The notes under the pieces: model-generated
What the model was told of the DNA's origin: nothing
Seen by the model: only the letters and a program-made list of their open reading frames with translations
Database searches by the model: none
Shown: piece by piece, positions 1-64,000 of the stretch
Layout: each line of letters starts with the position of its first letter
Position numbering within the stretch: the stretch's first letter is position 1
Assembly (NCBI GenBank): GCA_903861125.1
Contig: CAIOTF010000042.1
Location: 248,001-312,000, forward strand
Origin: an uncultured Ignavibacteriota bacterium
GTDB lineage: Bacteria; Bacteroidota; Ignavibacteria; UBA10030; UBA8401
Length of the DNA: 64,000 nucleotides
Reading direction: 5' to 3'
Position numbers and translations under genes: made by a program

Positions 1-613
1 TTAGATATGCATAGACGGATGCACCGACTCCCTGTGTACCCCAATAGGAAAGTTTATATGCGCTTGTCTGTGCCGTACTGATAGCGGCTATATTTGGATC
101 ACGCACATTGTCGAATACACGCTGTAGCCCAAAAACAGCATTCCATGTCGCATCGGTGGGATGAATATCAACATTCGCCAGAAGCGTCTGCAAATTCACC
201 TGTCCGCCATTAAATCCTCCCCCCTTATTTCCTCCAACTCCATATGCGGCATCTCCCCATGTCATATCGATCTTAAATAGACTACGGAATGTCGCAACCC
301 CGTCAAGAATTTGGGGCGAATAGATGAACATTGGCACAAACCGCTGTTCAACATATGAAGCAGTTTTCCCCGTGTTCGTGGTATTTTGTCCGAACAATCG
401 TCCGATGATCTGTCCTTGTAGCAATTCATTGGTCGGCGAGATGTTCGATGCCGTGGCGCGGTTGAACCAATAACCGATGAACCTGAACTCCGGAGTTTTG
501 GGATCGGGTATTCTCTTCGTGCGGTCAAAGAATGATGTGGTATCTTGTCCAAATGCGGCGACCGTTGCAAAAGTGAAGAGAACAAGTCGAAGAAGAAATT
601 TTTTCGTTTTCAT
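1..613 (-). CDS. Outer-membrane/porin-like secreted protein, C-terminus cut by window edge
   Basis: Reading leftward from the ATG at 613 the frame stays open for 204 codons to the window edge, so the C-terminal part is missing. The start encodes a clear signal peptide (MKTKKFLLRLVLFTFATVAA, then FGQ), with Gln as the likely first mature residue, common in Bacteroidota-type exported proteins. The mature part is rich in Gly, Asn, aromatic residues and short alternating stretches, which suggests a beta-barrel of the porin type, but no family motif is certain. A GGAAGAAG ribosome site precedes the ATG. A terminator-like hairpin lies only 11 nt upstream, so the gene is probably transcribed through it from the genes at right. 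Substrate is unknown. Confidence 0.7.
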   Translation of the reverse strand, partial: MKTKKFLLRLVLFTFATVAAFGQDTTSFFDRTKRIPDPKTPEFRFIGYWFNRATASNISPTNELLQGQIIGRLFGQNTTNTGKTASYVEQRFVPMFIYSPQILDGVATFRSLFKIDMTWGDAAYGVGGNKGGGFNGGQVNLQTLLANVDIHPTDATWNAVFGLQRVFDNVRDPNIAAISTAQTSAYKLSYWGTQGVGASVYAYL

Positions 614-623
614 GGCTTCTTCC

Positions 624-661
624 TAAAAAAGCCCGTGAGATCACAAAGACCTCACAGGCTT
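624..661 (-). terminator. Intrinsic terminator after the 673-1206 lipoprotein gene
   Basis: On the minus strand an 11-bp stem (AAGCCTGTGAG at 661-651 with CTCACGGGCTT at 639-629, one G-U pair) is followed by six T. The wobble pairs only on the minus-strand transcript, which fixes the direction. It lies directly against the ribosome site of the next gene. Confidence 0.7.
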
Positions 662-672
662 GAATGAATGAA

Positions 673-1206
673 TTATTGCTTTACATATTTTTGGATATAG
701 ATCGGGTATTTTGTTGTTCCAACCGAGGTGCTGCCGAAACCTGCTGCCGGCGTTGGTGCCGTTACACCGAGGTTCGGTGAGGTCTGAATGATCTCATATG
801 TCATATTCGTACCGTTGATTGCATAGATTCCGGTGGAAGTGACCACTGTCGGCGTTGCTTGACTTGCAACGATGGTAAAGATCTTTGCGCTTTTCGTTGT
901 CGAGGTAGAAACCGTATCGCTGTAGGTTGATTCAGTATACGTGATCGTACCGGTGAACGTGGTTTGCACATTCGCACTGTCAACTTGAACTACGGTGTAC
1001 GATTTGTTCTCATTAAACGTTGCCGTGATCTTCTTTACTTTGAACGGTGCAACGCGCAGGCCGTACGGAACATTTGTTCCTTCGGAAACCCACGTTGCAA
1101 CGATAGGATCTTTAGGTGTTACCACTGCTGTTGCGGTATCGTCTTTTTTACAGCCGATAACTGTCAACAGTGCCAAAGTAACAAGAAGCATGAATTGTTT
1201 TTTCAT
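673..1206 (-). CDS. Putative lipoprotein, unknown function
   Basis: A 177-residue protein beginning MKKQFMLLVTLALLTVIGC, a lipoprotein signal with the lipidated Cys at position 19, followed by KKDD as often seen in Bacteroidota surface lipoproteins. The rest is rich in Thr, Val and Ser and looks like a small all-beta domain; a stretch near residues 35-50 (WVSEGTNVPYG) recalls lipocalin-like lipoproteins, but the match is weak. A strong AAGGAGG ribosome site sits just before the ATG. It lies 42 bp downstream of the acyl-CoA ligase gene on the same strand and may be the last gene of that operon before the terminator. Function is not recognised. Confidence 0.7.
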   Translation of the reverse strand: MKKQFMLLVTLALLTVIGCKKDDTATAVVTPKDPIVATWVSEGTNVPYGLRVAPFKVKKITATFNENKSYTVVQVDSANVQTTFTGTITYTESTYSDTVSTSTTKSAKIFTIVASQATPTVVTSTGIYAINGTNMTYEIIQTSPNLGVTAPTPAAGFGSTSVGTTKYPIYIQKYVKQ

Positions 1207-1248
1207 AAATCCTCCTTAAGGAATTTATTGTGTTGGAAGTGTGGTGAA

Positions 1249-2802
1249 TTAGGTTGAATGATGCATCTCTTTTAGTGCCCGTTTAAGAATTTTACCGCTA
1301 TGCCCTTTCGGCAGTTCGCCGATAAATTCAAAATATTTTGGAACCTTATATTTGGCGACTTTTCCGGTGCAATATTGTCGAAGTTCATCGTCGGAAACCG
1401 TCATATTTTTTTTCAAGACTACAAAAGCTTTACCAACTTCTCCCCATTTTTCATCCGGAACTCCCACAACGGCAACTTCGGCAATTGACGGATGAGAATA
1501 CAGAAAGTGTTCTATCTCGGCGGGGTACACATTTTCGGCTCCGCTGATGAACATATCCTTTTTACGGTCGACAACATAGAAATATCCTTCTTCATCCTTT
1601 CGCACAATATCTCCGGTATGAAACCAACCGTTGACGATCGTTTCGGCTGTGGCTTTTGCATTGTTCCAATACCCGGGAGTCACAACAGGGGACTTAAACA
1701 GCAGTTCACCCGGCTGGTTTATTCCGACTTCCGCACCGGAATCATCGACAATCTTTGTGTCAATATAGAAATTCGGAAATCCGATCGATCCTTTTTTTCG
1801 GATAGCATCTTCTTCCGGCAGCGAGAAACAGTTCGGACCGACTTCGGTAAGACCGAAACCTTGGCGAATCGGCACTCCTTTGTGCTGCCACAATTCAATT
1901 TGCGGGATCGGCATCGGTTCGCCGCCAACGATCGCAAAACGGACCGACGCAAACGTTGTCTGTGCAAATATTTTCGTTTCGCTCATCATCTTCATCATCG
2001 TCGGCACACCGAACAGGATCGTCACTTTTTCTTTATCGCACAATTCAATAATCCGTTCAGCATTGAATGAATTCAAAAAAATGATCTTCGCACCGTGATG
2101 AATGAACGGTGTCGTCAGCACATGCCATCCCCCCGTATGAAAGAACGGCGAGAATGTCAGCGACACATCATTACTGGTAATGTTCAACCGTAATTCGGTG
2201 TTGATGGAATTCCAGAAGATCATTTTATTGGTGATCAATGCCCCTTTCGGCTTTCCCGTAGTGCCCGAAGTGTAAAGAATCATACAAGGATCTTCAAAAT
2301 TCACGCCGATATCAATCGGTCCCGATGGTAGTGAATCATCAGCAATAATTGTCGTCAAACTTTTACCGGATGTGGATTGTATGGACAGACGTTGTTGCGG
2401 CAAAACCGATGAATGCATTTCGTTCAGAACCGGTATATACTGTTCTTGAACAAACAGCAATTTTGCCGAACAATCGCTTAAAATAAATTCTATCTCACCT
2501 GCAGCCAATCGAAAATTCACCGGCACAAGAATGGCACCGGTCTGTTGTACTGCAAAATAAAGGAATAGATATTCAATGCAGTTCTGTGATAATACGGCAA
2601 CACGGTCTCCACGACTGATCGAATAATCATTGAGAAGCACGCGCGAAATACGATTTGTAATGTTGAACATTTCTGCATAGGAATATTCTCTGCCGCTCGC
2701 ATCATCTTTCACAGCAATTTTTGCCGGTGAATATTGCGCCCACCGTTCAAGCCATTGCGTTCTAATCCGTTCGTCCGATATGTCAGCAGCTCTATTCAAC
2801 AC
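1249..2802 (-). CDS. Acyl-CoA synthetase (AMP-forming ligase)
   Basis: A 517-residue ANL-superfamily ligase that should activate a carboxylic acid to its CoA thioester through an acyl-adenylate. Visible motifs are the phosphate-binding loop YTSGTTGKPKG (about residues 177-187), GFGLTEVGP, GWFHTGDI, the hinge region around DRKKDMFISGAENVYP, and the C-terminal GHSGKILKR with the likely catalytic Lys at 504. Length is normal for medium/long-chain or aromatic acyl-CoA ligases; the substrate cannot be told. It follows the MFS gene by 12 bp, so ligase and carrier are probably co-transcribed, suggesting uptake followed by activation of an acid, which is inference. Confidence 0.9.
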   Translation of the reverse strand: MLNRAADISDERIRTQWLERWAQYSPAKIAVKDDASGREYSYAEMFNITNRISRVLLNDYSISRGDRVAVLSQNCIEYLFLYFAVQQTGAILVPVNFRLAAGEIEFILSDCSAKLLFVQEQYIPVLNEMHSSVLPQQRLSIQSTSGKSLTTIIADDSLPSGPIDIGVNFEDPCMILYTSGTTGKPKGALITNKMIFWNSINTELRLNITSNDVSLTFSPFFHTGGWHVLTTPFIHHGAKIIFLNSFNAERIIELCDKEKVTILFGVPTMMKMMSETKIFAQTTFASVRFAIVGGEPMPIPQIELWQHKGVPIRQGFGLTEVGPNCFSLPEEDAIRKKGSIGFPNFYIDTKIVDDSGAEVGINQPGELLFKSPVVTPGYWNNAKATAETIVNGWFHTGDIVRKDEEGYFYVVDRKKDMFISGAENVYPAEIEHFLYSHPSIAEVAVVGVPDEKWGEVGKAFVVLKKNMTVSDDELRQYCTGKVAKYKVPKYFEFIGELPKGHSGKILKRALKEMHHST

Positions 2803-2814
2803 AAATAATCCAGA

Positions 2815-4041
2815 TTAAACATTTTCGATGTAATTGATATCTTTTCCATATGTCTCTTTCATAAAGAACAGAGCAATAAATGCAATCACAAAAACCACAC
2901 CGCCTATCAGCAACGCTCCGTTAATCAATCCGAAATCATGCCGGATCGAATTCAGCCATAACGACATCGGTACGACCATGGAACGGACAAAATTCGGCAC
3001 CGAGGTGGCAACAGTCGCGCGAATATTGGTCCCAAAATTTTCGGCGGCCATTGTAAGAAAAACCGTCCAATACCCCTGCCCCAGACCAACAACAAAAATC
3101 ACCATCATGAATGTGTCTGCATTTGCATTGTACATGTTCAGCGTAATTACCGTCAGCACTGCCATTGCAATAAAACAGAACAATACCACTATCTTACGGC
3201 TTTTTACCATTTCGCTTATGATTCCGCTCATTCCGCTGCCGAGAGCAAGTCCGATCGCCTGCCACTTCAATGTCTCCGCCGCAGAGATCACCCTGGAAAG
3301 ATTCAGTGCTGCACCAACTTCCGGAGAGAATGTGATAATAATTCCGGAAACATACCAAATCGGTACCCCAACGGCGATCACAGCCAAAAATTTCAACAAC
3401 AAGGTCTTAGACCGAAAGAACATCAGGATGTCGCCACGCGTATGCGATAATTTTTTCTGTTCCACAAACATATCCGATTCGCGGAGTGCTACTAACCGTA
3501 TTCCCAAAACGATGATGCCCATACCTCCGCCGACAAAATATGCAACACGCCAATCAAATGAACTGCCGACAAACGATGCTGTTAATGCTCCAACCAACCC
3601 TAGAAATGAAATAACTGTTGTTCCGTATCCCCGATAGTTCTTCGGAAGTATCTCGGAAACCAGCGTAATGCCCGCTCCAAGTTCACCGGCCAGTCCGAGC
3701 CCTGCAATGAACCGTAGCAGCGCATAACTGTTGATGTCCGTAACAAATCCATTGGCAATGTTTGCGGCGGAGTACATCGTGATCGTGGAAATCAACGCCA
3801 ACCGTCTGCCGAACTTGTCTCCAATGATTCCCCATGCAACACCGCCAATCAACATACCGGCAAATTGTAGATTGAGCAGAAGAATTCCCTTGGAGATTAA
3901 ATCATCGCCGGTGATGCCGATTGCTTTTAAACTTGCAATGCGCACAACACCGAAAAGTACGATGTCATACAAGTCAACGAAATATCCCAACGCAGCAGCA
4001 ACTACTGCAATGATAAGTCCGGTATTTTTTGAAGTTGTCAT
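2815..4041 (-). CDS. Major facilitator superfamily transporter (MHS/sialate-like branch)
   Basis: A 408-residue, roughly 12-helix membrane protein. It shows the MFS loop 2-3 signature (GDKFGRRLALI) and, in helix 4-5, RFIAGLGLAGELGAGITLVSE, which resembles metabolite:proton symporters. An acidic pair lies in helix 1 (GYFVDLYDIVLFG). It probably moves an organic acid or similar small molecule across the inner membrane by proton coupling. It is placed 12 bp from the ligase and 12 bp from the KAS III-like gene, all on the same strand. Substrate is unknown; the neighbours point to a carboxylic acid. Confidence 0.85.
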   Translation of the reverse strand: MTTSKNTGLIIAVVAAALGYFVDLYDIVLFGVVRIASLKAIGITGDDLISKGILLLNLQFAGMLIGGVAWGIIGDKFGRRLALISTITMYSAANIANGFVTDINSYALLRFIAGLGLAGELGAGITLVSEILPKNYRGYGTTVISFLGLVGALTASFVGSSFDWRVAYFVGGGMGIIVLGIRLVALRESDMFVEQKKLSHTRGDILMFFRSKTLLLKFLAVIAVGVPIWYVSGIIITFSPEVGAALNLSRVISAAETLKWQAIGLALGSGMSGIISEMVKSRKIVVLFCFIAMAVLTVITLNMYNANADTFMMVIFVVGLGQGYWTVFLTMAAENFGTNIRATVATSVPNFVRSMVVPMSLWLNSIRHDFGLINGALLIGGVVFVIAFIALFFMKETYGKDINYIENV

Positions 4042-4053
4042 GGTATAGTGACT

Positions 4054-5052
4054 TTATGTGTTATAGGCCCACCGGATCGCAGAAACAGCCATAGCCATTC
4101 CTCCGCCCGAACCAACAAGGAATACGAGATCGTTTTTCTTTAGCGTGTGCTTCACCACAGCATCATCCATAGCCATTGCAATGGCGGCGCTTCCCGTATA
4201 TCCGTACTTGTTCATTACATTATGCGATTTGTCATGCGGAAGGGAAAGCGTGTCAAGCGTTTGATTGATGCTGTTGATATTGATCTGGGTAAAGAAAAAT
4301 TTATCGATCGCTGAAACCGGCTGCTGGATCTTCAGTGCCACTTCATTGATGAGTTTCGGCCAATATGTTGCATTTGTTTCTAACGGAATTTTTTTTGCAA
4401 ACCGCAATAAATGATCTTTGTTCTCGATAGCCTCATGCGTCATTTTAATTGCAGTTCCCCCTGCATAGATCCCCATGTAATCGTGATACTGCCCGTCGGT
4501 AAGTAATTTTGTATGAAGTACGCCTGATTCATCGTTTGACGGAGCCAGTATGGCAGCACCCGCACCATCAGCAAAGAGTGTTGCTATCTTCTTTTCAGAA
4601 TAATCGAGATACCGGCTCATCAGATACGCACCGATTACGAGAACATATTTATATTGCTCATCGCTTACAATAAATTTCGATCCTACATCAACCGCCGTAA
4701 CGAATCCCGCACATGCCGTATTGATATCAAAAGTCCCGGCGTTGACTGCACCGAGTTTATACTGCACGACCGATGCTGTCGATGGTGAGATATAATCCGG
4801 TGTATCAGTCGATACTATGATCAAATTCAGGTCCGACGCTTTAAGATTAGCTGCCGCCAATGCCTTTTTCGCCGCTTCGACCACAAGATCCGACGTAACC
4901 TGTGAATCCGATGCATACCGGCGTTCATAAATGTTTCGGTTTGTTTTTAAGAACGAATCAACATCTTCATTATAGAGTTCATTGAAATATGCGTTCGGAA
5001 CGATACGTTCCGGCGCATAATGACCTGTTGCAATAATTTTCGCTCTTCTCAT
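4054..5052 (-). CDS. 3-oxoacyl-ACP synthase III (FabH)-like protein with altered catalytic triad
   Basis: A 332-residue thiolase-fold protein of KAS III length. The nucleophile region is intact (NTACAGF, Cys114), as are DTPDYISPSTASVVQ and the C-terminal GSGGGMAMAVSAIRW. FabH normally also needs a His in HQAN and an Asn in GNTS. Here the aligned motifs read TQIN (Thr255) and GYTGSAA (Tyr285), so two of the three catalytic residues are replaced. It may therefore act as an acyltransferase, a thioester hydrolase or an unusual condensing enzyme rather than a classic decarboxylating synthase. It lies between the FabG-like gene and the MFS gene. Family assignment is firm; reaction is not. Confidence 0.85.
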   Translation of the reverse strand: MRRAKIIATGHYAPERIVPNAYFNELYNEDVDSFLKTNRNIYERRYASDSQVTSDLVVEAAKKALAAANLKASDLNLIIVSTDTPDYISPSTASVVQYKLGAVNAGTFDINTACAGFVTAVDVGSKFIVSDEQYKYVLVIGAYLMSRYLDYSEKKIATLFADGAGAAILAPSNDESGVLHTKLLTDGQYHDYMGIYAGGTAIKMTHEAIENKDHLLRFAKKIPLETNATYWPKLINEVALKIQQPVSAIDKFFFTQININSINQTLDTLSLPHDKSHNVMNKYGYTGSAAIAMAMDDAVVKHTLKKNDLVFLVGSGGGMAMAVSAIRWAYNT

Positions 5053-5138
5053 ATTAACTACTTTATCTACGGATGCACCGCATCTGATTGCTGAATATTT
5101 ACATCGTCAATTTTGTCTTTAAACAATTTTTTATACTT

Positions 5139-5879
5139 CTACCACACCATACCGCCATCAACGCTTAACACAATACCGGAGACATAGGCAGATTCATCTG
5201 ATGAAAGAAACAGATAAGCGTTGGCAATATCGATCGGTTCTCCCAGGCGCTGCAGCGGAGTCCGTTCTTTAATATTTGCGATAACTTTTTCCGGAACTGT
5301 CGCGATCATATCGGTGGCAATGAAACCCGGTGCAACGGCATTAACGGTAATTCCTTTTCTTCCGAATTCACGCGCCCATACTTTTGTCATGCCGATCACT
5401 CCGGCTTTTGTTGCAACGTAATTGGTTTGACCAAAATTTCCGTAAAGACCGACAACACTTGAAGTATTCACAATCTTTCCATAACCTTTTTCCACCATGT
5501 ACGGGGTGACTGCTTTCGTCATATTAAATACCCCCTTCAAATTCACACTGATCACCTGATCAAATTGTTCTTCCGTCATCTTTGCCAGAGTTGCATCACG
5601 CGTAATTCCTGCATTATTGACGAGAATATGGATCGCACCGAATTTTTCAATTGCGGTTTTTGCCATTTGCTCACACTCCATAAAACTGGCAACATTTACT
5701 TTAATTGCAATTGCTTTCCCGCCGTTTGCATTGATCTCGGTAGCAGTAGTCTGGGCATGCACCTCGTTGATATCTGCTGCTATGATATTCGCTCCTTCAC
5801 GGGCAAAAAGATGAGCTGTAGTTTTTCCTATTCCTTGACCTGCACCGGTAATAATGGCAACTTTATTTTGCAGTCTCAT
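5139..5879 (-). CDS. 3-oxoacyl-ACP/acetoacetyl-CoA reductase-type SDR (FabG-like)
   Basis: A 246-residue short-chain dehydrogenase/reductase. It has the cofactor loop TGAGQGIG (residues 11-18), NNAG (88-91), Asn113 in SVNLKG, Ser141, and YxxxK as Tyr154/Lys158, then the FabG-like end with SSDESAYVSGIVLSVDGG. It most likely reduces a 3-oxoacyl thioester to the 3-hydroxy form with NAD(P)H. PhaB/acetoacetyl-CoA reductases look the same at this level. It starts 14 bp after the regulator gene, and the KAS III-like gene follows after 86 bp. Since it sits outside a fatty-acid synthesis cluster, it is probably a pathway-specific copy. Confidence 0.88.
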   Translation of the reverse strand: MRLQNKVAIITGAGQGIGKTTAHLFAREGANIIAADINEVHAQTTATEINANGGKAIAIKVNVASFMECEQMAKTAIEKFGAIHILVNNAGITRDATLAKMTEEQFDQVISVNLKGVFNMTKAVTPYMVEKGYGKIVNTSSVVGLYGNFGQTNYVATKAGVIGMTKVWAREFGRKGITVNAVAPGFIATDMIATVPEKVIANIKERTPLQRLGEPIDIANAYLFLSSDESAYVSGIVLSVDGGMVW

Positions 5880-5893
5880 ATATACTCCTGTTC

Positions 5894-6385
5894 TTACTTT
5901 TTGTAAAGCGTTTTTTTCTTTTTACGCCACACGGTATCAAACTCTTTGTAGAAATCGTTCATCTGTTCGTAAAAGATCTCCATCATGGCAAGATTCTCTT
6001 TCCACCGTTTCTGATCGGGTGATCTGTCTCCGCTCAACTGATGAAGGAATGATTCTGCCAAAGAAATATTTTTCCGGACAGTTCCCATATTAAAGTGGAA
6101 CACACTGATAAATATCTCGCTGTCAGCGATATAGTAGTCCTTACGACTGTCTGCACCATTGCTTTTTTTTATGAAACCAAGAGAGTTGAGTCGGCGCGTT
6201 GCTTCGGAGATGAGGCCTTTACTGCGGTTGAGAAGGCGGCATATTTCGCCGAGTGACATTGCTTCCGGTGTGGTAAGAAGAAGACCGATGATCAATCCGT
6301 TAAGGCGTTTGAATCCGTACGATGCATACAGATTTCCGTATTCTTCAACGAACAATTTTTGCTGCGATGTTAGCTTGTGTATCAT
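5894..6385 (-). CDS. MarR/GbsR-type winged-helix transcriptional regulator
   Basis: A 163-residue protein with a winged helix in the N-terminal half (about residues 27-95, including SLGEICRLLNRSKGLISEATRRL and the wing SNGADSRKDYY) and a helical, probably dimer-forming C-terminal half ending in a basic tail. The spacing resembles GbsR-like members of the MarR superfamily. As the first gene of the minus-strand run down to 673 it is the likely local regulator of that cassette. The ligand may be the acid or acyl-CoA handled by the ligase, as for other MarR-type regulators of CoA-ligase operons; this is inference. Confidence 0.8.
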   Translation of the reverse strand: MIHKLTSQQKLFVEEYGNLYASYGFKRLNGLIIGLLLTTPEAMSLGEICRLLNRSKGLISEATRRLNSLGFIKKSNGADSRKDYYIADSEIFISVFHFNMGTVRKNISLAESFLHQLSGDRSPDQKRWKENLAMMEIFYEQMNDFYKEFDTVWRKKKKTLYKK

Positions 6386-6462
6386 CCCATACCCTCAATG
6401 TTCTGAATGTTCTGAAAATAGTAAACATTCAAAACTATAAAAGCAAGGATATTTTAAAAACT

Positions 6463-6495
6463 AAAACGCCGAGGACATTTTCGCCTCGGCGTTTT
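6463..6495 (-). terminator. Intrinsic terminator after nrdJ
   Basis: A perfect 12-bp stem (AAAACGCCGAGG at 6463-6474 with CCTCGGCGTTTT at 6484-6495) and a 9-nt loop, followed on the minus strand by TTTTAGTTTTTAAAA. It lies 84 bp after the nrdJ stop and separates it from the regulator gene at 6385. Confidence 0.75.
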
Positions 6496-6578
6496 GTATT
6501 TCTTTGAATCATGAACGGCTAATATTCAATGATACTTATTCATTGTGCCATCCCAGGATACAACGGGATTTCATTCAG

Positions 6579-9317
6579 TTAGGAGCATCCCGATGTGCTG
6601 CCGCATTGTGTGCATTTATAGCATGCACCGGAACGGATCATTAAACTCCCGCATTCATGACACGGAGGCGCATCGGCTTGTGTCTGGAACACGTATTTTT
6701 CACCCCGCTCAACAGCACTTACCGTCTCTACCCTTGCTTCAACTCTCGGCGCTGTTTCCAACACCGGTGTTTCCGATACCATGGACATCGGCTGATCATC
6801 CTTCGGCAGGAATTTCAATCCTAACCAGCGGAAGATGTAATCACAGATCGATTTAGCGATCGGGATATCCGGATTCTGCGTGAAACCTGACGGTTCAAAC
6901 CGCATGTGACTGAATTTATCAACTAAAACTTTGATTGGCACACCATATTGCAGTGCAATCGAGATCGATGTCGCAAATGCATCCATCATTCCTGAAAGTG
7001 TTGACCCTTCCTTGGACATCGTGATGAATACTTCTCCCGGCATGCCGTCTTCATACATCCCTGCGGTGATATATCCTTCATGTCCGGCAATACTGAACTT
7101 GTGAGTATACGAAGCACGTTCGTTCGGTAAGCGGCGTCTTGCAAGACGCTGATCAATTTTCTTTTCCTCTTTCTTCTTGTCGCCGTCCAGCGATGTTGAC
7201 AGCGGTTGTGTCCGTTTGCAACCGTCACGGTATACTGCAACGGCCTTCAATCCCAATTTCCACGATTCAACATATGCCTGCATAATGTCTTCCGGGGTGA
7301 TATCGGTCGGCATATTCACTGTTTTGGAAATCGCACCGGAAAGGAACGGCTGCGTAGCACCCATCATTTTAATATGTCCCATATATTGAATGGAACGCTT
7401 TCCTTTTGATGGCTTAAAGGCGCAATCAAAGACTGATAGATGTTCTTCCTTCAGAAAAGGCGCACCTTCAATCGTATCATTCTTATCAATGAAGGAGATG
7501 ATATGCTCGATCGCTTCACTGTCATACCCCAATTTGCGGAGTGCTTCGGGAACCGTTTGGTTCACGATCTTCATCATTCCGCCACCGACTAATTTTTTAT
7601 ATTTAACAAGTGCAATATCCGGCTCTACACCCGTCGTATCACAATCCATCATGAAACCGATCGTCCCGGTCGGCGCAAGAACTGTCGCCTGTCCGTTTCG
7701 GTAGCCGTGAACTTTTCCTAATTCAATCGCCTCTTTCCACGATGTGCTGGATGCTTCCCATAATTCATTCGGAACATAATCTTTTGAAATTTTATCTGCG
7801 TGGATGCTGTGCTTATTCATAACGCCAAGCATCGGTTCACGGTTGATCGCATATCCTTTGAACGGTCCGGAATGTTCAGAGATTCGCGACGACTGGGCAT
7901 ACGCTTCTCCGCACATCAACGAAGTGATTGCTGCGGCATACTCGCGGCCGGAATCGGAATCATACGCAAGACCGCGCGCCATTAACAGTGCACCAAGGTT
8001 TGCATAACCCAAACCAAGCGGACGATAATCGTGGCTGTTCTTTTCGATCGCCGGTGTCGGATAACTTGCATTGTCAACAAAAATTTCCTGTGCGGTGATT
8101 GTTAGTCCTACTGCATATTTGAAAGCATCAACATCAAACTCGCCGTTCTCCGTCCTAAATTTCATCAGATTAAGCGACGCAAGATTACATGCTGAATCAT
8201 CCAGAAACATGTATTCGCTGCATGGGTTCGATGCATTGATACGCGCAGTATTGGAAGATGTATGCCATGCATTCACTGTTGTATCGAATTGCATACCCGG
8301 ATCGCCGCATAACCATGCTGCTTCCGCAATTTGCCGCATAAGATCGCGCGCACGATATGTGTCGACAACTTTGCCGCCTTTAATGGATTTGGTCTGCCAT
8401 TCTTTGTCTTCCAGAACAGCTTTCATAAAATCATCCGTAACACGGACAGAGTGATTTGCATTTTGATATGAAACAGAATCATACGCTCCGCCCGGCACAT
8501 TAAATCCTCCGTTATATCCGGAGTCGATCAACGCCCACGCCTTTTTCTCTTCCACCGCTTTACAGTTGATGAACTCAACAACATCCGGATGATCCGCATT
8601 CAAGATCACCATTTTCGCTGCACGTCTTGTCTTGCCGCCCGACTTGATCACACCGGCAAATGCATCAAAACCTTTCATAAATGATACCGGACCGGATGCA
8701 GTTCCTCCGCCGGCGAGCGTTTCTTTTGAAGAACGAAGCGTAGAAAGGTTCGATCCTGTTCCGGAACCGAATTTAAAAAGCATACCTTCTGTGCGTGCAA
8801 GACCAAGGATAGATTCCATTGAATCTTGAACGGAATTAATGAAACAGGCTGAACATTGCGGTTTTTCTTCAATCCCAACATTGAACCAAACAGGACTATT
8901 GAATGCCATATATTGGTTCACAAGAATGTAGCAGAGTTCGTTGTAGAAAATGACTGCATCTTGGTCTGTGGCAAAATAATTCTGCTTGCGACCCCAGTTT
9001 ACCGTCGATTTCGCTACACGGTCAACAATCTGCCGTACGCTAGTTTCACGGTCAGGCGTGTTAATCAGTCCATGGAAATATTTTGAGACAACAACGTTGG
9101 TAGCGGTCATCGACCACGATTTCGGGATCTCGACGTTCTTCTGTTCGAATATCTTTTCACCCTTTTCGTTCGTAATTACCGCAGATCTCAATTCCCATTC
9201 AATCTGATCGAATGGATGAACGCCGGCCTGAGTGAAAAAACGACGGAACGTTAGCCCTTGAGCCCCCGATTTCTTTGCCGATGCGGTTTCTTGTACCGCT
9301 ACTTTGGTGTCACTCAT
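6579..9317 (-). CDS. nrdJ: Vitamin B12-dependent (class II) ribonucleoside-diphosphate reductase
   Basis: A 912-residue enzyme that makes deoxyribonucleotides from ribonucleotides using adenosylcobalamin, with no separate radical subunit. The catalytic barrel is recognisable from PVWFNVG, CFINSVQDSMESI, LFKFGSGTGSNLS, NPCSEYMFLDDSACNLASL and APTGTIGFMMDCDTTG. A C-terminal TSCPD-type region begins near ERASYTHKFSIAGHEGYI, and the tail has a zinc-ribbon-like CHECG/CYKCTQCG pattern. Length is typical of the large bacterial form. A GGAGAG ribosome site precedes the ATG. It is monocistronic, with a terminator after it and a long gene-free region before it. Needing B12, it links to the BtuB-like receptor at the far end of the window. 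Confidence 0.95.
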   Translation of the reverse strand: MSDTKVAVQETASAKKSGAQGLTFRRFFTQAGVHPFDQIEWELRSAVITNEKGEKIFEQKNVEIPKSWSMTATNVVVSKYFHGLINTPDRETSVRQIVDRVAKSTVNWGRKQNYFATDQDAVIFYNELCYILVNQYMAFNSPVWFNVGIEEKPQCSACFINSVQDSMESILGLARTEGMLFKFGSGTGSNLSTLRSSKETLAGGGTASGPVSFMKGFDAFAGVIKSGGKTRRAAKMVILNADHPDVVEFINCKAVEEKKAWALIDSGYNGGFNVPGGAYDSVSYQNANHSVRVTDDFMKAVLEDKEWQTKSIKGGKVVDTYRARDLMRQIAEAAWLCGDPGMQFDTTVNAWHTSSNTARINASNPCSEYMFLDDSACNLASLNLMKFRTENGEFDVDAFKYAVGLTITAQEIFVDNASYPTPAIEKNSHDYRPLGLGYANLGALLMARGLAYDSDSGREYAAAITSLMCGEAYAQSSRISEHSGPFKGYAINREPMLGVMNKHSIHADKISKDYVPNELWEASSTSWKEAIELGKVHGYRNGQATVLAPTGTIGFMMDCDTTGVEPDIALVKYKKLVGGGMMKIVNQTVPEALRKLGYDSEAIEHIISFIDKNDTIEGAPFLKEEHLSVFDCAFKPSKGKRSIQYMGHIKMMGATQPFLSGAISKTVNMPTDITPEDIMQAYVESWKLGLKAVAVYRDGCKRTQPLSTSLDGDKKKEEKKIDQRLARRRLPNERASYTHKFSIAGHEGYITAGMYEDGMPGEVFITMSKEGSTLSGMMDAFATSISIALQYGVPIKVLVDKFSHMRFEPSGFTQNPDIPIAKSICDYIFRWLGLKFLPKDDQPMSMVSETPVLETAPRVEARVETVSAVERGEKYVFQTQADAPPCHECGSLMIRSGACYKCTQCGSTSGCS

Positions 9318-9433
9318 GAGGTTATACTCTCCTGTTCACTAAAAATGTTTTATAAAATTGGTATAGATAGTCTGAATTTATAGTTACAATAAAATCAACA
9401 CGTTTACATATCAAAAGCAAAAATAAACCCCTG

Positions 9434-9450
9434 TTCTCTTTTGAAGAGAA
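9434..9450. promoter_or_regulatory. Inverted repeat, 7-bp arms, 3-nt centre
   Basis: TTCTCTT and AAGAGAA flank TTG. It lies about 117 bp upstream of nrdJ. It may be an operator or a small leader hairpin of the nrdJ transcript. Confidence 0.35.
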
Positions 9451-9509
9451 TACCGTCGTTATACTGCTGAAATTAATACAAAGATAACAATGGTGAGAAC
9501 TTCGTCCTG

Positions 9510-9539
9510 TGTAACCGTATGCGAATATAGATGGTTACA
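9510..9539. promoter_or_regulatory. Inverted repeat TGTAACC-16-GGTTACA, possible operator
   Basis: Perfect 7-bp arms at 9510-9516 and 9533-9539 with a 16-bp centre, so arm centres are about two helical turns apart, as for a dimeric regulator. A further GTTACAA half-site lies at 9383-9389, closer to nrdJ. The sequence does not match the NrdR box as I know it. Confidence 0.35.
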
Positions 9540-9691
9540 ACACTCAAGTCAAGAAAAAAATTAAGTCTTTTTACACCCGGAATACGCCTTAAAAACTTAA
9601 CTTGACAGAAAAATGATTCGGAAAGTCATGTTTGATATTTGCCACATAACACCGTTATAGAATTTATTTAATTTTTACAGATTGACTTAGT

Positions 9692-9712
9692 CGGAATGCA
9701 ATAAACATTCCG
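9692..9712. promoter_or_regulatory. Inverted repeat CGGAATG-7-CATTCCG
   Basis: A perfect 7-bp inverted repeat with a 7-nt centre in the middle of the nrdJ-nuoA region. No T-run follows on either strand, so it is not a terminator; an operator is more likely. Confidence 0.35.
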
Positions 9713-9904
9713 CAAATGACACAAAAATTATCTATAACGAACATCGATATATAACGGTCCATCATATTTATTTTTTGCAGCAGCAGTCTCACACCAAATG
9801 ACCGGAGAGAAAAAATATTTTTGCATGAAAATTAGACGCGGAAAAATTAATTTAAAAAAATATGATATTCCGAAATATCCACCTCGCATATAAATACGAT
9901 TACA

Positions 9905-9933
9905 TTGACTTTAGGGCATTTTTTTGATAAATT
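9905..9933 (+). promoter_or_regulatory. Candidate promoter of nuoA
   Basis: TTGACT (9905-9910), 17-bp spacer, TAAATT (9928-9933) continuing as TAAATTTTG, one base longer than the Bacteroidota-type TAnnTTTG. It lies about 40 nt before the NuoA ATG. Confidence 0.4.
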
Positions 9934-9971
9934 TTGCAGTTGAGATTTTTTCTTCCACTAATCATTCTTCT

Positions 9972-10325
9972 ATGCAATCGTATATACCAATTTTTCTCAT
10001 GATCGGTGTGTCAGCATTCCTTGGAATAGTGTTCCTCGTGCTTCAGCGTTTCCTTGGACCACATCGTCCCAATCCCGAAAAACTTTCTACCTATGAAAGC
10101 GGTATGCCTCCGGTAAAATCGGCGAGAGAACGTTTCTCCGTAAAATATTACATGGTGGCTGTGTTGTTTATTTTGTTCGATATTGAGGTGATCTTCTTGT
10201 ATCCATGGGCGGTGAATTTCCGCGCATTAGGATTGTTCGGTTATGTAGAAATGATCCTATTCATCCTCATATTACTTGTCGGCTATCTCTACATATTGAA
10301 AAAAGGAGCTCTGCAATGGGATTAG
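9972..10325 (+). CDS. nuoA: NADH-quinone oxidoreductase subunit A
   Basis: Small three-helix membrane subunit of respiratory complex I, 117 residues from the ATG at 9972. The family signature is clear: [20 protein letters not shown] followed by [14 protein letters not shown], with the conserved Glu in the helix-2 start and the acidic pair DIE. The frame is open further upstream to a TTG at 9924, but those residues (NFAVEIFSSTNHSS) look non-native, so the ATG is preferred although no clear ribosome site precedes it. The end overlaps nuoB by 10 nt, so the two are translationally linked. Confidence 0.93.
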
Positions 10326-10858
10326 AACATGCACTTGGCGATACCGCGCTGACAACAACCATCGATTCAGCGATCAATTGGTGCAGAAAAAATTCCATCT
10401 GGCCGATGCCGCTTGGTATCTCCTGCTGCGGAATTGAAATGATGGCATTTGCCATGCCGCGTTTCGACGTAGCACGATTTGGAGCTGAGGTGTTCCGTTT
10501 TTCTCCGCGGCAATCCGATCTATTATTAGTAGCCGGTACAACAACATACAAAATGGCAACCGTTGTCCGGAAGATTTACGACCAAATGCCCGACCCGAAA
10601 TGGGTCATAGCAATGGGAGCCTGCACATCCTCCGGCGGAATGTATCGAACCTATTCGGTTGTTCAAGGGATTGATCAGTTTTTGCCTGTCGACGTTTATG
10701 TGGCGGGCTGTCCGCCGCGTCCGGATAACCTGCTTCATGCGTTAATGATGATCCAAGAGAAGATCCAGCGGGGCGAAAGCAGAAGCACGCCAATGACCGT
10801 TGCTGCAGAACAGCGTGAGCAGCAGTTGCTTCAGATACAAGGCGTCAACAATAACTGA
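10316..10858 (+). CDS. nuoB: NADH-quinone oxidoreductase subunit B
   Basis: 180-residue peripheral subunit of complex I that carries the terminal iron-sulfur cluster N2 next to the quinone site. The cluster ligands are visible in [18 protein letters not shown] and [15 protein letters not shown]. The start is taken at the ATG at 10316 (MGLEHALGD) because it follows a good AAAGGAG site; the longer frame upstream only reads nuoA in another phase. It overlaps the end of nuoA. Confidence 0.95.
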
Positions 10859-10944
10859 CCTTCTCTTATTATAGAGACGTGGTTCAAAATAAAATTCAAT
10901 AATTAGTTTTTACCAATTTGTACGACGTTTAGAATACTGACCCT

Positions 10945-11427
10945 ATGCTGACTACGGTAATAGAAAAACTCAAGAACAAATTCCCGAACGATATTATTTC
11001 TTTGAACGAATTCCGCGGAGAAATGACCGTCCATGTTAAAAAAGAGAACATTGTTGCCGTTTGCCAGTTCCTGCGCGATGACGAATCATCTCTCTTTGAT
11101 TATTGTACCGATATCTGCGGTGCCGATGCGTATACACCGGAAAATCGTTTCGAGGTAGTGTATAATATCTATTCCACAGTATATAACCTTCGCATACGGT
11201 TAAAAATTTTCACTGATGAATCTGATCTTCATTGCCCTTCCGTCACGCCGGTATGGCCCGGAGCAAATTGGCCGGAACGTGAAACATTTGACATGTTTGG
11301 AATTATTTTTGACGGCCACAATGACTTACGACGAATGTATATGCCGGAAGAGTTTGAATATCATCCTCTCCGAAAAGATTTTCCCATGATGGGAATCCCC
11401 GACTCTATACCACTCCCACGAAAATAA
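10945..11427 (+). CDS. nuoC: NADH-quinone oxidoreductase subunit C
   Basis: 160-residue 30-kDa subunit of the complex I connecting module. The C-terminal family signature is intact: WPGANWPERETFDMFGI, then HNDLRRMYMPEEFEYHPLRKDFP. It is separate from NuoD, not fused as in enterobacteria. It lies 86 bp after nuoB and 20 bp before nuoD on the same strand. No strong ribosome site is seen before its ATG. Confidence 0.93.
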   Translation: MLTTVIEKLKNKFPNDIISLNEFRGEMTVHVKKENIVAVCQFLRDDESSLFDYCTDICGADAYTPENRFEVVYNIYSTVYNLRIRLKIFTDESDLHCPSVTPVWPGANWPERETFDMFGIIFDGHNDLRRMYMPEEFEYHPLRKDFPMMGIPDSIPLPRK

Positions 11428-11447
11428 ATATATAATAGAACGATACG

Positions 11448-12704
11448 ATGAATTTAGAGCAAGCAATGGATATCAGGCAGCAAAAGATTCTGGCTGCCCT
11501 CGAGAATAAAGACACCAGCGTATATTTCAAAGATGCGCTTGACAACGAAATGGTGCTCAATATGGGTCCGCAGCATCCCGCCACGCACGGCGTTCTGCGG
11601 TTGCTTATCAAGTTGGATGGTGAAACAGTGGCTGCATGTGTTCCGGAACTGGGGTACCTGCACCGCGGTTACGAGAAACTTGCTGAAAACTGCTCCTACC
11701 ACGAATTTATTCCTCATACCGACCGTTTAGACTACCTTTCCCCGCTGATGAATAATACCGCATATGTTCTTGCGGTGGAAAAATTGTTGGGAATCGAAGC
11801 ACCCAAGCGCGCGCAGTATATCCGAACGATCATTTCCGAAATGGCGCGTGTCTCTTCGCATCTGCTTGGCATTGGCGCTCTTGCTATGGATGTCGGTGCA
11901 TTGACGGTGTTTACCTGGACATTTCGCGAACGGGAAAAAATGTATGATATCTTTGAATTACTGACCGGTGCCCGGTTTACGACAAGTTTTACCAGAGTCG
12001 GCGGACTAGCACACGATATGACTCCCGATGTCATATCGGCCGTGAAAGCATTCTTTGATCAATTTCCGGAAAAATTCAACGAATGTATCACCATGTTGAA
12101 CACCAATAGAATCTTTGTTGAACGGTTAGACGGCGTCGGCAGAATTTCAAAAGAAAAAGCGATTGCTATGGGAATGAGCGGGCCAAATCTGCGTGCGGTC
12201 GGCGTGGATTGCGATCTTAGAAAAACTCAGCCGTATCTTATCTATAACGAAATAGATTTTGACATACCGGTATTTAATGACGGCGATTGTCTATCACGGT
12301 ATTATGTCCGTTTGAATGAAGTGAAGGAAAGCGTAAAGATCATACGGCAATGTTTGGAAAAAATGCCGGCTGGTCCTGTCCACGCGAATGAACCGAAAAA
12401 GGTTTTGCCGCGCAAAGAACAGGTGTATACAAAAATGGAAGAACTGATCCATGATTTTATGCTGATCAATTTTGGAGTAAACCCTCCCGTCGGCGAAGTA
12501 TACCATGCCGTGGAAGCATCAAAAGGAGAACTGGGATTCTATATCCAGTCCCGCGGTGAAGGTCATCCGTGGAGACTGAAAATCCGTTCCCCCTCATTCA
12601 TGAATTTGCAATCAACATCAATGCTTGTTGAAGGGGGCATGATCTCCGACATCGTAGCGGTTCTTGGAAGTCTAGACCCTGTGATGGGTGAAGCAGATAA
12701 GTAA
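11448..12704 (+). CDS. nuoD: NADH-quinone oxidoreductase subunit D
   Basis: 418-residue 49-kDa subunit that forms the quinone-binding pocket with NuoB. Key signatures are MGPQHPATHGVLRLL with the quinone-site His, GYLHRGYEKLAE, and in the C-terminal half YIQSRGEGHPWRLKIRSPSF. It ends with the expected family tail (VAVLGSLDPVMGEADK; usual form ends in DR). A terminator-like hairpin follows before nuoE. Confidence 0.95.
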   Translation: MNLEQAMDIRQQKILAALENKDTSVYFKDALDNEMVLNMGPQHPATHGVLRLLIKLDGETVAACVPELGYLHRGYEKLAENCSYHEFIPHTDRLDYLSPLMNNTAYVLAVEKLLGIEAPKRAQYIRTIISEMARVSSHLLGIGALAMDVGALTVFTWTFREREKMYDIFELLTGARFTTSFTRVGGLAHDMTPDVISAVKAFFDQFPEKFNECITMLNTNRIFVERLDGVGRISKEKAIAMGMSGPNLRAVGVDCDLRKTQPYLIYNEIDFDIPVFNDGDCLSRYYVRLNEVKESVKIIRQCLEKMPAGPVHANEPKKVLPRKEQVYTKMEELIHDFMLINFGVNPPVGEVYHAVEASKGELGFYIQSRGEGHPWRLKIRSPSFMNLQSTSMLVEGGMISDIVAVLGSLDPVMGEADK

Positions 12705-12710
12705 TTGTTC

Positions 12711-12747
12711 ACCGTCCATAGTTCCAAAACCATGGGACGGTTTTTTA
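12711..12747 (+). terminator. Terminator-like hairpin between nuoD and nuoE
   Basis: ACCGTCC (12711-12717) pairs with GGACGGT (12735-12741), and a run of six T follows directly. It could fully or partly stop transcription after nuoD. The nuoE ATG is only 23 nt beyond the T-run. Confidence 0.6.
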
Positions 12748-12769
12748 TTTCGTTAATTTCTCAAACTAT

Positions 12770-13234
12770 ATGCTCAGTCAACAAAACCTCGAAAAAGCGC
12801 AAGCACTCTTCACTCGTTATCCGGAAAAGAAAGCTGCTCTATTGCCCATTCTTTGGATAGCGCAAGGACAAGAAGGGTGGATTTCACAAGAGATGATGAA
12901 ATACGTCGGCGATCTTGTCGGTGTTCCGTATGCCCATGTACTAGGTGTGGTAACATTCTACACGATGTTCAATGATAAGAAACTTGGAAAACATCATATC
13001 GAAGTTTGCACAAACGTGGCATGTCTGCTTCGAGGTTCCGATAAGATCCTATCCGCTGTCGAGAAAGCATGCGGAACAAAACTTGGTTCGACTTCGATAG
13101 ATGGAAAATTTACCGTCAGTGAGGTTGAATGCATGGGTGCTTGCGGCGGCGCTCCGATGCTGGCTATCGGTCAAGAGTACCACGAACATTTAACATCCGA
13201 AAAAACGGAACAGCTTCTCGCAAGTTTGAAATAA
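12770..13234 (+). CDS. nuoE: NADH-quinone oxidoreductase subunit E
   Basis: 154-residue 24-kDa subunit of the NADH-dehydrogenase module, with a thioredoxin-like [2Fe-2S] domain. The four ligands are seen as CTNVAC (Cys-x4-Cys) and CMGAC (Cys-x3-Cys). The N-terminal helical part (FTRYPEKKAALLPILWIAQ) is typical. It is followed after 37 bp by nuoF. Having NuoE and NuoF here means this complex I takes NADH, unlike the ferredoxin-type complex of green sulfur bacteria that lacks E, F and G. Confidence 0.93.
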   Translation: MLSQQNLEKAQALFTRYPEKKAALLPILWIAQGQEGWISQEMMKYVGDLVGVPYAHVLGVVTFYTMFNDKKLGKHHIEVCTNVACLLRGSDKILSAVEKACGTKLGSTSIDGKFTVSEVECMGACGGAPMLAIGQEYHEHLTSEKTEQLLASLK

Positions 13235-13271
13235 TTCATCCGTCAACCAGAGTTACCTTTTTATTGAAACT

Positions 13272-14537
13272 ATGGAAAAATTCATCCTCCCGGAAATAAA
13301 AGATCATCATCAGATCGATGTTTACGAACAGCATGGCGGTTATGCTGCCCTGAAAAAAGCAGTGCAGATGAAGCCGGACGAGGTGATCGATGAGGTAAAA
13401 AAATCAGGTCTGCGCGGCCGCGGCGGTGCTTGCTTCCCCACAGGTTTAAAATGGTCGTTTATGCCGAAAGGAAATGACAAGCCGAAATATCTTGCAGTGA
13501 ACGGTGATGAATCTGAACCCGGCACATTCAAAGACAGACAGATTTTTGAATTTAATCCGCATCTGCTGATTGAAGGAATCATCATCGGATGTTATGCAAT
13601 GGGAATCAATGCTGCATATATCTATATTCGCGGCGAATACGGGAAATGGATCTCGATGGTGGACAAAGCCCTAGCCGATGCCTACGCTAAAGGATATATC
13701 GGCATTAACATCCTTGGCACCGGATTTTCCACGAACATTTACACGCATCAGGGAGCAGGAGCATACATCTGTGGTGAGGAATCTGCTTTAATGAATTCAG
13801 TTGAAGGAGAACGCGGATATCCTCGTATTAAACCGCCGTTCCCGGCGCAACGGGGATTGTGGGGAGCACCGACAACGATCAATAATGTGGAAACAATGTC
13901 CAATATACCCCTGATCATTAACAAAGGAGCAGAGTGGTATTCAAAGATAGGAGTTGCAAAACATCCGGGGCCGATCCTTGTGGGAATCAGCGGACATGTG
14001 AATAATCCCGGCGTGTACGAAATTCCAACAGGTGTTCCATTGCTGACATTGATTAATGATCCGCAATATGGTGGGGGCGTTCCGGGCGGAAAAAGTATAA
14101 AAGCAGTTATTCCGGGCGGATCATCAACAATGATACTTCGAGGTGAGAATCTCGAGGGAGTGAACATGGATGCCGATTCGTTAAAAGCTGCCGGGTCGTC
14201 CGTCGGAACAGCGGGGATCATGGTGATGGATGAGGATACCGATCTTGTCCGCGTTCTTGCTCGTATTGCACACTTTTACCATCATGAATCCTGTGGACAG
14301 TGTACGCCGTGCCGTGAAGGGACAGGATGGCTTGAAAAAATGCTCCACCGTTTCGAACATTATGAAGCACGGAAAGAAGATGTAGATATGCTCGTAAATG
14401 TTGCAAATCAGATTGAAGGAAATACCGTCTGTGCACTCGGCGATGCTGCCGCCTGGCCCGTTCAGAGTTTTGTTAAACGTTTCCGTGAAGAGTTTGAAAA
14501 ACGTGTAAAAGAAAAAGAAGAAATAAACGCTGCATGA
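13272..14537 (+). CDS. nuoF: NADH-quinone oxidoreductase subunit F
   Basis: 421-residue 51-kDa flavoprotein subunit. The NADH site is in RGRGGACFPTGLKW, the FMN site in GAGAYICGEESALMNSVEG, and the N3 [4Fe-4S] cluster is held by SCGQCTPCREG plus a later Cys (NTVCALGDAAAW). Length is normal. A terminator follows at once, and nuoG and the membrane-arm genes are not in the window, so the rest of complex I must be encoded elsewhere. Confidence 0.95.
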   Translation: MEKFILPEIKDHHQIDVYEQHGGYAALKKAVQMKPDEVIDEVKKSGLRGRGGACFPTGLKWSFMPKGNDKPKYLAVNGDESEPGTFKDRQIFEFNPHLLIEGIIIGCYAMGINAAYIYIRGEYGKWISMVDKALADAYAKGYIGINILGTGFSTNIYTHQGAGAYICGEESALMNSVEGERGYPRIKPPFPAQRGLWGAPTTINNVETMSNIPLIINKGAEWYSKIGVAKHPGPILVGISGHVNNPGVYEIPTGVPLLTLINDPQYGGGVPGGKSIKAVIPGGSSTMILRGENLEGVNMDADSLKAAGSSVGTAGIMVMDEDTDLVRVLARIAHFYHHESCGQCTPCREGTGWLEKMLHRFEHYEARKEDVDMLVNVANQIEGNTVCALGDAAAWPVQSFVKRFREEFEKRVKEKEEINAA

Positions 14538-14554
14538 TTTCTGACCATTGTCCG

Positions 14555-14583
14555 CGCCGATAATAGTTTATCGGCGTTTTTAT
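14555..14583 (+). terminator. Intrinsic terminator after nuoF
   Basis: Perfect 9-bp stem CGCCGATAA (14555-14563) with TTATCGGCG (14568-14576), TAGT loop, then TTTTTATT. It begins 17 bp after the nuoF stop. Confidence 0.8.
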
Positions 14584-14589
14584 TCCGCC

Positions 14590-15435
14590 GTGAAATACTA
14601 TTATTGGACCAGTTTGAAGAATACAATTCTTCTTCTTTTTGTCATCCTTCCCTGTATTCTTGTTTCACAGCAGCATCCGCTTGCCGTAGAATCCGCTTCA
14701 CTTCTTGAATCCGGACACTCGCAATTCGAATTTGGTATTTCACATTTTCGCAATCAACCCTTCCCTCTCTCCGGTCTCTCCGGAAATTTATCGAAGTTTG
14801 GAAGCATCCGGTTCTGCATTTCGTTGAGTGAATATGTTGAACTGCAAGCAGATGGGACGCTTCTCGATGTTCTTGATATCACCAGTCGGAAACCTGCTTT
14901 CAATTCGGCGAATGTCATTTCCTCGAATCCAACGGCCGACATTGGTGATTTTACCGTATGGACCAAATTCGGCATTATGAACGAATATGTTTCCGGATTC
15001 GGCCTCTCGGTGAGATTCGGCATTCAACTTCCAAATGCCAGCAACGAATCGGGACTTGGAATCGATGAAATGAACTTCTTTTCATCGATACTATTGCAGA
15101 AACACTTTATCGGTAAATGGACGGTCAATACCGGTCTGGGGATCCTTGGTGACCCTGTTAACGTCGGCGAGCAACACGATGTGTTCATCTACGGCATCGA
15201 ATATGCTCTCCCTGTCGGTGAATCAACTAATCTATTATTGCAGACTGCCGGAAGAAAAGGTCATGAAGGTATTGCTGTTTACCATCTTGCTAATACAAAA
15301 ATTGGTCTGGAACAATCTTATGGAGATCTTACTGTGAAAGGATTCGTGATTACAAATTATTCATCTTCCGATCATGCGAAAGGTGTTGAACTAACTGCCT
15401 CGTATGCTTTTCAAATCATAGAAATCAAGAGATAG
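14590..15435 (+). CDS. Putative outer-membrane beta-barrel protein
   Basis: About 281 residues from a GTG at 14590; a TTG at 14614 giving MKNTILLLFVILPC is an alternative start. The N-terminus is a signal peptide (KNTILLLFVILPCILVSQ). The mature part has repeated short strands with aromatic residues and Gly/Asn turns (SQFEFGISHFRN, VSGFGLSVRFGIQLPN, LLQKHFIGKWTVNTGLGI), typical of small outer-membrane barrels of the transporter-like/DUF3187 kind, though no family is certain. The frame is open upstream to 14548, but that part overlaps the nuoF terminator. It lies 2 bp before the LD-carboxypeptidase gene, so the two are one unit. Confidence 0.65.
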   Translation: MKYYYWTSLKNTILLLFVILPCILVSQQHPLAVESASLLESGHSQFEFGISHFRNQPFPLSGLSGNLSKFGSIRFCISLSEYVELQADGTLLDVLDITSRKPAFNSANVISSNPTADIGDFTVWTKFGIMNEYVSGFGLSVRFGIQLPNASNESGLGIDEMNFFSSILLQKHFIGKWTVNTGLGILGDPVNVGEQHDVFIYGIEYALPVGESTNLLLQTAGRKGHEGIAVYHLANTKIGLEQSYGDLTVKGFVITNYSSSDHAKGVELTASYAFQIIEIKR

Positions 15436-15437
15436 GT

Positions 15438-16376
15438 ATGGTAATAAAACCACGCGCACTAAAAAAAGGTGATACAATAGGAATTGTAACTCCGGCAAGT
15501 CCTCCCAGCAATATTGATAAGATATACAAAGGCGCAGAATATCTTGAACGCCTTGGGTATCGGGTACAGTTTGGGAAACATGTTGAAAAAGTGTATGGCT
15601 ATCTTGCCGGAACTGATCAAGAACGGGCTGACGATATCAATGAAATGTTTGCCGATAAAAATGTAAAAGCAGTTTTTGCAGTTCGTGGAGGTTATGGAAC
15701 ACCGAGAATTCTCCCCTTACTGAATTATTCACTTATTAAAAAAAATCCCAAGATCCTTGTAGGGTACAGCGATATGACTGCCCTGCAGCTAGCCGTATTT
15801 AAAAAAACCGGGCTCATCAGCTTTTCAGGACCCATGGTCGGTGTTGAAATGTTCAATGGAATTGACCCCTTCACCGAAAATAATTTCTGGTCGATGATAA
15901 CCTCTTCGAAAGCATTTGGCACGGTGAAAAATCCCGATGACAGGGAATTACAGACAATCGTGAAGGGGAAAAAGTCGGGCAGAATGCTTGGGGGAAATCT
16001 TTCCTTGATTGTTGCTTTAGCAGGTAGCAATTACCTTCCTTCGTTTAAGAATTCAATCCTTTTCATTGAAGAAATTGAAGAAGAATGCTACCGTTTCGAC
16101 CGGATGATGAACCACCTTCGGCTCGCAAATATCCTGCGGGATGCAAACGGTATTGTTATCTGCGAATTGACCGATGTAAAAGCGAGCGATACATCCAAAC
16201 CATTCCTGACAGCCGAACGCGTGATGAGCGATTACCTCTCCGGGCTTAATAAACCTGTCGTCACTGGTTTGGTCTACGGACATATTGCTAAAAAACTGAC
16301 GATCCCGATAGGAATACGCGCCACTCTTGATGCAGGAAAAAGAGCATTACGATTTGATGAGTCCGGAGTTCGCTGA
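15438..16376 (+). CDS. LD-carboxypeptidase (peptidase family S66, LdcA-like)
   Basis: 312-residue enzyme predicted to remove the terminal D-Ala from muropeptide tetrapeptides during cell-wall recycling, normally in the cytoplasm. The Ser-Glu-His set of family S66 is visible: Ser111 in LVGYSDMTAL, Glu211 in LFIEEIEEE and His282 in VYGHIAKKLTIPIG. RGGYGTPRILPLLNY precedes the nucleophile as expected. No signal peptide is seen. Length matches the family. Microcin-immunity (MccF-like) proteins share the fold, but the context gives no support for that role. Confidence 0.88.
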   Translation: MVIKPRALKKGDTIGIVTPASPPSNIDKIYKGAEYLERLGYRVQFGKHVEKVYGYLAGTDQERADDINEMFADKNVKAVFAVRGGYGTPRILPLLNYSLIKKNPKILVGYSDMTALQLAVFKKTGLISFSGPMVGVEMFNGIDPFTENNFWSMITSSKAFGTVKNPDDRELQTIVKGKKSGRMLGGNLSLIVALAGSNYLPSFKNSILFIEEIEEECYRFDRMMNHLRLANILRDANGIVICELTDVKASDTSKPFLTAERVMSDYLSGLNKPVVTGLVYGHIAKKLTIPIGIRATLDAGKRALRFDESGVR

Positions 16377-16430
16377 CCTGTGCAAAACGCAAAATAACTT
16401 GATAAATCAGCGATTTTTCGATGCATTTTA

Positions 16431-16459
16431 TTGACAAACCGTCCTTTTGTGCTTACATT
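16431..16459 (+). promoter_or_regulatory. Promoter of the purN-purH-mreB-mreC run
   Basis: Perfect TTGACA (16431-16436), 17-bp spacer, TACATT (16454-16459) that continues as TACATTTG, an exact match to the TAnnTTTG form of Bacteroidota promoters. It lies 44 bp before the purN GTG. Confidence 0.6.
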
Positions 16460-16503
16460 TGTAATGAATTTTTGATGATTTTGCCTGTTGAAGGACATTT
16501 TGC

Positions 16504-17088
16504 GTGTTGAATATAGCTGTTTTTGCTTCCGGACGTGGTTCCAACTTTGAAGCACTTCAACGCGCCATTGTTGAACAAAATATTTCGGCTTCGATCGTTG
16601 TTGTCATAAGCAATAACTCTTCATCCGGTGTACTGACATTGGCTCAATCGTTCGGTATACCTGCGCTCCATATCAGTCAGCGTCAATATTCCGATACGAA
16701 ATTATTTCGGCAAAAAGTTCTCGATACACTGAGTGCATTCAACGTAAATTTCATTGTCCTTGCTGGATATATGAAAATGCTTGACGCTGAGATCATCCGG
16801 ACATTCCCGGACAAGATCATTAATATTCATCCTGCACTGTTGCCGAAATTCGGCGGTGAGGGGATGTACGGAATGAATGTGCATCGTGCAGTAATCGATG
16901 CACATGAAAAGGAATCGGGAGCAACGGTTCATTACGTCAATGAAGCATATGATGAAGGCAGAATCATAGGACAACAACGGGTCGATGTTTCACAAAATGA
17001 AACTCCGGAATCACTAGCGGCAAAAGTATTGGCCGTAGAACATCAGCTTCTCCCGCGTGTCATTAAAATGTTAACAGAAAAAAACTGA
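16504..17088 (+). CDS. purN: Phosphoribosylglycinamide formyltransferase
   Basis: 194-residue GART that uses 10-formyltetrahydrofolate in step 3 of purine synthesis. ASGRGSNFEAL is the phosphoribosyl-binding start, INIHPALLPKF holds the catalytic Asn/His, and the conserved Asp is in EAYDEGRIIGQ. The start is GTG (MLNIAVFASG); nothing upstream in frame looks native. A good promoter lies just upstream, and purH follows after 18 bp, so both late formyl-transfer steps are co-expressed. Confidence 0.93.
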   Translation: MLNIAVFASGRGSNFEALQRAIVEQNISASIVVVISNNSSSGVLTLAQSFGIPALHISQRQYSDTKLFRQKVLDTLSAFNVNFIVLAGYMKMLDAEIIRTFPDKIINIHPALLPKFGGEGMYGMNVHRAVIDAHEKESGATVHYVNEAYDEGRIIGQQRVDVSQNETPESLAAKVLAVEHQLLPRVIKMLTEKN

Positions 17089-17106
17089 GAAAAAGGAAAA
17101 TAGAAC

Positions 17107-18639
17107 TTGCTCAAAATTAAGCGTGCGCTCATTAGTGTTTCCGACAAAACGGGGATCGTTGAATTTGCGTCGGCATTGCACGCATCAGGAGTTGAGATCA
17201 TCTCTACCGGCGGAACCCATTCCTTGCTTTCGTCAAACAATATTCCGGCCAAACAGATTTCCGAAATTACCGGCTTCCCCGAGATTCTTGACGGAAGGGT
17301 AAAGACACTCCATCCTTCCGTGCATGCAGGTCTCCTGGCAGTAATGGATAATCCGGATCACCGCAAACAACTGGAAGAACATCATATCCAGCCAATTGAT
17401 CTGGTCGTTGTCAATCTTTATCCATTTGAAGAAACTATTGCTAAACCGAATGTTTCCCTTGAAGAAGCGATCGAGAACATCGATATCGGTGGACCGACAA
17501 TGCTGCGTTCTGCGGCGAAAAATTACCGTTTTACCGCCGTCATCGTCAATCATTCGCGATACGGCTCATTCTTAAAAGAACTGAACGAACACAACGGATG
17601 CGTGAGTGAAGAGGCCTGTTTTGAACTTGCACGCGAAGTCTTTCAGCATACCGCGCATTACGATGCAGCAATTTCTGAATATCTGTCCGGTACATCGAAG
17701 CAGAACATGCCTCCCCCAACGTTCACATATTCATCCAAAAAATTTGCCGACCTTCGGTACGGAGAAAATCCTCATCAATCTGCAGCCCTGTACGGAAATT
17801 ATGATGAGACACTGAAAAAATTACACGGGAAAGAACTTTCGTTCAATAATATCATCGATGCCAATGCCGCCGTAAACCTTGTTGAGGAATTCGACGCACC
17901 TACCGCCGTTATCATAAAACATACGAATCCATGCGGAGTCGGTTCCGGGGCAACGCTGGAGGAAGCTTACCGGAAGGCGTTTGCAACCGACACAAAAGCG
18001 CCATTCGGGGGGATCATCGCGGTCAATCGTTCTTTGGATATGAACGCTGCTGCTGCAATGAATGAGATCTTTACTGAGATCATTCTCGCCCCTTCATTTG
18101 AAAACGGCGTACTTGAATTTTTGATGAAGAAAAAAGACCGCCGTATTGTACAAATATTGAAACGCAATCAGCACGGTTTTGATATACGCTCGGTTTCCGG
18201 CGGATTGCTCGTCCAATCTAAAGACAGCGTCCAAATATCAAAAGAGGAGTTGAAAATTGTCACTTCTCGTCAACCGTCACCGGTTGAAATCGAAGCTATG
18301 ATGTTTCTCTGGAAAGTCGCAAAACACGTTAAATCCAACGCGATTGTCTATGGTTCAGCGGACCGTACTTTGGCGGTGGGAGCCGGTCAAATGTCCAGGA
18401 TCGATTCTGCAAAAATTGCTGTGTGGAAATCTAAAGAAAGTAACTTATCTTTAGTGGGAAGCGTTGTTGCATCGGACGCATTCTTCCCTTTCGCTGATGG
18501 TCTGCTTGAAGCAGTCAGTGCCGGGGCAACAGCCGTAATTCAACCCGGCGGCTCAATACGCGATGAAGAAGTTATTCAAGCTGCAAACGATCATCATATA
18601 GCTATGGTCTTCACTGGAATTCGTCACTTTAAACATTAA
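17107..18639 (+). CDS. purH: Bifunctional AICAR transformylase / IMP cyclohydrolase
   Basis: 510-residue enzyme for the last two steps of IMP synthesis. The N-terminal MGS-like cyclohydrolase domain begins [15 protein letters not shown] and includes STGGTHSLL and [12 protein letters not shown]; the C-terminal transformylase part shows [24 protein letters not shown] and [13 protein letters not shown]. The start is TTG with an AAGGA site upstream. Length is typical. mreB starts 9 bp after its stop. Confidence 0.95.
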
Positions 18640-18648
18640 AGAAGCATT

Positions 18649-19674
18649 ATGGGAGTATTAGATTATTTTTCGGCGGATATCGCCATCGATCTTGGAACTG
18701 CAAACACGCTTATCTACATGAAAGGCAAAGGGATCGTTCTTAATGAACCTTCCATCGTTGCTTTTGACCGCAACACAAAAAAGATTGTTGCTATCGGAAA
18801 CGAAGCACGCGAAATGCTTGGTAGGACCCATCGCGACATCCGCACGATCCGTCCGATGCGCGACGGTGTGATTGCTGATTTTGAGATTGCCGAAGGGATG
18901 CTGCGTGAGTTTATTAAAAAGATCCACTCAAGCTGGATGCCGAGCCGCAGAATCGTTGTCTGTGTGCCAAGCGGAGTAACCGAAGTGGAAAAACGAGCTG
19001 TGCGTGATTCTGCAGAACACGCAGGAGCAAAAGAAGTACATCTGATCGCTGAACCGATGGCCGCTGCGATCGGCATCGGACTGGATGTGGAAGCACCGGT
19101 CGGCAACATGATCGTTGATATCGGCGGCGGCACAACGGAGATCGCCGTCATCGCTCTCTCTGGCATCGTGAACGAAGAATCGATCAGAATAGCCGGAGAC
19201 GAATTGAACAATGCGATCATTCAATTTTTCAAAAAGAACCATAACATTTTGATCGGCGAACGAACTGCGGAAGCGATCAAATGCGAAGTTGGATCGGTTA
19301 TGCCGATGAAAGAAGAAGTAACGATCCAGGTAAAAGGCCGTGACCTTGTAAACGGCATTCCGAAAACTACGGAAGCAAGTTCCGTTGAGATTCGTGAAGC
19401 GTTGAATGAAAATATCTCATCCATTATCGACGGCGTAAAAATGACACTTGAACACACTCCCCCGGAGCTCGCATCCGATATTCTGGACCGTGGAATCATG
19501 CTTACCGGTGGCGGCGCATTAATCAAAGGTCTTGACGAACGTCTCCGTTTAGAAACAAATCTTCCCGTACACGTTGCCGAAGATCCATTAACAGCCGTTG
19601 TGCGCGGCACAGGACGTGTGCTTGAAAATCTTGAGAAATACCATAAAGTTTTACTCACAAGCAGACGTTATTGA
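18649..19674 (+). CDS. mreB: Rod-shape determining actin homologue MreB
   Basis: 341-residue bacterial actin that forms membrane-bound filaments guiding lateral cell-wall synthesis, so the organism is probably rod-shaped. Actin-fold motifs are clear: phosphate 1 IAIDLGTANTLIYM, the second phosphate loop NMIVDIGGGTTEIAVI, and the adenosine region GIMLTGGGALIKGLDERL. mreC follows after 6 bp, the usual order, but mreD and rodA are not next in line: the strand switches after mreC. Confidence 0.95.
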   Translation: MGVLDYFSADIAIDLGTANTLIYMKGKGIVLNEPSIVAFDRNTKKIVAIGNEAREMLGRTHRDIRTIRPMRDGVIADFEIAEGMLREFIKKIHSSWMPSRRIVVCVPSGVTEVEKRAVRDSAEHAGAKEVHLIAEPMAAAIGIGLDVEAPVGNMIVDIGGGTTEIAVIALSGIVNEESIRIAGDELNNAIIQFFKKNHNILIGERTAEAIKCEVGSVMPMKEEVTIQVKGRDLVNGIPKTTEASSVEIREALNENISSIIDGVKMTLEHTPPELASDILDRGIMLTGGGALIKGLDERLRLETNLPVHVAEDPLTAVVRGTGRVLENLEKYHKVLLTSRRY

Positions 19675-19680
19675 TCCTCG

Positions 19681-20505
19681 ATGATCCAGCGATTCTATCA
19701 ATATTTTTTCCTTTTCAAAGAATACGTTGTCCTTGTACTGCTGGTTTCCATTTCTTTGGTCCTTCTCGTCATCAACGACAATACTCAAATCCGGCAGATA
19801 CGATCGCTGACGGTTGGAACGATAGGAATGATACAGCAAACATTCTCCTTCATTCCGAATCTCTCCGCGTTACAGCGCGAAAATGAACTCCTCCGCAAAG
19901 TAAATGTTAACCTTGCCGATGAAGTGAACCAGTTGCGTGAAGCGCGTTTGGAGAATATTCGTCTGCGGTCGATGATAACATTGCAGGAAACTTCGTCTGT
20001 CAAACTAGTCAGCGCAAAAGTAGTCGCCAAGAATTTGAACCTTCTCCGGAACACCTTAACGCTTAATATCGGCACCAATGACAGTGTTCATATCGGAAAT
20101 CCCATCATTACAGGCGAAGGATTGATCGGAAGAATCGTTGCAGTCAGCCCGGGATTTTCCATCGGCCAGATGATCGTTAATGTTGATTTTCGAGCCAGCG
20201 CAAAGATTCAACGGAGCCGTGTTGACGGCATTATTGCCTGGGATGGCAAGACGTTATTACTGAAGAATGTATCGAAAATGCAGGATGTGAAAGAAGGAGA
20301 TGCAGTTATTACCTCCGAATACAGCAACGCTTTCCCACCCGGTATAAAGATAGGCGTAGTACGAGCAATCAGTGAGATACCAAATAGTCTGTACAAGAAA
20401 ATTGAAGTTGTTCCCGTCGCTAATCTAACACAGTCCGAAGAAGTTTTTGTGATGGATTATTTCCCGAGTCTGGAACGCATGGCGCTTGAATTGCAAAAAA
20501 AATAG
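19681..20505 (+). CDS. mreC: Rod-shape determining protein MreC
   Basis: 274-residue inner-membrane protein with one N-terminal helix (about residues 15-32, VVLVLLVSISLVLLVI), a coiled coil (about 65-95, NELLRKVNVNLADEVNQLREARLENIRL) and a periplasmic double beta-barrel domain including ITGEGLIGRIVAVSPGFSIG. It joins MreB to the elongation machinery. It overlaps nothing: its stop is followed directly by the stop of the convergent rluD-type gene, with no spacer for separate terminators. Confidence 0.93.
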   Translation: MIQRFYQYFFLFKEYVVLVLLVSISLVLLVINDNTQIRQIRSLTVGTIGMIQQTFSFIPNLSALQRENELLRKVNVNLADEVNQLREARLENIRLRSMITLQETSSVKLVSAKVVAKNLNLLRNTLTLNIGTNDSVHIGNPIITGEGLIGRIVAVSPGFSIGQMIVNVDFRASAKIQRSRVDGIIAWDGKTLLLKNVSKMQDVKEGDAVITSEYSNAFPPGIKIGVVRAISEIPNSLYKKIEVVPVANLTQSEEVFVMDYFPSLERMALELQKK

Positions 20506-21486
20506 TCACGTCCGTAAATACTTCAATACAGCCTTCATGTCATCCGGCAGTTCACTTTCAAATCGCATCATTTGCTTTGTCCGGGGATGAATAAATCCTA
20601 ATTTTTTTGCGTGAAGTGCCTGTCGGGGCATGATCTCCAAAAGATTCTTTACCTCCGCTTTTTTCTTCCCTTCTATTCCGCCGGTCACAATCTCTCTTCC
20701 GCCATATGTTACATCCCCAAAGACTGGGTGATGTATATGCGCAAGGTGAACACGGATTTGATGTGTGCGGCCGGTGCGAAGGTGAAGTTTAATAAACGAT
20801 AAATATTCGAATTGTTCCATCACTTCAAATTCTGTAACAGCATTTTTACCTTCAGCAGTCACCGCCACTTTCTTACGGTCACTTTTACTTCTTCCAAGCG
20901 GAGCATCAATAATTCCGGTTTCTATCTTGAATTTTCCCCACACGATTGCATTATATTCGCGCTCAGATGTTTTTGCAGCAAACTGCTTTGCCAACTTTTG
21001 ATGCGAGGTTTCATCTTTTGCAACGACCAGTAATCCGCTCGTATCTTTGTCTAAGCGATGGACAATTCCGGGGCGGACGATATCATATTCTTCATCGGCC
21101 TCCGCATGAAGTTGCGAAAGTTTTTCGGAATGGTGCATCAGTGCGTTGACCAGCGTGCCTGAATAATTTTTGTATGCCGGGTGCGTTACCATACCGGCCG
21201 GTTTATTCACTACAAGCAAATATTCGTCTTCGTATACAATTTCGAGCGGTATCGCCTCGGCTTTTACTTCCGGAGGGTCAGGACGCAAAAGATTGATCGC
21301 AATAAGATCGTTCGGGAGGATGACATAACTTGGTTTCACTTTTTTTTCATTCACCAGCACTTCACCGCTTTTGATAGCCTCCTGCACTTTGCTGCGAGTG
21401 GCATTTTCAGTATGATTCGTCAGATACACATCCAGCCGTTCTTTCATCTGTCCGGCCGGAATACGAATCTCAAAGTGGTTTTTCAT
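20506..21486 (-). CDS. rluD: RluD-family 23S rRNA pseudouridine synthase
   Basis: 326-residue enzyme that converts uridines in RNA to pseudouridine. An N-terminal S4 RNA-binding domain (LDVYLTNHTENATRSKVQEAIKSGEVLVN) precedes the catalytic domain with the motif II sequence RPGIVHRLDKDTSGLLVVAK and its catalytic Asp. RTGRTHQIRVHLAHIHHPVFGD is the other hallmark. RluC/RluD family is certain; the exact target site is inferred from the usual place of this gene after lspA in Bacteroidota. A hairpin with a T-run lies 23 nt before the ATG. Confidence 0.87.
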   Translation of the reverse strand: MKNHFEIRIPAGQMKERLDVYLTNHTENATRSKVQEAIKSGEVLVNEKKVKPSYVILPNDLIAINLLRPDPPEVKAEAIPLEIVYEDEYLLVVNKPAGMVTHPAYKNYSGTLVNALMHHSEKLSQLHAEADEEYDIVRPGIVHRLDKDTSGLLVVAKDETSHQKLAKQFAAKTSEREYNAIVWGKFKIETGIIDAPLGRSKSDRKKVAVTAEGKNAVTEFEVMEQFEYLSFIKLHLRTGRTHQIRVHLAHIHHPVFGDVTYGGREIVTGGIEGKKKAEVKNLLEIMPRQALHAKKLGFIHPRTKQMMRFESELPDDMKAVLKYLRT

Positions 21487-21508
21487 GGCAAACCGAAGTC
21501 ATTTCTAT

Positions 21509-21539
21509 GAAAAAAAGATGCCCGCTTTCGGCGAGCATC
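21509..21539 (-). terminator. Terminator-like hairpin between lspA and rluD
   Basis: GATGCTCGC (21539-21531) pairs with GCGGGCATC (21525-21517) on the minus strand, one T-G wobble, followed by seven T. It lies 26 bp after lspA. Confidence 0.65.
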
Positions 21540-21565
21540 ATTAATAACGAATACATTTTCTTCTA

Positions 21566-22183
21566 TTACGGTGAAGGAGAAGACTCTGTTGAATTTTCCG
21601 GCGATGCAGTTGAAGTTGATTCAACAACAGGCAATTGTCCGTCCTGATCAACAAATGACCGATGAAAGATCAGCATCATCAAAACACCAATAGAAACCGA
21701 TGCATCGGCAATATTGAAAACCCAGAATCGCGTTAGATAAAATCCCAACAGATCGATATTAAAGAAATCGACATCAATAAAATCTACTACTTTGCCGTGA
21801 AAGAGTGCCGATTCACCGTACATCACGCCGTAGAATGTTCTGTCGATGAGATTACCTATCGCGCCGCCAAGAATCAGAGCCAGTGAAAGACGGAATAATA
21901 ACTTTTCGGTACGCATGACATAGAGATACAACAGAATCCCAATGCTCGCTATGATTGAGAAAAGCGTCAGAAAAAGCTTTCCGTCGACAACTTCAATTCC
22001 AAAGGCCATTCCAGGATTTTCGATGAACGTGATCCTCAGAAAATCCCCAATGACCGGAATTGAACTACCGAGGGACATTCCCTTCAATGAAATCCCAAAT
22101 AACGGGATCTCAATCCCTTTGATCATGAACTTACTGATCTGATCAGCGATAACGATAAAAACAGTGACGAACAATACTCTCAC
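21566..22183 (-). CDS. lspA: Lipoprotein signal peptidase (signal peptidase II)
   Basis: About 205 residues from the GTG at 22183; four-helix inner-membrane aspartic protease that cuts prolipoproteins before the lipidated Cys. The catalytic Asp residues are in GGAIGNLIDR and VFNIADASVSIG. Between them is an extra loop (VMYGESALFHGKVVDFIDVDF), longer than in E. coli, of the sort I associate with Bacteroidota. The tail is Ser/Thr/Pro rich (PVVESTSTASPENSTESSPS). The GTG is chosen because it lies 2 nt after the stop of the dksA-like gene; the longer frame reads back into that gene. Several lipoproteins in this window are its likely substrates. Confidence 0.9.
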   Translation of the reverse strand: MRVLFVTVFIVIADQISKFMIKGIEIPLFGISLKGMSLGSSIPVIGDFLRITFIENPGMAFGIEVVDGKLFLTLFSIIASIGILLYLYVMRTEKLLFRLSLALILGGAIGNLIDRTFYGVMYGESALFHGKVVDFIDVDFFNIDLLGFYLTRFWVFNIADASVSIGVLMMLIFHRSFVDQDGQLPVVESTSTASPENSTESSPSP

Positions 22184-22185
22184 AA

Positions 22186-22683
22186 CTACATCGATCCCTT
22201 CTTGAGTTTCTTGCACTCGATGCACAATTGCGCGTGGGGTACTGCTTCCAACCGTGCTTTCGGAATCAATTTTCCGCAGTTGATACAGAATCCGTACGTT
22301 CCCTTATCGATACGCTTCAGCGCATCATCCAGATAATTCAAAAATTTACCTTCCCGTGAAGCAAACAGGAACGTCTTTTCACGTTCCATTGCGTCAGTCC
22401 CCTGTTCCATGTGCGTAGAATAGGTGGAATTCTCGCTGGCATATTCACCGGTGGTAACATCCATCATGCTTTCTTTCAGGATCGCCAATTCCTCAAGAAT
22501 CTCCTTGCGTTTTTCCGTGATGATTTTTTTAAAGTAGACAAGCTCTTTGCCGTTGAAGCCCTTCACCGCTTTTTTCTTGACCGGTTTTTCGGCAACACTC
22601 TTCGTCTTTACCGCAGATCCTTTCGGCCGTGCCGTTTTTTTTGCCGGTTTTGATTTCGCTTTTTTTACTATCTTTTTTGCCAT
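22186..22683 (-). CDS. DksA/TraR-family zinc-finger protein with lysine-rich N-terminal tail
   Basis: 165 residues in two parts. Residues 1-45 are Lys/Ala/Pro rich, like a histone H1 or nucleoid-protein tail (AKKIVKKAKSKPAKKTARPK). Residues 46-165 are a DksA-like coiled coil and a four-Cys zinc finger (CINCGKLIPKARLEAVPHAQLCIEC). The family acts on RNA polymerase through its secondary channel. The usual DksA acidic tip DxxDxA is not obvious here. It is encoded between ileS and lspA and coupled to lspA. The function of the basic tail (nucleic-acid binding) is inference. Confidence 0.85.
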   Translation of the reverse strand: MAKKIVKKAKSKPAKKTARPKGSAVKTKSVAEKPVKKKAVKGFNGKELVYFKKIITEKRKEILEELAILKESMMDVTTGEYASENSTYSTHMEQGTDAMEREKTFLFASREGKFLNYLDDALKRIDKGTYGFCINCGKLIPKARLEAVPHAQLCIECKKLKKGSM

Positions 22684-22717
22684 TGTAGTCCTTTTTTGAA
22701 AATGACAATGAAGTGAT

Positions 22718-25700
22718 TTATATCTTTGTTATGCTTATTTCACATTGTATGCCGTTGATATCTTCTTTTACAGAATTACCATTCACGGCAGCTTTTTTCA
22801 GCTCAACCGATAATGTCTCGCTGTTGATATATGCTGCCGACTGGATCAATGCATTTGCCAAGTCATCACCGGCATTAAATACTATGGAAATTCTGTCTGT
22901 CACTTCAAACCCTGAATCCTTACGCAGGTTTTGAACACGACTGACGAATTCACGGGCAAAACCTTCTGTGCGTAATTCGGGAGTGATCTCGGTATCCAAT
23001 GCAACGGTCACTTTTCCATCCGATTCCACGATCCATCCAGCAATCTCGTCAGCTACGATCTCAACGTCCTCGTGAATAATATTAACCGGATTACCTTCTA
23101 CCATAATTGCAATTGTACCTTCTGCATTAATCAAGCCGATCTGTTCCGGCGTAAAGGTACGAATTACTTCAGCAATTTTCGCCGTCGATTTTCCGTACTT
23201 ATTACCGAGTATTCTGAAATTCGGTTTGATCTTGTATTTAATGATGTCCTGATTGATTTTAGCATCAAGCTCTTTCACATTTATTTCATCAAGGATGATG
23301 TCTTCGACCGATTTTAGCAATGCATATTCGGTTTGATCTTTTACAGGAACAAGGATCTTCAACAATGGCTGCCGAACTTTCAAATTTGATTTCATACGCA
23401 TCGCACGGACCAATCCGACGATCCTGATCGCACGATCCATTCGTGTCTCAAGCGCAGCATCGATCGCAGACTCATTAACAACCGGGAGCATTGCCAGATG
23501 AACGGATGTATACGATTCTTTCTTTGTTGCGGTATTCAGATTACGGTACATCTCGTCCGCAAGGAATGGTGCGATCGGCGCAGTCAATTTCACGATCGTA
23601 TCAAGACATTCATATAATGTTTGATACGCTGAAGTTTTATCTTTTCCTTTTTCGCTCTTCCAGAACCGGCGGCGGTTACGGCGAACATACCAGTTGGACA
23701 GATTATCCAGCGTAAAGTCCGTGATTGCACGCGATGCCTTCGTCAAGTCATACTCATTCATATACTGCGTGTACTCTTTGACAAGCGAATTGAGAGCGGA
23801 AATAATCCATCGGTCGATCTCCGCCCGTTCCGTAACAGGTATAACTTCTTCGTTGAAATCGAATTTATCGATGTTCGCATATAATGCAAAGAATGAATAT
23901 GTATTGACAAGCGTACTAAAGAATTTTCTTTGAACTTCACCAATTCCGTCTTCATCGAACAACGTCGGTCGCCAAACGGGTGACTGTGAAACCAAATACC
24001 ATCGTGTAGCATCCGCGCCGTATTTTTGTATAAGACCAAAAGGATCGACCGTATTCCCTTTCGTTTTAGACATTTTTTGTCCGCTCTTATCCAGGATCAA
24101 CTCATTAACCAGCACATTCTTATACGCCGGTTTATCGAACAAAAATGTACCGATGGAATGAAGCGTATAGAACCATCCGCGTGTTTGATCGATGCCTTCG
24201 GAAATAAAATCAGCAGGATAGGCTTTATCAAAAATCTCTTTGTTCTCGAATGGATAGTGCCATTGCGCAAACGGCATAGCACCTGAATCGAACCAGACGT
24301 CGATCAGTTCAGGAGTGCGTTTCAAATATGCACCATTCGCACCTTTGAATACCAACCGGTCCACCATCGGCTTATGAGGATCAAGTGTTTTTATCTCATC
24401 TTTCGTAAAGATCTTCCCCGTCGGATTTCCCTTCTCATCAAGCCATTCTGCTCCGATTAATTCGTCAAAACTGCCGACACACTTCATCTCTTTTCCGTCT
24501 TCCGAAAGCCAGATCGGCAGCGGTGTTCCCCAATAGCGGTCCCTGGAGAGAGCCCAATCTTTATTCTCTTCCAGCCAATTCCCGAAGCGTCCTTCTCCAA
24601 CTTCCTTCGGGATCCAATTGATCTGTTTGTTCAATTCGATCATCCGCTGCGCATATTTCGTAGTGCTGATATACCACGACGTTCGTGCGTAATACAGCAG
24701 TGGCGAAGAACAACGCCAGCAATGAGGGTAACTGTGCTGATATTGTTCCTTCTTATAAAGAATGTGCCGTTCTTTCAAGTTCAGTATAATTTCCGCGTCG
24801 GCATCCTTTACAAATTTACCTTTGAAATCAGTTACCGCATCTTCAAATTCTCCGGATTTGTTCACTGGATGGATAGTAGGCAATCCGTATTTCCTGCAGG
24901 TTTGATAATCGTCTTCGCCATAGGCCGGAGCCATATGAACGATACCAGAACCCGAATCCGTCGTGACAAAACTTCCTTCAACAACGTACCAACCTTTTTC
25001 TTTTACCTGATGATAGTCGAATATCCGAACGTATTCTTTCCCGAGAAGTTCTGATCCCTTGAACTCGGTAACGACGGAATACTTTTCTTTCAGAACATCC
25101 ACGCGTGCTTTTGCAAGGATCAAAAATTCACCGGTAGGTTTTGTTGTCTCTCCATCAGGGGCAAGCAGTTCAACTTTGACATAGTCGATACCCGGATGCA
25201 CGGCAAGTGCAACATTGGCGATCAACGTCCATGGCGTGGTTGTCCAGACCAAAAAATAAGTGTTCGCTTCATCCTTCAATTTCATCTTAATGTACACGCT
25301 TGGGTCTTTGACGTCTTTATATCCAAGCGCAACTTCATGAGATGAAAGAGGAGTTTCGCACCGCGGGCAGTATGGCTGAATCTTATATCCGCGGTAGATC
25401 ATTTCCTTCTGATAGTACTGTTTGAGTGCCCACCAGATCGATTCAATATAATTGTTCTCAAACGTAACATAGGGATCGTTGAGATCGACCCAATACCCCA
25501 TCTCACGAGTCAGCTTTTCCCAGTCGACCTTATATTTCCACACAGATTCGCGGCACATTTGATTGAACTTTTCTACACCGTATGCCAGGATCTCGTCTTT
25601 ATGTTTGATCCCTATCTGTTTTTCCACTTCAATTTCCACCGGCAGACCATGCGTATCCCAACCGGCTTTGCGGTGAACCTGGAACCCGCTCATCGTTTTG

Positions 25701-25912
25701 AAACGGCAGAAGGCATCCTTCAGCGTACGTGCCATGACGTGATGAATTCCGGGACGTCCGTTCGCAGTCGGCGGTCCTTCGTAGAATGTATATTGCGGCT
25801 TCCCGCTCCGTGCCGTCACGGATTCTTCAAAGATCTTCTTTTCTTCCCAGAATGCCAGGATCTCTTTTTCAACTTCGGCGTAATTTATTTTATCGGTAAG
25901 TTCTTTAAACAT
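22718..25912 (-). CDS. ileS: Isoleucyl-tRNA synthetase
   Basis: 1064-residue class I aminoacyl-tRNA synthetase. The HIGH-type motif is [20 protein letters not shown], the editing domain (CP1) includes [38 protein letters not shown] marks the Ile type, and the KMSKS motif is KMSKTKGN. The length and the tail rich in anticodon-binding helices fit the IleS2-like long form seen in Bacteroidota and eukaryotes, often associated with mupirocin tolerance; that last point is inference. Its start overlaps pnp by 8 nt. Confidence 0.95.
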
Positions 25913-26738
25913 ATTCCTGCATTCTCGCTACGACTTCTTTCATGATTGAGGTTAATTTCGGTTCTGCACTATTTGCAACAGCGATCACTTCCTGCAATGA
26001 AATTGGTTTCAGTGCATCGGGGAAGCATTCGTCGGTCATAATCGAAAATCCGAGCACCCGCATCGACTGATGCACGGCAACGATCACTTCCGGAACCGTG
26101 GACATTCCCACAACATCGGCACCAATGCCGCGTAAAAACCGGTACTCGGCCCGTGTCTCTAAATTCGGTCCCGAGACAGCAACAAATACCCCTTTTTGCA
26201 GACGTATTTTCAGATCGAGTGCCACCGTCTCCGCAAGGCTGATCAATTCGCGAGTATATGGCTCCGTCATATCGGGGAACCGTGGACCAAGCTCATCGTC
26301 ATTGTGACCGATCAGCGGATTATCTCCGAGAAGATTGATATGATCCGTAATAAGGACGATATCCCCTTTAACAAACAACGGGTTCATGCCTCCGGCTGCA
26401 TTCGAAATTAATAACGATGTAACACCGAGAAATTTCATAACGCGAACCGGAAAGGTGACTTGCTGCATCGAGTACCCTTCGTAGTAATGGAACCGTCCCT
26501 GCATTGCCACAACACTCTTACCCCCAAGTTTTCCGAAAATCAATTTCCCTTTATGCGATTCCACCGTGGAAACCGGGAAATGCGGGATATCAGAATAATC
26601 GATGATTGTTTCGATCTGAATTTCTTTTACCAATCCGCCAAGACCGGTGCCCAGTATGATCCCGATGGCCGGAGTTGACTGCGTTTTGGTGCGGAGAAAT
26701 TGCAGCGCTTCGTTGATATGATTTCGTAATTCGGACAT
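25905..26738 (-). CDS. Purine nucleoside phosphorylase
   Basis: 277-residue trimeric-type PNP that splits guanosine/inosine (and deoxy forms) with phosphate for purine salvage. [16 protein letters not shown] is the phosphate-binding start; [27 protein letters not shown] and [10 protein letters not shown] are family signatures; the base-binding part is [14 protein letters not shown]. Length matches the low-molecular-mass family. It overlaps divIVA by one base and ileS by eight, so translation of the run is tightly linked. Confidence 0.93.
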
Positions 26739-27265
26739 TATAGTTTTTTTAATACATCGTCAATTAGAAAATGATCTCTGCCGGTCCCCTGGCTTTGATC
26801 CCGTTTCGTCATTTCTTCATCTGCTTCAAGCGCTTTGATCAATTCAACCTCTGAGTTGAGCAATATTTTCAACCGGCTGACAAGAGCTTCTTTCTTTGCA
26901 CGTAAGTTCGTCACTTCTTCTTTTGCACGCATTACTTCCATCCGAGCGTGATCGACGATCTGGCTTGCTTTCAGTTCTGATTCCTGGATGATCAGTTCGC
27001 CTTCTTTTCGCGCATTTTCAATAGTGCGCGCGCTGTTCTCCTGCGCCTGCATTAGTACCTGCTGAAGATCCCGTTCTTTTTGTTTATAATCCCTCAGCTG
27101 CACCTCGCTTTCAATCGCTTGTTCGCGCATCTCTTTCACTTGTTTTACAAGATCGGCAAATTCTGCGGAAAGCGTATCCAAAAATGCATCGACTTCGATG
27201 GTATCGTATCCCCGAAGAACTTTTTTAAACTCTTGTTTTTTAATATCAAGTGGAGTGAGCTTCAT
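26738..27265 (-). CDS. DivIVA-domain protein
   Basis: 175 residues. The N-terminal signature [20 protein letters not shown] and [13 protein letters not shown] marks the DivIVA family, followed by a long coiled coil (about residues 30-145). In Gram-positives such proteins sit at curved membrane and organise division or polar growth; in this lineage a role is not established. Together with the adjacent yggS-type gene it recalls the ylm/divIVA cluster of Firmicutes. It overlaps pnp by one base and starts 12 bp after yggS. Confidence 0.88.
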
Positions 27266-27277
27266 ACTTCCTCCTGG

Positions 27278-27976
27278 TTATTGTAACTGTTTAGTTCTTG
27301 ATCCGAAAATCGCCGTGCCTATGCGGACCATCGTAGAACCTTCCTCTATTGCCGTCTCGAAATCGTGCGACATTCCCATCGAAAGAATACTCAATGGATG
27401 CTTCAGATATCCCGAATGATTTGCCTCTTCAAAAATAGAGCGTAATTTTTTGAATGATGCGCGTGATTCATCTTTATTTTCGGTAAAAGGACCGATGGTC
27501 ATCAATCCCATAAGGTTTACATGGGTGAACCCGCTGACCGTTTTCAGTAACTCAATCGCTTTTTCCGGCTTCACACCGAATTTTGTTGCCTCCTCGGAAG
27601 TATTCACTTCAACTAGGACATCGATGGTTCTCTTACATTTTTCAGCCCGCTTCTGTATCTCTGCCCCAAGAGTTTCACTGTCTACTGAGTGGATAAGATG
27701 TATCCAGTCAGCAATATATTTTACTTTATTCGTCTGCAGATGACCGATAAAATGCCAATGAATATTTTTCCCAAATAGAGCATCCCGTTTTTCGGTCAAT
27801 TCCTGAACGTAATTCTCACCAAAATCAACAACCCCGGCTTCAAATGCTTCAACAATTTTTTCGGTGCCAAATGTTTTACTTACTACAATCAACTTCACAT
27901 CATCGGGATTTCTGCCGGCGCTAAGACACGTTTTTTTGAGATTTTCCTCAATATTTTGAATGTTTTCGGCTATCAT
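27278..27976 (-). CDS. YggS/PLPBP-family pyridoxal-phosphate homeostasis protein
   Basis: 232-residue fold-type III PLP protein without known enzyme activity, involved in vitamin B6 and amino/keto-acid balance. The PLP lysine is Lys34 in [52 protein letters not shown] and [23 protein letters not shown] are all family landmarks. It heads the yggS-divIVA-pnp-ileS-dksA-lspA run. The ATG overlaps a GAAGG ribosome site spacing of a few bases, and a good promoter lies 19 nt upstream. Confidence 0.92.
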
Positions 27977-27994
27977 CCTTCAAGGTTAAGTGGA

Positions 27995-28023
27995 AATATA
28001 TGTGTTTATCCTGCTAAAAACAA
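27995..28023 (-). promoter_or_regulatory. Promoter of the yggS-divIVA-pnp-ileS run
   Basis: On the minus strand TTGTTT (28023-28018), 17-bp spacer, TATATT (28000-27995). The yggS ATG follows 18 nt later with GAAGG in between. Confidence 0.5.
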
Positions 28024-28128
28024 TAAACTTCCTAAAAATGAATTCCGAACCGTTATTTACATCTGTGACCATTTATTGAAAAATATTGAGGCTTTACCAA
28101 TATTTTCGATGATCCGTCAAACCGGTGA

Positions 28129-28162
28129 ATTAGCGTATTAAATAAAAATATTAGCGTATTAA
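28129..28162. repeat. Tandem 13-bp repeat with 21-bp period
   Basis: ATTAGCGTATTAA occurs at 28129-28141 and again at 28150-28162, same orientation, separated by AT-only sequence. The 21-bp period is two helical turns, so a protein could bind both copies on one face. Confidence 0.5.
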
Positions 28163-28324
28163 GAGATTGACATCGGAATCTTTGTCGATTTTACACAATA
28201 ATTCCATTCATTTGAAATAGCTAATACACATTACCAGGATATTCTTATCAAAATGGTCCTGTGAAGTTTATTTTCTGATCCATTCCGACAGTATCAATCA
28301 GATTTCATTTTCATACCAGCAGAA

Positions 28325-28361
28325 ATAAAAATCCCTTTGGTTTTTTCAAAACCAAAGGGAT
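28325..28361 (-). terminator. Intrinsic terminator after the CoA-transferase unit
   Basis: Perfect 14-bp stem: ATCCCTTTGGTTTT (28331-28344) and AAAACCAAAGGGAT (28348-28361), 3-nt loop, with TTTTATTTCT following on the minus strand. It lies about 92 bp after the small gene at 28454. Confidence 0.85.
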
Positions 28362-28453
28362 GAACGGAAAATACAGACTTCACGATACTTTATTTTTTGT
28401 AATTTCTTTTGTAAAACTGAGCATGACAGTTCGAATTTCCAATCAATAAATCA

Positions 28454-28669
28454 TCACTTGTTATTTTTTGTAAGTTCCTGCATCTGCTCGCCCAATTTTG
28501 TTAGTCTTGCGCTGACCTCCTGCATTCGCTTGCGAATCTTGTCATAGTCCAGGGGATACTGCGGATGTTCCTGATAATAGTGAAGAACTTTTTCAACTTC
28601 GAATGAAAGTTCCTCTATCGCTTTTTGTTCAGCAATGAGTGCGATGATATTTTTATCAAAAGAATTCAT
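28454..28669 (-). CDS. Small coiled-coil protein, unknown function
   Basis: 71 residues, almost fully helical, with a likely coiled coil over about residues 36-68 (YDKIRKRMQEVSARLTKLGE). No signal peptide or membrane segment. Its ATG overlaps the stop of the CoA-transferase gene by one base (TAATG), which supports it being a real, translationally coupled gene. A shared terminator follows. The function is unknown; a partner or regulator of the enzyme is possible only by position. Confidence 0.65.
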   Translation of the reverse strand: MNSFDKNIIALIAEQKAIEELSFEVEKVLHYYQEHPQYPLDYDKIRKRMQEVSARLTKLGEQMQELTKNNK

Positions 28670-30036
28670 TACACTCTATCCTTTACTTGATATGATGAAC
28701 TGTACCATTGTTCAAGTTCCTGACGAACATTCGGATGGGCGATACCGATCAATGCCTCGGCACGTTGACGCAGTGTTTTCCCTTTTAATCGGGCAATCCC
28801 GTATTCTGTAACCACATATTCAACATCGCCGCGGGTCGTTACCACACCGGCTCCCTGTTTAAGCATTGGAACAATGCGGGAATATGAACCCCCTGCCGCC
28901 ATTGATGGCAGTGCGATAATCGCTTTTCCATTTTTTGATGCTGCGGCACCGCGGACAAAATCCAACTGCCCACCGAAACCGCTGTATATCTGAGTTCCGA
29001 TCGAATCTGCACACACCTGTCCGCTGAGATCGATTTCAATAGCAGAGTTGATCGAAACGATTTTTTCGTTTTGACCGATTAGAAAAGGGTTGTTGGTCGA
29101 ATCGGTCGGAAGCAATTTAATTGAACGGTTACCATTTACAAATTCGTAAAGTTTTTTTGAACCCAGAACGAATGTAGCAATGGAATATCCCGGATTGACA
29201 GTCTTTTTCTTATTGGTAATGACTCCTTTAATCATCATTTCCATCATGCCATCGGAGAACATTTCGGTATGAACGCCCAAGTCTTTCCTTCCATCAAGGG
29301 CACCCATGATTGCATTCGGAATTCCACCAATCCCCAATTGAAGTGTTGAACCATCTTCGATCAGCGGAGAGATAAATTCGGCGATCTTCTTTTCAATGGC
29401 ACTGATCTCGGGACGGGGCAATTCACAAAGCGGTTCCGTATGTTCTACCACGTAGTGAAGTTTCGAAATAGGTACCAGTGATTCGCCGTAGGTGAACGGC
29501 ATATCATTATTCACTTGAGCAATAACAACTTTTCCCGCCGCAATCGCTGCGACGGAAGCAGCGCACTCAACACCAAGACTGACAAAGCCTTCTTCATTGG
29601 GCGGTGAAACCATAACATACGCAACATCCAACGGCACGATATTTTTATAAAACAACGATGGGATCTCATTTAAAAAGACCGGCAGATAATCAGCCGAATG
29701 ATCTTTTATGGCTTTACGATCTGCGCTGCCGACAAAGAATGATACGTGTCTTATCTGTTCCCGACTGTTACCTTTGATGTTGAACGGATCATCCCCCATT
29801 AAAAGAAGATGATAGACCGAAACATTCTTAAGTTCCGCATACCGTTGTGCAAGAACGCCCAAAAACGTTCTGGGTGATGCAGCATTGCCGCTGACAAATA
29901 CATTATCATTCGAATAGACAAGTGCTGCCGCCTGTTCCATTGTTATGCGTTTCGCATCGTAGTTCGTGCGCCAAATCGGTGCTTCCGGCAAAGAATGACG
30001 GAGATCATTAATTGAAGAAATCATACTCTTATCCAT
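28669..30036 (-). CDS. Acetyl-CoA hydrolase/4-hydroxybutyrate CoA-transferase family protein
   Basis: 455-residue family I-type CoA-transferase/hydrolase. Signatures include LQLGIGGIPNAIMGAL, GVHTEMFSDGMMEMM with the Glu expected to form the enzyme-CoA thioester, IYSGFGGQLDFVRGAA, and VTEYGIARLKGKTLRQRAEALI. It may exchange CoA between acetate and a short acyl group (4-hydroxybutyrate, butyrate, succinate) or release acetate. The start at 30036 is accepted as the only one before the conserved part. It stands with the small coiled-coil gene alone, so the substrate cannot be deduced from neighbours. Confidence 0.87.
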   Translation of the reverse strand: MDKSMISSINDLRHSLPEAPIWRTNYDAKRITMEQAAALVYSNDNVFVSGNAASPRTFLGVLAQRYAELKNVSVYHLLLMGDDPFNIKGNSREQIRHVSFFVGSADRKAIKDHSADYLPVFLNEIPSLFYKNIVPLDVAYVMVSPPNEEGFVSLGVECAASVAAIAAGKVVIAQVNNDMPFTYGESLVPISKLHYVVEHTEPLCELPRPEISAIEKKIAEFISPLIEDGSTLQLGIGGIPNAIMGALDGRKDLGVHTEMFSDGMMEMMIKGVITNKKKTVNPGYSIATFVLGSKKLYEFVNGNRSIKLLPTDSTNNPFLIGQNEKIVSINSAIEIDLSGQVCADSIGTQIYSGFGGQLDFVRGAAASKNGKAIIALPSMAAGGSYSRIVPMLKQGAGVVTTRGDVEYVVTEYGIARLKGKTLRQRAEALIGIAHPNVRQELEQWYSSSYQVKDRV

Positions 30037-30179
30037 TCACGTACTGTAGTACCTATTTTTTTATTATAAAAGATGCTCATGGAATTGAATTTGTCATTGA
30101 CGGCAGGGAACCCAAATCGCTATCCTTATTAATACAAAACCAGACCGCCAAAAATATCTTCTTCGAGTCTCTGAAAATA

Positions 30180-30380
30180 TTAAAGTGCGTAATATGAACC
30201 AATCATTACAACATTTACTAAGGCAAAGAGGATCAGTCCCATTATAAAGTTGCTGCCCAGTCTTTTCTTTAATTCTTCCCGCACCTGTTTAACAGAGTAA
30301 TTTACCGGTGATGCAATCGTATCAATCTTTTTCTTTGGATGAAATCTGAACGGTAAAGGATGATGAAATATTGTATTCAT
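30180..30380 (-). CDS. Small single-span membrane protein, unknown
   Basis: 66 residues: a soluble basic N-terminal part (MNTIFHHPLPFRFHPKKKID), an amphipathic stretch with SVKQVREELKKRLG, and one C-terminal membrane helix (about residues 45-65). An AGGAGG ribosome site lies 6 nt before the ATG, which supports expression. It is flanked by 143 bp and by the pckG terminator, so it is probably its own unit. No family is recognised. Confidence 0.55.
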   Translation of the reverse strand: MNTIFHHPLPFRFHPKKKIDTIASPVNYSVKQVREELKKRLGSNFIMGLILFALVNVVMIGSYYAL

Positions 30381-30538
30381 GGCACCCTCCTATTCTGCTC
30401 CCTATGGTGGTAAAAAGCAAACAGCGTACCGCAAGAAAACGCTGAATTTCAGTTGATTTGGGCAGATTTTCGGGTATGTAATTTCAAAGGTGGGAAAAGA
30501 TAAATTTGTTTCTTACTCGTAGGAGTGGTAAATAAGAG

Positions 30539-30574
30539 AAAACCATCGGATTGCATAAACAATCCGATGGTTTT
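30539..30574 (-). terminator. Intrinsic terminator after pckG
   Basis: Perfect 15-bp stem AAAACCATCGGATTG (30539-30553) with CAATCCGATGGTTTT (30560-30574), 6-nt loop. On the minus strand TTTTCTCTTATT follows. It begins 4 bp after the pckG stop. Confidence 0.85.
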
Positions 30575-30578
30575 CAGA

Positions 30579-32417
30579 TTAAAATTCCGAACCCATTTCC
30601 CATTTTTCGGGCGACCTCCAAAGTTGAGAAAGTAGCATGTCGCGCATCAGCATGAATTCCTTCGGCAGCCGGTCATACAATTTAATAAAGAGTTCTTCGT
30701 GTGACAGTATTTCCTTCTTCCATAATTCTTTATCGACAGCCATCAATTCATAGAACTGTTCTTGAGAAATATCGTGCCAGCCTGTAAAATCCATATCCTC
30801 GTACCGCGGCATCCATCCGATAGGACTTTCGATAGCAAACGCCTGACCATGAACACGTTCCACAACCCATTTTAATACACGCATATTGTCTCCGAATCCG
30901 GGCCAGAGAAAATTCCCCTCGTCATCTTTCCGGAACCAATTCACATTGAATATCCTCGGTGGATTATAAATTTCACGACCGATTTTCAGCCAGTGATTGA
31001 AATAGTCCGCCATGTGATATCCGCTGAACGGCAACATAGCAAACGGATCACGACGTACTTCACCGGTCGCACCAACTGCTGCTGCAGTTGTTTCCGACCC
31101 CATAGTCGCGGCCATGTATACTCCAAAATTCCAGTTAATTGCTTGAGTAATGAGGGGAATTGTTGTACTGCGCCGACCGCCAAAAATAAACGCACTGATC
31201 GGAACTCCAGCAGGGTTTTCCCAATCTTTGTCAATCGACGGACATTGGCTGGCCGGTGCCGTGAATCTGGCATTCGGATGAGCCGCCTTTTTTCCGCTTT
31301 CCGGGTTCCACGCATTTCCCTGCCAATCAATTAACTTTGCAGGTGGAGTTTTTGTCATTCCTTCCCACCAAACATCACCGTCATCCGTCAACGCAACATT
31401 GGTAAATATAGTGTTCTTCGTGATCGTTGCCATCGCATTCGGATTCGTCTTCTCTGATGTTCCTGGGGCAACACCAAAAAATCCCGCCTCCGGATTGATA
31501 GCATATAATCTTCCATCATGTCCGGGTTTAATCCAAGCAATATCATCCCCAACAGTTGTTATTTTCCAGCCGGCAAATGATTTAGGCGGGATAAGCATTG
31601 CAAAATTTGTTTTTCCGCAGGCACTGGGGAATGCTCCTGCAACATACGTTTTTTGTCCAACGGGTGATTCTACACCGAGGATCAGCATATGTTCGGCAAG
31701 CCATCCTTCATCACGAGCCATTGCGGAGGCAATACGAAGTGCAAAACACTTTTTCCCCAACAATGCATTACCGCCATAGCCGCTTCCGAATGACCAAATA
31801 CTTCGCTCTTCCGGGAAATGGACAATATACTTATGGTCTTTGTTGCAAGGCCATGGCACATCTTTTTGGCCTCCCACGAGAGGCATGCCAACCGAATGTA
31901 CACAAGGAACAAATTCCCCCTGCTCACCCAATACCGGATAGATCGCTTTACCCATGCGTGTCATGATCTTCATGTTTACTACTACATACGGCGAATCGGA
32001 AACTTCGACACCGATGTGGGCTATGTCTGATCCCAAAGGACCCATACTGAACGGCACGATATACATCGTTCTGCCCATCATACACCCATCGAACAACTTA
32101 TTCAGTGTTGTCTTCATTTCCTTAGGATCGACCCAATTATTTGTTGGACCGGCATCGGACCGGCGCTTACTGCAGATAAATGTCCGGTCTTCAACACGTG
32201 CAACATCAGAAGGATCGGAGAATGCAATGTAACTGTTCGGCCGTTTTTGCGGATTAAGTTTTTTGAACGTTCCGCCTTTCACCATGAGTTCGCATAATTC
32301 ATCGTACTCTTTGTCCGATCCGTCGCACCAATGAACCTTGTCCGGTTTAGTAAGTGCGGTAATTTCTTTGACCCATTGTATGAGCCGTTCATGTTTAACG
32401 TAGGAGGGTATTTCCAT
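30579..32417 (-). CDS. pckG: Phosphoenolpyruvate carboxykinase (GTP)
   Basis: 612-residue GTP-dependent PEPCK, which turns oxaloacetate into PEP as the entry to gluconeogenesis. The kinase loop with the hyper-reactive Cys is [15 protein letters not shown]; metal and nucleotide sites include [29 protein letters not shown], and [14 protein letters not shown] with the PEP-binding Arg. It is the GTP type by length and motifs, not the ATP type of most proteobacteria. It is a single-gene unit with AAGGAA before the ATG, its own terminator, and 337 bp of leader region. Confidence 0.95.
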
Positions 32418-32754
32418 TGTTAAATTCCTTAAAGGATAGAAGTTTTAAGATAAATTAGTCTGGGAAACATACGACAATTTCATTGTGAATTCAATACAAA
32501 CAAAATAATCCGATATATGCAGAGCAAATTGAGAATTTTTCGGAGAAGAAATTGCACATCATATAGCAGCAAATGGAGGGAAAATACATTCTTGAAGCAA
32601 AAACATCAGCGGATATTCCGTTCAGAAAACGGTCTCATCAAAAATAAGATTAAAATTCCATAATGATGCTTTTTTCAATTCACAAATAGAGTCTAAACAT
32701 TGAAGAGTTAACGATGACGTAAAGGTATGTAAGGACACCAAACATCAGAAAATC
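32418..32754. other. Gene-free region upstream of pckG
   Basis: About 340 bp, AT-rich, no credible gene. It must carry the pckG promoter, but I could not single out a convincing one. A short imperfect inverted repeat (CCGTT-CAGAA-AACGG) lies near 32618. No terminator is seen for a transcript running in from aroB. Confidence 0.5.
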
Positions 32755-33846
32755 TTACACACCAAAGATCTTCACATATTCAATCGAATGTCGAATTGAT
32801 TGATCCGTAATAGTCATCGGCAACGTGACTTTCCCGATCTTTATTGGGAGCGGCATCCTGATTGATCCGTCCTTCACCTTTTTATCTTTTTTCATTGCAG
32901 CAATGAGTCCGGCATATTTCAATTTCAGAGGAGAGAGAGAAGGGATGGGAATTTTTTGTATCAACTGTTCGATACGATCTTTTTCTTTCAACGATATCAT
33001 TTTCAAATCAAATGCAACGTGCGTTTCAGCTATCATTCCATACAGAATAGCTTCTCCGTGCTTCAGGAAACCATAGTCCCCCGATTGTTCCAGCGCATGA
33101 CCGATGGTATGACCATAGTTCAGTATTGCACGAAGGTTCTGCTCTTTTTCATCATGCTCAACAACGTATGCTTTCAATTCACAACAACGCTGAATAACAT
33201 GCTGTAATATCTTCTGATCACCGGAAAGAACTTTTCCCACATTTCGTTCTATAAATTCAAAAAACTTCCGGTCAAGAATAATCCCGTATTTTACCACTTC
33301 CCCGAGACCGCAGATCAGTTCACGTTTTGGCAATGTACGCAACACCGACGTATCCGCAAGTACAAATGCCGGTTGATAGAAGGCGCCGATCATATTCTTT
33401 GCAAGAGGATGATTGATACCAACCTTGCCGCCGACGGAGCTGTCGACCTGCGCAAGCAGTGTCGTCGGAACCTGCACAAAACCGATACCGCGTTGGTATG
33501 TTGCGGCCACGAATCCGGCTAGATCACCGATCACTCCGCCGCCGAGGGCAACAATGGTGGCGCTGCGTTCAATATTCCATCGCAGTAATTGGGAAAATAT
33601 CTTTTCGATCGATCCGATACTTTTCAGTTTCTCGCCGGGAGGGAGGATAATAGTCCGCACAGCATAATGTTTTGCTTCAACACTCCGAGTAAAAACATCG
33701 AGATGCCGGCGAGCAACATTGCTATCGGTTATGATAACCAGCGATCGTCCTATGCGATGCCGAAGGAAATATTTCCCTGCGTTCCGCAGCAAGTCTTTCC
33801 CGATGTAAATAGGATATGAACGGGATCCCAATGGAACTGTTACCAT
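32755..33846 (-). CDS. aroB: 3-dehydroquinate synthase
   Basis: About 363 residues from the ATG at 33846; NAD- and zinc-dependent enzyme for step 2 of the shikimate pathway. Landmarks are ATIVALGGGVIGDLAGFVAATYQRGI, VPTTLLAQVDSSVGGKVGINHPLAKN (substrate and NAD binding), LICGLGEVVKYGII and the zinc His in LNYGHTIGHALEQ and LKHGEAILYGM. The frame is open upstream to 33939 but that part overlaps the end of aroK, so the ATG 10 nt after the aroK stop is chosen. Confidence 0.93.
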   Translation of the reverse strand: MVTVPLGSRSYPIYIGKDLLRNAGKYFLRHRIGRSLVIITDSNVARRHLDVFTRSVEAKHYAVRTIILPPGEKLKSIGSIEKIFSQLLRWNIERSATIVALGGGVIGDLAGFVAATYQRGIGFVQVPTTLLAQVDSSVGGKVGINHPLAKNMIGAFYQPAFVLADTSVLRTLPKRELICGLGEVVKYGIILDRKFFEFIERNVGKVLSGDQKILQHVIQRCCELKAYVVEHDEKEQNLRAILNYGHTIGHALEQSGDYGFLKHGEAILYGMIAETHVAFDLKMISLKEKDRIEQLIQKIPIPSLSPLKLKYAGLIAAMKKDKKVKDGSIRMPLPIKIGKVTLPMTITDQSIRHSIEYVKIFGV

Positions 33847-33856
33847 ATGTTCGGTT

Positions 33857-34414
33857 TTAGTCAATATACGGAGAGAGTTTTTTTGCAAGTTCGTCAATAG
33901 TATATCCGATCTTCTTATCGTCGGTCGAGACAACAACATCGGCTTGATTGTAGAATTTTTCCCGTGCAGTAAGCAATGTTTCGATCTTCTTCATAAGATC
34001 ATCGCCGTCCAGCAGTTTCCCATCCTCATCGCGCAGCATCGGTCGGTCACTTTTTGTCTTTAACCGCTGAAAGATATGCTCAACATCTGACTTAAGGTAC
34101 ACCAGTACGCCATGCTGCTTAACCAGATTCAATGTTTCATCGTTGGTGACCGTGCCGCCCCCCAACGATACTATGGTCGATGCATCGGTCAGGATCTGCT
34201 TTAAGGTATCCCGCTCCAGCATACGGAATTTTTTTTCGCCTTCTGTTGCGAAAATATGACTGATCTTCTGACCCGCATTCTTTTCAATCAGCACATCAAG
34301 GTCTATGAATTTGAAACCGATCGTATTGGCAAGGATCGGTCCGACGGTACTCTTTCCGCTTCCCATGAAACCGGTCAGAAAAATCAATGACTTATTTTCT
34401 TTAGAGTGTTTCAT
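33857..34414 (-). CDS. aroK: Shikimate kinase
   Basis: 185 residues from the ATG at 34414 (MKHSKENKSLIFLTG). P-loop kinase: Walker A GFMGSGKSTVG, shikimate-binding DLDVLIEKNAGQKIS and GGGTV, the lid with KSDRPMLRD. It phosphorylates shikimate and is paired with aroB as in many bacteria. An upstream TTG at 34435 would lie in the T-run of a terminator-like hairpin, so the ATG is preferred. That hairpin ends only about 12 nt before this ATG. Confidence 0.92.
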   Translation of the reverse strand: MKHSKENKSLIFLTGFMGSGKSTVGPILANTIGFKFIDLDVLIEKNAGQKISHIFATEGEKKFRMLERDTLKQILTDASTIVSLGGGTVTNDETLNLVKQHGVLVYLKSDVEHIFQRLKTKSDRPMLRDEDGKLLDGDDLMKKIETLLTAREKFYNQADVVVSTDDKKIGYTIDELAKKLSPYID

Positions 34415-34426
34415 TTTATCCGAATT

Positions 34427-34463
34427 AAAAAACAAATTCCCGCCGAAGTCGCTGCGGGAATTT
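34427..34463 (-). terminator. Intrinsic terminator before aroK
   Basis: 10-bp stem AAATTCCCGC (34434-34443) with GCGGGAATTT (34454-34463); on the minus strand TTG then TTTTTT follows. It lies 24 bp after the barrel-protein gene at 34488. Confidence 0.7.
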
Positions 34464-34487
34464 TTCTAAGCATGTTGAACAACGATG

Positions 34488-35177
34488 CTAAAGAGTGAAA
34501 AATAATCCTCCAGCATAATTGACGCCGAACAGATTTATTTTTGTGACATATTCCCCTTGGGGAAGCTGAATTTGTTTGCCCCGATATTCCGTTACCTGCT
34601 GGTCGAACTTAGTTGTTACGTTGAAATGAGGATCGCGGAACTTTATTTCAAACCGGACGCCCAGCCGGGAGAACACTTGATAATCAATGCCGGTCATCAC
34701 ATGAATACCGAGATAGGTTGCCGTTGAAACCGTAGCTGCTTTTATCTTCGCAATTGAAAAATTTCTATCACCGTCGCATGTTCCCAATCCGCCCCCGAGA
34801 TAAAACTTGAATTGTTCGCTGCTGATCGGCACAACATAATATCCGCTCAGTTCCATTGTAGTCAATTCAAATCCTTCATCAAACGGAATCGGTATATCGC
34901 TTTGCATATAATATACCGGAACCATTTCATGCGCACCAATCTTTTCAACAGAGAAACCGAGGAAGAATCGGTCCCACACGATATTCCACCGGACATCTGC
35001 GCCGTAACCAATGTTCGACGAGATCGTCCTTTCTTCGCCGTATGAATTCGGACGATCGATATTGTAGAGAAACCGTGTGCCCGTTGTGAAAGATCCTTTC
35101 AGCGACAACGAAAGATCCCGTTCATTCGCCGAAAGCAATCCAAAACATATCAGCTGCAGGAGAAAAAAAATCTTCAT
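34488..35177 (-). CDS. Putative outer-membrane beta-barrel protein
   Basis: 229 residues with a signal peptide (MKIFFLLQLICFGLLSA). The mature part alternates hydrophobic and polar residues in strands of about ten with many aromatic belts (GYGADVRWNIVWDRFFLGFSV, FKFYLGGGLGTCDGDRNF), and ends in VNYAGGLFFTL with the aromatic near the C-terminus that barrel assembly recognises. It looks like an eight- or ten-strand OmpA/OmpW-like barrel without a peptidoglycan-binding domain. No named family is certain. It follows the PpiD-like foldase gene by 22 bp, a fitting partner for barrel biogenesis. Confidence 0.65.
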   Translation of the reverse strand: MKIFFLLQLICFGLLSANERDLSLSLKGSFTTGTRFLYNIDRPNSYGEERTISSNIGYGADVRWNIVWDRFFLGFSVEKIGAHEMVPVYYMQSDIPIPFDEGFELTTMELSGYYVVPISSEQFKFYLGGGLGTCDGDRNFSIAKIKAATVSTATYLGIHVMTGIDYQVFSRLGVRFEIKFRDPHFNVTTKFDQQVTEYRGKQIQLPQGEYVTKINLFGVNYAGGLFFTL

Positions 35178-35199
35178 TCTGCCCCGTCCAGGAATGATA

Positions 35200-37290
35200 T
35201 TACCGGAAGAACATATCCCTATTATCTTCGATGTTTGCCGCTTCCTTCAATTTCTCAAGCCACTGCGTAAGAACACGCTGCCGCTTTTCTGTCACCATTT
35301 GAGTGGAGAGCATGCTCTTCATTGTGCGATAGCTGACCGAATCAAAAGGAGTTTTGCTTACGATCTTCATCAGATAATATCCGCGTTTACCTTCTACCGG
35401 TGGAAGAATCTTTCCTGCTTCACCGTTCTTTGCAGTCCCGCTGAAAGCGTATTCGCGACCTATCGTTGGGATGCCGCCGCCAAAGGTAAAGTCACCGGTC
35501 GTTTGCACAGAGACGTTCGGATCGGAAACAAGTGTATTCAGATCACCATTTTCTCCTACAGATGAATATTTTTGCTTCACTATCTCTTTTAATTGGGCCA
35601 TTTTCTTTTCGCGTAATGCACGGCCACGCAGAGATTCCTTCACTTCCTCGAACGGACGAACACCCTCTTTTTTCACATCGGATATTTTTGCAACGGTGTA
35701 CCCGTTGTTCACTTGATACGCATCGCTGATATCTCCGAGCCCTTTATTGAATGTGAATTTATTGAGGGATTCAAATTGGCCCAAACCGGGTACAAACGCT
35801 CCTTTGGTAAACTCAGCCGTTTCAAGAACTTTAAGTCCGGCAGATTCGGCATCTTTTTCAAAATTGCCTTTTTTTGCAATGTATGCAAAATCCTGAGCGC
35901 GCTGGAATGCTTCCTCGCGTGTTGATGAACTTGCTTTGATCGGTATCGTAATCGAAGCGACCTTCAATTCGCGTGAATCACGTCCTTCAATTTTAATTAT
36001 ATGTATCCCAAATTGCGTCTTCACAGGTCCGATGATCTGTCCGGGGCGACCGGCGAGTGCAGCGGCTTCAAATTCTTTCACCATTCTCCCTTTACCAAAC
36101 CATCCAAGTTCACCGCCGGATGTTGCCGCGGCCGGTTCTGTGGAATATTGGCGGGCAAGTGCAGCAAAATCTTCGCCCCCTTTAGCACGAGCAATTAATT
36201 CCGCGGCAAGTTTTTTTGCCGATGTTTCCTGTTCCGGATTTCCTGCTGCTAAAAGGATGTGACGCGCTTTAATGAACGTATCAGCACTTTTCTTTTCTTC
36301 CAAAACCTTGAAAATATGTGCGCCCTCAAAATCTGAAACCGGCCCTAACACATCACCAATCTTTGCAGAAAAAACAGCTGTCTCTTTTTCCTGAGTCAAT
36401 TCGCCATGCTTGAAGAATGCAGGCTGCGGCGATGTTTCAGAATAATCCTTTTGAACCTCCATAAAATCAATACCGGATTTTACGCGGGAGAGGACGCTGT
36501 TGATCTCATTTAGAACATCCGCGGAATCTCTTGAGGATGCTTGATCGCTGAATAATACATACTTCAATTTCCGGACGGCCGGCTGTTTGAATTCGTCGGT
36601 GTTCTCGTTATAAATTTTTTTGATATCCTCATCGGTGAGAGTGACGGCATTATCCGCAACATATTTGTCCGGATCAAAGAATGCATACATCACATTTGCC
36701 TTCATGCTCTGTTCGATATAACGATCACGAACCTCGCCATCGGTAGCACGAACTGAGGCGAAAACAACACTCTGCATTTTTTCAGCAAGACGCTGCTGAC
36801 GCAAAGAACCTTCAACCTGGATCCAGATCTCCCTGTTCCGAGGATCGTTCAGCGCTTGAGTATAGGCGTCGCGACGGAAGTTACCGGTTGAATCGCGGAA
36901 TTGCTGCACAAGAAATTCCGGCGGATTCTCTCCTCGGACCCAATCGATGATTTCCTGGTCGGTGACCGTAATACCGGCACGCTTTGTTTCACGATCTAAA
37001 AGCGACTGCGTAACAAGGTTATTCCATACCTGTTCACGTATCTGGCGCATCAGGTTTTCATCAGCTTCCTGTTTGGATTGTTTCTTATACTGCTCAACCT
37101 GCTGCCGCACAAGCTCAGAAAATTCCTGATACGATATTTTCTTTCCTTCAATGGTACCAATTGTGTCGCTTTGACGGGACATACCGAGGTAATCCATACC
37201 CCATTCAAAAACGATTGTGATGATAAAAACAATAACCAAACCGATCAAAATGATCGGCATATTGTTCCGCATTCTCGACATAATAGCCAT
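35200..37290 (-). CDS. PpiD/SurA-like periplasmic peptidyl-prolyl isomerase
   Basis: 696 residues. An N-terminal membrane anchor (about 12-32, IILIGLVIVFIITIVFEW) is followed by a SurA_N-like chaperone domain and a complete parvulin domain (about 335-440: IKARHILLAAG, DFAALARQYSTEP, GGELGWFGKGRMVKEFE, GPVKTQFGIHIIKI). Two later regions (PFEEVKESL and GKRGYYLMKIV) look like degenerate parvulin-related parts. It probably folds exported proteins at the outer face of the inner membrane. An AAGGAG site is 12 nt before the ATG and AAGG closer. Confidence 0.88.
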   Translation of the reverse strand: MAIMSRMRNNMPIILIGLVIVFIITIVFEWGMDYLGMSRQSDTIGTIEGKKISYQEFSELVRQQVEQYKKQSKQEADENLMRQIREQVWNNLVTQSLLDRETKRAGITVTDQEIIDWVRGENPPEFLVQQFRDSTGNFRRDAYTQALNDPRNREIWIQVEGSLRQQRLAEKMQSVVFASVRATDGEVRDRYIEQSMKANVMYAFFDPDKYVADNAVTLTDEDIKKIYNENTDEFKQPAVRKLKYVLFSDQASSRDSADVLNEINSVLSRVKSGIDFMEVQKDYSETSPQPAFFKHGELTQEKETAVFSAKIGDVLGPVSDFEGAHIFKVLEEKKSADTFIKARHILLAAGNPEQETSAKKLAAELIARAKGGEDFAALARQYSTEPAAATSGGELGWFGKGRMVKEFEAAALAGRPGQIIGPVKTQFGIHIIKIEGRDSRELKVASITIPIKASSSTREEAFQRAQDFAYIAKKGNFEKDAESAGLKVLETAEFTKGAFVPGLGQFESLNKFTFNKGLGDISDAYQVNNGYTVAKISDVKKEGVRPFEEVKESLRGRALREKKMAQLKEIVKQKYSSVGENGDLNTLVSDPNVSVQTTGDFTFGGGIPTIGREYAFSGTAKNGEAGKILPPVEGKRGYYLMKIVSKTPFDSVSYRTMKSMLSTQMVTEKRQRVLTQWLEKLKEAANIEDNRDMFFR

Positions 37291-37422
37291 ACTGCCTTAT
37301 AACTCCTTACTGCAATACTGTGAAATTTTGAAAATTTTCGTGTTTGTAAATTGAAAGATAACCGAAATAGCCCTGAAAAACAAAGAAAAATTACAGGAAA
37401 AATCGATTCGGAGAGGTGTCCA

Positions 37423-39318
37423 TCAAGGGTTTTGCGGGGGATTTTGTTCGATCGGCACTTCATCCGTTTCGAAATATTCCAATATCTTTTGTGCAGTTTT
37501 TTCACCAACCACTTCGCTTAACTGTTCGGACGTTGCAAATTTTACACCTTGGACCGAACCAAAGGATTCCAGAAGTTCTTTCGCCCGTTTTTTACCGATT
37601 CCTTCAATTAAATCCAGCTCTGTTTGCAGTGTCCGCTTGTCTCTCAGCGAACGGTGAAATGTTATGGCAAACCGATGCGCTTCATCGCGCAGCTGCTGCA
37701 GTAGCCGGAGGGCTGAGGAGGATTTTGGAATTGGAAGAGGATCACTTTGGTTTGGGATGAAAACTTCTTCCAATCTTTTTGCGAGACTAATGATGGGATG
37801 ATTCTCTAATTTCAGTTCCTTCAGCGATTCAAGAGCGCTGGAGAGCTGGCCTTTACCGCCGTCCACCATGATAAGATCCGGCAGTTCCATCGCCTCATCC
37901 AAAACGCGTTTGTAGCGTCTATAGATCACTTCCTTCATGCTTGCGAAATCATTCACATCCGCGGGTGCCACTGTTTTGATCTTGAATTTCCGGTATTCGC
38001 TTTTCTTTGATTTGCCATCCACAAATACAACCATGGATGCTACAGTTTCCGTCCCCTGGAAATGAGAAATATCGAAACATTCTATCCTGCGTGGAGGCTT
38101 CTGCATTCGGAGGTCGCGCTGCAGGGAACGGACCGCAGATGGTATGAAATCCTTCTGTTTCAATTTTTGTAATTTCAGTTCGTCCAGCAGGAATTTTGCA
38201 TTGTTCTTGCACATCGCAATCAATTTTGCAAGTTCTCCACCTTCCGGAAACAGGAACGACACTCCCCCGCTTCGGCGCAGCGTAAGCCACTGCTGTATGA
38301 TTGTTCGTGATTCTATATCGAAGGATAGAATGATTTCTTTCGGCACATCGATCGCTTCAAGATAATAGCGCTGCACCAGTGTTTCCAGTATCTCACTATC
38401 GGTCTTTCCTTCTACGCCGTTCATGTAATAGTGCTGACGACCTATCACTTTCCCCTCGCGTATCTTGAAGATCACTCCGCACGCATCGTCATCCTCCGTT
38501 GCGACCGCAACGATATCCCTGTCGCGCAATTCAACATCGACAACCTTTTGTTTGGACGAATAGATGTCCAGTTCCTTCATCCGGTCGCGGAAATGGGATG
38601 CATCTTCAAACTTCAATTGTTCTGCTGCGGTACGCATTTGCTTCTCTAGCGACTCCATTACAGGATTCACTTTCCCGTTCAGCACCTGCTCAACATTTGC
38701 GATCATAGTACTGTAATGTTCTTTCGATACCAATCCTTCGCACGGTCCTTCACATTTTTTAATATGGTAATCCAAACACACCCGCGTCTTTTTCTTGGCA
38801 ATAAATTCATCATCTATTAAAAAATTGCAGCTGCGGATCATAAAAATATCGCGGACCGTCTTTAATGCAGCCCGCATCGTAACTACATCGGTGTACGGAC
38901 CGAAGTAGCGGGACCCGTCGCGTCGAATTCTGCGCGTTACAAACACACGGGGATACGGTTCGTTCGTTACGACGATGTACGGATACGACTTATCGTCTTT
39001 AAGGTTAACGTTGTACCGCGGTTTGTGAAGTTTAATGAGATTGGCCTCAAGAATGAGCGCTTCCACTTCGGAATCGGTTGTAATGATCTCCAAATCGGAT
39101 ATTTTGGCGATCATGGAAGCGATCCGCGGCTCATGATTGCGCGAAGCGTGAAAATACTGGCGGACGCGGTTGCGTAAATTAACCGCTTTACCGACATACA
39201 AAATCACTGCCTCTTTGTTCTTAAACTGATACACGCCGGGACTCACCGGCAGGTTGTTCAATTTATCCTGTAGGTCGAACTGATCAACAAATGATATTTG
39301 TATTGGGGTATTTTCCAT
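37423..39318 (-). CDS. uvrC: Excinuclease ABC subunit C
   Basis: 631-residue nuclease that makes both incisions in nucleotide-excision repair. The GIY-YIG domain is at the N-terminus (SPGVYQFKNKEAVILYVGKAVNLRNRVRQYF), then the Cys-containing region (CLDYHIKKCEGPCEG), a UVR helix pair, the RNase H-like domain (RRIECFDISHFQGTETVASMVVF, and DLIMVDGGKGQLSSAL) and C-terminal HhH motifs (IEGIGKKRAKELLESFGS). Complete. Confidence 0.95.
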   Translation of the reverse strand: MENTPIQISFVDQFDLQDKLNNLPVSPGVYQFKNKEAVILYVGKAVNLRNRVRQYFHASRNHEPRIASMIAKISDLEIITTDSEVEALILEANLIKLHKPRYNVNLKDDKSYPYIVVTNEPYPRVFVTRRIRRDGSRYFGPYTDVVTMRAALKTVRDIFMIRSCNFLIDDEFIAKKKTRVCLDYHIKKCEGPCEGLVSKEHYSTMIANVEQVLNGKVNPVMESLEKQMRTAAEQLKFEDASHFRDRMKELDIYSSKQKVVDVELRDRDIVAVATEDDDACGVIFKIREGKVIGRQHYYMNGVEGKTDSEILETLVQRYYLEAIDVPKEIILSFDIESRTIIQQWLTLRRSGGVSFLFPEGGELAKLIAMCKNNAKFLLDELKLQKLKQKDFIPSAVRSLQRDLRMQKPPRRIECFDISHFQGTETVASMVVFVDGKSKKSEYRKFKIKTVAPADVNDFASMKEVIYRRYKRVLDEAMELPDLIMVDGGKGQLSSALESLKELKLENHPIISLAKRLEEVFIPNQSDPLPIPKSSSALRLLQQLRDEAHRFAITFHRSLRDKRTLQTELDLIEGIGKKRAKELLESFGSVQGVKFATSEQLSEVVGEKTAQKILEYFETDEVPIEQNPPQNP

Positions 39319-39403
39319 TCACTCTTATTAAGCAGGCAATCACAGCTTCTCAAAAATATTTTCCCGGTAAAGAAGTTAGACCCAGGACCTATACCAGTTT
39401 CCC

Positions 39404-39808
39404 TTACTTCATTTTTTCACAAAGTTCTATCAGCACACCATTGGCCGACTTTGGGTGAATAAATGCAACCCAATATCCGTCTCCCCCTTCAGAGGGTACT
39501 TCACTGATGAATTGAAAACCATGGTTTTTCAATCGTTCGATCTCGGACTTGATATTATCCACATCCAAACAGATATGATGAATTCCTTCTCCGCGTTTAT
39601 CAATGAATTTTGAGACCGCTGATTCGGGCGACGTTGACTCAATCAATTCAATTGAACTTTCACCTATCGGAAAAAATGCAATGGCCGCATTTTGTTCCGA
39701 AACTGTTTCTGTATGAAGAACGGTTTGGCTGAAGAGTTTGGAAAATATTTCGGCAGACAAGCCGAGATTTTTCACCGCAATACCGATATGATTAATTTTT
39801 TTGATCAT
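39404..39808 (-). CDS. mce: Methylmalonyl-CoA epimerase
   Basis: 134-residue vicinal-oxygen-chelate protein with two beta-alpha-beta-beta-beta modules. Metal ligands fit the family: His in INHIGIAVKNL, the GEGIHHICLDV motif, and Glu in GVLIELCEK. It interconverts (R)- and (S)-methylmalonyl-CoA between propionyl-CoA carboxylase and the B12-dependent mutase. The mutase genes are not in the window. Gene length is typical. It stands alone, about 85 bp after uvrC's start on the same strand. Confidence 0.88.
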   Translation of the reverse strand: MIKKINHIGIAVKNLGLSAEIFSKLFSQTVLHTETVSEQNAAIAFFPIGESSIELIESTSPESAVSKFIDKRGEGIHHICLDVDNIKSEIERLKNHGFQFISEVPSEGGDGYWVAFIHPKSANGVLIELCEKMK

Positions 39809-39914
39809 AAAGACCTTACCCCTGCATGATAATTATTCAAGTTCTGATGGTTTTCTATTGGGACGTGTCGAAGAATCATCTTGGGTTATTTTCCGCCTTG
39901 ACCACTTTTGAATT

Positions 39915-40292
39915 TTAGCTACCCGAATAATAATTCCACTTATGAGACAGGCCATCGTATTTATAATATCCCATCACGGCTCCAAGGCTGTCAAACATTT
40001 CATAGCGCTGACGCAAATAATTCCATCTTCTTATCCCATTCAACGCAGAATCATTATCAAGTCCGGTTTTTAAAAAAAGCATACTTGTTTGCTGATACGA
40101 TTTAACCAATATTCCGCTGCAATCATAATATTCCAGGCGATTATACTTTGAGTTTTCTTTAGAATAACCAATCAATGCACCGATTACATCGTAATATTCG
40201 ATTCGTTGCTGTCGGACATTGTACTTTTCAGTAACACTTTGGGCATCAAGCAAACCACTGATGAGTATGACGCAAAGACAGAATAGTTTCAT
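39915..40292 (-). CDS. Small secreted repeat protein, unknown
   Basis: 125 residues with a signal peptide (MKLFCLCVILISGLLDAQS). The mature part is made of imperfect repeats of the form R-x-E-Y-Y-D-x-x-G-x-L-x-x-Y: RIEYYDVIGALIGY, RLEYYDCSGILVKSY, RYEMFDSLGAVMGY, then a partial WNYYSGS. Repeats of this kind (wrinkled beta-hairpins) occur in MORN-like or YD-like surface proteins. The function is unknown. It is flanked by short spacers and has no obvious operon partner. Confidence 0.6.
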   Translation of the reverse strand: MKLFCLCVILISGLLDAQSVTEKYNVRQQRIEYYDVIGALIGYSKENSKYNRLEYYDCSGILVKSYQQTSMLFLKTGLDNDSALNGIRRWNYLRQRYEMFDSLGAVMGYYKYDGLSHKWNYYSGS

Positions 40293-40346
40293 TTTATTAC
40301 AGTTTCGATTTTTTAGATACGGGCGACATCCCTTTGAATCAAGGAA

Positions 40347-41087
40347 TTACATCAACCCGCGTTCCATCATGCTCGTAAATCCGTGTCCTGCAATAATGAT
40401 GTGATCGTGAACGGGAATTCCGATGATTTTTCCCGCTTCAACGATCTGTTTGGTGATGGCAATATCTTCCCTGCTCGGTTCAAGATTGCCGCTTGGATGG
40501 TTGTGCAGTAAAATAACGCTTGCTGCATTCTCTAGTATCGCTTCACGGAACACTTCTCGCGGATGCGTCAGCGATGAATTGAGCAATCCCCTGGTGATTA
40601 TTCTGTCCCGTATGATCCTGTTTGAACTGCTTAAACTTAGTACCATAAAGACCTCCTGCTTCAGGTCCCGCAGCTGAGAGCCGAATCTATTCTTTACATC
40701 CTCCGGAGATCTGATTGGTTCATCATTTTCGGTACCCGATGATGAGATCCTGCGCGCAAGTTCGAACGCGGCAACAATCGTTACTGCTTTAGCAGTTCCA
40801 ATCCCTTTATTTTTTTTCTGCCGGAGATCGGCAACGGAAAGTGAGCCGATATTTTTCAGCGACTTGTAATCATACAATAATTGCTTCGCAACATCCACAG
40901 CGGAAAAATTTTTCATTCCGATATTAATCAGGATCGCCAGAAGTTCTGATTCGGACAGTGACGATGCGCCGTGCTTAATCAGTTTTTCACGTGGACGTTC
41001 ATCTTCGGGCCATTCCTTAATTGTGGAATAGCGGACCAGCCGATTGCTCGGTCCATTGAGAGATTCTTTCCGTTGTATTTGAGGCAT
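40347..41087 (-). CDS. radC: RadC-family JAB/JAMM protein
   Basis: 246 residues. An N-terminal helix-hairpin-helix-like part (LSESELLAILINIG, KNIGSLSVADLRQKKNKGIGTAKAV) precedes a JAMM metalloprotease-like domain with the zinc motif in LLHNHPSGNLEPSREDI. Named for a supposed repair role that has since been withdrawn in E. coli; the true function is not known. It stops 3 bp from the next gene start region at 41090, so it is probably the last gene of the run from 45542. Confidence 0.9.
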   Translation of the reverse strand: MPQIQRKESLNGPSNRLVRYSTIKEWPEDERPREKLIKHGASSLSESELLAILINIGMKNFSAVDVAKQLLYDYKSLKNIGSLSVADLRQKKNKGIGTAKAVTIVAAFELARRISSSGTENDEPIRSPEDVKNRFGSQLRDLKQEVFMVLSLSSSNRIIRDRIITRGLLNSSLTHPREVFREAILENAASVILLHNHPSGNLEPSREDIAITKQIVEAGKIIGIPVHDHIIIAGHGFTSMMERGLM

Positions 41088-41089
41088 CG

Positions 41090-43063
41090 TTAGTGAGAAG
41101 AATAGGTTTGTAATTTTGAAACCGCACCGTTCCTAAACTGCAGAATATGCAAGGCACTATTGACCCGTTCCGTCTTCAGTGTTATTGCATTTTTAATACC
41201 GGGATATTCAACAACCGTGGCGAGCACATCCGAAAGCTGTTCACGCGACAATGTGCCGCCGTTGAATTGCTGAATAATCATCGTCATCGCATCGTATCCC
41301 AATAATACATTATCGGAGATCTGTTTGCCGTACCGCTGCGAATATTTGGATATTACTCTCGCAACCGTATCGTTTCGCTCGATCCACCGGTCACTGCCAA
41401 AAGTAACTCCATCCGCATAGCGTTTGTTCAGATCAAGTTCGTTTGCATCGTTCCAATCCCCTGAACCAAGAATGGACGCCTTGATATTGTAAAAGGTCAA
41501 CTGTGATGTGATAACACCGATTTCATGACTATTGGAGATCGGACAATAGATCACGTCGAGTGATGTTACTGGATAGTTCAGACTGTCAATATACATCAAA
41601 GTTTTTTTCACCGGCAGTTTCAGTGAATCAGCAATTTGTTTTGCATTGTCGCCGAAGAATGATGTTAAATTAATTAAGCCGCCTGAAGTGTACACAGAAT
41701 CGATATAGGATAATTTCACTCCCGCCGATACAAGTTTCCGCGTTACTTCACCGACATTGATCTTTCCGCGCAATGAAATCACATAATCGGGACGAAGATT
41801 GGCCGCCCCGATACGGATAGCGCGAACATATGACCGCAAGTCCGATTCTCCGCGCTGAAAACGTCGATCAATAACAATATTGGCTCCGAGTCGTTTTGCT
41901 TCAACAATAAATGAATCCGCCTGTATCGCTGATGATGCAACCGCAGAGCCCAGCAGCGCAATATTTTTTGCACCGAGAACATTCACTGCATATTGCGCCA
42001 TGGTTTTACCTTTGGCACCATTCGTTGAATTGGCCTGAAATACAAATTTGCCGCGCGAAGAAATTCCCTCATCGGTCGCCGTCGGAGAAACGATCGGAAT
42101 GGAATGTTCCTGTGCGGTCTTTGCAGCAGAGATTGTTTCGCCGCTGAATATCGGACCGATGATCCCGGCGATCATGTTTTTCTGAGACCATTCCGAAATT
42201 ACGGCGACGATCTTCGCAGAATCTTTTTCCGAATCCTGAATATCCAGTTCCATCGATACCTGACCGGGAACCATCCGTTCTTCATACACGCTTACTGCAA
42301 GCTGAATTCCCTCCAGGACTTCGGCAGCAATTTTTTTCTCACGCGTCTCAACCGTTATTGATCTCTGCAGCGGAAGAAGCACGCCGATACGGACAATATT
42401 TCCTTTTTCAATCTGCGACAGAAGCCGGTTCACACGATATTGAAGGGACTGATCGGCAGTGGAACCGTCAATTTCCCGGAGCCTTGATTTTGCTGCATCG
42501 GATTTTCCATTCTGGAAATATTTTTCCGCAAGGATCACCGTAAAAAGATTTTTCAGCTCCGGTTGTGTAGAATCGGTGATTGCAGTTTCAACCTGCTCTT
42601 CCGTAAAGAATTCTGTGGAAAGATGCTCAAGCACACGATAGGAATGTTCCTTGTTCAACCGCTGCTGGGCACTGATGAAGGTTCGCTGCATTTCATCAAA
42701 CGTCCGCTGATATTCCGCCATATTGTAATAACACATCCCCCGGGTGAAGAGAATGTCTTCCATATACAGTGTGGCCGGAAACCGGGCGATGATAGTATCG
42801 CAAAGCACGGATGCCACGGAGTAATTTTTTAGAGCGTATTGTGTTTTCGCCTCCATCACCATCGTCGCCGTGATCCGGTGATTCATCGGAAAACTTTCAA
42901 TGGACCGCTGGAAGGATTGAAGAGCAGGCTTGAAGTCTTTTTGGGAATACTGACGCATGCCCAACAGAAAGTACTCTTCGGCGGCCTGGTTAAAATATAC
43001 TTCTTGCGCCCATACAGGCAACTGCACGATGAACATCAGACTGAATATATATAGTGCTCGCAT
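41090..43063 (-). CDS. TPR plus type I periplasmic-binding protein (LpoA-like layout)
   Basis: 657 residues from the ATG at 43063, which overlaps the stop of the permease gene (TGATG). A signal peptide (MRALYIFSLMFIVQLPVWAQ) is followed by TPR-like helices to about residue 215 (YFLLGMRQYSQKDFKPALQSF, KTQYALKNYSVASVL, TRGMCYYNMAEY), then a type I periplasmic-binding domain (RIGVLLPLQRS, IAGIIGPIFSGETISAAKTA, IPIVSPTATDEGIS, NIALLGSAVASS). This order resembles LpoA, the activator of penicillin-binding protein 1A, and also the branched-chain amino-acid binding family. It is not a lipoprotein by its signal. The ligand is unknown. Confidence 0.82.
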   Translation of the reverse strand: MRALYIFSLMFIVQLPVWAQEVYFNQAAEEYFLLGMRQYSQKDFKPALQSFQRSIESFPMNHRITATMVMEAKTQYALKNYSVASVLCDTIIARFPATLYMEDILFTRGMCYYNMAEYQRTFDEMQRTFISAQQRLNKEHSYRVLEHLSTEFFTEEQVETAITDSTQPELKNLFTVILAEKYFQNGKSDAAKSRLREIDGSTADQSLQYRVNRLLSQIEKGNIVRIGVLLPLQRSITVETREKKIAAEVLEGIQLAVSVYEERMVPGQVSMELDIQDSEKDSAKIVAVISEWSQKNMIAGIIGPIFSGETISAAKTAQEHSIPIVSPTATDEGISSRGKFVFQANSTNGAKGKTMAQYAVNVLGAKNIALLGSAVASSAIQADSFIVEAKRLGANIVIDRRFQRGESDLRSYVRAIRIGAANLRPDYVISLRGKINVGEVTRKLVSAGVKLSYIDSVYTSGGLINLTSFFGDNAKQIADSLKLPVKKTLMYIDSLNYPVTSLDVIYCPISNSHEIGVITSQLTFYNIKASILGSGDWNDANELDLNKRYADGVTFGSDRWIERNDTVARVISKYSQRYGKQISDNVLLGYDAMTMIIQQFNGGTLSREQLSDVLATVVEYPGIKNAITLKTERVNSALHILQFRNGAVSKLQTYSSH

Positions 43064-44811
43064 CAATAATCCCGTTTCAACGAATGTAAGCCGACGACAT
43101 GCGATATTGCAATGATCGCGGCAGAAGGAATACATATGGCAAAAAAGACGATCCTCAGCATGTGCCAGTCGGGCTGCAGATCTTTCATTTCCGCAGTGAA
43201 GAGCATTGTTGCCGGGAAATAGTACAGCGCCAGCAAAAAGACCAGATACACAACACTCAGCAGAAACGTCATCGTAGCTCCCTGCGATGATGCAATGCGG
43301 ATGGGATTTTTTTCTATAAAATTTGAATAGACCGAACCAAGGCCGAAGTTCAGACTTACCAGCGTTATCGTTATCAACGGTGTGACGATCATTGAAAAAT
43401 AGGATAATATTTTTACGGTGTCGCTCGGTTCAATAAATGAATAAATCCACGGCTGTTCTCCGGTCACCTTTTGCATATATAAATAGGGAATGTTAGATAG
43501 CCACGAGATGATAATGCTTAAAGCAACAAGAAATATAACCACAATCGCAAATTTTATCCAATACACTTTTGCTGCCGTTATGGGTGTACTGCGAATTGTC
43601 CAGAACGCACTACCTTCAAGACTCATCATCGGAAATCCAAAACGGAGTGCGAGCGAATTAATAAGAAAAATATTGAAAATAAACACTACAAGATAGACCA
43701 CCGCTTTCAGTTCCGGGGTCTGCAGTTTAATATTCAGTGTGCTAACGCTTGACAGGAATATAAGCAGAAGTGCCATCATTACTGCAAAATGAATCCATTG
43801 GCTCGGTTCCCGGATAAACTGCCAGAATTCTTTTTTCAGCATCACCTCGACCTGAGGTGAAAAGAACGATGGCCGACCAAAACTAAAGATCGAATTTTTA
43901 AGCTGCAGGGATTTAACAGTAAGCGATTTAATGGAAAGCGATGTTATCCACGTGGAGTAGAATATCCCGTCCGCTATCGCCAGAGTAAAAATAAAAAGAC
44001 CAAGGGTGGAAAGAACAAGCAGAGATGTATAGCCGGTTACGGCGGTAAAATTTTTTGTTACGTAAAAATACATGATCTCCGAAACCCAGAAATTCGGCAG
44101 CACTTTTACAGCCGTTGGATCGAGTGTGCCGAAATACAGGTCGACATACGGATAATACTTCATGACTTCCCGGACCATGTTGACGGGACTTGATACCTGA
44201 AAATAAAAATAGATCTGAGCAATATAAAAGAGCACAATTCCGCCTACAAGCAGGCGGAAATTGACCACAGATGCTAGTTTCATCAACAGCAACAGCACAA
44301 TCACAGCGATACAGGCCGCAAGGAACATAAACGGAATGAGCACTCCAAACATCATAAGAATATAAAAATGCCATGGGAGATTGAAATAAAACCCGTATCC
44401 CAGCAGCAGCGAAAATCCGACCATAAATAGCGTACCCGAACTATAAAAAAAATTGTCCAGAAATTTGATGACAAAAATATTCAGATACGAGACAGGCGAT
44501 GTAAGCAGGAAATCAACTTCCGGGGTTCGGTACAACGTTGAAAAGGAAACGACCATGTTGCCGAGATTGATCGTAATGAAGAAGACAAACAGCAGCATTC
44601 CGATAAAACGATGGAACAGGAATAATCCGATCCTGACATTCTCCAGTAAATAGGCCGTGATAAAATTGGAAAAATAAAAAGCGCCGATAGCAAATGATCC
44701 GAAGACGATGAATGAACCAAGATTCCGGATCACCATCCCGACATCCCGTTTCGTAGAAACTTTCCAGAACATAATATTCTTGAACCACAGTATGTGAAGG
44801 AACGTCATCAC
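43063..44811 (-). CDS. ABC transporter permease, ABC-2-like
   Basis: 582-residue polytopic membrane protein with many predicted helices, arranged roughly as two sets of six with a soluble loop in the middle (LKNSIFSFGRPSFFSPQVEVMLKKEFWQF). Helices such as LYTSLLVLSTLGLFIFTLAI and MTFLLSVVYLVFLLALYYF are obvious. It overlaps the ATPase gene by one base and the binding-protein gene by one base. It most likely forms the membrane part of an exporter with the ATPase at 44811. The substrate is unknown; lipid, drug or Na+ export are all possible. Confidence 0.8.
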   Translation of the reverse strand: MMTFLHILWFKNIMFWKVSTKRDVGMVIRNLGSFIVFGSFAIGAFYFSNFITAYLLENVRIGLFLFHRFIGMLLFVFFITINLGNMVVSFSTLYRTPEVDFLLTSPVSYLNIFVIKFLDNFFYSSGTLFMVGFSLLLGYGFYFNLPWHFYILMMFGVLIPFMFLAACIAVIVLLLLMKLASVVNFRLLVGGIVLFYIAQIYFYFQVSSPVNMVREVMKYYPYVDLYFGTLDPTAVKVLPNFWVSEIMYFYVTKNFTAVTGYTSLLVLSTLGLFIFTLAIADGIFYSTWITSLSIKSLTVKSLQLKNSIFSFGRPSFFSPQVEVMLKKEFWQFIREPSQWIHFAVMMALLLIFLSSVSTLNIKLQTPELKAVVYLVVFIFNIFLINSLALRFGFPMMSLEGSAFWTIRSTPITAAKVYWIKFAIVVIFLVALSIIISWLSNIPYLYMQKVTGEQPWIYSFIEPSDTVKILSYFSMIVTPLITITLVSLNFGLGSVYSNFIEKNPIRIASSQGATMTFLLSVVYLVFLLALYYFPATMLFTAEMKDLQPDWHMLRIVFFAICIPSAAIIAISHVVGLHSLKRDY

Positions 44812-45542
44812 TATTCGTTCTCTTCCTTCGTCAGTTCCAGAAAAACAGATTCAAGATTCCCGTCATATTTGGTTTTATGAAGATGCAGATTCTCCCGGGT
44901 GTCGAGAAAAATGATCTTGCTTTTATTAATGATACCGATCCGGTCGCACAATTCTTCCGCCATTTCCAGAATGTGCGTAGACATAAAGATGGAAGCACCC
45001 TCGTGTGCCTGCTTCTTCAAGGAGTCTTTGACGATCCGCGCACTTCTCGGATCAAGACCGACCATTGGTTCGTCGATGATGATCGTTTTCGGCTTATGAA
45101 CAAATGCCGACGCAAAGGTAACTCGCTGTCTCATGCCTTGAGAATAGTCCTCCGTCTTTTTATCGATCCAGCTTGCCAGTTCCAGAAGATCGATAACACG
45201 GTCAACATTTTCTTTCAGGTCGTTCTTTTCCATTCGGTACAGACCGCCCATGTAATAGATGAATTCACGACCGGTAAGTTTATCATAGAGATACGGATGG
45301 TCGGGAATGTAGCCGAAAGTTGCTTTTGCCTCTTGCGGCTGTTTTTCCACATCGAATCCGTTGATCACAATCCGCCCTGAAGTGGGGGTGAATAATCCCG
45401 TCATCATTTTGATCGTCGTCGTCTTTCCGGCGCCATTCGGACCTAGAAATCCGAAGAATTCTCCCGACGGAATGGAAAGAGAAACATCATTGACAGCAAC
45501 GAATGAACCGAATGCTTTGGTAAGATTGGTTAGTTCGATCAT
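44811..45542 (-). CDS. ABC transporter ATP-binding protein
   Basis: 243 residues with Walker A GPNGAGKTTTIKMM, Q-loop GYIPDHPYLYDKLTG, signature YSQGMRQRVTFASAF, Walker B TIIIDEPMVGLDP and the switch His in STHILEMAEEL. The signature has SQGM where LSGG is usual, as in ABC-2/CcmA-like exporters. It is the first gene of a run ATPase-permease-TPR/binding protein with one-base overlaps, all translationally coupled. It lies 15 bp after guaA's stop on the same strand. Confidence 0.92.
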   Translation of the reverse strand: MIELTNLTKAFGSFVAVNDVSLSIPSGEFFGFLGPNGAGKTTTIKMMTGLFTPTSGRIVINGFDVEKQPQEAKATFGYIPDHPYLYDKLTGREFIYYMGGLYRMEKNDLKENVDRVIDLLELASWIDKKTEDYSQGMRQRVTFASAFVHKPKTIIIDEPMVGLDPRSARIVKDSLKKQAHEGASIFMSTHILEMAEELCDRIGIINKSKIIFLDTRENLHLHKTKYDGNLESVFLELTKEENE

Positions 45543-45557
45543 AGATTTAGTGAACGG

Positions 45558-47099
45558 TTATTCCCACTCGATGGTAGCCGGCGGCTTTGAACTGATGTCG
45601 TAAACAACACGGTTTATTCCGCGTACTTCGTTGATTATTCTGTTCGAGACGTGGGCAAGGAATTCATACGGTAGATGTGCCCAGTCGGCGGTCATTCCAT
45701 CTACGCTCGTTACAGCACGCAGCGCAACGGTATTTTCATACGTCCGCTCGTCACCCATAACGCCTACAGATTGAACTGGCAAAAGAACCGCAAACGCCTG
45801 CCATGTTGAATGATAAAGATTTTGTTTCCGTAATTCATCAATAAAAATATCATCGGCGCTTCGGAGAATGTCCAGTTGTTCTTTAGTAATTCCGCCGAGA
45901 ACACGGATGCCGAGTCCCGGCCCGGGAAACGGGTGCCGATCAACCAAATAATCCGATAATCCGAGTTTCCTGCCGACAGCCCTTACTTCATCCTTGAAAA
46001 GTTCTCTGAACGGTTCGATCAATTTCAAATTCATTGTTTCGGGTAGACCGCCCACATTGTGATGCGATTTTATTGTTTGCGACGGTCCCTTAAATGATAC
46101 CGATTCGATCACATCCGGATACAACGTACCCTGCGCAAGAAATTCGGCTCCCGATACTTTTTTCGCTTCCTCTTCAAAAATGTCGATGAACGCTTTCCCT
46201 ATGATCTTCCTTTTCTGTTCCGGATCGCTGACGCCGTGCAGTCGTGAAAGAAAAATTTCAGACCCATCAACAAAGTCGAGCGGTATGTGATATTCATCGC
46301 GGAACGTCTTAATCACCTGCGCACTTTCACCGCGACGCATTAAGCCATTGTCGATGTGGATGCAGAACAGCTGATCACCGATCGCCTTATGAAGCAGCAC
46401 CGCCGCGACGGATGAGTCCACTCCGCCGCTAAGGGCGCAGAGAACTTTTTTTGCACCAACCTTGGCGCGTATATCAGCGATCGCACTCTCAATAAATGAA
46501 TCGGCGTTCCAGTTGCCGGAGCATCCGCAAATATCTTTTACAAAATTGGAGAGGACTTTTTTTCCCTCTTTGGAATGGACAACTTCAGGATGGAACTGGA
46601 TGCCATAGATTTTTTTATCCGAATTCCGGATCGCGCAGATCCCGGCATTCTCCGAATGAGCGATCTTTTCAAATCCCGCCGGCATCTTCGTTGCTTCATC
46701 ACCGTGACTCATCCACACTTCTGTTTGCGCTCCGAGACCTTTAAAAATATCCGAATGATCATCAATCAGCAGCTGTGCCCTGCCGAATTCACGGCGCGGA
46801 GCCTTGTTCACATCACCGCCATTCTGAAATGCGATCAACTGCAGACCGTAGCAGATCCCCAGAATCGGTACACCGCGTTCATAGATCTTCGTATCGGGTA
46901 TCGGCGCATCACCCGCATACACGCTTGATGGACCGCCGGAAAGAATAATTCCTTTCGGATTGAAGGCAACGATCTTTTCAAACGGAACATTGTACGGGTG
47001 GATCTCGCAGTACACATTCAGTTCACGCACACGCCGTGCTATCAGTTGCGTAAATTGTGAACCGAAGTCGAGGATGAGAATTGATTCAGTGTGGGTCAT
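45558..47099 (-). CDS. guaA: GMP synthase (glutamine-hydrolysing)
   Basis: 513-residue enzyme converting XMP to GMP. The class I glutaminase domain has [19 protein letters not shown], the nucleophile in LGICYGLQL, and QFHPEVVHS. The synthetase domain has the PP-loop [16 protein letters not shown] and the C-terminal KPPATIEWE. The fused form is normal for bacteria. A promoter lies about 57 nt upstream. Confidence 0.95.
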
Positions 47100-47155
47100 G
47101 ATTGATCAGTGAATGCTTACGTGTCGGTGTTCGAATGGACTCTTTTATATAGTAG

Positions 47156-47184
47156 AAGATAACGCACAATGGTTGTTTTTCCAA
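47156..47184 (-). promoter_or_regulatory. Candidate promoter of guaA
   Basis: On the minus strand TTGGAA (47184-47179), 17-bp spacer, TATCTT (47161-47156). It lies in the divergent spacer between guaA and smpB. Confidence 0.4.
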
Positions 47185-47248
47185 GATTGATTTATCGTTG
47201 GATTCTGTTGTAAATAGCGAAGGTTTTCTGTAATTTCATTCAAGAACA

Positions 47249-47701
47249 ATGGAAAAACAGGGTGAAGAACGCATATCGATCTCCAATCGCCGCGCACGTT
47301 TTGAGTATGAGATACTCGATTCGTACGAGGCAGGCATCGTTTTAAAAGGGTCCGAAGTAAAATCGCTTCGTGCCGGAAAAGCAAATCTGCAGGATGCCTA
47401 TGCGTTAGTGAAAAGCGGAGAGGTATGGCTTCTGAACATGCATATCAGTCCGTATGAACAGGCGAACCAATTCAATCACGATCCGGTCCGCACCAGAAAG
47501 TTACTGCTGAATAAAAGCGAAATCGCAAAACTTCATACAAAGACTAATGAAAAAGGACTGACCCTCGTTCCGTTAAAGCTGTATTTCAAAAAAGGAATTG
47601 CAAAAGTGCAGCTCGGTATAGCAAAAGGAAAGAAACTGCATGATAAACGTGAATCCATCAAAGAGCGCGATGTTGAACGTGAAATGAGACGGAATTCATA
47701 A
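47249..47701 (+). CDS. smpB: SsrA-binding protein SmpB
   Basis: 150-residue partner of tmRNA in trans-translation. The OB-fold signatures are ISNRRARFEYEILDSYEAGIVLKGSEVKSLRAG (read in part), EVWLLNMHISPYEQ, and the C-terminal basic tail with KGKKLHDKRESIKERDVEREM that becomes helical in the ribosome. I found no tmRNA gene in the window. It is followed by tyrS after a short gap. Confidence 0.93.
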   Translation: MEKQGEERISISNRRARFEYEILDSYEAGIVLKGSEVKSLRAGKANLQDAYALVKSGEVWLLNMHISPYEQANQFNHDPVRTRKLLLNKSEIAKLHTKTNEKGLTLVPLKLYFKKGIAKVQLGIAKGKKLHDKRESIKERDVEREMRRNS

Positions 47702-47738
47702 TTTTACACACTAATTTCACAGAAACCAGAAATTGAAT

Positions 47739-48950
47739 ATGTCCTTCCCTTCCCTGAACGAACAGATGGATCTGATCAAACGCGGTGTTTCGGAGATCAT
47801 TCCCGAAGCGGACCTCGTACAGAAAATTGAAAAATCGATCAAGACCGGCACACCCCTTAACGTTAAACTTGGCTGCGATCCCAGCCGGCCTGACCTGCAT
47901 TTAGGACATTCGGTAGTGCTCCGGAAACTGCGCCAGTTCCAGGATTTGGGACATACGGCAATTCTTATCGTGGGGGACTTCACCGGAATGATCGGCGATC
48001 CGTCGGGGAAAAGTAAAACGCGTCCCTCCCTCACGCTCGAAGAGACACGAAAGAATGGTGAAAGTTATTTCGATCAGGCAAAAAAGATCCTGTCGGAACA
48101 GCACCTGAAGATGATTTATAATTCAGACTGGCTCGGGAAAATGAGCTTTGCCGAGGTAATCAAACTGGCAAGCAAATACACGGTATCACAGATGCTGGAG
48201 CGTGAAGATTTCCATATGCGGTTCAACAAAGAAGAACCGATCTCACTTCACGAATTCTTATATCCGCTGGCACAGGCGATGGATTCCGTTGCGATCGATG
48301 CTGATATTGAACTCGGCGGAACGGATCAGAAATTCAACCTGCTCGTCGGCCGGGCTATACAGCGCGAATTCGGAAAAGAGGCGCAGGTGATATTAACAAT
48401 GCCGATCCTGCCGGGCACGGATGGAATTGAAAAGATGAGCAAGTCGCTGGATAATTATATCGGGATCAGCGATTCACCGCGTGAGATTTTCGGCAAAACA
48501 CTCTCCATTCCGGACAGACTGATGTATGATTTTTTTGTGCTTGCCACAAATATTCCGAACACCGAACTGAACGGAATCAGATCCGGTATTGAGAGCAATC
48601 CGCGGGACATGAAACGCCGTTTGGCAAAAGAAATTGTTACGTTGTATCACACTGCAGAAGCGGCGCAGGCAGCCGAGGATGAGTTTGACAGAATTTTCGT
48701 TAAGAAGGATCTTCCCGATCAGATCGAAGAGATGAACTACGGCACACGTGGGAGTTCGGTGAACATTCTTCAACTTCTCGCGGACACGAAACTTGCCCCT
48801 TCAAAAGGAGAAGCACGGCGCCTTATAGAGCAAGGAGGCGTTACAGTCAATAATGAAAAACTTTCGGATCCAAAAATTGATATCGTTTTGAGCGAGCCGA
48901 AGATCATCAAAGTGGGAAAACGAAAATTTCTGAGGGTCGTTCCGGTTTGA
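47739..48950 (+). CDS. tyrS: Tyrosyl-tRNA synthetase
   Basis: 403 residues from the ATG at 47739. Class I synthetase with the HIGH-type motif in RPDLHLGHSVVLRKL, the KMSKS-type motif in GIEKMSKSLDNYIG, and a C-terminal S4 RNA-binding domain (APSKGEARRLIEQGGVTVN). The sequence type (HLGH and short length, with QDLGHTAILIVGDFTGMIGDPSGKSKTRP) is the TyrZ-like bacterial form. A TTG two codons upstream is possible but the ATG is the better start. Confidence 0.93.
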   Translation: MSFPSLNEQMDLIKRGVSEIIPEADLVQKIEKSIKTGTPLNVKLGCDPSRPDLHLGHSVVLRKLRQFQDLGHTAILIVGDFTGMIGDPSGKSKTRPSLTLEETRKNGESYFDQAKKILSEQHLKMIYNSDWLGKMSFAEVIKLASKYTVSQMLEREDFHMRFNKEEPISLHEFLYPLAQAMDSVAIDADIELGGTDQKFNLLVGRAIQREFGKEAQVILTMPILPGTDGIEKMSKSLDNYIGISDSPREIFGKTLSIPDRLMYDFFVLATNIPNTELNGIRSGIESNPRDMKRRLAKEIVTLYHTAEAAQAAEDEFDRIFVKKDLPDQIEEMNYGTRGSSVNILQLLADTKLAPSKGEARRLIEQGGVTVNNEKLSDPKIDIVLSEPKIIKVGKRKFLRVVPV

Positions 48951-48979
48951 AGGTGAAGTAATTTTAACAATTTTTCTGT

Positions 48980-49007
48980 TTGCATTATTTGGAAGTATCT
49001 GTATATT
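48980..49007 (+). promoter_or_regulatory. Candidate promoter of the arginine decarboxylase gene
   Basis: TTGCAT (48980-48985), 16-bp spacer, TATATT (49002-49007), continuing TATATTTC. It leaves a leader of about 105 nt before the start at 49120. Confidence 0.35.
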
Positions 49008-49119
49008 TCGCATCACATCAAACGGTGTAGATTTTTATCAGATGATCTTTGAAATGTTTTTCTATAAATTAAAGATACATTAATTTCTTTTTTCACAAAC
49101 CCCAAAAGGAGATGAGACG

Positions 49120-49668
49120 TTGTCATTCGTCCCAGCCAAAATGTTCTTCACCAAAGGCGTCGGCAGACACAAAGACTACCTGCAATCATTTGAACTTGCT
49201 TTACGAAACGCCGGCATTGAAAAATGCAACCTTGTAACAGTTTCCAGTATCTACCCGCCAAAATGTAAACGCATACCGGTTTCCGAAGGTTTAAAAGTGC
49301 TCGAACCGGGACAAGTGACATTCTGCGTTATGGCGCGAAACGCCACAAACGAACCAAACAGACTGGTCGCTTCATCAATTGGCGTGGCAATGGCGGCTGA
49401 CGACTCGCAATACGGTTATCTGTCCGAACATCATCCTTTTGGCGAAACAGAGGATAAAGCTGGTGAATACGCCGAAGACCTTGCGGCAACAATGCTAGCT
49501 ACCACTCTTGGACTTGAATTTGACCCTAATGTAGCGTGGGATGAAAGAGAAAAACACTTTAAGCTGAGCGGTAAGATTCTGAAAACCTTCAATGTTACAC
49601 AATCGGCTGAAGGCGATAAAGACGGGAAATGGACAACAGTTATTTCGGCTGCAGTTCTTCTTCCATAA
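49120..49668 (+). CDS. Pyruvoyl-dependent arginine decarboxylase
   Basis: 182-residue proenzyme that cuts itself at a Ser-Ser bond to make a pyruvoyl group, then decarboxylates arginine to agmatine for polyamine synthesis. The cleavage motif is [10 protein letters not shown] with Ser42-Ser43. Conserved surroundings include [22 protein letters not shown] and [21 protein letters not shown] (the latter with family Glu/Asp). The start is TTG with a strong AAAGGAG site. Known from archaea and scattered bacteria such as Chlamydia. No agmatine-using gene is adjacent. A terminator follows. Confidence 0.9.
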
Positions 49669-49692
49669 ACGGGTAAAAATCTCTTCTATACA

Positions 49693-49723
49693 AAAAAAGG
49701 GACGCATATAGCGTCCCTTTTTT
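49693..49723. terminator. Bidirectional terminator between convergent genes
   Basis: Perfect 13-bp stem AAAAAAGGGACGC (49693-49705) with GCGTCCCTTTTTT (49711-49723), 5-nt loop. A and T runs on both sides let it serve the decarboxylase (rightward) and the transglycosylase (leftward). Confidence 0.9.
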
Positions 49724-49743
49724 ATTGAATTTTACTGATTTTA

Positions 49744-50460
49744 CTAAGCCTTTTTGCTAAAGACCTTTCTGTATTCATCGTAATATGTCATAACTGATTC
49801 GACATAATTTGAGGTTTCTTTCCATCCTTTAAAGTATCCGCTTGATGGTTTCTTATCGTCCCATACAAATCTATGAAATGATGAGTATTTTTTTGATAAC
49901 AAAGGAAGAGAATTTTTAACAGATTTCCATTCTCTGGGATCATCATTAACGTAAACTGCCATTTTTTGGGCATCCAAAATGCGCCCCGGACCGGCATTAT
50001 AGGCTGCCAGTGTGAATTTAATCCTATTTTCTTCACTTATGCCGTCGTTGCCAAACTGTTTGTACAACTGTGCCAGGTAGAAAATGCCACCGCGGATATT
50101 TCCATGCGGATCATCAAATGCATCACTTTCAAGCCCGAATTTTTCAGCAATTTCTGTCTGCGTTGCAGGCATTATTTGCATGAAACCTTTGGCCCCTTTT
50201 TGACTTTCTGCGTTATGATCAAATTTAGATTCTACTTTCATTACGGCTACTACCAAACGCCAGTCTACTCCGTAATTGTCTGAATATTTACGGATTGTAT
50301 TACCATAAATGTTCAAAATTGCTAAGGATTTTTGGTCAAGTTTAGTCCTGACTTCATCCTGAATAAAGATCTTATCAGACTTTGCTGAAAATGAGCCGTC
50401 AAAACAGCCAAAAACCAAGATCGGCACAAATAAGAAAGTATTGAATAGAATCTTTCGCAT
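49744..50460 (-). CDS. Lytic transglycosylase (SLT domain)
   Basis: 238 residues; cleaves the MurNAc-GlcNAc bond of peptidoglycan to leave anhydro ends. The catalytic Glu is Glu77 in VVAVMKVESKFDHNA, followed by KGAKGFMQIMPAT and FTLAAYNAGPGRI, all SLT hallmarks. The start has a signal sequence with Cys19 in ILVFGC, a weak lipobox, so a lipoprotein like MltC/EmtA is possible. A GAGGG ribosome site precedes the ATG. Two palindromes lie just upstream. Confidence 0.9.
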   Translation of the reverse strand: MRKILFNTFLFVPILVFGCFDGSFSAKSDKIFIQDEVRTKLDQKSLAILNIYGNTIRKYSDNYGVDWRLVVAVMKVESKFDHNAESQKGAKGFMQIMPATQTEIAEKFGLESDAFDDPHGNIRGGIFYLAQLYKQFGNDGISEENRIKFTLAAYNAGPGRILDAQKMAVYVNDDPREWKSVKNSLPLLSKKYSSFHRFVWDDKKPSSGYFKGWKETSNYVESVMTYYDEYRKVFSKKA

Positions 50461-50521
50461 TATTCCCTCAAATTGTTGAGAACTTCCCTTGATTAATTTA
50501 GGGTGTATTTTAGCAGCATCC

Positions 50522-50538
50522 GAATAGTCGAACTATTC
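50522..50538. promoter_or_regulatory. Inverted repeat GAATAGT-CGA-ACTATTC
   Basis: Perfect 7-bp arms with a 3-bp centre, about 62 bp upstream of the transglycosylase start. No T-run follows. A TAAAAT element lies 19 bp nearer the gene (minus strand), so the site would cover a -35 region. Confidence 0.35.
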
Positions 50539-50558
50539 CTAATGCTATTGTAAAGGTA

Positions 50559-50570
50559 CCTAAATTTAGG
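50559..50570. promoter_or_regulatory. 12-bp perfect palindrome CCTAAATTTAGG
   Basis: Lies in the 140-bp spacer between the terC-like gene (stop at 50601) and the transglycosylase start. It could be an operator, or part of a weak terminator for the terC-like gene; there is no T-run. Confidence 0.3.
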
Positions 50571-50600
50571 CTAACGAGGCAAATTAAATATTACTAATAC

Positions 50601-51425
50601 TTATTTAGATGGGTTACTGTTTTTGTGGAAAGAAAGCATTGCAGAAAACGAGAGAATTGATATAATAATTACAAGGGAAACGAGTGTATCAATCTTATAG
50701 ACATCCATAATCAACATTTTTATGCCTACATAAGCCAAAACAACGCCAACCCCATACTTTACATATTCAAATGATGCATGGATTTCTGCAAGGACAAAAT
50801 ACAGGGATCGGAGCCCTAAAACGGCCATTAAATTTGAGGATAAGACAATAAAAGTATCAGTAGTAATTGCAAAAATTGCCGGTATAGAATCAATGGCAAA
50901 GACCACATCTGTGGTTTCTACTACTAAGAGACAGACGAAAAGCGGGGTTGCATACATAAGCCCCTCTTTCTTTATGAAAAACCGATGTCCGTGGTAGTTG
51001 TTATCAATCCGGATGATCTTGCGAACGAGACGAACTGCTATGTTTTTCTCCGGCTCGATCTTGGCATCTTCTCCATATACAACGCGGTAGCCGGCATACA
51101 CCAGCATAGCCCCGAAAATATACAAAATCCAATGGAACTCCTTAACAAGCGTGGAACCAAGGACAATTAGAATACCCCGCAGGATAATAACGCCAATGAT
51201 CCCATAATTCAGAACACGCCGCTGGTCCTTTAATTCGACGCCAAATATTGTAAATACAATGAGGAATACAAAGAGATTATCAACAGACAATGATTTCTCT
51301 ATGATGTATCCTGTGAGGAATTCGAGGGCTTTTTGCTGACCGTGAGTGTAGTAGATTACTACATTAAACGATAGTGAAAGCGTGATCCAGAATATACTCC
51401 AGTATATCGCTTTTCGTAAAGGCAT
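50601..51425 (-). CDS. TerC-family membrane protein
   Basis: 274 residues with about seven helices. Family motifs are clear: YIIEKSLSVDNLFVFLIVF in helix 2-3 and VFAIDSIPAIFAITTDTFIVLSSNLMAVLGLRSLYF, with the buried Asp residues expected to bind a metal. Members include Alx and TerC; some export manganese (established for the family), others are linked to tellurite resistance. No ter genes are nearby, so metal homeostasis is the more likely role. TATAAT lies 17 nt before the ATG. Confidence 0.9.
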   Translation of the reverse strand: MPLRKAIYWSIFWITLSLSFNVVIYYTHGQQKALEFLTGYIIEKSLSVDNLFVFLIVFTIFGVELKDQRRVLNYGIIGVIILRGILIVLGSTLVKEFHWILYIFGAMLVYAGYRVVYGEDAKIEPEKNIAVRLVRKIIRIDNNYHGHRFFIKKEGLMYATPLFVCLLVVETTDVVFAIDSIPAIFAITTDTFIVLSSNLMAVLGLRSLYFVLAEIHASFEYVKYGVGVVLAYVGIKMLIMDVYKIDTLVSLVIIISILSFSAMLSFHKNSNPSK

Positions 51426-51498
51426 TTAATGTTAAATTTATTATATTCTTAGACAAGATAGCAATTCGACAATCTAATACCAATGAGAATTTTCTAAG

Positions 51499-52500
51499 AT
51501 GCTCAAAGTACACAATGCCGTTACCACACTACTAACCAACCGGATTATCTTTTTCCTCCCCTTCCTGATCGTTCTCAGTTCATGCGAGAAGAAAGAGACT
51601 GAACAACCTCAGAAACAACAACAAAATCAGCAAGCCATGCAAAAACTATACCCGGCATTTGACGGCAAACAATCATTTGAATACCTACTGGCTCAAACAA
51701 ATTTTGGTCCTCGAAATCCTAATTCCGACGGCCACCGGAACTGTTTATTATACCTGGAAAGCGAATTAAAGAAATTTTCCGAAAAAGTGACACTTCAACA
51801 TTTCACTCAAAAAGGATATGATGAAACATTACAACTGACGAATGTCTTTGCCCAATTCAATACTGCAGCACCCCAACGAATCCTGTTGGTGGCACATTGG
51901 GATACAAGACCACGCGCCGAAGAAGATGCCAATCCGGAGACCAGAAACAAGCCAATACTGGGAGCAAACGATGGTGCCAGCGGAGTTGCCGTATTGCTCG
52001 AACTTGCACGGATCTTCAAAAATAATCCGCCGCCTCTCGGTGTTGATATTCTCTTCGTTGATGGCGAAGACTACGGGCATTCTCAAAAAGATGGACGTTC
52101 CGATCTGGACTTGTATTTTCTCGGTGCAAAGCATTTTTCAAAGACGAAAAGTCCGGAGTATACTCCCCGATTCGGGATCCTGCTGGATATGGTGGGAGAC
52201 AGGGATCTGCAAATTCCTCTGGAACAAAACTCCATGCGCTTTGCCCCGCAATTAATGGACATGGTCTGGAGCACAGCTGAAGAAGTTCGCGCAACACAAT
52301 TCATCCGGATTCCGGGAGAATCTATTTCGGACGACCACTTTGCACTCAATGAGGCCGGCATTCCAACAATCGACATCATCGATTTTCAATATCCCCACTG
52401 GCATACTCACCAGGACACACCGGACAAATGCTGTTCGGAAAGTTTGGAAGCTGTTGGCAAAGTACTGTCAGCCCTTATCTACACCAAACTGGCACAATAA
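51499..52500 (+). CDS. Glutaminyl-peptide cyclotransferase-like M28 lipoprotein
   Basis: 333 residues with a lipoprotein signal (FLIVLSSC; Cys near residue 29) and a Gln-rich linker (KETEQPQKQQQNQQ). The zinc peptidase-like fold shows VAHWDTRP, GANDGASGVAVLLELA, ILFVDGEDYG and YPHWHTHQDTPDKC, the set used by animal-type glutaminyl cyclases that turn N-terminal Gln into pyroglutamate. In Bacteroidota such enzymes act in the periplasm on exported proteins, whose mature ends often begin with Gln, as at 1-613 here. M28 aminopeptidase activity is the alternative. Confidence 0.85.
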   Translation: MLKVHNAVTTLLTNRIIFFLPFLIVLSSCEKKETEQPQKQQQNQQAMQKLYPAFDGKQSFEYLLAQTNFGPRNPNSDGHRNCLLYLESELKKFSEKVTLQHFTQKGYDETLQLTNVFAQFNTAAPQRILLVAHWDTRPRAEEDANPETRNKPILGANDGASGVAVLLELARIFKNNPPPLGVDILFVDGEDYGHSQKDGRSDLDLYFLGAKHFSKTKSPEYTPRFGILLDMVGDRDLQIPLEQNSMRFAPQLMDMVWSTAEEVRATQFIRIPGESISDDHFALNEAGIPTIDIIDFQYPHWHTHQDTPDKCCSESLEAVGKVLSALIYTKLAQ

Positions 52501-52501
52501 C

Positions 52502-53149
52502 ATGAACACTCTGCCGACCCGCTTTTCAACATTTGAGATCATTCGTATCCTTGTCCCCGGCGCATATTTTATTTTTCTGGCATATGCGCTCAGCATTGGC
52601 TTTGAAATCACTCTCCTGCCGTTCGCCTCGTGGGCATTCGGATTGCCGCTGTTCCTTCTCGGATCACTCGTTGCCGGATTGAGTTTTTATTCCAAAGAGA
52701 CTCCAAAAAAACGGAAAGCGTTCCAGACAAATCAGCCGAGCATTTATATCCTTGAGCGCTCACGGGAAATTTCAGCCGCTGCTCCGTTAACAGAAGATGA
52801 TGCACGACATCTTTATTTTTATATTCTCAATCATCTTATGCCGGTAACGGTGCATGATAAGATTTTCTTCTTCGGTATGATCTATCACATTATGATCAAT
52901 ATCCGCCGAACATCATTCTGGTTCGGTATCGCAGGGATTCTTGCGCTGATCATACAAATTGCAATGCTGCAGCAAACATCGCTCTCAGCTGTTTCCGTTG
53001 TTGCCGTGATATGGTTTGTTTATGGAATGAATGTCCGTCACAACAAAGCAGACCGGAAAATGCAGGAAAACTACCAAGACCAGATCTTTTGGCTGGAAAT
53101 GAACAAACATACCGTCGATACGCTGATCAACCAACGCATAAAAAAATAA
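52502..53149 (+). CDS. Polytopic membrane protein, unknown
   Basis: About 215 residues from the ATG at 52502, which follows the previous stop by one base. Likely membrane helices: two near residues 13-35 and 40-60 (ILVPGAYFIFLAYALSIG, ASWAFGLPLFLLGSLVAG), a pair near 140-175 (FGIAGILALIIQIAML, SAVSVVAVIWFVYGM). The C-terminus is soluble and charged. Its end overlaps prmA by one base, and the three genes 51499-54000 form a coupled run. No family is recognised. Confidence 0.6.
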   Translation: MNTLPTRFSTFEIIRILVPGAYFIFLAYALSIGFEITLLPFASWAFGLPLFLLGSLVAGLSFYSKETPKKRKAFQTNQPSIYILERSREISAAAPLTEDDARHLYFYILNHLMPVTVHDKIFFFGMIYHIMINIRRTSFWFGIAGILALIIQIAMLQQTSLSAVSVVAVIWFVYGMNVRHNKADRKMQENYQDQIFWLEMNKHTVDTLINQRIKK

Positions 53150-54000
53150 TGAAGCAAACCTATCTTGATATACACATTGCCGTCCCTCCGGATGAACAAA
53201 CGCGCGAAATCGTTCCGGCTGTACTGTCAGAGTTCCCGTTCGAAGGTTTTCTGGAAGATGACCGCGGCATTCACTGTTTCATAAAAAAAGATGCTTGGCA
53301 TGAACAGATAGAATTGATCATCAAAGATCTTTCCGATCAGTATAACCTTCCCTACGTTCAGCATCTCGGCACCACCGAAATTGACCACAAAAATTGGAAT
53401 GAGGAATGGGAGAAGTCCATACAACCTATCCATGTTTCGGACAGGTTCGTGATCACTCCTTCATGGCATGCAGTGCATGACGTTAATAAGACCGTTATTA
53501 TCATCGATCCCAAAATGACCTTCGGAACCGGTTATCATGAGACCACGCGGCTCATGCTGCGTTTAATGGAAACGTTCGTACAGCCGGATACTACAGTGCT
53601 GGATGTTGGTACCGGAACCGGGATTTTAGCGGTCGGCGCGGTGAAACTCGGTGCACGGCATTGTCTCGGCATTGATATTGATGAATGGTCGCTCGACAAC
53701 GGTATGGAGAACGCACAGCGGAACAATGTGCAGGAAAAGATCGAGATCCGGATCGGTTCATTGGATGTCGTTACAGAAAAGAATTTCGATATTGTTCTCG
53801 CCAATATCATCCGCAATACAATCCTTGAATTGATCGATCAAATGCTCGCTGTTCTCTCGCCGCAAGGGAAAATACTCTTTTCAGGACTACTGGTCACCGA
53901 CCGGGAAACCATCGAGAATGCCTTAACAGAACGGAAATGCAAGGTCATCTCAGTGATGCAGGAAAATGAATGGATCGCCATGGCAGCCGAACGGTTATGA
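53149..54000 (+). CDS. prmA: Ribosomal protein L11 methyltransferase
   Basis: About 283 residues from the ATG at 53149 (TAATG overlap with the upstream gene). SAM-dependent enzyme that methylates ribosomal protein L11. Signatures are NWNEEWEKSIQPI, DPKMTFGTGYHETTRLMLRLM, the SAM loop VLDVGTGTGILAVGAVKLGA, IDIDEWSLDNGMENAQ and VLANIIRNT. The stop overlaps the ppx start (ATGA). The longer frame upstream only reads the membrane gene in another phase. Confidence 0.92.
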   Translation: MKQTYLDIHIAVPPDEQTREIVPAVLSEFPFEGFLEDDRGIHCFIKKDAWHEQIELIIKDLSDQYNLPYVQHLGTTEIDHKNWNEEWEKSIQPIHVSDRFVITPSWHAVHDVNKTVIIIDPKMTFGTGYHETTRLMLRLMETFVQPDTTVLDVGTGTGILAVGAVKLGARHCLGIDIDEWSLDNGMENAQRNNVQEKIEIRIGSLDVVTEKNFDIVLANIIRNTILELIDQMLAVLSPQGKILFSGLLVTDRETIENALTERKCKVISVMQENEWIAMAAERL

Positions 54001-54920
54001 AGGCTGCCGCAATCGATATCGGTACGAATACTATTCTTCTTCTTATTGCAGAAATAAACGCCAACGGTATCTCTTCCGTTCTACACGACGAGCAGGTAAT
54101 TGCAAGACTCGGCAAAGGAGTCGATGCTGATCGTATGATCAATCGCGACACATTCCTTCGTGTTGAAGGATTTCTTCGTCGCTATAAAGAGACCTGCAAT
54201 CATTTCAATGTTGATACGATCTGTGCCGTTGGAACCAGTGCGGTTAGGGATGCAAAGAACCGGGACGAATTTATTGCTTTCATCAAAGATAATACAGGGA
54301 TTGAAATTGAAATACTCTCCGGCGAAGCTGAGGCACAATGGACATATCGGGGAGGCATTTCGGAATTCATAGGAAGAGCAGAACGGTATTCTGTCATCGA
54401 TATCGGCGGCGGTAGCACGGAGATCATTACCGGCGATTTAACCGGCATTCTTTCAAAGGTGAGTATTGATCTAGGCAGCGTACGAATAACCGAGCGTATT
54501 CTAAAAACCTCACCGCCTGAGGTAAGTGCTTTGATTAATGCACACGACGTTATTATTTCCCATATCCCTAAAGAACACGTAAAGAATATTCCTTCGACAT
54601 TTGCTGTTGGCGTAGCCGGCACACTCACAACGCTTGCCGCACTGCATCAACAACTGCCGGAATATATCCCTGAGAAGGTAAGCGGCTATACACTTACAGC
54701 AGTTGACGTCGGTTCGATATTTGGATTGTTAAAGGACAAGTCCCTGCAGCAGATAGCAGCGTTCCCCCAAATTTCGGCAGGCCGTGCCGACATACTTCTA
54801 GCGGGAATTATGATCTTGATAGGATATATGGAAATAAGCGGACTTAAACACATTACCGTCAGCGACCGCGGATTACGCTATGGAATTATCTATCGCACGG
54901 TCGAACAAACATTTCAATAA
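53997..54920 (+). CDS. Exopolyphosphatase / guanosine pentaphosphatase family protein (Ppx/GppA)
   Basis: About 307 residues from the ATG at 53997. Actin-like ATPase fold with AAIDIGTNTILLLIAE, AVGTSAVRDAKNRDEF, IEILSGEAEAQWTYRG, VIDIGGGSTEII and AGTLTTLAA. It is the short form without the C-terminal HD-like domain of E. coli Ppx, usual in this part of the tree. It hydrolyses polyphosphate and/or pppGpp, linking to stringent response. It overlaps the next, convergent gene by 7 bp. Confidence 0.9.
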   Translation: MKAAAIDIGTNTILLLIAEINANGISSVLHDEQVIARLGKGVDADRMINRDTFLRVEGFLRRYKETCNHFNVDTICAVGTSAVRDAKNRDEFIAFIKDNTGIEIEILSGEAEAQWTYRGGISEFIGRAERYSVIDIGGGSTEIITGDLTGILSKVSIDLGSVRITERILKTSPPEVSALINAHDVIISHIPKEHVKNIPSTFAVGVAGTLTTLAALHQQLPEYIPEKVSGYTLTAVDVGSIFGLLKDKSLQQIAAFPQISAGRADILLAGIMILIGYMEISGLKHITVSDRGLRYGIIYRTVEQTFQ

Positions 54921-55444
54921 AACACCGGTTTGATCAGCACAGCATTTGCCTTTGCAAATTTTTCCCTCATGATGCCGGGCGTAATCTTTTCAAAAACCTT
55001 CTGTGAATTCCTGGTAACGTATGTTGTTAACACGGTCGATAGGCGACTCACTTCGTTTCCTTCTTCGTCAAGATACACAAACTCCAGTTCGACAAACTGC
55101 AGATTATCATCGGTGTTATTCACTATTGTAATTCTGTGAACCGGCATTGGTCCTGGGTTGCTGATGAAAAACGTATGGTTTGTAACATAGACACCCTTTG
55201 CTTTTTTTGCTGTTCGTGTGTCCGCCATAGGATCTTCATGAGCTTTTTTGATCTCTTCTTTTCGCCGTATGACTGTTTGATAGAGCGGATTTTCTACCGG
55301 AATTTTATCATAGTAATATTCCGCAATATCATATTCGCCTTTATTAAAAAACTCATCGCCTTTTCTAATATTTTTCGATGCATTTTCATCGGGATCTGCA
55401 CATCCAAACATGAATAACAAAAAAAGAAATAAATTTTTCTTCAT
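54914..55444 (-). CDS. Putative lipoprotein, unknown function
   Basis: 176 residues from the ATG at 55444 (a GTG two codons upstream is possible). Signal MKKNLFLFLLFMFGC with lipidated Cys at 15. A short TPR-like part follows (KGDEFFNKGEYDIAEYYYDKIPVEN), then an all-beta part (MPVHRITIVNNTDDNLQFVELEFVYLD in part) that resembles an FxLYD-type Ig-like domain. A GAGGG site precedes the ATG. It overlaps the 3' end of ppx on the other strand by 7 bp. Position after the cysteine desulfurase (gap 12 bp) suggests co-transcription but no shared role. Confidence 0.65.
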   Translation of the reverse strand: MKKNLFLFLLFMFGCADPDENASKNIRKGDEFFNKGEYDIAEYYYDKIPVENPLYQTVIRRKEEIKKAHEDPMADTRTAKKAKGVYVTNHTFFISNPGPMPVHRITIVNNTDDNLQFVELEFVYLDEEGNEVSRLSTVLTTYVTRNSQKVFEKITPGIMREKFAKANAVLIKPVFY

Positions 55445-55456
55445 ATGCACCCTCTG

Positions 55457-56638
55457 CTATACTATACTAGGTTTTAGAAACGATTGAACGATAGAACAAT
55501 ACGTGTTGCCTGCACTTTTAACTTCCTCAATTGTTGTGAATTTTCCAAACGAAAAACGGACCGTTGTTTGTGTTGTTTTGATATCTCTGCCCATGGCCAT
55601 CAAAACGTGAGAAGGCTGAACGCTGCCCGAAGTACACGCCGAACCGCTCGAAACGGCAACTCCGCGAAGATCCATATTGAACAAGAGTGTTTCACTTTCA
55701 ATCTCGTAGAATGAAGGATCGAGAGAAATGCTGAGAATGTGGGGTAACGACTGTGTCCCGCTAGAATTATTGATCACTCCTTTGCAGGATGAAGTGATGA
55801 TGCCCAGCAATTCAGTCCGAAACTGCAGAGCCGAAGTGAATAATGTATCCCTGTTCTGTTCCGCACGCTCTACAGCCTTTGCAAAACCGGCGATGAGAGG
55901 TACATTTTCGGTCCCGGGCCGAGTATTCCTCTCCTGTGCTCCCCCATGAAGAATAGGGTCCAGATCGGTCCCTTTACGGATATAGATTGCTCCGATCCCT
56001 TTCGGACCATAGACCTTATGTGCAGAAACGGCAAGAAGGTCAACCCCAAGATCATTAACATCAACGGGTATCTTACCAATGGTTTGAACGGTATCCGAAT
56101 GGAACGGGATTCCATACTTTTTCGTTACTGCTGATATTTCTTTCACCGGTTGTATTGCACCTGTCTCATTATTTGCATGCATCACCGAAATGAGACATGT
56201 CGAATCGGTGATGAGTTTTTCGATCTCATCAGGGTGAACATATCCATTTTGGTCGACAGGAATTGTTGAAATGCGGAATCCCAGGGTACGCAGATACTCC
56301 GCGCAATCCAGCACGGCATGATGTTCAATGGCTGAAACAATAATGTGATCTTTGCCGCTGGTACGACGCTGAGCCAATGCCCTGCCGATCAAGGCATGAT
56401 TGTCTGATTCGGTTCCGCCGGATGTAAAGAAAACTTCGGAAGTTTCCGCACCGATCGACCGTGCGATAATCTCCCGGTTTTCTTCCAATAGTGCTTTTGC
56501 AGTTCGGCCGAACGAATGAATGGACGAAGCATTCCCGAAGGTATCGCGCAAGTGCATCCGAATTACTTCAGAAACTTCATCATCCAATGGCGTTGTTGCA
56601 GAGTAATCAAGATATATATGATGTTTGCTGTTATTCAC
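55457..56638 (-). CDS. Cysteine desulfurase (NifS/IscS family)
   Basis: 393-residue PLP enzyme that takes sulfur from cysteine for iron-sulfur clusters or thio-modification. YLDYSATTPLDDEV at the start, EHHAV, the PLP Lys in VSAHKVYGPKGIG, and the short active-site loop SSGSACTSGSVQPSHVL (class I, with the catalytic Cys) are all present. The start is GTG. No iscU, sufB or mnmA lies beside it, so its sulfur acceptor is unknown. A promoter lies so close that the transcript may have no leader. Confidence 0.92.
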   Translation of the reverse strand: MNNSKHHIYLDYSATTPLDDEVSEVIRMHLRDTFGNASSIHSFGRTAKALLEENREIIARSIGAETSEVFFTSGGTESDNHALIGRALAQRRTSGKDHIIVSAIEHHAVLDCAEYLRTLGFRISTIPVDQNGYVHPDEIEKLITDSTCLISVMHANNETGAIQPVKEISAVTKKYGIPFHSDTVQTIGKIPVDVNDLGVDLLAVSAHKVYGPKGIGAIYIRKGTDLDPILHGGAQERNTRPGTENVPLIAGFAKAVERAEQNRDTLFTSALQFRTELLGIITSSCKGVINNSSGTQSLPHILSISLDPSFYEIESETLLFNMDLRGVAVSSGSACTSGSVQPSHVLMAMGRDIKTTQTTVRFSFGKFTTIEEVKSAGNTYCSIVQSFLKPSIV

Positions 56639-56643
56639 GTAAA

Positions 56644-56672
56644 AATATATCGTTAAAAATCAGAAGATGCAA
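56644..56672 (-). promoter_or_regulatory. Promoter of the cysteine desulfurase gene
   Basis: On the minus strand TTGCAT (56672-56667), 17-bp spacer, TATATT (56649-56644). Only 5 bp separate TATATT from the GTG at 56638. Confidence 0.45.
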
Positions 56673-56680
56673 AATAAACA

Positions 56681-56711
56681 AAAAAGGTGAAGCAATCTGC
56701 TTCACCTTTTT
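56681..56711 (-). terminator. Intrinsic terminator after the Spy/CpxP-like gene
   Basis: Perfect 14-bp stem AAAAAGGTGAAGCA (56681-56694) with TGCTTCACCTTTTT (56698-56711), 3-nt loop. On the minus strand TTTTTGTTTATTTT follows. Confidence 0.88.
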
Positions 56712-56734
56712 GACGAACAAAACTCTTCAGCGGG

Positions 56735-57211
56735 TCATTCCTTATGCTGACGTTCTTTTTGGACATCTTTCACAACATTACGAAGATCTTTCATAAAATT
56801 CCGTTCAAAGATCATATATTCGGCGATCTGTTTGTTCGTAAAGATCTCTTTCAGTTCTTCAATATATTTTTTTCGTGCTTCGCCGATCTTCTTTTCCATC
56901 TCGAAGAATTCATTGAACGTTTTTTGCAAATCAGCGTCGCTTGCATTAGCGCTTAACTGTGATTCGAGTTTATCGATCAGATTTGCGCGGTCTCCCTCAA
57001 GATCCTTGATCGTTTCACGGTGTTTATTATAGCGCTTCACAAGTTTCAGACCAGTCTCTTCGTCCAGTTTAAGCGCTTCGATCATACGAATCTTCTTGTA
57101 GCTCTCAAGGCGTTCCATAGGCCGCTGGAACCGTCCGCCCATCCCTTCCGGCGGTTGAGCAAAAACCATGATCGGCATCATGAATAATAATAATGGTAAG
57201 ATATATTTCAT
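56735..57211 (-). CDS. Spy/CpxP-like periplasmic protein
   Basis: 158 residues with a signal peptide (MKYILPLLLFMMPIMVFAQ) and a mature part that is almost all helix, rich in Lys, Glu, Arg and Met. The order PPEGMGGRFQRPMERLE, a LTEEQ-like LDEETGLKLVKRY and long helices match the Spy/CpxP/ZraP/CnrX superfamily of periplasmic chaperones and metal sensors. It is the last gene of an ECF sigma/anti-sigma run, 8 bp after the anti-sigma gene, so it is probably the periplasmic sensor or a target of the sigma factor. Confidence 0.75.
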   Translation of the reverse strand: MKYILPLLLFMMPIMVFAQPPEGMGGRFQRPMERLESYKKIRMIEALKLDEETGLKLVKRYNKHRETIKDLEGDRANLIDKLESQLSANASDADLQKTFNEFFEMEKKIGEARKKYIEELKEIFTNKQIAEYMIFERNFMKDLRNVVKDVQKERQHKE

Positions 57212-57219
57212 AGGGTCTC

Positions 57220-57810
57220 CTATTGATTTCCTGTCTTTTGTATACGCTCCACAACCTGCTCGGCATCCTGCTCTTCGAGCATGGCGAACACTTCATTCTC
57301 CGTCTGATATACCGTCGGATCTATTCCGAACAGTTCACCCGTTAGTTTTGTTTCCATAATGTTCTCCGCCGTATTAGCCGTAAACAGAGAAGTTTCATCG
57401 ATTGCTACAATAATTTCACTTTGTTCAAATTCCTTTACTAGCGTGTAAATAGATGACTGACTCACTTCAGGACTGAATGAATGGTATAATCCATAAAATG
57501 AAACGACGATCAGCATTGCAAGAGCGGGCTGATACAACATATGCAGCAGCTTCTTGAAGGACCAGTACGAGTGGACACTTCCACCCTCCAATTTATCCCT
57601 CAGTCTCGGCAAAAAATTTGTGAAATAATGATTTGGAACCGATCGTTCGACTTCGGTATTCAATTCCTGAAAGACAGAATGCAGTAACTCAACCTCACTC
57701 TGCAGTTCCGGTGAATTGAGAAGCATTCTCTCAACGTCTGTTTTACGGTCGGGCGAAAGAGTCCCTTCCGCATAACCGATTAAAAGTTCATGAAGTTCGT
57801 TAGCGTTCAT
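57220..57810 (-). CDS. Putative anti-sigma factor, single membrane span
   Basis: 196 residues. The cytoplasmic N-terminus (ELHELLIGYAEGTLSPDRKTDVERMLLNSPEL) resembles anti-sigma domains, without the HxxxCxxC zinc motif. One membrane helix lies near residues 95-110 (PALAMLIVVSFYGLYHSF) and the C-terminal 85 residues would be periplasmic. It overlaps the sigma-factor gene by 11 nt, the classic coupling of a sigma/anti-sigma pair. Identification rests mostly on context. Confidence 0.75.
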   Translation of the reverse strand: MNANELHELLIGYAEGTLSPDRKTDVERMLLNSPELQSEVELLHSVFQELNTEVERSVPNHYFTNFLPRLRDKLEGGSVHSYWSFKKLLHMLYQPALAMLIVVSFYGLYHSFSPEVSQSSIYTLVKEFEQSEIIVAIDETSLFTANTAENIMETKLTGELFGIDPTVYQTENEVFAMLEEQDAEQVVERIQKTGNQ

Positions 57811-58348
57811 GTTTTAGATATACTCCGATTTTTTTAACTGCATGAAAATAATTTGCTTTCAGTCCGCCAACACTTGTCTTCAGAATCTTTGCAATCTCTT
57901 CATAAGGCAACTCTTCATAATACCTCAGCACAAAGACTTTTTTTTGTTTTTCCGGCAGCCGTTCGATCGCCTCGTGTATTTGTTTTGTCCGCTCTTCTTT
58001 TTCCAGCAGTTCCAGCGGATGATCATCCAACGACCGGATCTGATGAATATCTTCGTCAATCGCGAATGTCTTCCGAACCTTCTTTCGGCGGATCTCATTT
58101 AGCGATAAATTTATCGCGATCCTGTAGATCCACGTGTAGAAACTCGAATCTCCTTTAAACGAACTCAGAGAATGGTATGCCTTGATGAAGACATTCTGTG
58201 TTACATCATCTGCATCATCATGATCCGGGATCATCCGGCGGACAATCCAATAAATTTTTTCTTTATAACGCAGAACAAGTTGATTATACGCTTGTTCGTT
58301 TCCGTTATTGAAGTCTTTAATTAGCTGGAGTTCGTCGGATTGATTCAT
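57800..58348 (-). CDS. ECF-type RNA polymerase sigma factor
   Basis: 182 residues with region 2 (YNQLVLRYKEKIYWIVRRMI, DDADDVTQNVFIKAYHSLSSF, FYTWIYRIAINLSLNEIRRKK) and region 4 (AIERLPEKQKKVFVLRYYEELPYEEIAKILKTSVGGLKANYFHA). RpoE-like, as widely used for envelope stress. The anti-sigma gene follows with an overlap. A possible ECF-type promoter sits directly upstream, so it may control its own synthesis. Confidence 0.93.
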   Translation of the reverse strand: MNQSDELQLIKDFNNGNEQAYNQLVLRYKEKIYWIVRRMIPDHDDADDVTQNVFIKAYHSLSSFKGDSSFYTWIYRIAINLSLNEIRRKKVRKTFAIDEDIHQIRSLDDHPLELLEKEERTKQIHEAIERLPEKQKKVFVLRYYEELPYEEIAKILKTSVGGLKANYFHAVKKIGVYLKHER

Positions 58349-58362
58349 TCATTTTATGACGT

Positions 58363-58390
58363 TTTGACACTACCATTGACCGTGAAGTTT
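58363..58390 (-). promoter_or_regulatory. Possible ECF-type promoter of the sigma-factor gene
   Basis: On the minus strand AAACTT (58390-58385), 16-bp spacer, GTCAAA (58368-58363), followed by ACGTCAT. The AACTT/GTC pattern resembles ECF promoters, but no second copy was verified. Confidence 0.25.
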
Positions 58391-58394
58391 AACA

Positions 58395-60032
58395 TCAATC
58401 AAAATTATAGCGTATTCCGACAAAAATGTCCCACTTTTTAGCATAGTCTGACGTGATATAATATTCATACGGATCGTAGATGTATGAATAACTTGATGTT
58501 GTCACCTGCGTCGTAAAACGGCTTTGCAGCACCTTGAAATCGATCTGAAGATCACGAATCGGTTCATACGTACTGACAAAACCGATCGTTTGCTGTTTTG
58601 TGAGAGGACTGTATAAAATGGTCTGGGTGGGAAGCCTATACTGGTGAATCGTCGAGTCTTTTCCCCCTTTTCGGAGAGACTCAAAAAACAGACCAACTTC
58701 AAGATTGAACATCGGCTTATAAAAAAATCCGATTGACAATAGATCCGCATTCTGTCCTATCCAATGTCCCAGGTTAATCGAATGATTTTGGTACGTATCA
58801 TCGGAAAACCGGTGATTATATACCCATGGATTGATACGCGTATATTCTACCATGATCCTTGAATCGGGAATTACCAGATCATATAATTTGGTCCCGACAG
58901 TAAATGCCAACTGATTATGCTGACGGTCAGCTTTGGTAAAATCTTGGGTCGACATTTCATCGATGAACAGCGACATATAATAATTTTGGTTTTTCACGAC
59001 ATTCAGATCGGCAGAAAGAAACATTTGAGAATTATCGGTGTCACTCATCCAATGCTCCCCTGCTTTGAAGAACATAACGGGAATGAGATATAATAATTCA
59101 GGGCTACGGCTGCCGTAAATTTCCGATTCTCCGAATGCGAGATCGACCCCGTCCCAAGGAGTGAATTCAATCATATGGGATGCAATGTATTTTTGACGAT
59201 AGACCGGCCGGAATCCGGTAAACCCGGACACATCCGGATTTTGGTAGGAACGATTCGAATCAATAATACCGGAATACAACCACCCGTGCAGGTATGTAAA
59301 GTCTATATTCTCTCCAAGTTTAGCCCGGATCTTAATTTGCGGATATGAGGGTGCTTTATTCGAAAGAATGATATTTCCTTGTTCTCCTGCACCCCACGAA
59401 TTGTGCATTTTTTCCACAGAGAGAGTCGCAAATCCTATATCTACATTTACCTGTACTTCAACAGGATCATAAAAAACATTCCCCCCATTATTACTCAAAA
59501 TAACTTGAGCCGGAGTTGATGAAAACGGATATGCACCATGAATAAATGAACCCGATATGCCGTTATCACGGAACATAAAATATGCACCGACCTGTTTACC
59601 TAAGTATCCGTAGACATTCAACCCATTGGAAATGACTTTGGTGAATTTTCCGTCAGCACGGTCGTGGTAGGTGTAACCACCGATCAAATCGATATTAATA
59701 TTCCCGGGATCACTTTTGTATTGGTACAAATGCCACCGTTCTTCAATGATATTTTCATAACCGACGTTTTCTAACTCCTGAAAAAATTCCTCCTTATAGA
59801 AAAACTGCTCCTTCTTTTCCACTTCGGTCAATACTGAAGAACTTGTGTCTATTTGGATGATGAACTTTCCGATTGTTTCCCGGGAAAGGGGTTTCACAGC
59901 ATCGCGGTATCCGGAAATGATTTGTTTCGCTTCCATCTTATCAAGGTAGCCGTAAACAGGATGCGTGACCGGGAGATATACGGATTGCGTATAAAGATAT
60001 ATCGGGAAAATGAGCAGCAGAAATTTTTTCAT
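58395..60032 (-). CDS. Wzi-like outer-membrane protein (capsule assembly family)
   Basis: 545 residues with a signal peptide (MKKFLLLIFPIYLYTQ). An N-terminal helical part is followed by an 18-strand-type barrel. The Wzi signature region is recognisable: NSWGAGEQGNIILSNKAPSYPQIKIRAKLG, then FTYLHGWLYSG. It also has VDLAFGESEIYG and the aromatic-ended strand KWDIFVGIRYNF at the C-terminus. Wzi proteins hold capsule at the cell surface; in Bacteroidota, homologues lie in polysaccharide loci. No other capsule gene is adjacent apart from sugar-phosphate enzymes (nanE, pgi) upstream on the same strand. Confidence 0.75.
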   Translation of the reverse strand: MKKFLLLIFPIYLYTQSVYLPVTHPVYGYLDKMEAKQIISGYRDAVKPLSRETIGKFIIQIDTSSSVLTEVEKKEQFFYKEEFFQELENVGYENIIEERWHLYQYKSDPGNINIDLIGGYTYHDRADGKFTKVISNGLNVYGYLGKQVGAYFMFRDNGISGSFIHGAYPFSSTPAQVILSNNGGNVFYDPVEVQVNVDIGFATLSVEKMHNSWGAGEQGNIILSNKAPSYPQIKIRAKLGENIDFTYLHGWLYSGIIDSNRSYQNPDVSGFTGFRPVYRQKYIASHMIEFTPWDGVDLAFGESEIYGSRSPELLYLIPVMFFKAGEHWMSDTDNSQMFLSADLNVVKNQNYYMSLFIDEMSTQDFTKADRQHNQLAFTVGTKLYDLVIPDSRIMVEYTRINPWVYNHRFSDDTYQNHSINLGHWIGQNADLLSIGFFYKPMFNLEVGLFFESLRKGGKDSTIHQYRLPTQTILYSPLTKQQTIGFVSTYEPIRDLQIDFKVLQSRFTTQVTTSSYSYIYDPYEYYITSDYAKKWDIFVGIRYNFD

Positions 60033-60059
60033 TCGGTGGTCCGGAATTTGTCTTTCTGG

Positions 60060-60755
60060 TTAACTGTTCTTCATATTCAATGCATCGACAAATTTTTTCG
60101 TAATCGACCGAGGGCGTGTTATTGCGGAACCAGCCACGGCACAAAAGGCACCAACCTTCAACGCATCTTTTGCGTGCTGAGGTGTCCAGATTCTCCCCTG
60201 CGCCATAACCGGAACTTTCACCGCACGGGATAGTTCTTCGATCAACCGGAAGTCCGGCTCATCGTTCAGATATTTTTGCGTCTGTTCCGTATATCCTGAC
60301 AGTGTTGTTGCTATCGCATCGGCACCCATTTCTGCTGCACGAATTCCCTCTTCAAACGTAGAGATGTCTGCAATAAGCGGAACGTCGAAACGGTTTCTGA
60401 CCTCATCGAAGAATTCGATCCCGTCCATGCCGTTAGGACGCTTCCTTGGTGTAACATCGAGAGCAACGATATCTGCGCCTGCTTTCAGGATTGCTTCAAT
60501 ATCCTTGAAATCAGGCGTTATACAAATCCAGCCGTTCTCAAACTGTCCGTCAATAATACCGACAATGGGAAGGTCAATTTCAGCATGAAATGCCATGATG
60601 TTTTCAACACCTTCCGTACGAATACCGACAGCACCTCCCATTTGAGCGGAGAGTGCAAACTTGGTCATCAGCTGCGGTGAATTGAACAGATCATCGGTTT
60701 CCGTTTGGCAGGAAACAATAAGTCCGTGCTTGAACGATGCAATTAATTCATTCAT
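60060..60755 (-). CDS. nanE: N-acylglucosamine-6-phosphate 2-epimerase
   Basis: About 231 residues from the ATG at 60755. TIM-barrel enzyme that turns ManNAc-6-P into GlcNAc-6-P. GLIVSCQTETDDLFNSPQLM, GAVGIRTEGVENI, IVGIIDGQFENGWICITP, ADIVALDVTPRKRPNG and MAQGRIWTPQHAKDALKVGAFCAVAGSAITRPR are hallmarks. The frame is open upstream to 60902 but overlaps pgi, so the ATG 7 bp after the pgi stop is preferred. No neuraminate lyase or sialate carrier is in the window. Confidence 0.88.
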   Translation of the reverse strand: MNELIASFKHGLIVSCQTETDDLFNSPQLMTKFALSAQMGGAVGIRTEGVENIMAFHAEIDLPIVGIIDGQFENGWICITPDFKDIEAILKAGADIVALDVTPRKRPNGMDGIEFFDEVRNRFDVPLIADISTFEEGIRAAEMGADAIATTLSGYTEQTQKYLNDEPDFRLIEELSRAVKVPVMAQGRIWTPQHAKDALKVGAFCAVAGSAITRPRSITKKFVDALNMKNS

Positions 60756-60762
60756 GATATTC

Positions 60763-62469
60763 TCATCCGTTAAGTATGTTCTTTTGAAGCATTGACAATC
60801 CATCGTTGACTGTCCCTGTAAGGTGAATATGGAGCAAACGTAATTTTTTGTTGGCGAACGATTGATAATCACCAAGCGCCTGTGCGTTTTTAAGCACTTC
60901 AAAAGTGAATATCTCGCCCGGTACGTTCACATCCTTCGGTTCGTCGGCCGTAATGATCAAAAATATACCGTTTGGTTTCCCACCCTTGTGCAGTTGACCC
61001 GTTGAGTGCAGATACCGAGGTCCAAACCCGACGGTAACGGGAAGTCCATAAAGCTTTGTCAATTCTTCACGCAACGAATAGAGAGATTTCTCATTGGCGC
61101 TGTTTTGGTCTACATAAGCAAGGAGCGCTATATAATCTTCGTCCTTCTTACCCGAGAAATGTCGCTTTAATAAAGCAGAAACCGTTCCGGTGGGAAATGA
61201 CGAAACATACGACGGCTCTCCGAACACGATACATTGTGCATCGGAATGTACCATATTCTTTACCGGTAGTTTCCCTTTTTCCTTATACTCATTGATAACG
61301 CCGACAGTATTATCTTTGCTTTCCTTCACGTTCGGTTCATCAAAAGGATTGATCTTCAGCACAATCGCTGATATTGCAGTTGCAAACTCCCACTGGAAGA
61401 ATTGAGATCCGAGTTCGTAAATATCTTTCAGAATTATTGTGACAAAGGGTATATTCTTCCCTGCGAGCTCTTTTTGCAATTGCACATACTTATGAGCCTC
61501 CTTCTCCAACAATACGAATACAACGAATCTATCCGCGCCAAAACGGGAGGGGTCAAATTCCTGAGGAATGATCTCCCCTTCAACCGGCAGAATCCCCTTT
61601 CCTTCCTTCCCATTACTTTCAGCAATCAATTGTTCGGCCCAATATCCGAATGTTGCGATCTCATCGGACATAACGAAAGACATCTTATCAATTTCTTCAT
61701 TATGCGCTTCACCCATTAACAGACCAATCTGAGCCGCAGGATTCTGCACTGTTTCAAACTGACACTGCTTTCTCATTTCATCGGCAGAATGAAGCAACTT
61801 TTTGATATCCATACCGATCAGGGCCATTGGAACAAGTCCAAAATAGGAAAGCGCCGAATATCTTCCGCCGATATCCTCCGGATTGATGAATATTCTGCGG
61901 AACTGTTTCTCCTTTGCGATGCTTTCCATTTTTGTGTTTGCGTCTGTTACCGCAATGAAATTCTCGCCGTGATTTTTTTTAACCGATCCGACACGATCAT
62001 AGAAATATTGGTAGAACATATTAGTTTCCGTTGTTCCGCCGGATTTTGAAGCGACAATAAACAACGTTTTAGCAAGATCGATCTGTTGTTCTATCCGCAA
62101 CACCGATGTCGGATTGGTGCTGTCTAAAACGAGAAGACCGGGGAATCCAACGGCTGATCCGAATGTTGCACGGCATACATCAGGACACAAACTGCTACCA
62201 CCCATCCCCAGTACAACAACATTTTTGAACCCGGCGTCTTTTATCTCGTTACCGAATGCTGTCAAAGAATCTATATTTGAAAGCATCAGATCCAGACTGT
62301 TCAGCCAGCCTAATCGGTTGAGGATGGATTTCTTGTGCACATCTTCACTTCGCCATACAGTATGGTCTTTTTCCCAAAGGCGTTTGATAATTGAATGTGC
62401 GGCGAATACGGTATGCTGATTATTAAGATTTTCCTGTAATGAACCTGTCGAAATAGAAATTGAAGACAT
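60763..62469 (-). CDS. pgi: Glucose-6-phosphate isomerase (long form, like the isomerase half of Tal-Pgi)
   Basis: 568 residues with two SIS domains. VVVLGMGGSSLCPDVCRATFG, FIVASKSGGTTETNMFYQYF, PEDIGGRYSALSYFGLVPMAL and VGFGPRYLHSTGQLHKGG are seen. The type differs from classic PGI and matches the C-terminal half of the bifunctional transaldolase-isomerase found in several bacteria, here as a free-standing protein without the transaldolase part. It interconverts glucose-6-P and fructose-6-P. nanE follows after 7 bp. Confidence 0.87.
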   Translation of the reverse strand: MSSISISTGSLQENLNNQHTVFAAHSIIKRLWEKDHTVWRSEDVHKKSILNRLGWLNSLDLMLSNIDSLTAFGNEIKDAGFKNVVVLGMGGSSLCPDVCRATFGSAVGFPGLLVLDSTNPTSVLRIEQQIDLAKTLFIVASKSGGTTETNMFYQYFYDRVGSVKKNHGENFIAVTDANTKMESIAKEKQFRRIFINPEDIGGRYSALSYFGLVPMALIGMDIKKLLHSADEMRKQCQFETVQNPAAQIGLLMGEAHNEEIDKMSFVMSDEIATFGYWAEQLIAESNGKEGKGILPVEGEIIPQEFDPSRFGADRFVVFVLLEKEAHKYVQLQKELAGKNIPFVTIILKDIYELGSQFFQWEFATAISAIVLKINPFDEPNVKESKDNTVGVINEYKEKGKLPVKNMVHSDAQCIVFGEPSYVSSFPTGTVSALLKRHFSGKKDEDYIALLAYVDQNSANEKSLYSLREELTKLYGLPVTVGFGPRYLHSTGQLHKGGKPNGIFLIITADEPKDVNVPGEIFTFEVLKNAQALGDYQSFANKKLRLLHIHLTGTVNDGLSMLQKNILNG

Positions 62470-62518
62470 TTTTTCCCTTAGATATGGTAAATTTTCTCAA
62501 CAATATAGCCATAAAATA

Positions 62519-62546
62519 ACAAAAAAGGGGATGAATAATCATCCCC
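62519..62546 (-). terminator. Intrinsic terminator after the TonB receptor gene
   Basis: 8-bp stem GGGGATGA (62527-62534) with TCATCCCC (62539-62546), ATAA loop; on the minus strand TTTTTTGTTATTTT follows. It begins 28 bp after the receptor stop. Confidence 0.75.
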
Positions 62547-62574
62547 ACACAGTGAGTCCAAAAACTGCGGATTG

Positions 62575-64000
62575 TTACATTGAATAGCTCAACTTCAAAA
62601 ACACACCGCGTCCTCTCGTTGTGAAACCATTGATCTCACTGTATTTCGTATCAAAAATATTCTCGACTCTACCGATCAATGAAAATGAATCCGACAGAAT
62701 TTGTTTGTGCGACAGGTCCAGAAGGAAGTAGCCGGGGACAGTGACATTGTTCAGCGCGCCGAACGGACCGAGTGATGATTCGTAATAGACATCATCGCGC
62801 GGACCGACAACTGTTAAATCCACACTGGTCATAAAGAATTCAGGTTGAGAATACTGAATCTGCAAATGTGCAGTGCTCGGTCTGCGCACAAGTCCTTTCG
62901 ATGTTACCGAACGGGTCAGGAATGCGCCGTTAGCGTATATCTGCACATGATTCCCCTGTGTTTGAACAGCATTGATATCCGATGCACGGTAGTTCAATTC
63001 CCCGGTAACGATACTTACATCAGCAGTAATATGCCAGTGGTCCATCACAAGGGCATTCACTGTCAGTTCAACTCCTCTGGTGTTCTGCGTACCGAGATTC
63101 AGATACGAATCACCCCGATAGTCATCCCGGAGGAAATCGTTTGCGAGCGTATCGATCCCAATATGTTTATCCCAAAGATAAACATACTCAATATAATTTT
63201 CGATGACAGAGTTGAAATATGTCGCAGAGACGTTCACTGATTTTCCCAATTGCTGGCGAAATCCTATTTCAAAAGATGCAGACCGCTCCGGTTTCAGATT
63301 CTTATTCCCCCTCGTCACCGTTGATGTGTAGTATGTATCCGGTGCGTAAAGTTGATATAGCGAAGGAGCATTGAATCCAGTCGAATACGAAGCAAAGAGC
63401 AGTCCATTTGTAAATACCCTGAACGAAGGACGAAGTTCATAGGTTGCATTCGTACCGAACGCATCATGATGATTGTACCTGCCGCCGACTGAGACAGAAA
63501 GATCGCGAAGGAAGGAACTAATGGCTTCCCCGCTGATGTTCACGTGCAGAAACAAACTTTTTGTGGACGAATGTAAGTCCAGTGAATCGAGATTGGAATC
63601 AGATCTGTAAACGCCGTAAGAACTCCAGGAGAAAATATTGACGCTGTTGTTCATCAATTCGTTGTAGAGACCTGTTCCGATCACACCGTCAAAACCATTC
63701 AGCGTAAAATTATTCTGCAGTTCATGGGATATCGTTGTCCCCTCATACAACGACCGGTAAAATGAATGGTCAAACGTCCCCATTCTATCCACAACCGAGG
63801 AATCGTTCACGCTGGTCCTATTCATTGCGGAGATCCCTCCGATATATTGGAGATCCAGGAGGTCATTCACAGCATAGGATGCACCAAATGTGTAGAGGCT
63901 ACGTTTGAAGTCCAGAGTATAGTTGTTATCATCAACATATGCACTACGGTCGATGTCGGTCTGCTGAGTATTATATTTGTAGGAAAAATGAATGTCGAAC
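62575..64000 (-). CDS. TonB-dependent outer-membrane receptor, BtuB-like, N-terminus outside the window
   Basis: The frame is open across the right window edge, so only the C-terminal 475 or so residues are seen; the plug domain and TonB box are missing. The barrel shows typical receptor strands and the BtuB/iron-receptor signature YSTGFNAPSLYQLYAPDTYY followed by NKNLKPERSASFEIGFRQQL, and ends LVGRVENIFDTKYSEINGF then GVFLKLSYSM. Short form and motifs fit vitamin B12 or small siderophore receptors. B12 as substrate would suit the B12-dependent reductase and methylmalonyl-CoA metabolism here, but this is inference. Confidence 0.88.
   Translation of the reverse strand, partial: FDIHFSYKYNTQQTDIDRSAYVDDNNYTLDFKRSLYTFGASYAVNDLLDLQYIGGISAMNRTSVNDSSVVDRMGTFDHSFYRSLYEGTTISHELQNNFTLNGFDGVIGTGLYNELMNNSVNIFSWSSYGVYRSDSNLDSLDLHSSTKSLFLHVNISGEAISSFLRDLSVSVGGRYNHHDAFGTNATYELRPSFRVFTNGLLFASYSTGFNAPSLYQLYAPDTYYTSTVTRGNKNLKPERSASFEIGFRQQLGKSVNVSATYFNSVIENYIEYVYLWDKHIGIDTLANDFLRDDYRGDSYLNLGTQNTRGVELTVNALVMDHWHITADVSIVTGELNYRASDINAVQTQGNHVQIYANGAFLTRSVTSKGLVRRPSTAHLQIQYSQPEFFMTSVDLTVVGPRDDVYYESSLGPFGALNNVTVPGYFLLDLSHKQILSDSFSLIGRVENIFDTKYSEINGFTTRGRGVFLKLSYSM

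Follow-up and report, generated by a model that had tools for sequence, protein, structure and literature searches.

What can an enzyme with the KAS III fold do once it has lost the His and Asn of the FabH active site? The question is raised by one gene in the window, by which we mean the whole 64,000-nucleotide stretch of DNA from an uncultured Ignavibacteriota bacterium analysed here. The first-pass annotation took the loss of both residues, with the Cys and the rest of the fold retained, to suggest a changed reaction, and offered acyl transfer, hydrolysis or condensation without decarboxylation as examples.

The gene, its motifs and its family

The gene is a minus-strand open reading frame encoding 332 amino acids, with its ATG at 5052 and its stop at 4054; across the same interval the opposite (plus) strand is full of stops. 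The features of interest within it are these:

4054..5052, minus strand: KAS III-like enzyme of the T/Y subfamily (Cys114, Asp83, Thr255, Tyr285, Asn227, Trp231), from the open reading frame, domains, alignment and predicted structure
4711..4713, minus strand: codon of Cys114, the nucleophile position, from the sequence and 62 of 62 alignment rows
4804..4806, minus strand: codon of Asp83, aligned with the catalytic Glu of HMG-CoA synthase, from the alignment
4279..4290, minus strand: TQIN, residues 255-258, at the canonical HQAN position, from the sequence and alignment
4192..4203, minus strand: GYTG, residues 284-287, at the canonical GNTS position, from the sequence and alignment

The protein thus reads N111-T-A-C114-A-G-F, T255-Q-I-N258 and G284-Y-T-G287-S-A-A. 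The Cys of NTACAGF is intact, as first noted, and identical in all 62 rows of our alignment, A1; equally, the GNTS motif does read GYTGSAA, the catalytic Asn being replaced by Tyr285 in every row. The reading of HQAN as TQIN is right too, with the refinement that the His, changed to Thr255, is all that this motif has lost: Gln256 stays and the structural Asn258 is kept in 54 of the 62 rows.

Both KAS III Pfam domains score above cut-off (PF08545, 87.7 bits; PF08541, 70.2 bits) and the AlphaFold model has a KAS III fold (mean pLDDT 94.5, pTM 0.93), which the top rows of the fold search, FabH and BioZ, match from end to end (Z 46-47, rmsd 1.4-2.0). The matches listed in PDB sequence and fold searches were FabH-, BioZ- or PqsD-like or more distant KAS III-type chains, with no close relative among them. 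Could this then be an ordinary decarboxylating KAS III in which other residues do the job? The fold would allow it, the match to Neisseria meningitidis FabH having a Z-score of 47.4 over 316 aligned residues (rmsd 1.8). Against this, the protein reaches none of the curated NCBIfam models (TIGR00747, 225.8 against a cut-off of 292.1 bits; PRK09352, 238 against 249), and with seven other T/Y proteins failing likewise, none of the eight tested attains the FabH or KAS3 cut-offs. Moreover, a canonical FabH with HQAN and GNTT (locus L002) sits in the genome's own fab cluster of fabF, acpP, fabG, fabD, fabH and plsX, names that we assigned from gene order and sequences, so that fatty-acid initiation is covered elsewhere in the genome. 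Given also that the Arg contacting ACP is mostly lost (see below), we regard ordinary KAS III activity as highly improbable. A third KAS III, 27% identical and bearing HQAN and GNTG, lies elsewhere in the genome (L003, C13:26321-27301), which leaves the window protein as the odd one of the three.

A scan of GTDB species genomes returned 62 loci, one of which, L065, has HQAN and is thus not of the T/Y type. Hosts of the other 61 are mostly Bdellovibrionota, along with Bacteroidota/Ignavibacteria, Anaerolineae/Chloroflexi, Bipolaricaulota and Acidobacteriota-like genomes. When 100 relatives were searched, own genome included, 13 held a match at 1e-60. A1 comprises the window protein, 56 of the 62 scan loci, four loci from the search of relatives and a second copy in L016; L006 (N letters), L048 (truncated), L056-L058 (near-copies of L055) and L065 (HQAN) were omitted. 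Run over 395 Bacteroidota genomes, the A1 profile scored at least 429.8 bits at one place in each of 56 genomes, the next match falling to 272.4 bits, where ordinary FabH lies. A further 29 loci were taken from this search, of which one, L077, was already in A1.

Ten residues are invariant in all 62 rows of A1, namely D83, C114, Y143, M145, N227, W231, T255, Q256, Y285 and G287, and all ten hold in the 29 further loci except for a single Ser at T255 (28/29). With HMG-CoA synthase as the root of a 76-sequence tree, all 62 T/Y rows fall into a single clade (support 0.953), to which PRK06840-type proteins are sister (support 0.938). The loss of His and Asn is a family trait and not a one-off; the first-pass observation holds, and more strongly than it was put, and conservation across relatives excludes a pseudogene or sequencing error as the cause of the odd motifs. 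We found no known subfamily combining this motif with ordinary KAS III activity, an observation that would have told against a changed reaction, and no paper among those listed in the open-licence literature on the motif or on a FabH-like thiolase. The single annotated T/Y record examined is named ketoacyl-ACP synthase III. The second copy in L016, a Bdellovibrio MAG, is a divergent T/Y protein (2265-3329), 33% identical to the window protein and encoded directly after a CoA-transferase.

Candidate replacement residues and known relatives

On whether a nearby His and Asn might still serve the site, the alignment gives a divided answer. There is no conserved His in A1 and the 29 further loci to replace the lost one: H190 was rejected as a stand-in, being present in 59 of 62 rows of A1 but in only 10 of the 29 further loci, as was H277 (60/62 but only 22/29). 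An invariant Asn is present, however: Asn227, like the invariant Trp231, maps to a position of the FabH tunnel, the two FabH counterparts being Ala216 and Leu220 (E. coli numbering). In the excerpted text of one docking report, residues 216 and 220 are among those touching ligands docked in the site of E. coli FabH (PMC6897290).

A further invariant residue is Asp83, whose column holds Glu in 5/5 archaeal-type HMG-CoA synthases and 3/3 PRK06840 rows but V, V, V, V, S and F in six HQAN-type rows. In the excerpt available of the PhlACB structure paper, Cys and Glu are the key residues of this enzyme class, with the Glu at PhlA position 83 (PMC6392133). Taken together, the alignment columns make the T/Y site look rewired rather than dead: Cys is joined by a new acid, and the former places of His and Asn are taken by Tyr, Thr and a new Asn.

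The position of FabH Arg249, which we take to be an ACP contact, has Arg in only five of the 61 T/Y rows with a letter there. The near-absence of this Arg suggests that the substrates are CoA rather than ACP thioesters. This would suit an acyltransferase or thioesterase as well, in which Cys114 would take an acyl group from CoA and hand it to an alcohol, an amine or water, C-C chemistry playing no part, as would the disappearance of both FabH enolate-holding residues while the Cys is invariant. Plain acyl transfer, though, would not need an invariant acid in the HMG-CoA synthase Glu column, and the steady SDR partner described below, which would make 3-oxo thioesters, fits C-C cleavage better; on balance we think this explanation unlikely.

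Comparison with characterized enzymes helps to place the family. With FabH/KAS III (TIGR00747, PF08545 plus PF08541) it shares the whole-length fold and the N-terminal Cys, but it has Thr for His244, Tyr for Asn274, the extra Asp83, few ACP-contact Arg residues and an operon that is not fab. Archaeal-type HMG-CoA synthase (TIGR00748; the window protein scores 29.2 against a cut-off of 353.35 bits) likewise has Cys and an acid in the Glu column, the T/Y acid being Asp rather than Glu and only a putative general base, but it keeps the His and Asn (FHxPN, GNTY) where T/Y proteins have Thr and Tyr. BioZ, the condensing enzyme of biotin synthesis that makes 3-oxopimeloyl-ACP, is level with FabH as a close fold (Z 46.8, 324 residues, rmsd 1.6), but at 25% identity. 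Thiolases (PF00108/PF02803) and the SCP-x thiolase-like aldolases have the superfamily fold and the chemistry proposed below in common with the family, but the match to Thiolase_N is sub-threshold (25 against 26.4 bits) and none to Thiolase_C is listed. In the text seen of the OleA report, a Glu117-Pro pair is essential (PMC7064751); the T/Y proteins have Ser (54) or Thr (8) in what we assign as the equivalent of the Glu117 column in all 62 rows, before an invariant Pro90.

The sister PRK06840/NF005308 proteins have an acid in the column of Asp83, but differ in that their Asn site reads GH and their His site carries His (2/3 rows) or Leu. Neither the window protein (143.6 bits) nor seven other T/Y proteins (114.1-177.4) reach the NF005308 cut-off of 315 bits. 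Three T/Y gene runs also contain PRK06840-type genes (L090, 7316-8335; L091, 7671-8690; L093, 12673-13719); their sites are odd too, with GH for GN and LH or LL for PH, and the L090 and L091 proteins score over the NF005308 cut-off.

The T/Y enzyme is best regarded as a variant member of the KAS III/thiolase superfamily. FabH and HMG-CoA synthase do not suit as names, because in each case it lacks the His/Asn pair and stays below the model cut-off, and neither does OleA, whose Glu117-Pro it lacks. A precedent for catabolic enzymes of the thiolase fold with changed catalytic residues is given by Sal and Ltp2, which, according to the excerpt available, carry out steroid side-chain retro-aldol cleavage with Tyr plus Cys or a second Tyr (PMC12329534). 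It supports the plausibility of a similar departure here, not its identity. By analogy, Tyr285 might act as the base in a retro-aldol cleavage of 3-hydroxyacyl-CoA, given that re-used thiolase sites work with Tyr in both Sal and Ltp2, that Sal forms a complex with a DUF35 domain (PMC12329534, same excerpt), and that SCP-x and DUF35-type genes accompany some T/Y members. The equivalence of the Tyr residues is an assumed analogy, however, and a 3-oxo substrate would better suit both the invariant nucleophilic Cys and the SDR that accompanies the enzyme, making retro-aldol chemistry very unlikely in our estimation.

The operon and its neighbours

In its own genome the gene is part of a minus-strand series running, in order, GbsR-like regulator, SDR, KAS, MFS transporter, acyl-CoA synthetase, small lipoprotein, outer-membrane barrel and lipoprotein alpha/beta-hydrolase:

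5894..6385, minus strand: GbsR/MarR-like transcription regulator, adjoining the T/Y gene in 22 of the 29 further Bacteroidota loci
5139..5879, minus strand: FabG-like SDR whose beta2 ends in an acidic residue, Asp36, and which is read as NAD-type, from model matches and alignment
2815..4041, minus strand: MFS transporter, its closest subfamily model being aromatic acid/H+ symporters, below cut-off
1249..2802, minus strand: AMP-forming acyl-CoA synthetase (PF00501, PF13193)
673..1206, minus strand: lipoprotein-like protein of unassigned function, conserved in the operon, with no Pfam match
1..613, minus strand: outer-membrane barrel-like protein of 523 aa, starting at 613 and running off the window
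L095 8089-9057, outside the window: lipoprotein alpha/beta-hydrolase of 323 aa, following the barrel

A scan of 500-6700 for promoters and terminators showed no excess over shuffled sequence (8 against 11.9 and 7 against 6.1), and a carnitine/choline link through the GbsR-like regulator was dropped as too weak (37.5 against 218 bits). The small lipoprotein and the outer-membrane protein of around 520 residues travel with the operon; the L090 barrel has a sub-threshold match to alginate export.

The partners recur widely. Of the 61 T/Y loci, many of them on contigs that end close by, 48 have an SDR nearby (at least 40% identity), 43 an acyl-CoA synthetase and 40 an alpha/beta-hydrolase, and 25 of the 29 further loci have an SDR within 1.5 kb. 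Transporter, synthetase, KAS and hydrolase recur in the own genome and five other Bacteroidota stretches of some 19 kb each; among those five, synthetase, KAS and hydrolase are found in all, the SDR in four (not L133) and a Na+ symporter in four (not L134). No acyl-CoA dehydrogenase/hydratase pair was noted in these six stretches, whose reading frames are only partly identified; among all the stretches read, the exceptions are a MaoC protein (L094) and a MaoC-like match (L059). Two loci without a detected synthetase, L016 and L053, have a CoA-transferase near the T/Y gene. The ten Acidobacteriota-like loci have neither synthetase nor SDR at the 40% threshold, their partners instead being a LIV importer and SCP-x.

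NAD-dependent SDRs characteristically end beta2 with Asp or Glu, and the operon SDR has Asp there in 55 and Glu in four of 59 readable rows, seven of these being weaker, 29-32% identical SDRs from Acidobacteriota-like loci. The FabG of the own fab cluster, in contrast, has the NADP-type SR...TYR pattern. In one MAG (L010, 3014-3764) the operon SDR is split into two reading frames by a frameshift or an assembly error.

Importers, CoA activation and esterases together mean that the context points to breakdown. The operon nevertheless has four superfamilies in common with the oleABCD cluster, so a forward, non-decarboxylative condensation of two acyl-CoAs in a hydrocarbon or beta-lactone pathway must be weighed, in which SDR, ligase and hydrolase would play the OleD, OleC and OleB roles. 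The Ser or Thr in place of the essential Glu117 argues against this, as do an SDR that passes a FabG model, an own-operon hydrolase that is a lipoprotein, outer- and inner-membrane transport genes in the operon and LIV-type importers or Na+ symporters at other T/Y loci. An OleABCD-like role is accordingly improbable.

Some loci are built differently. In L080 (9179-15177) SDR, T/Y KAS, CoA-transferase, SCP-x-like thiolase, Zn-ribbon OB-fold protein and hydrolase lie in a row, with a thiolase/DUF35/KAS trio reminiscent of the archaeal and Phl complexes. An annotated Chloroflexota plasmid record has, directly downstream, a CoA-transferase, an SCP-x-like thiolase, an OB-fold protein, an alpha/beta-hydrolase and a LIV-type importer. 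Might the T/Y protein then be a partner subunit without catalytic activity of its own, as PhlA is within PhlACB? At some loci an SCP-x thiolase is indeed encoded beside it and, in L080 and L093, an OB-fold/DUF35-type protein too, completing the trio of the archaeal thiolase/HMG-CoA synthase complex. Yet Cys114, Asp83, Asn227 and Tyr285 are invariant, whereas PhlA, in the excerpt cited above, lost both Cys and Glu (PMC6392133), and most loci are without such partners, SCP-x being near the T/Y gene in only eight of 61. A dead subunit therefore seems a long shot.

Proposed reaction and its bearing on annotation

With a synthetase, an oxidising SDR and a KAS-fold enzyme present, and a dehydrogenase/hydratase pair not noted in the stretches read, the simplest pathway would lead from a preformed 3-hydroxy acid to 3-oxoacyl-CoA, which a final C-C cleavage would then have to split. 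For that step the KAS III-like enzyme is our candidate. The reading to which we incline, tentatively, is that it may well be an acyl-CoA enzyme of the FabH fold working in breakdown, by a thiolase-like (retro-Claisen) cleavage. The exported lipoprotein esterase would free a 3-hydroxy acid from esters, which would enter through the barrel in the outer membrane and be taken up by the MFS (or Na+) transporter; the synthetase would form 3-hydroxyacyl-CoA and the NAD-type SDR would oxidise it to 3-oxoacyl-CoA. Cys114 would then attack the 3-oxo carbon, with acetyl-CoA (or a homologue) leaving, and the acyl group would pass from Cys114 to CoA. Asp83 might do the acid-base work, as Glu does in HMG-CoA synthase, while Tyr285, Thr255 and Asn227 might hold the enolate instead of His244 and Asn274. 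Gene content, conservation, fold and alignment columns are observed, whereas we infer the direction, the substrate and the residue roles. PHB-derived or other 3-hydroxy acids would fit as substrates.

That the reaction has changed, as the first-pass annotation suggested, is well supported by the invariant loss of both residues, the mostly lost Arg, the separate clade, the catabolic-type operon and the FabH kept elsewhere. The particular reactions it gave as examples were only possibilities; the context favours the reverse direction, C-C cleavage of 3-oxoacyl-CoA, which it did not name.

Several considerations weigh against cleavage. FabH and thiolase chemistry depend on His for the oxyanion hole, and we know of no measured example lacking both His and Asn. 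In addition, a classical thiolase is present in all 15 genomes tested and lies within the same gene run in L090 and L091, and the operons of L080, L092 and L093 include an SCP-x thiolase, with a DUF35-type partner in L080 and L093. With thiolases available elsewhere in genome or operon, the T/Y enzyme need not be the one that cleaves. The different set of partners at the ten Acidobacteriota-like loci likewise counts against the model. The 15 of 15 result also led us to discard the idea that it fills in for a missing thiolase. An internal PHB cycle was discarded as the reason for the operon, since PhaC was found in none of the 15 genomes (the control matched only in Caulobacter).

Bolder, and in our judgement possible though rather doubtful, is the proposal that these proteins represent an undescribed C-C-cleaving class on the FabH fold, using Cys-Asp in the manner of HMG-CoA synthase with Tyr, Thr and a transplanted Asn and no His/Asn pair. 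They would provide the thiolase step for a compact and widespread locus devoted to the use of hydroxy-acid esters, found in Bacteroidota, Bdellovibrionota, Chloroflexota and Bipolaricaulota.

As matters stand, T/Y members are liable to annotation as enzymes of fatty-acid synthesis. If they are catabolic, a pathway is being misread in many genomes, one named Bdellovibrio bacteriovorus strain included. Should the proposal prove true, the His/Asn pair, usually held indispensable for KAS III C-C chemistry, would be replaceable by another set of residues, and the family would offer a clean natural test of those needed in Claisen and retro-Claisen reactions.
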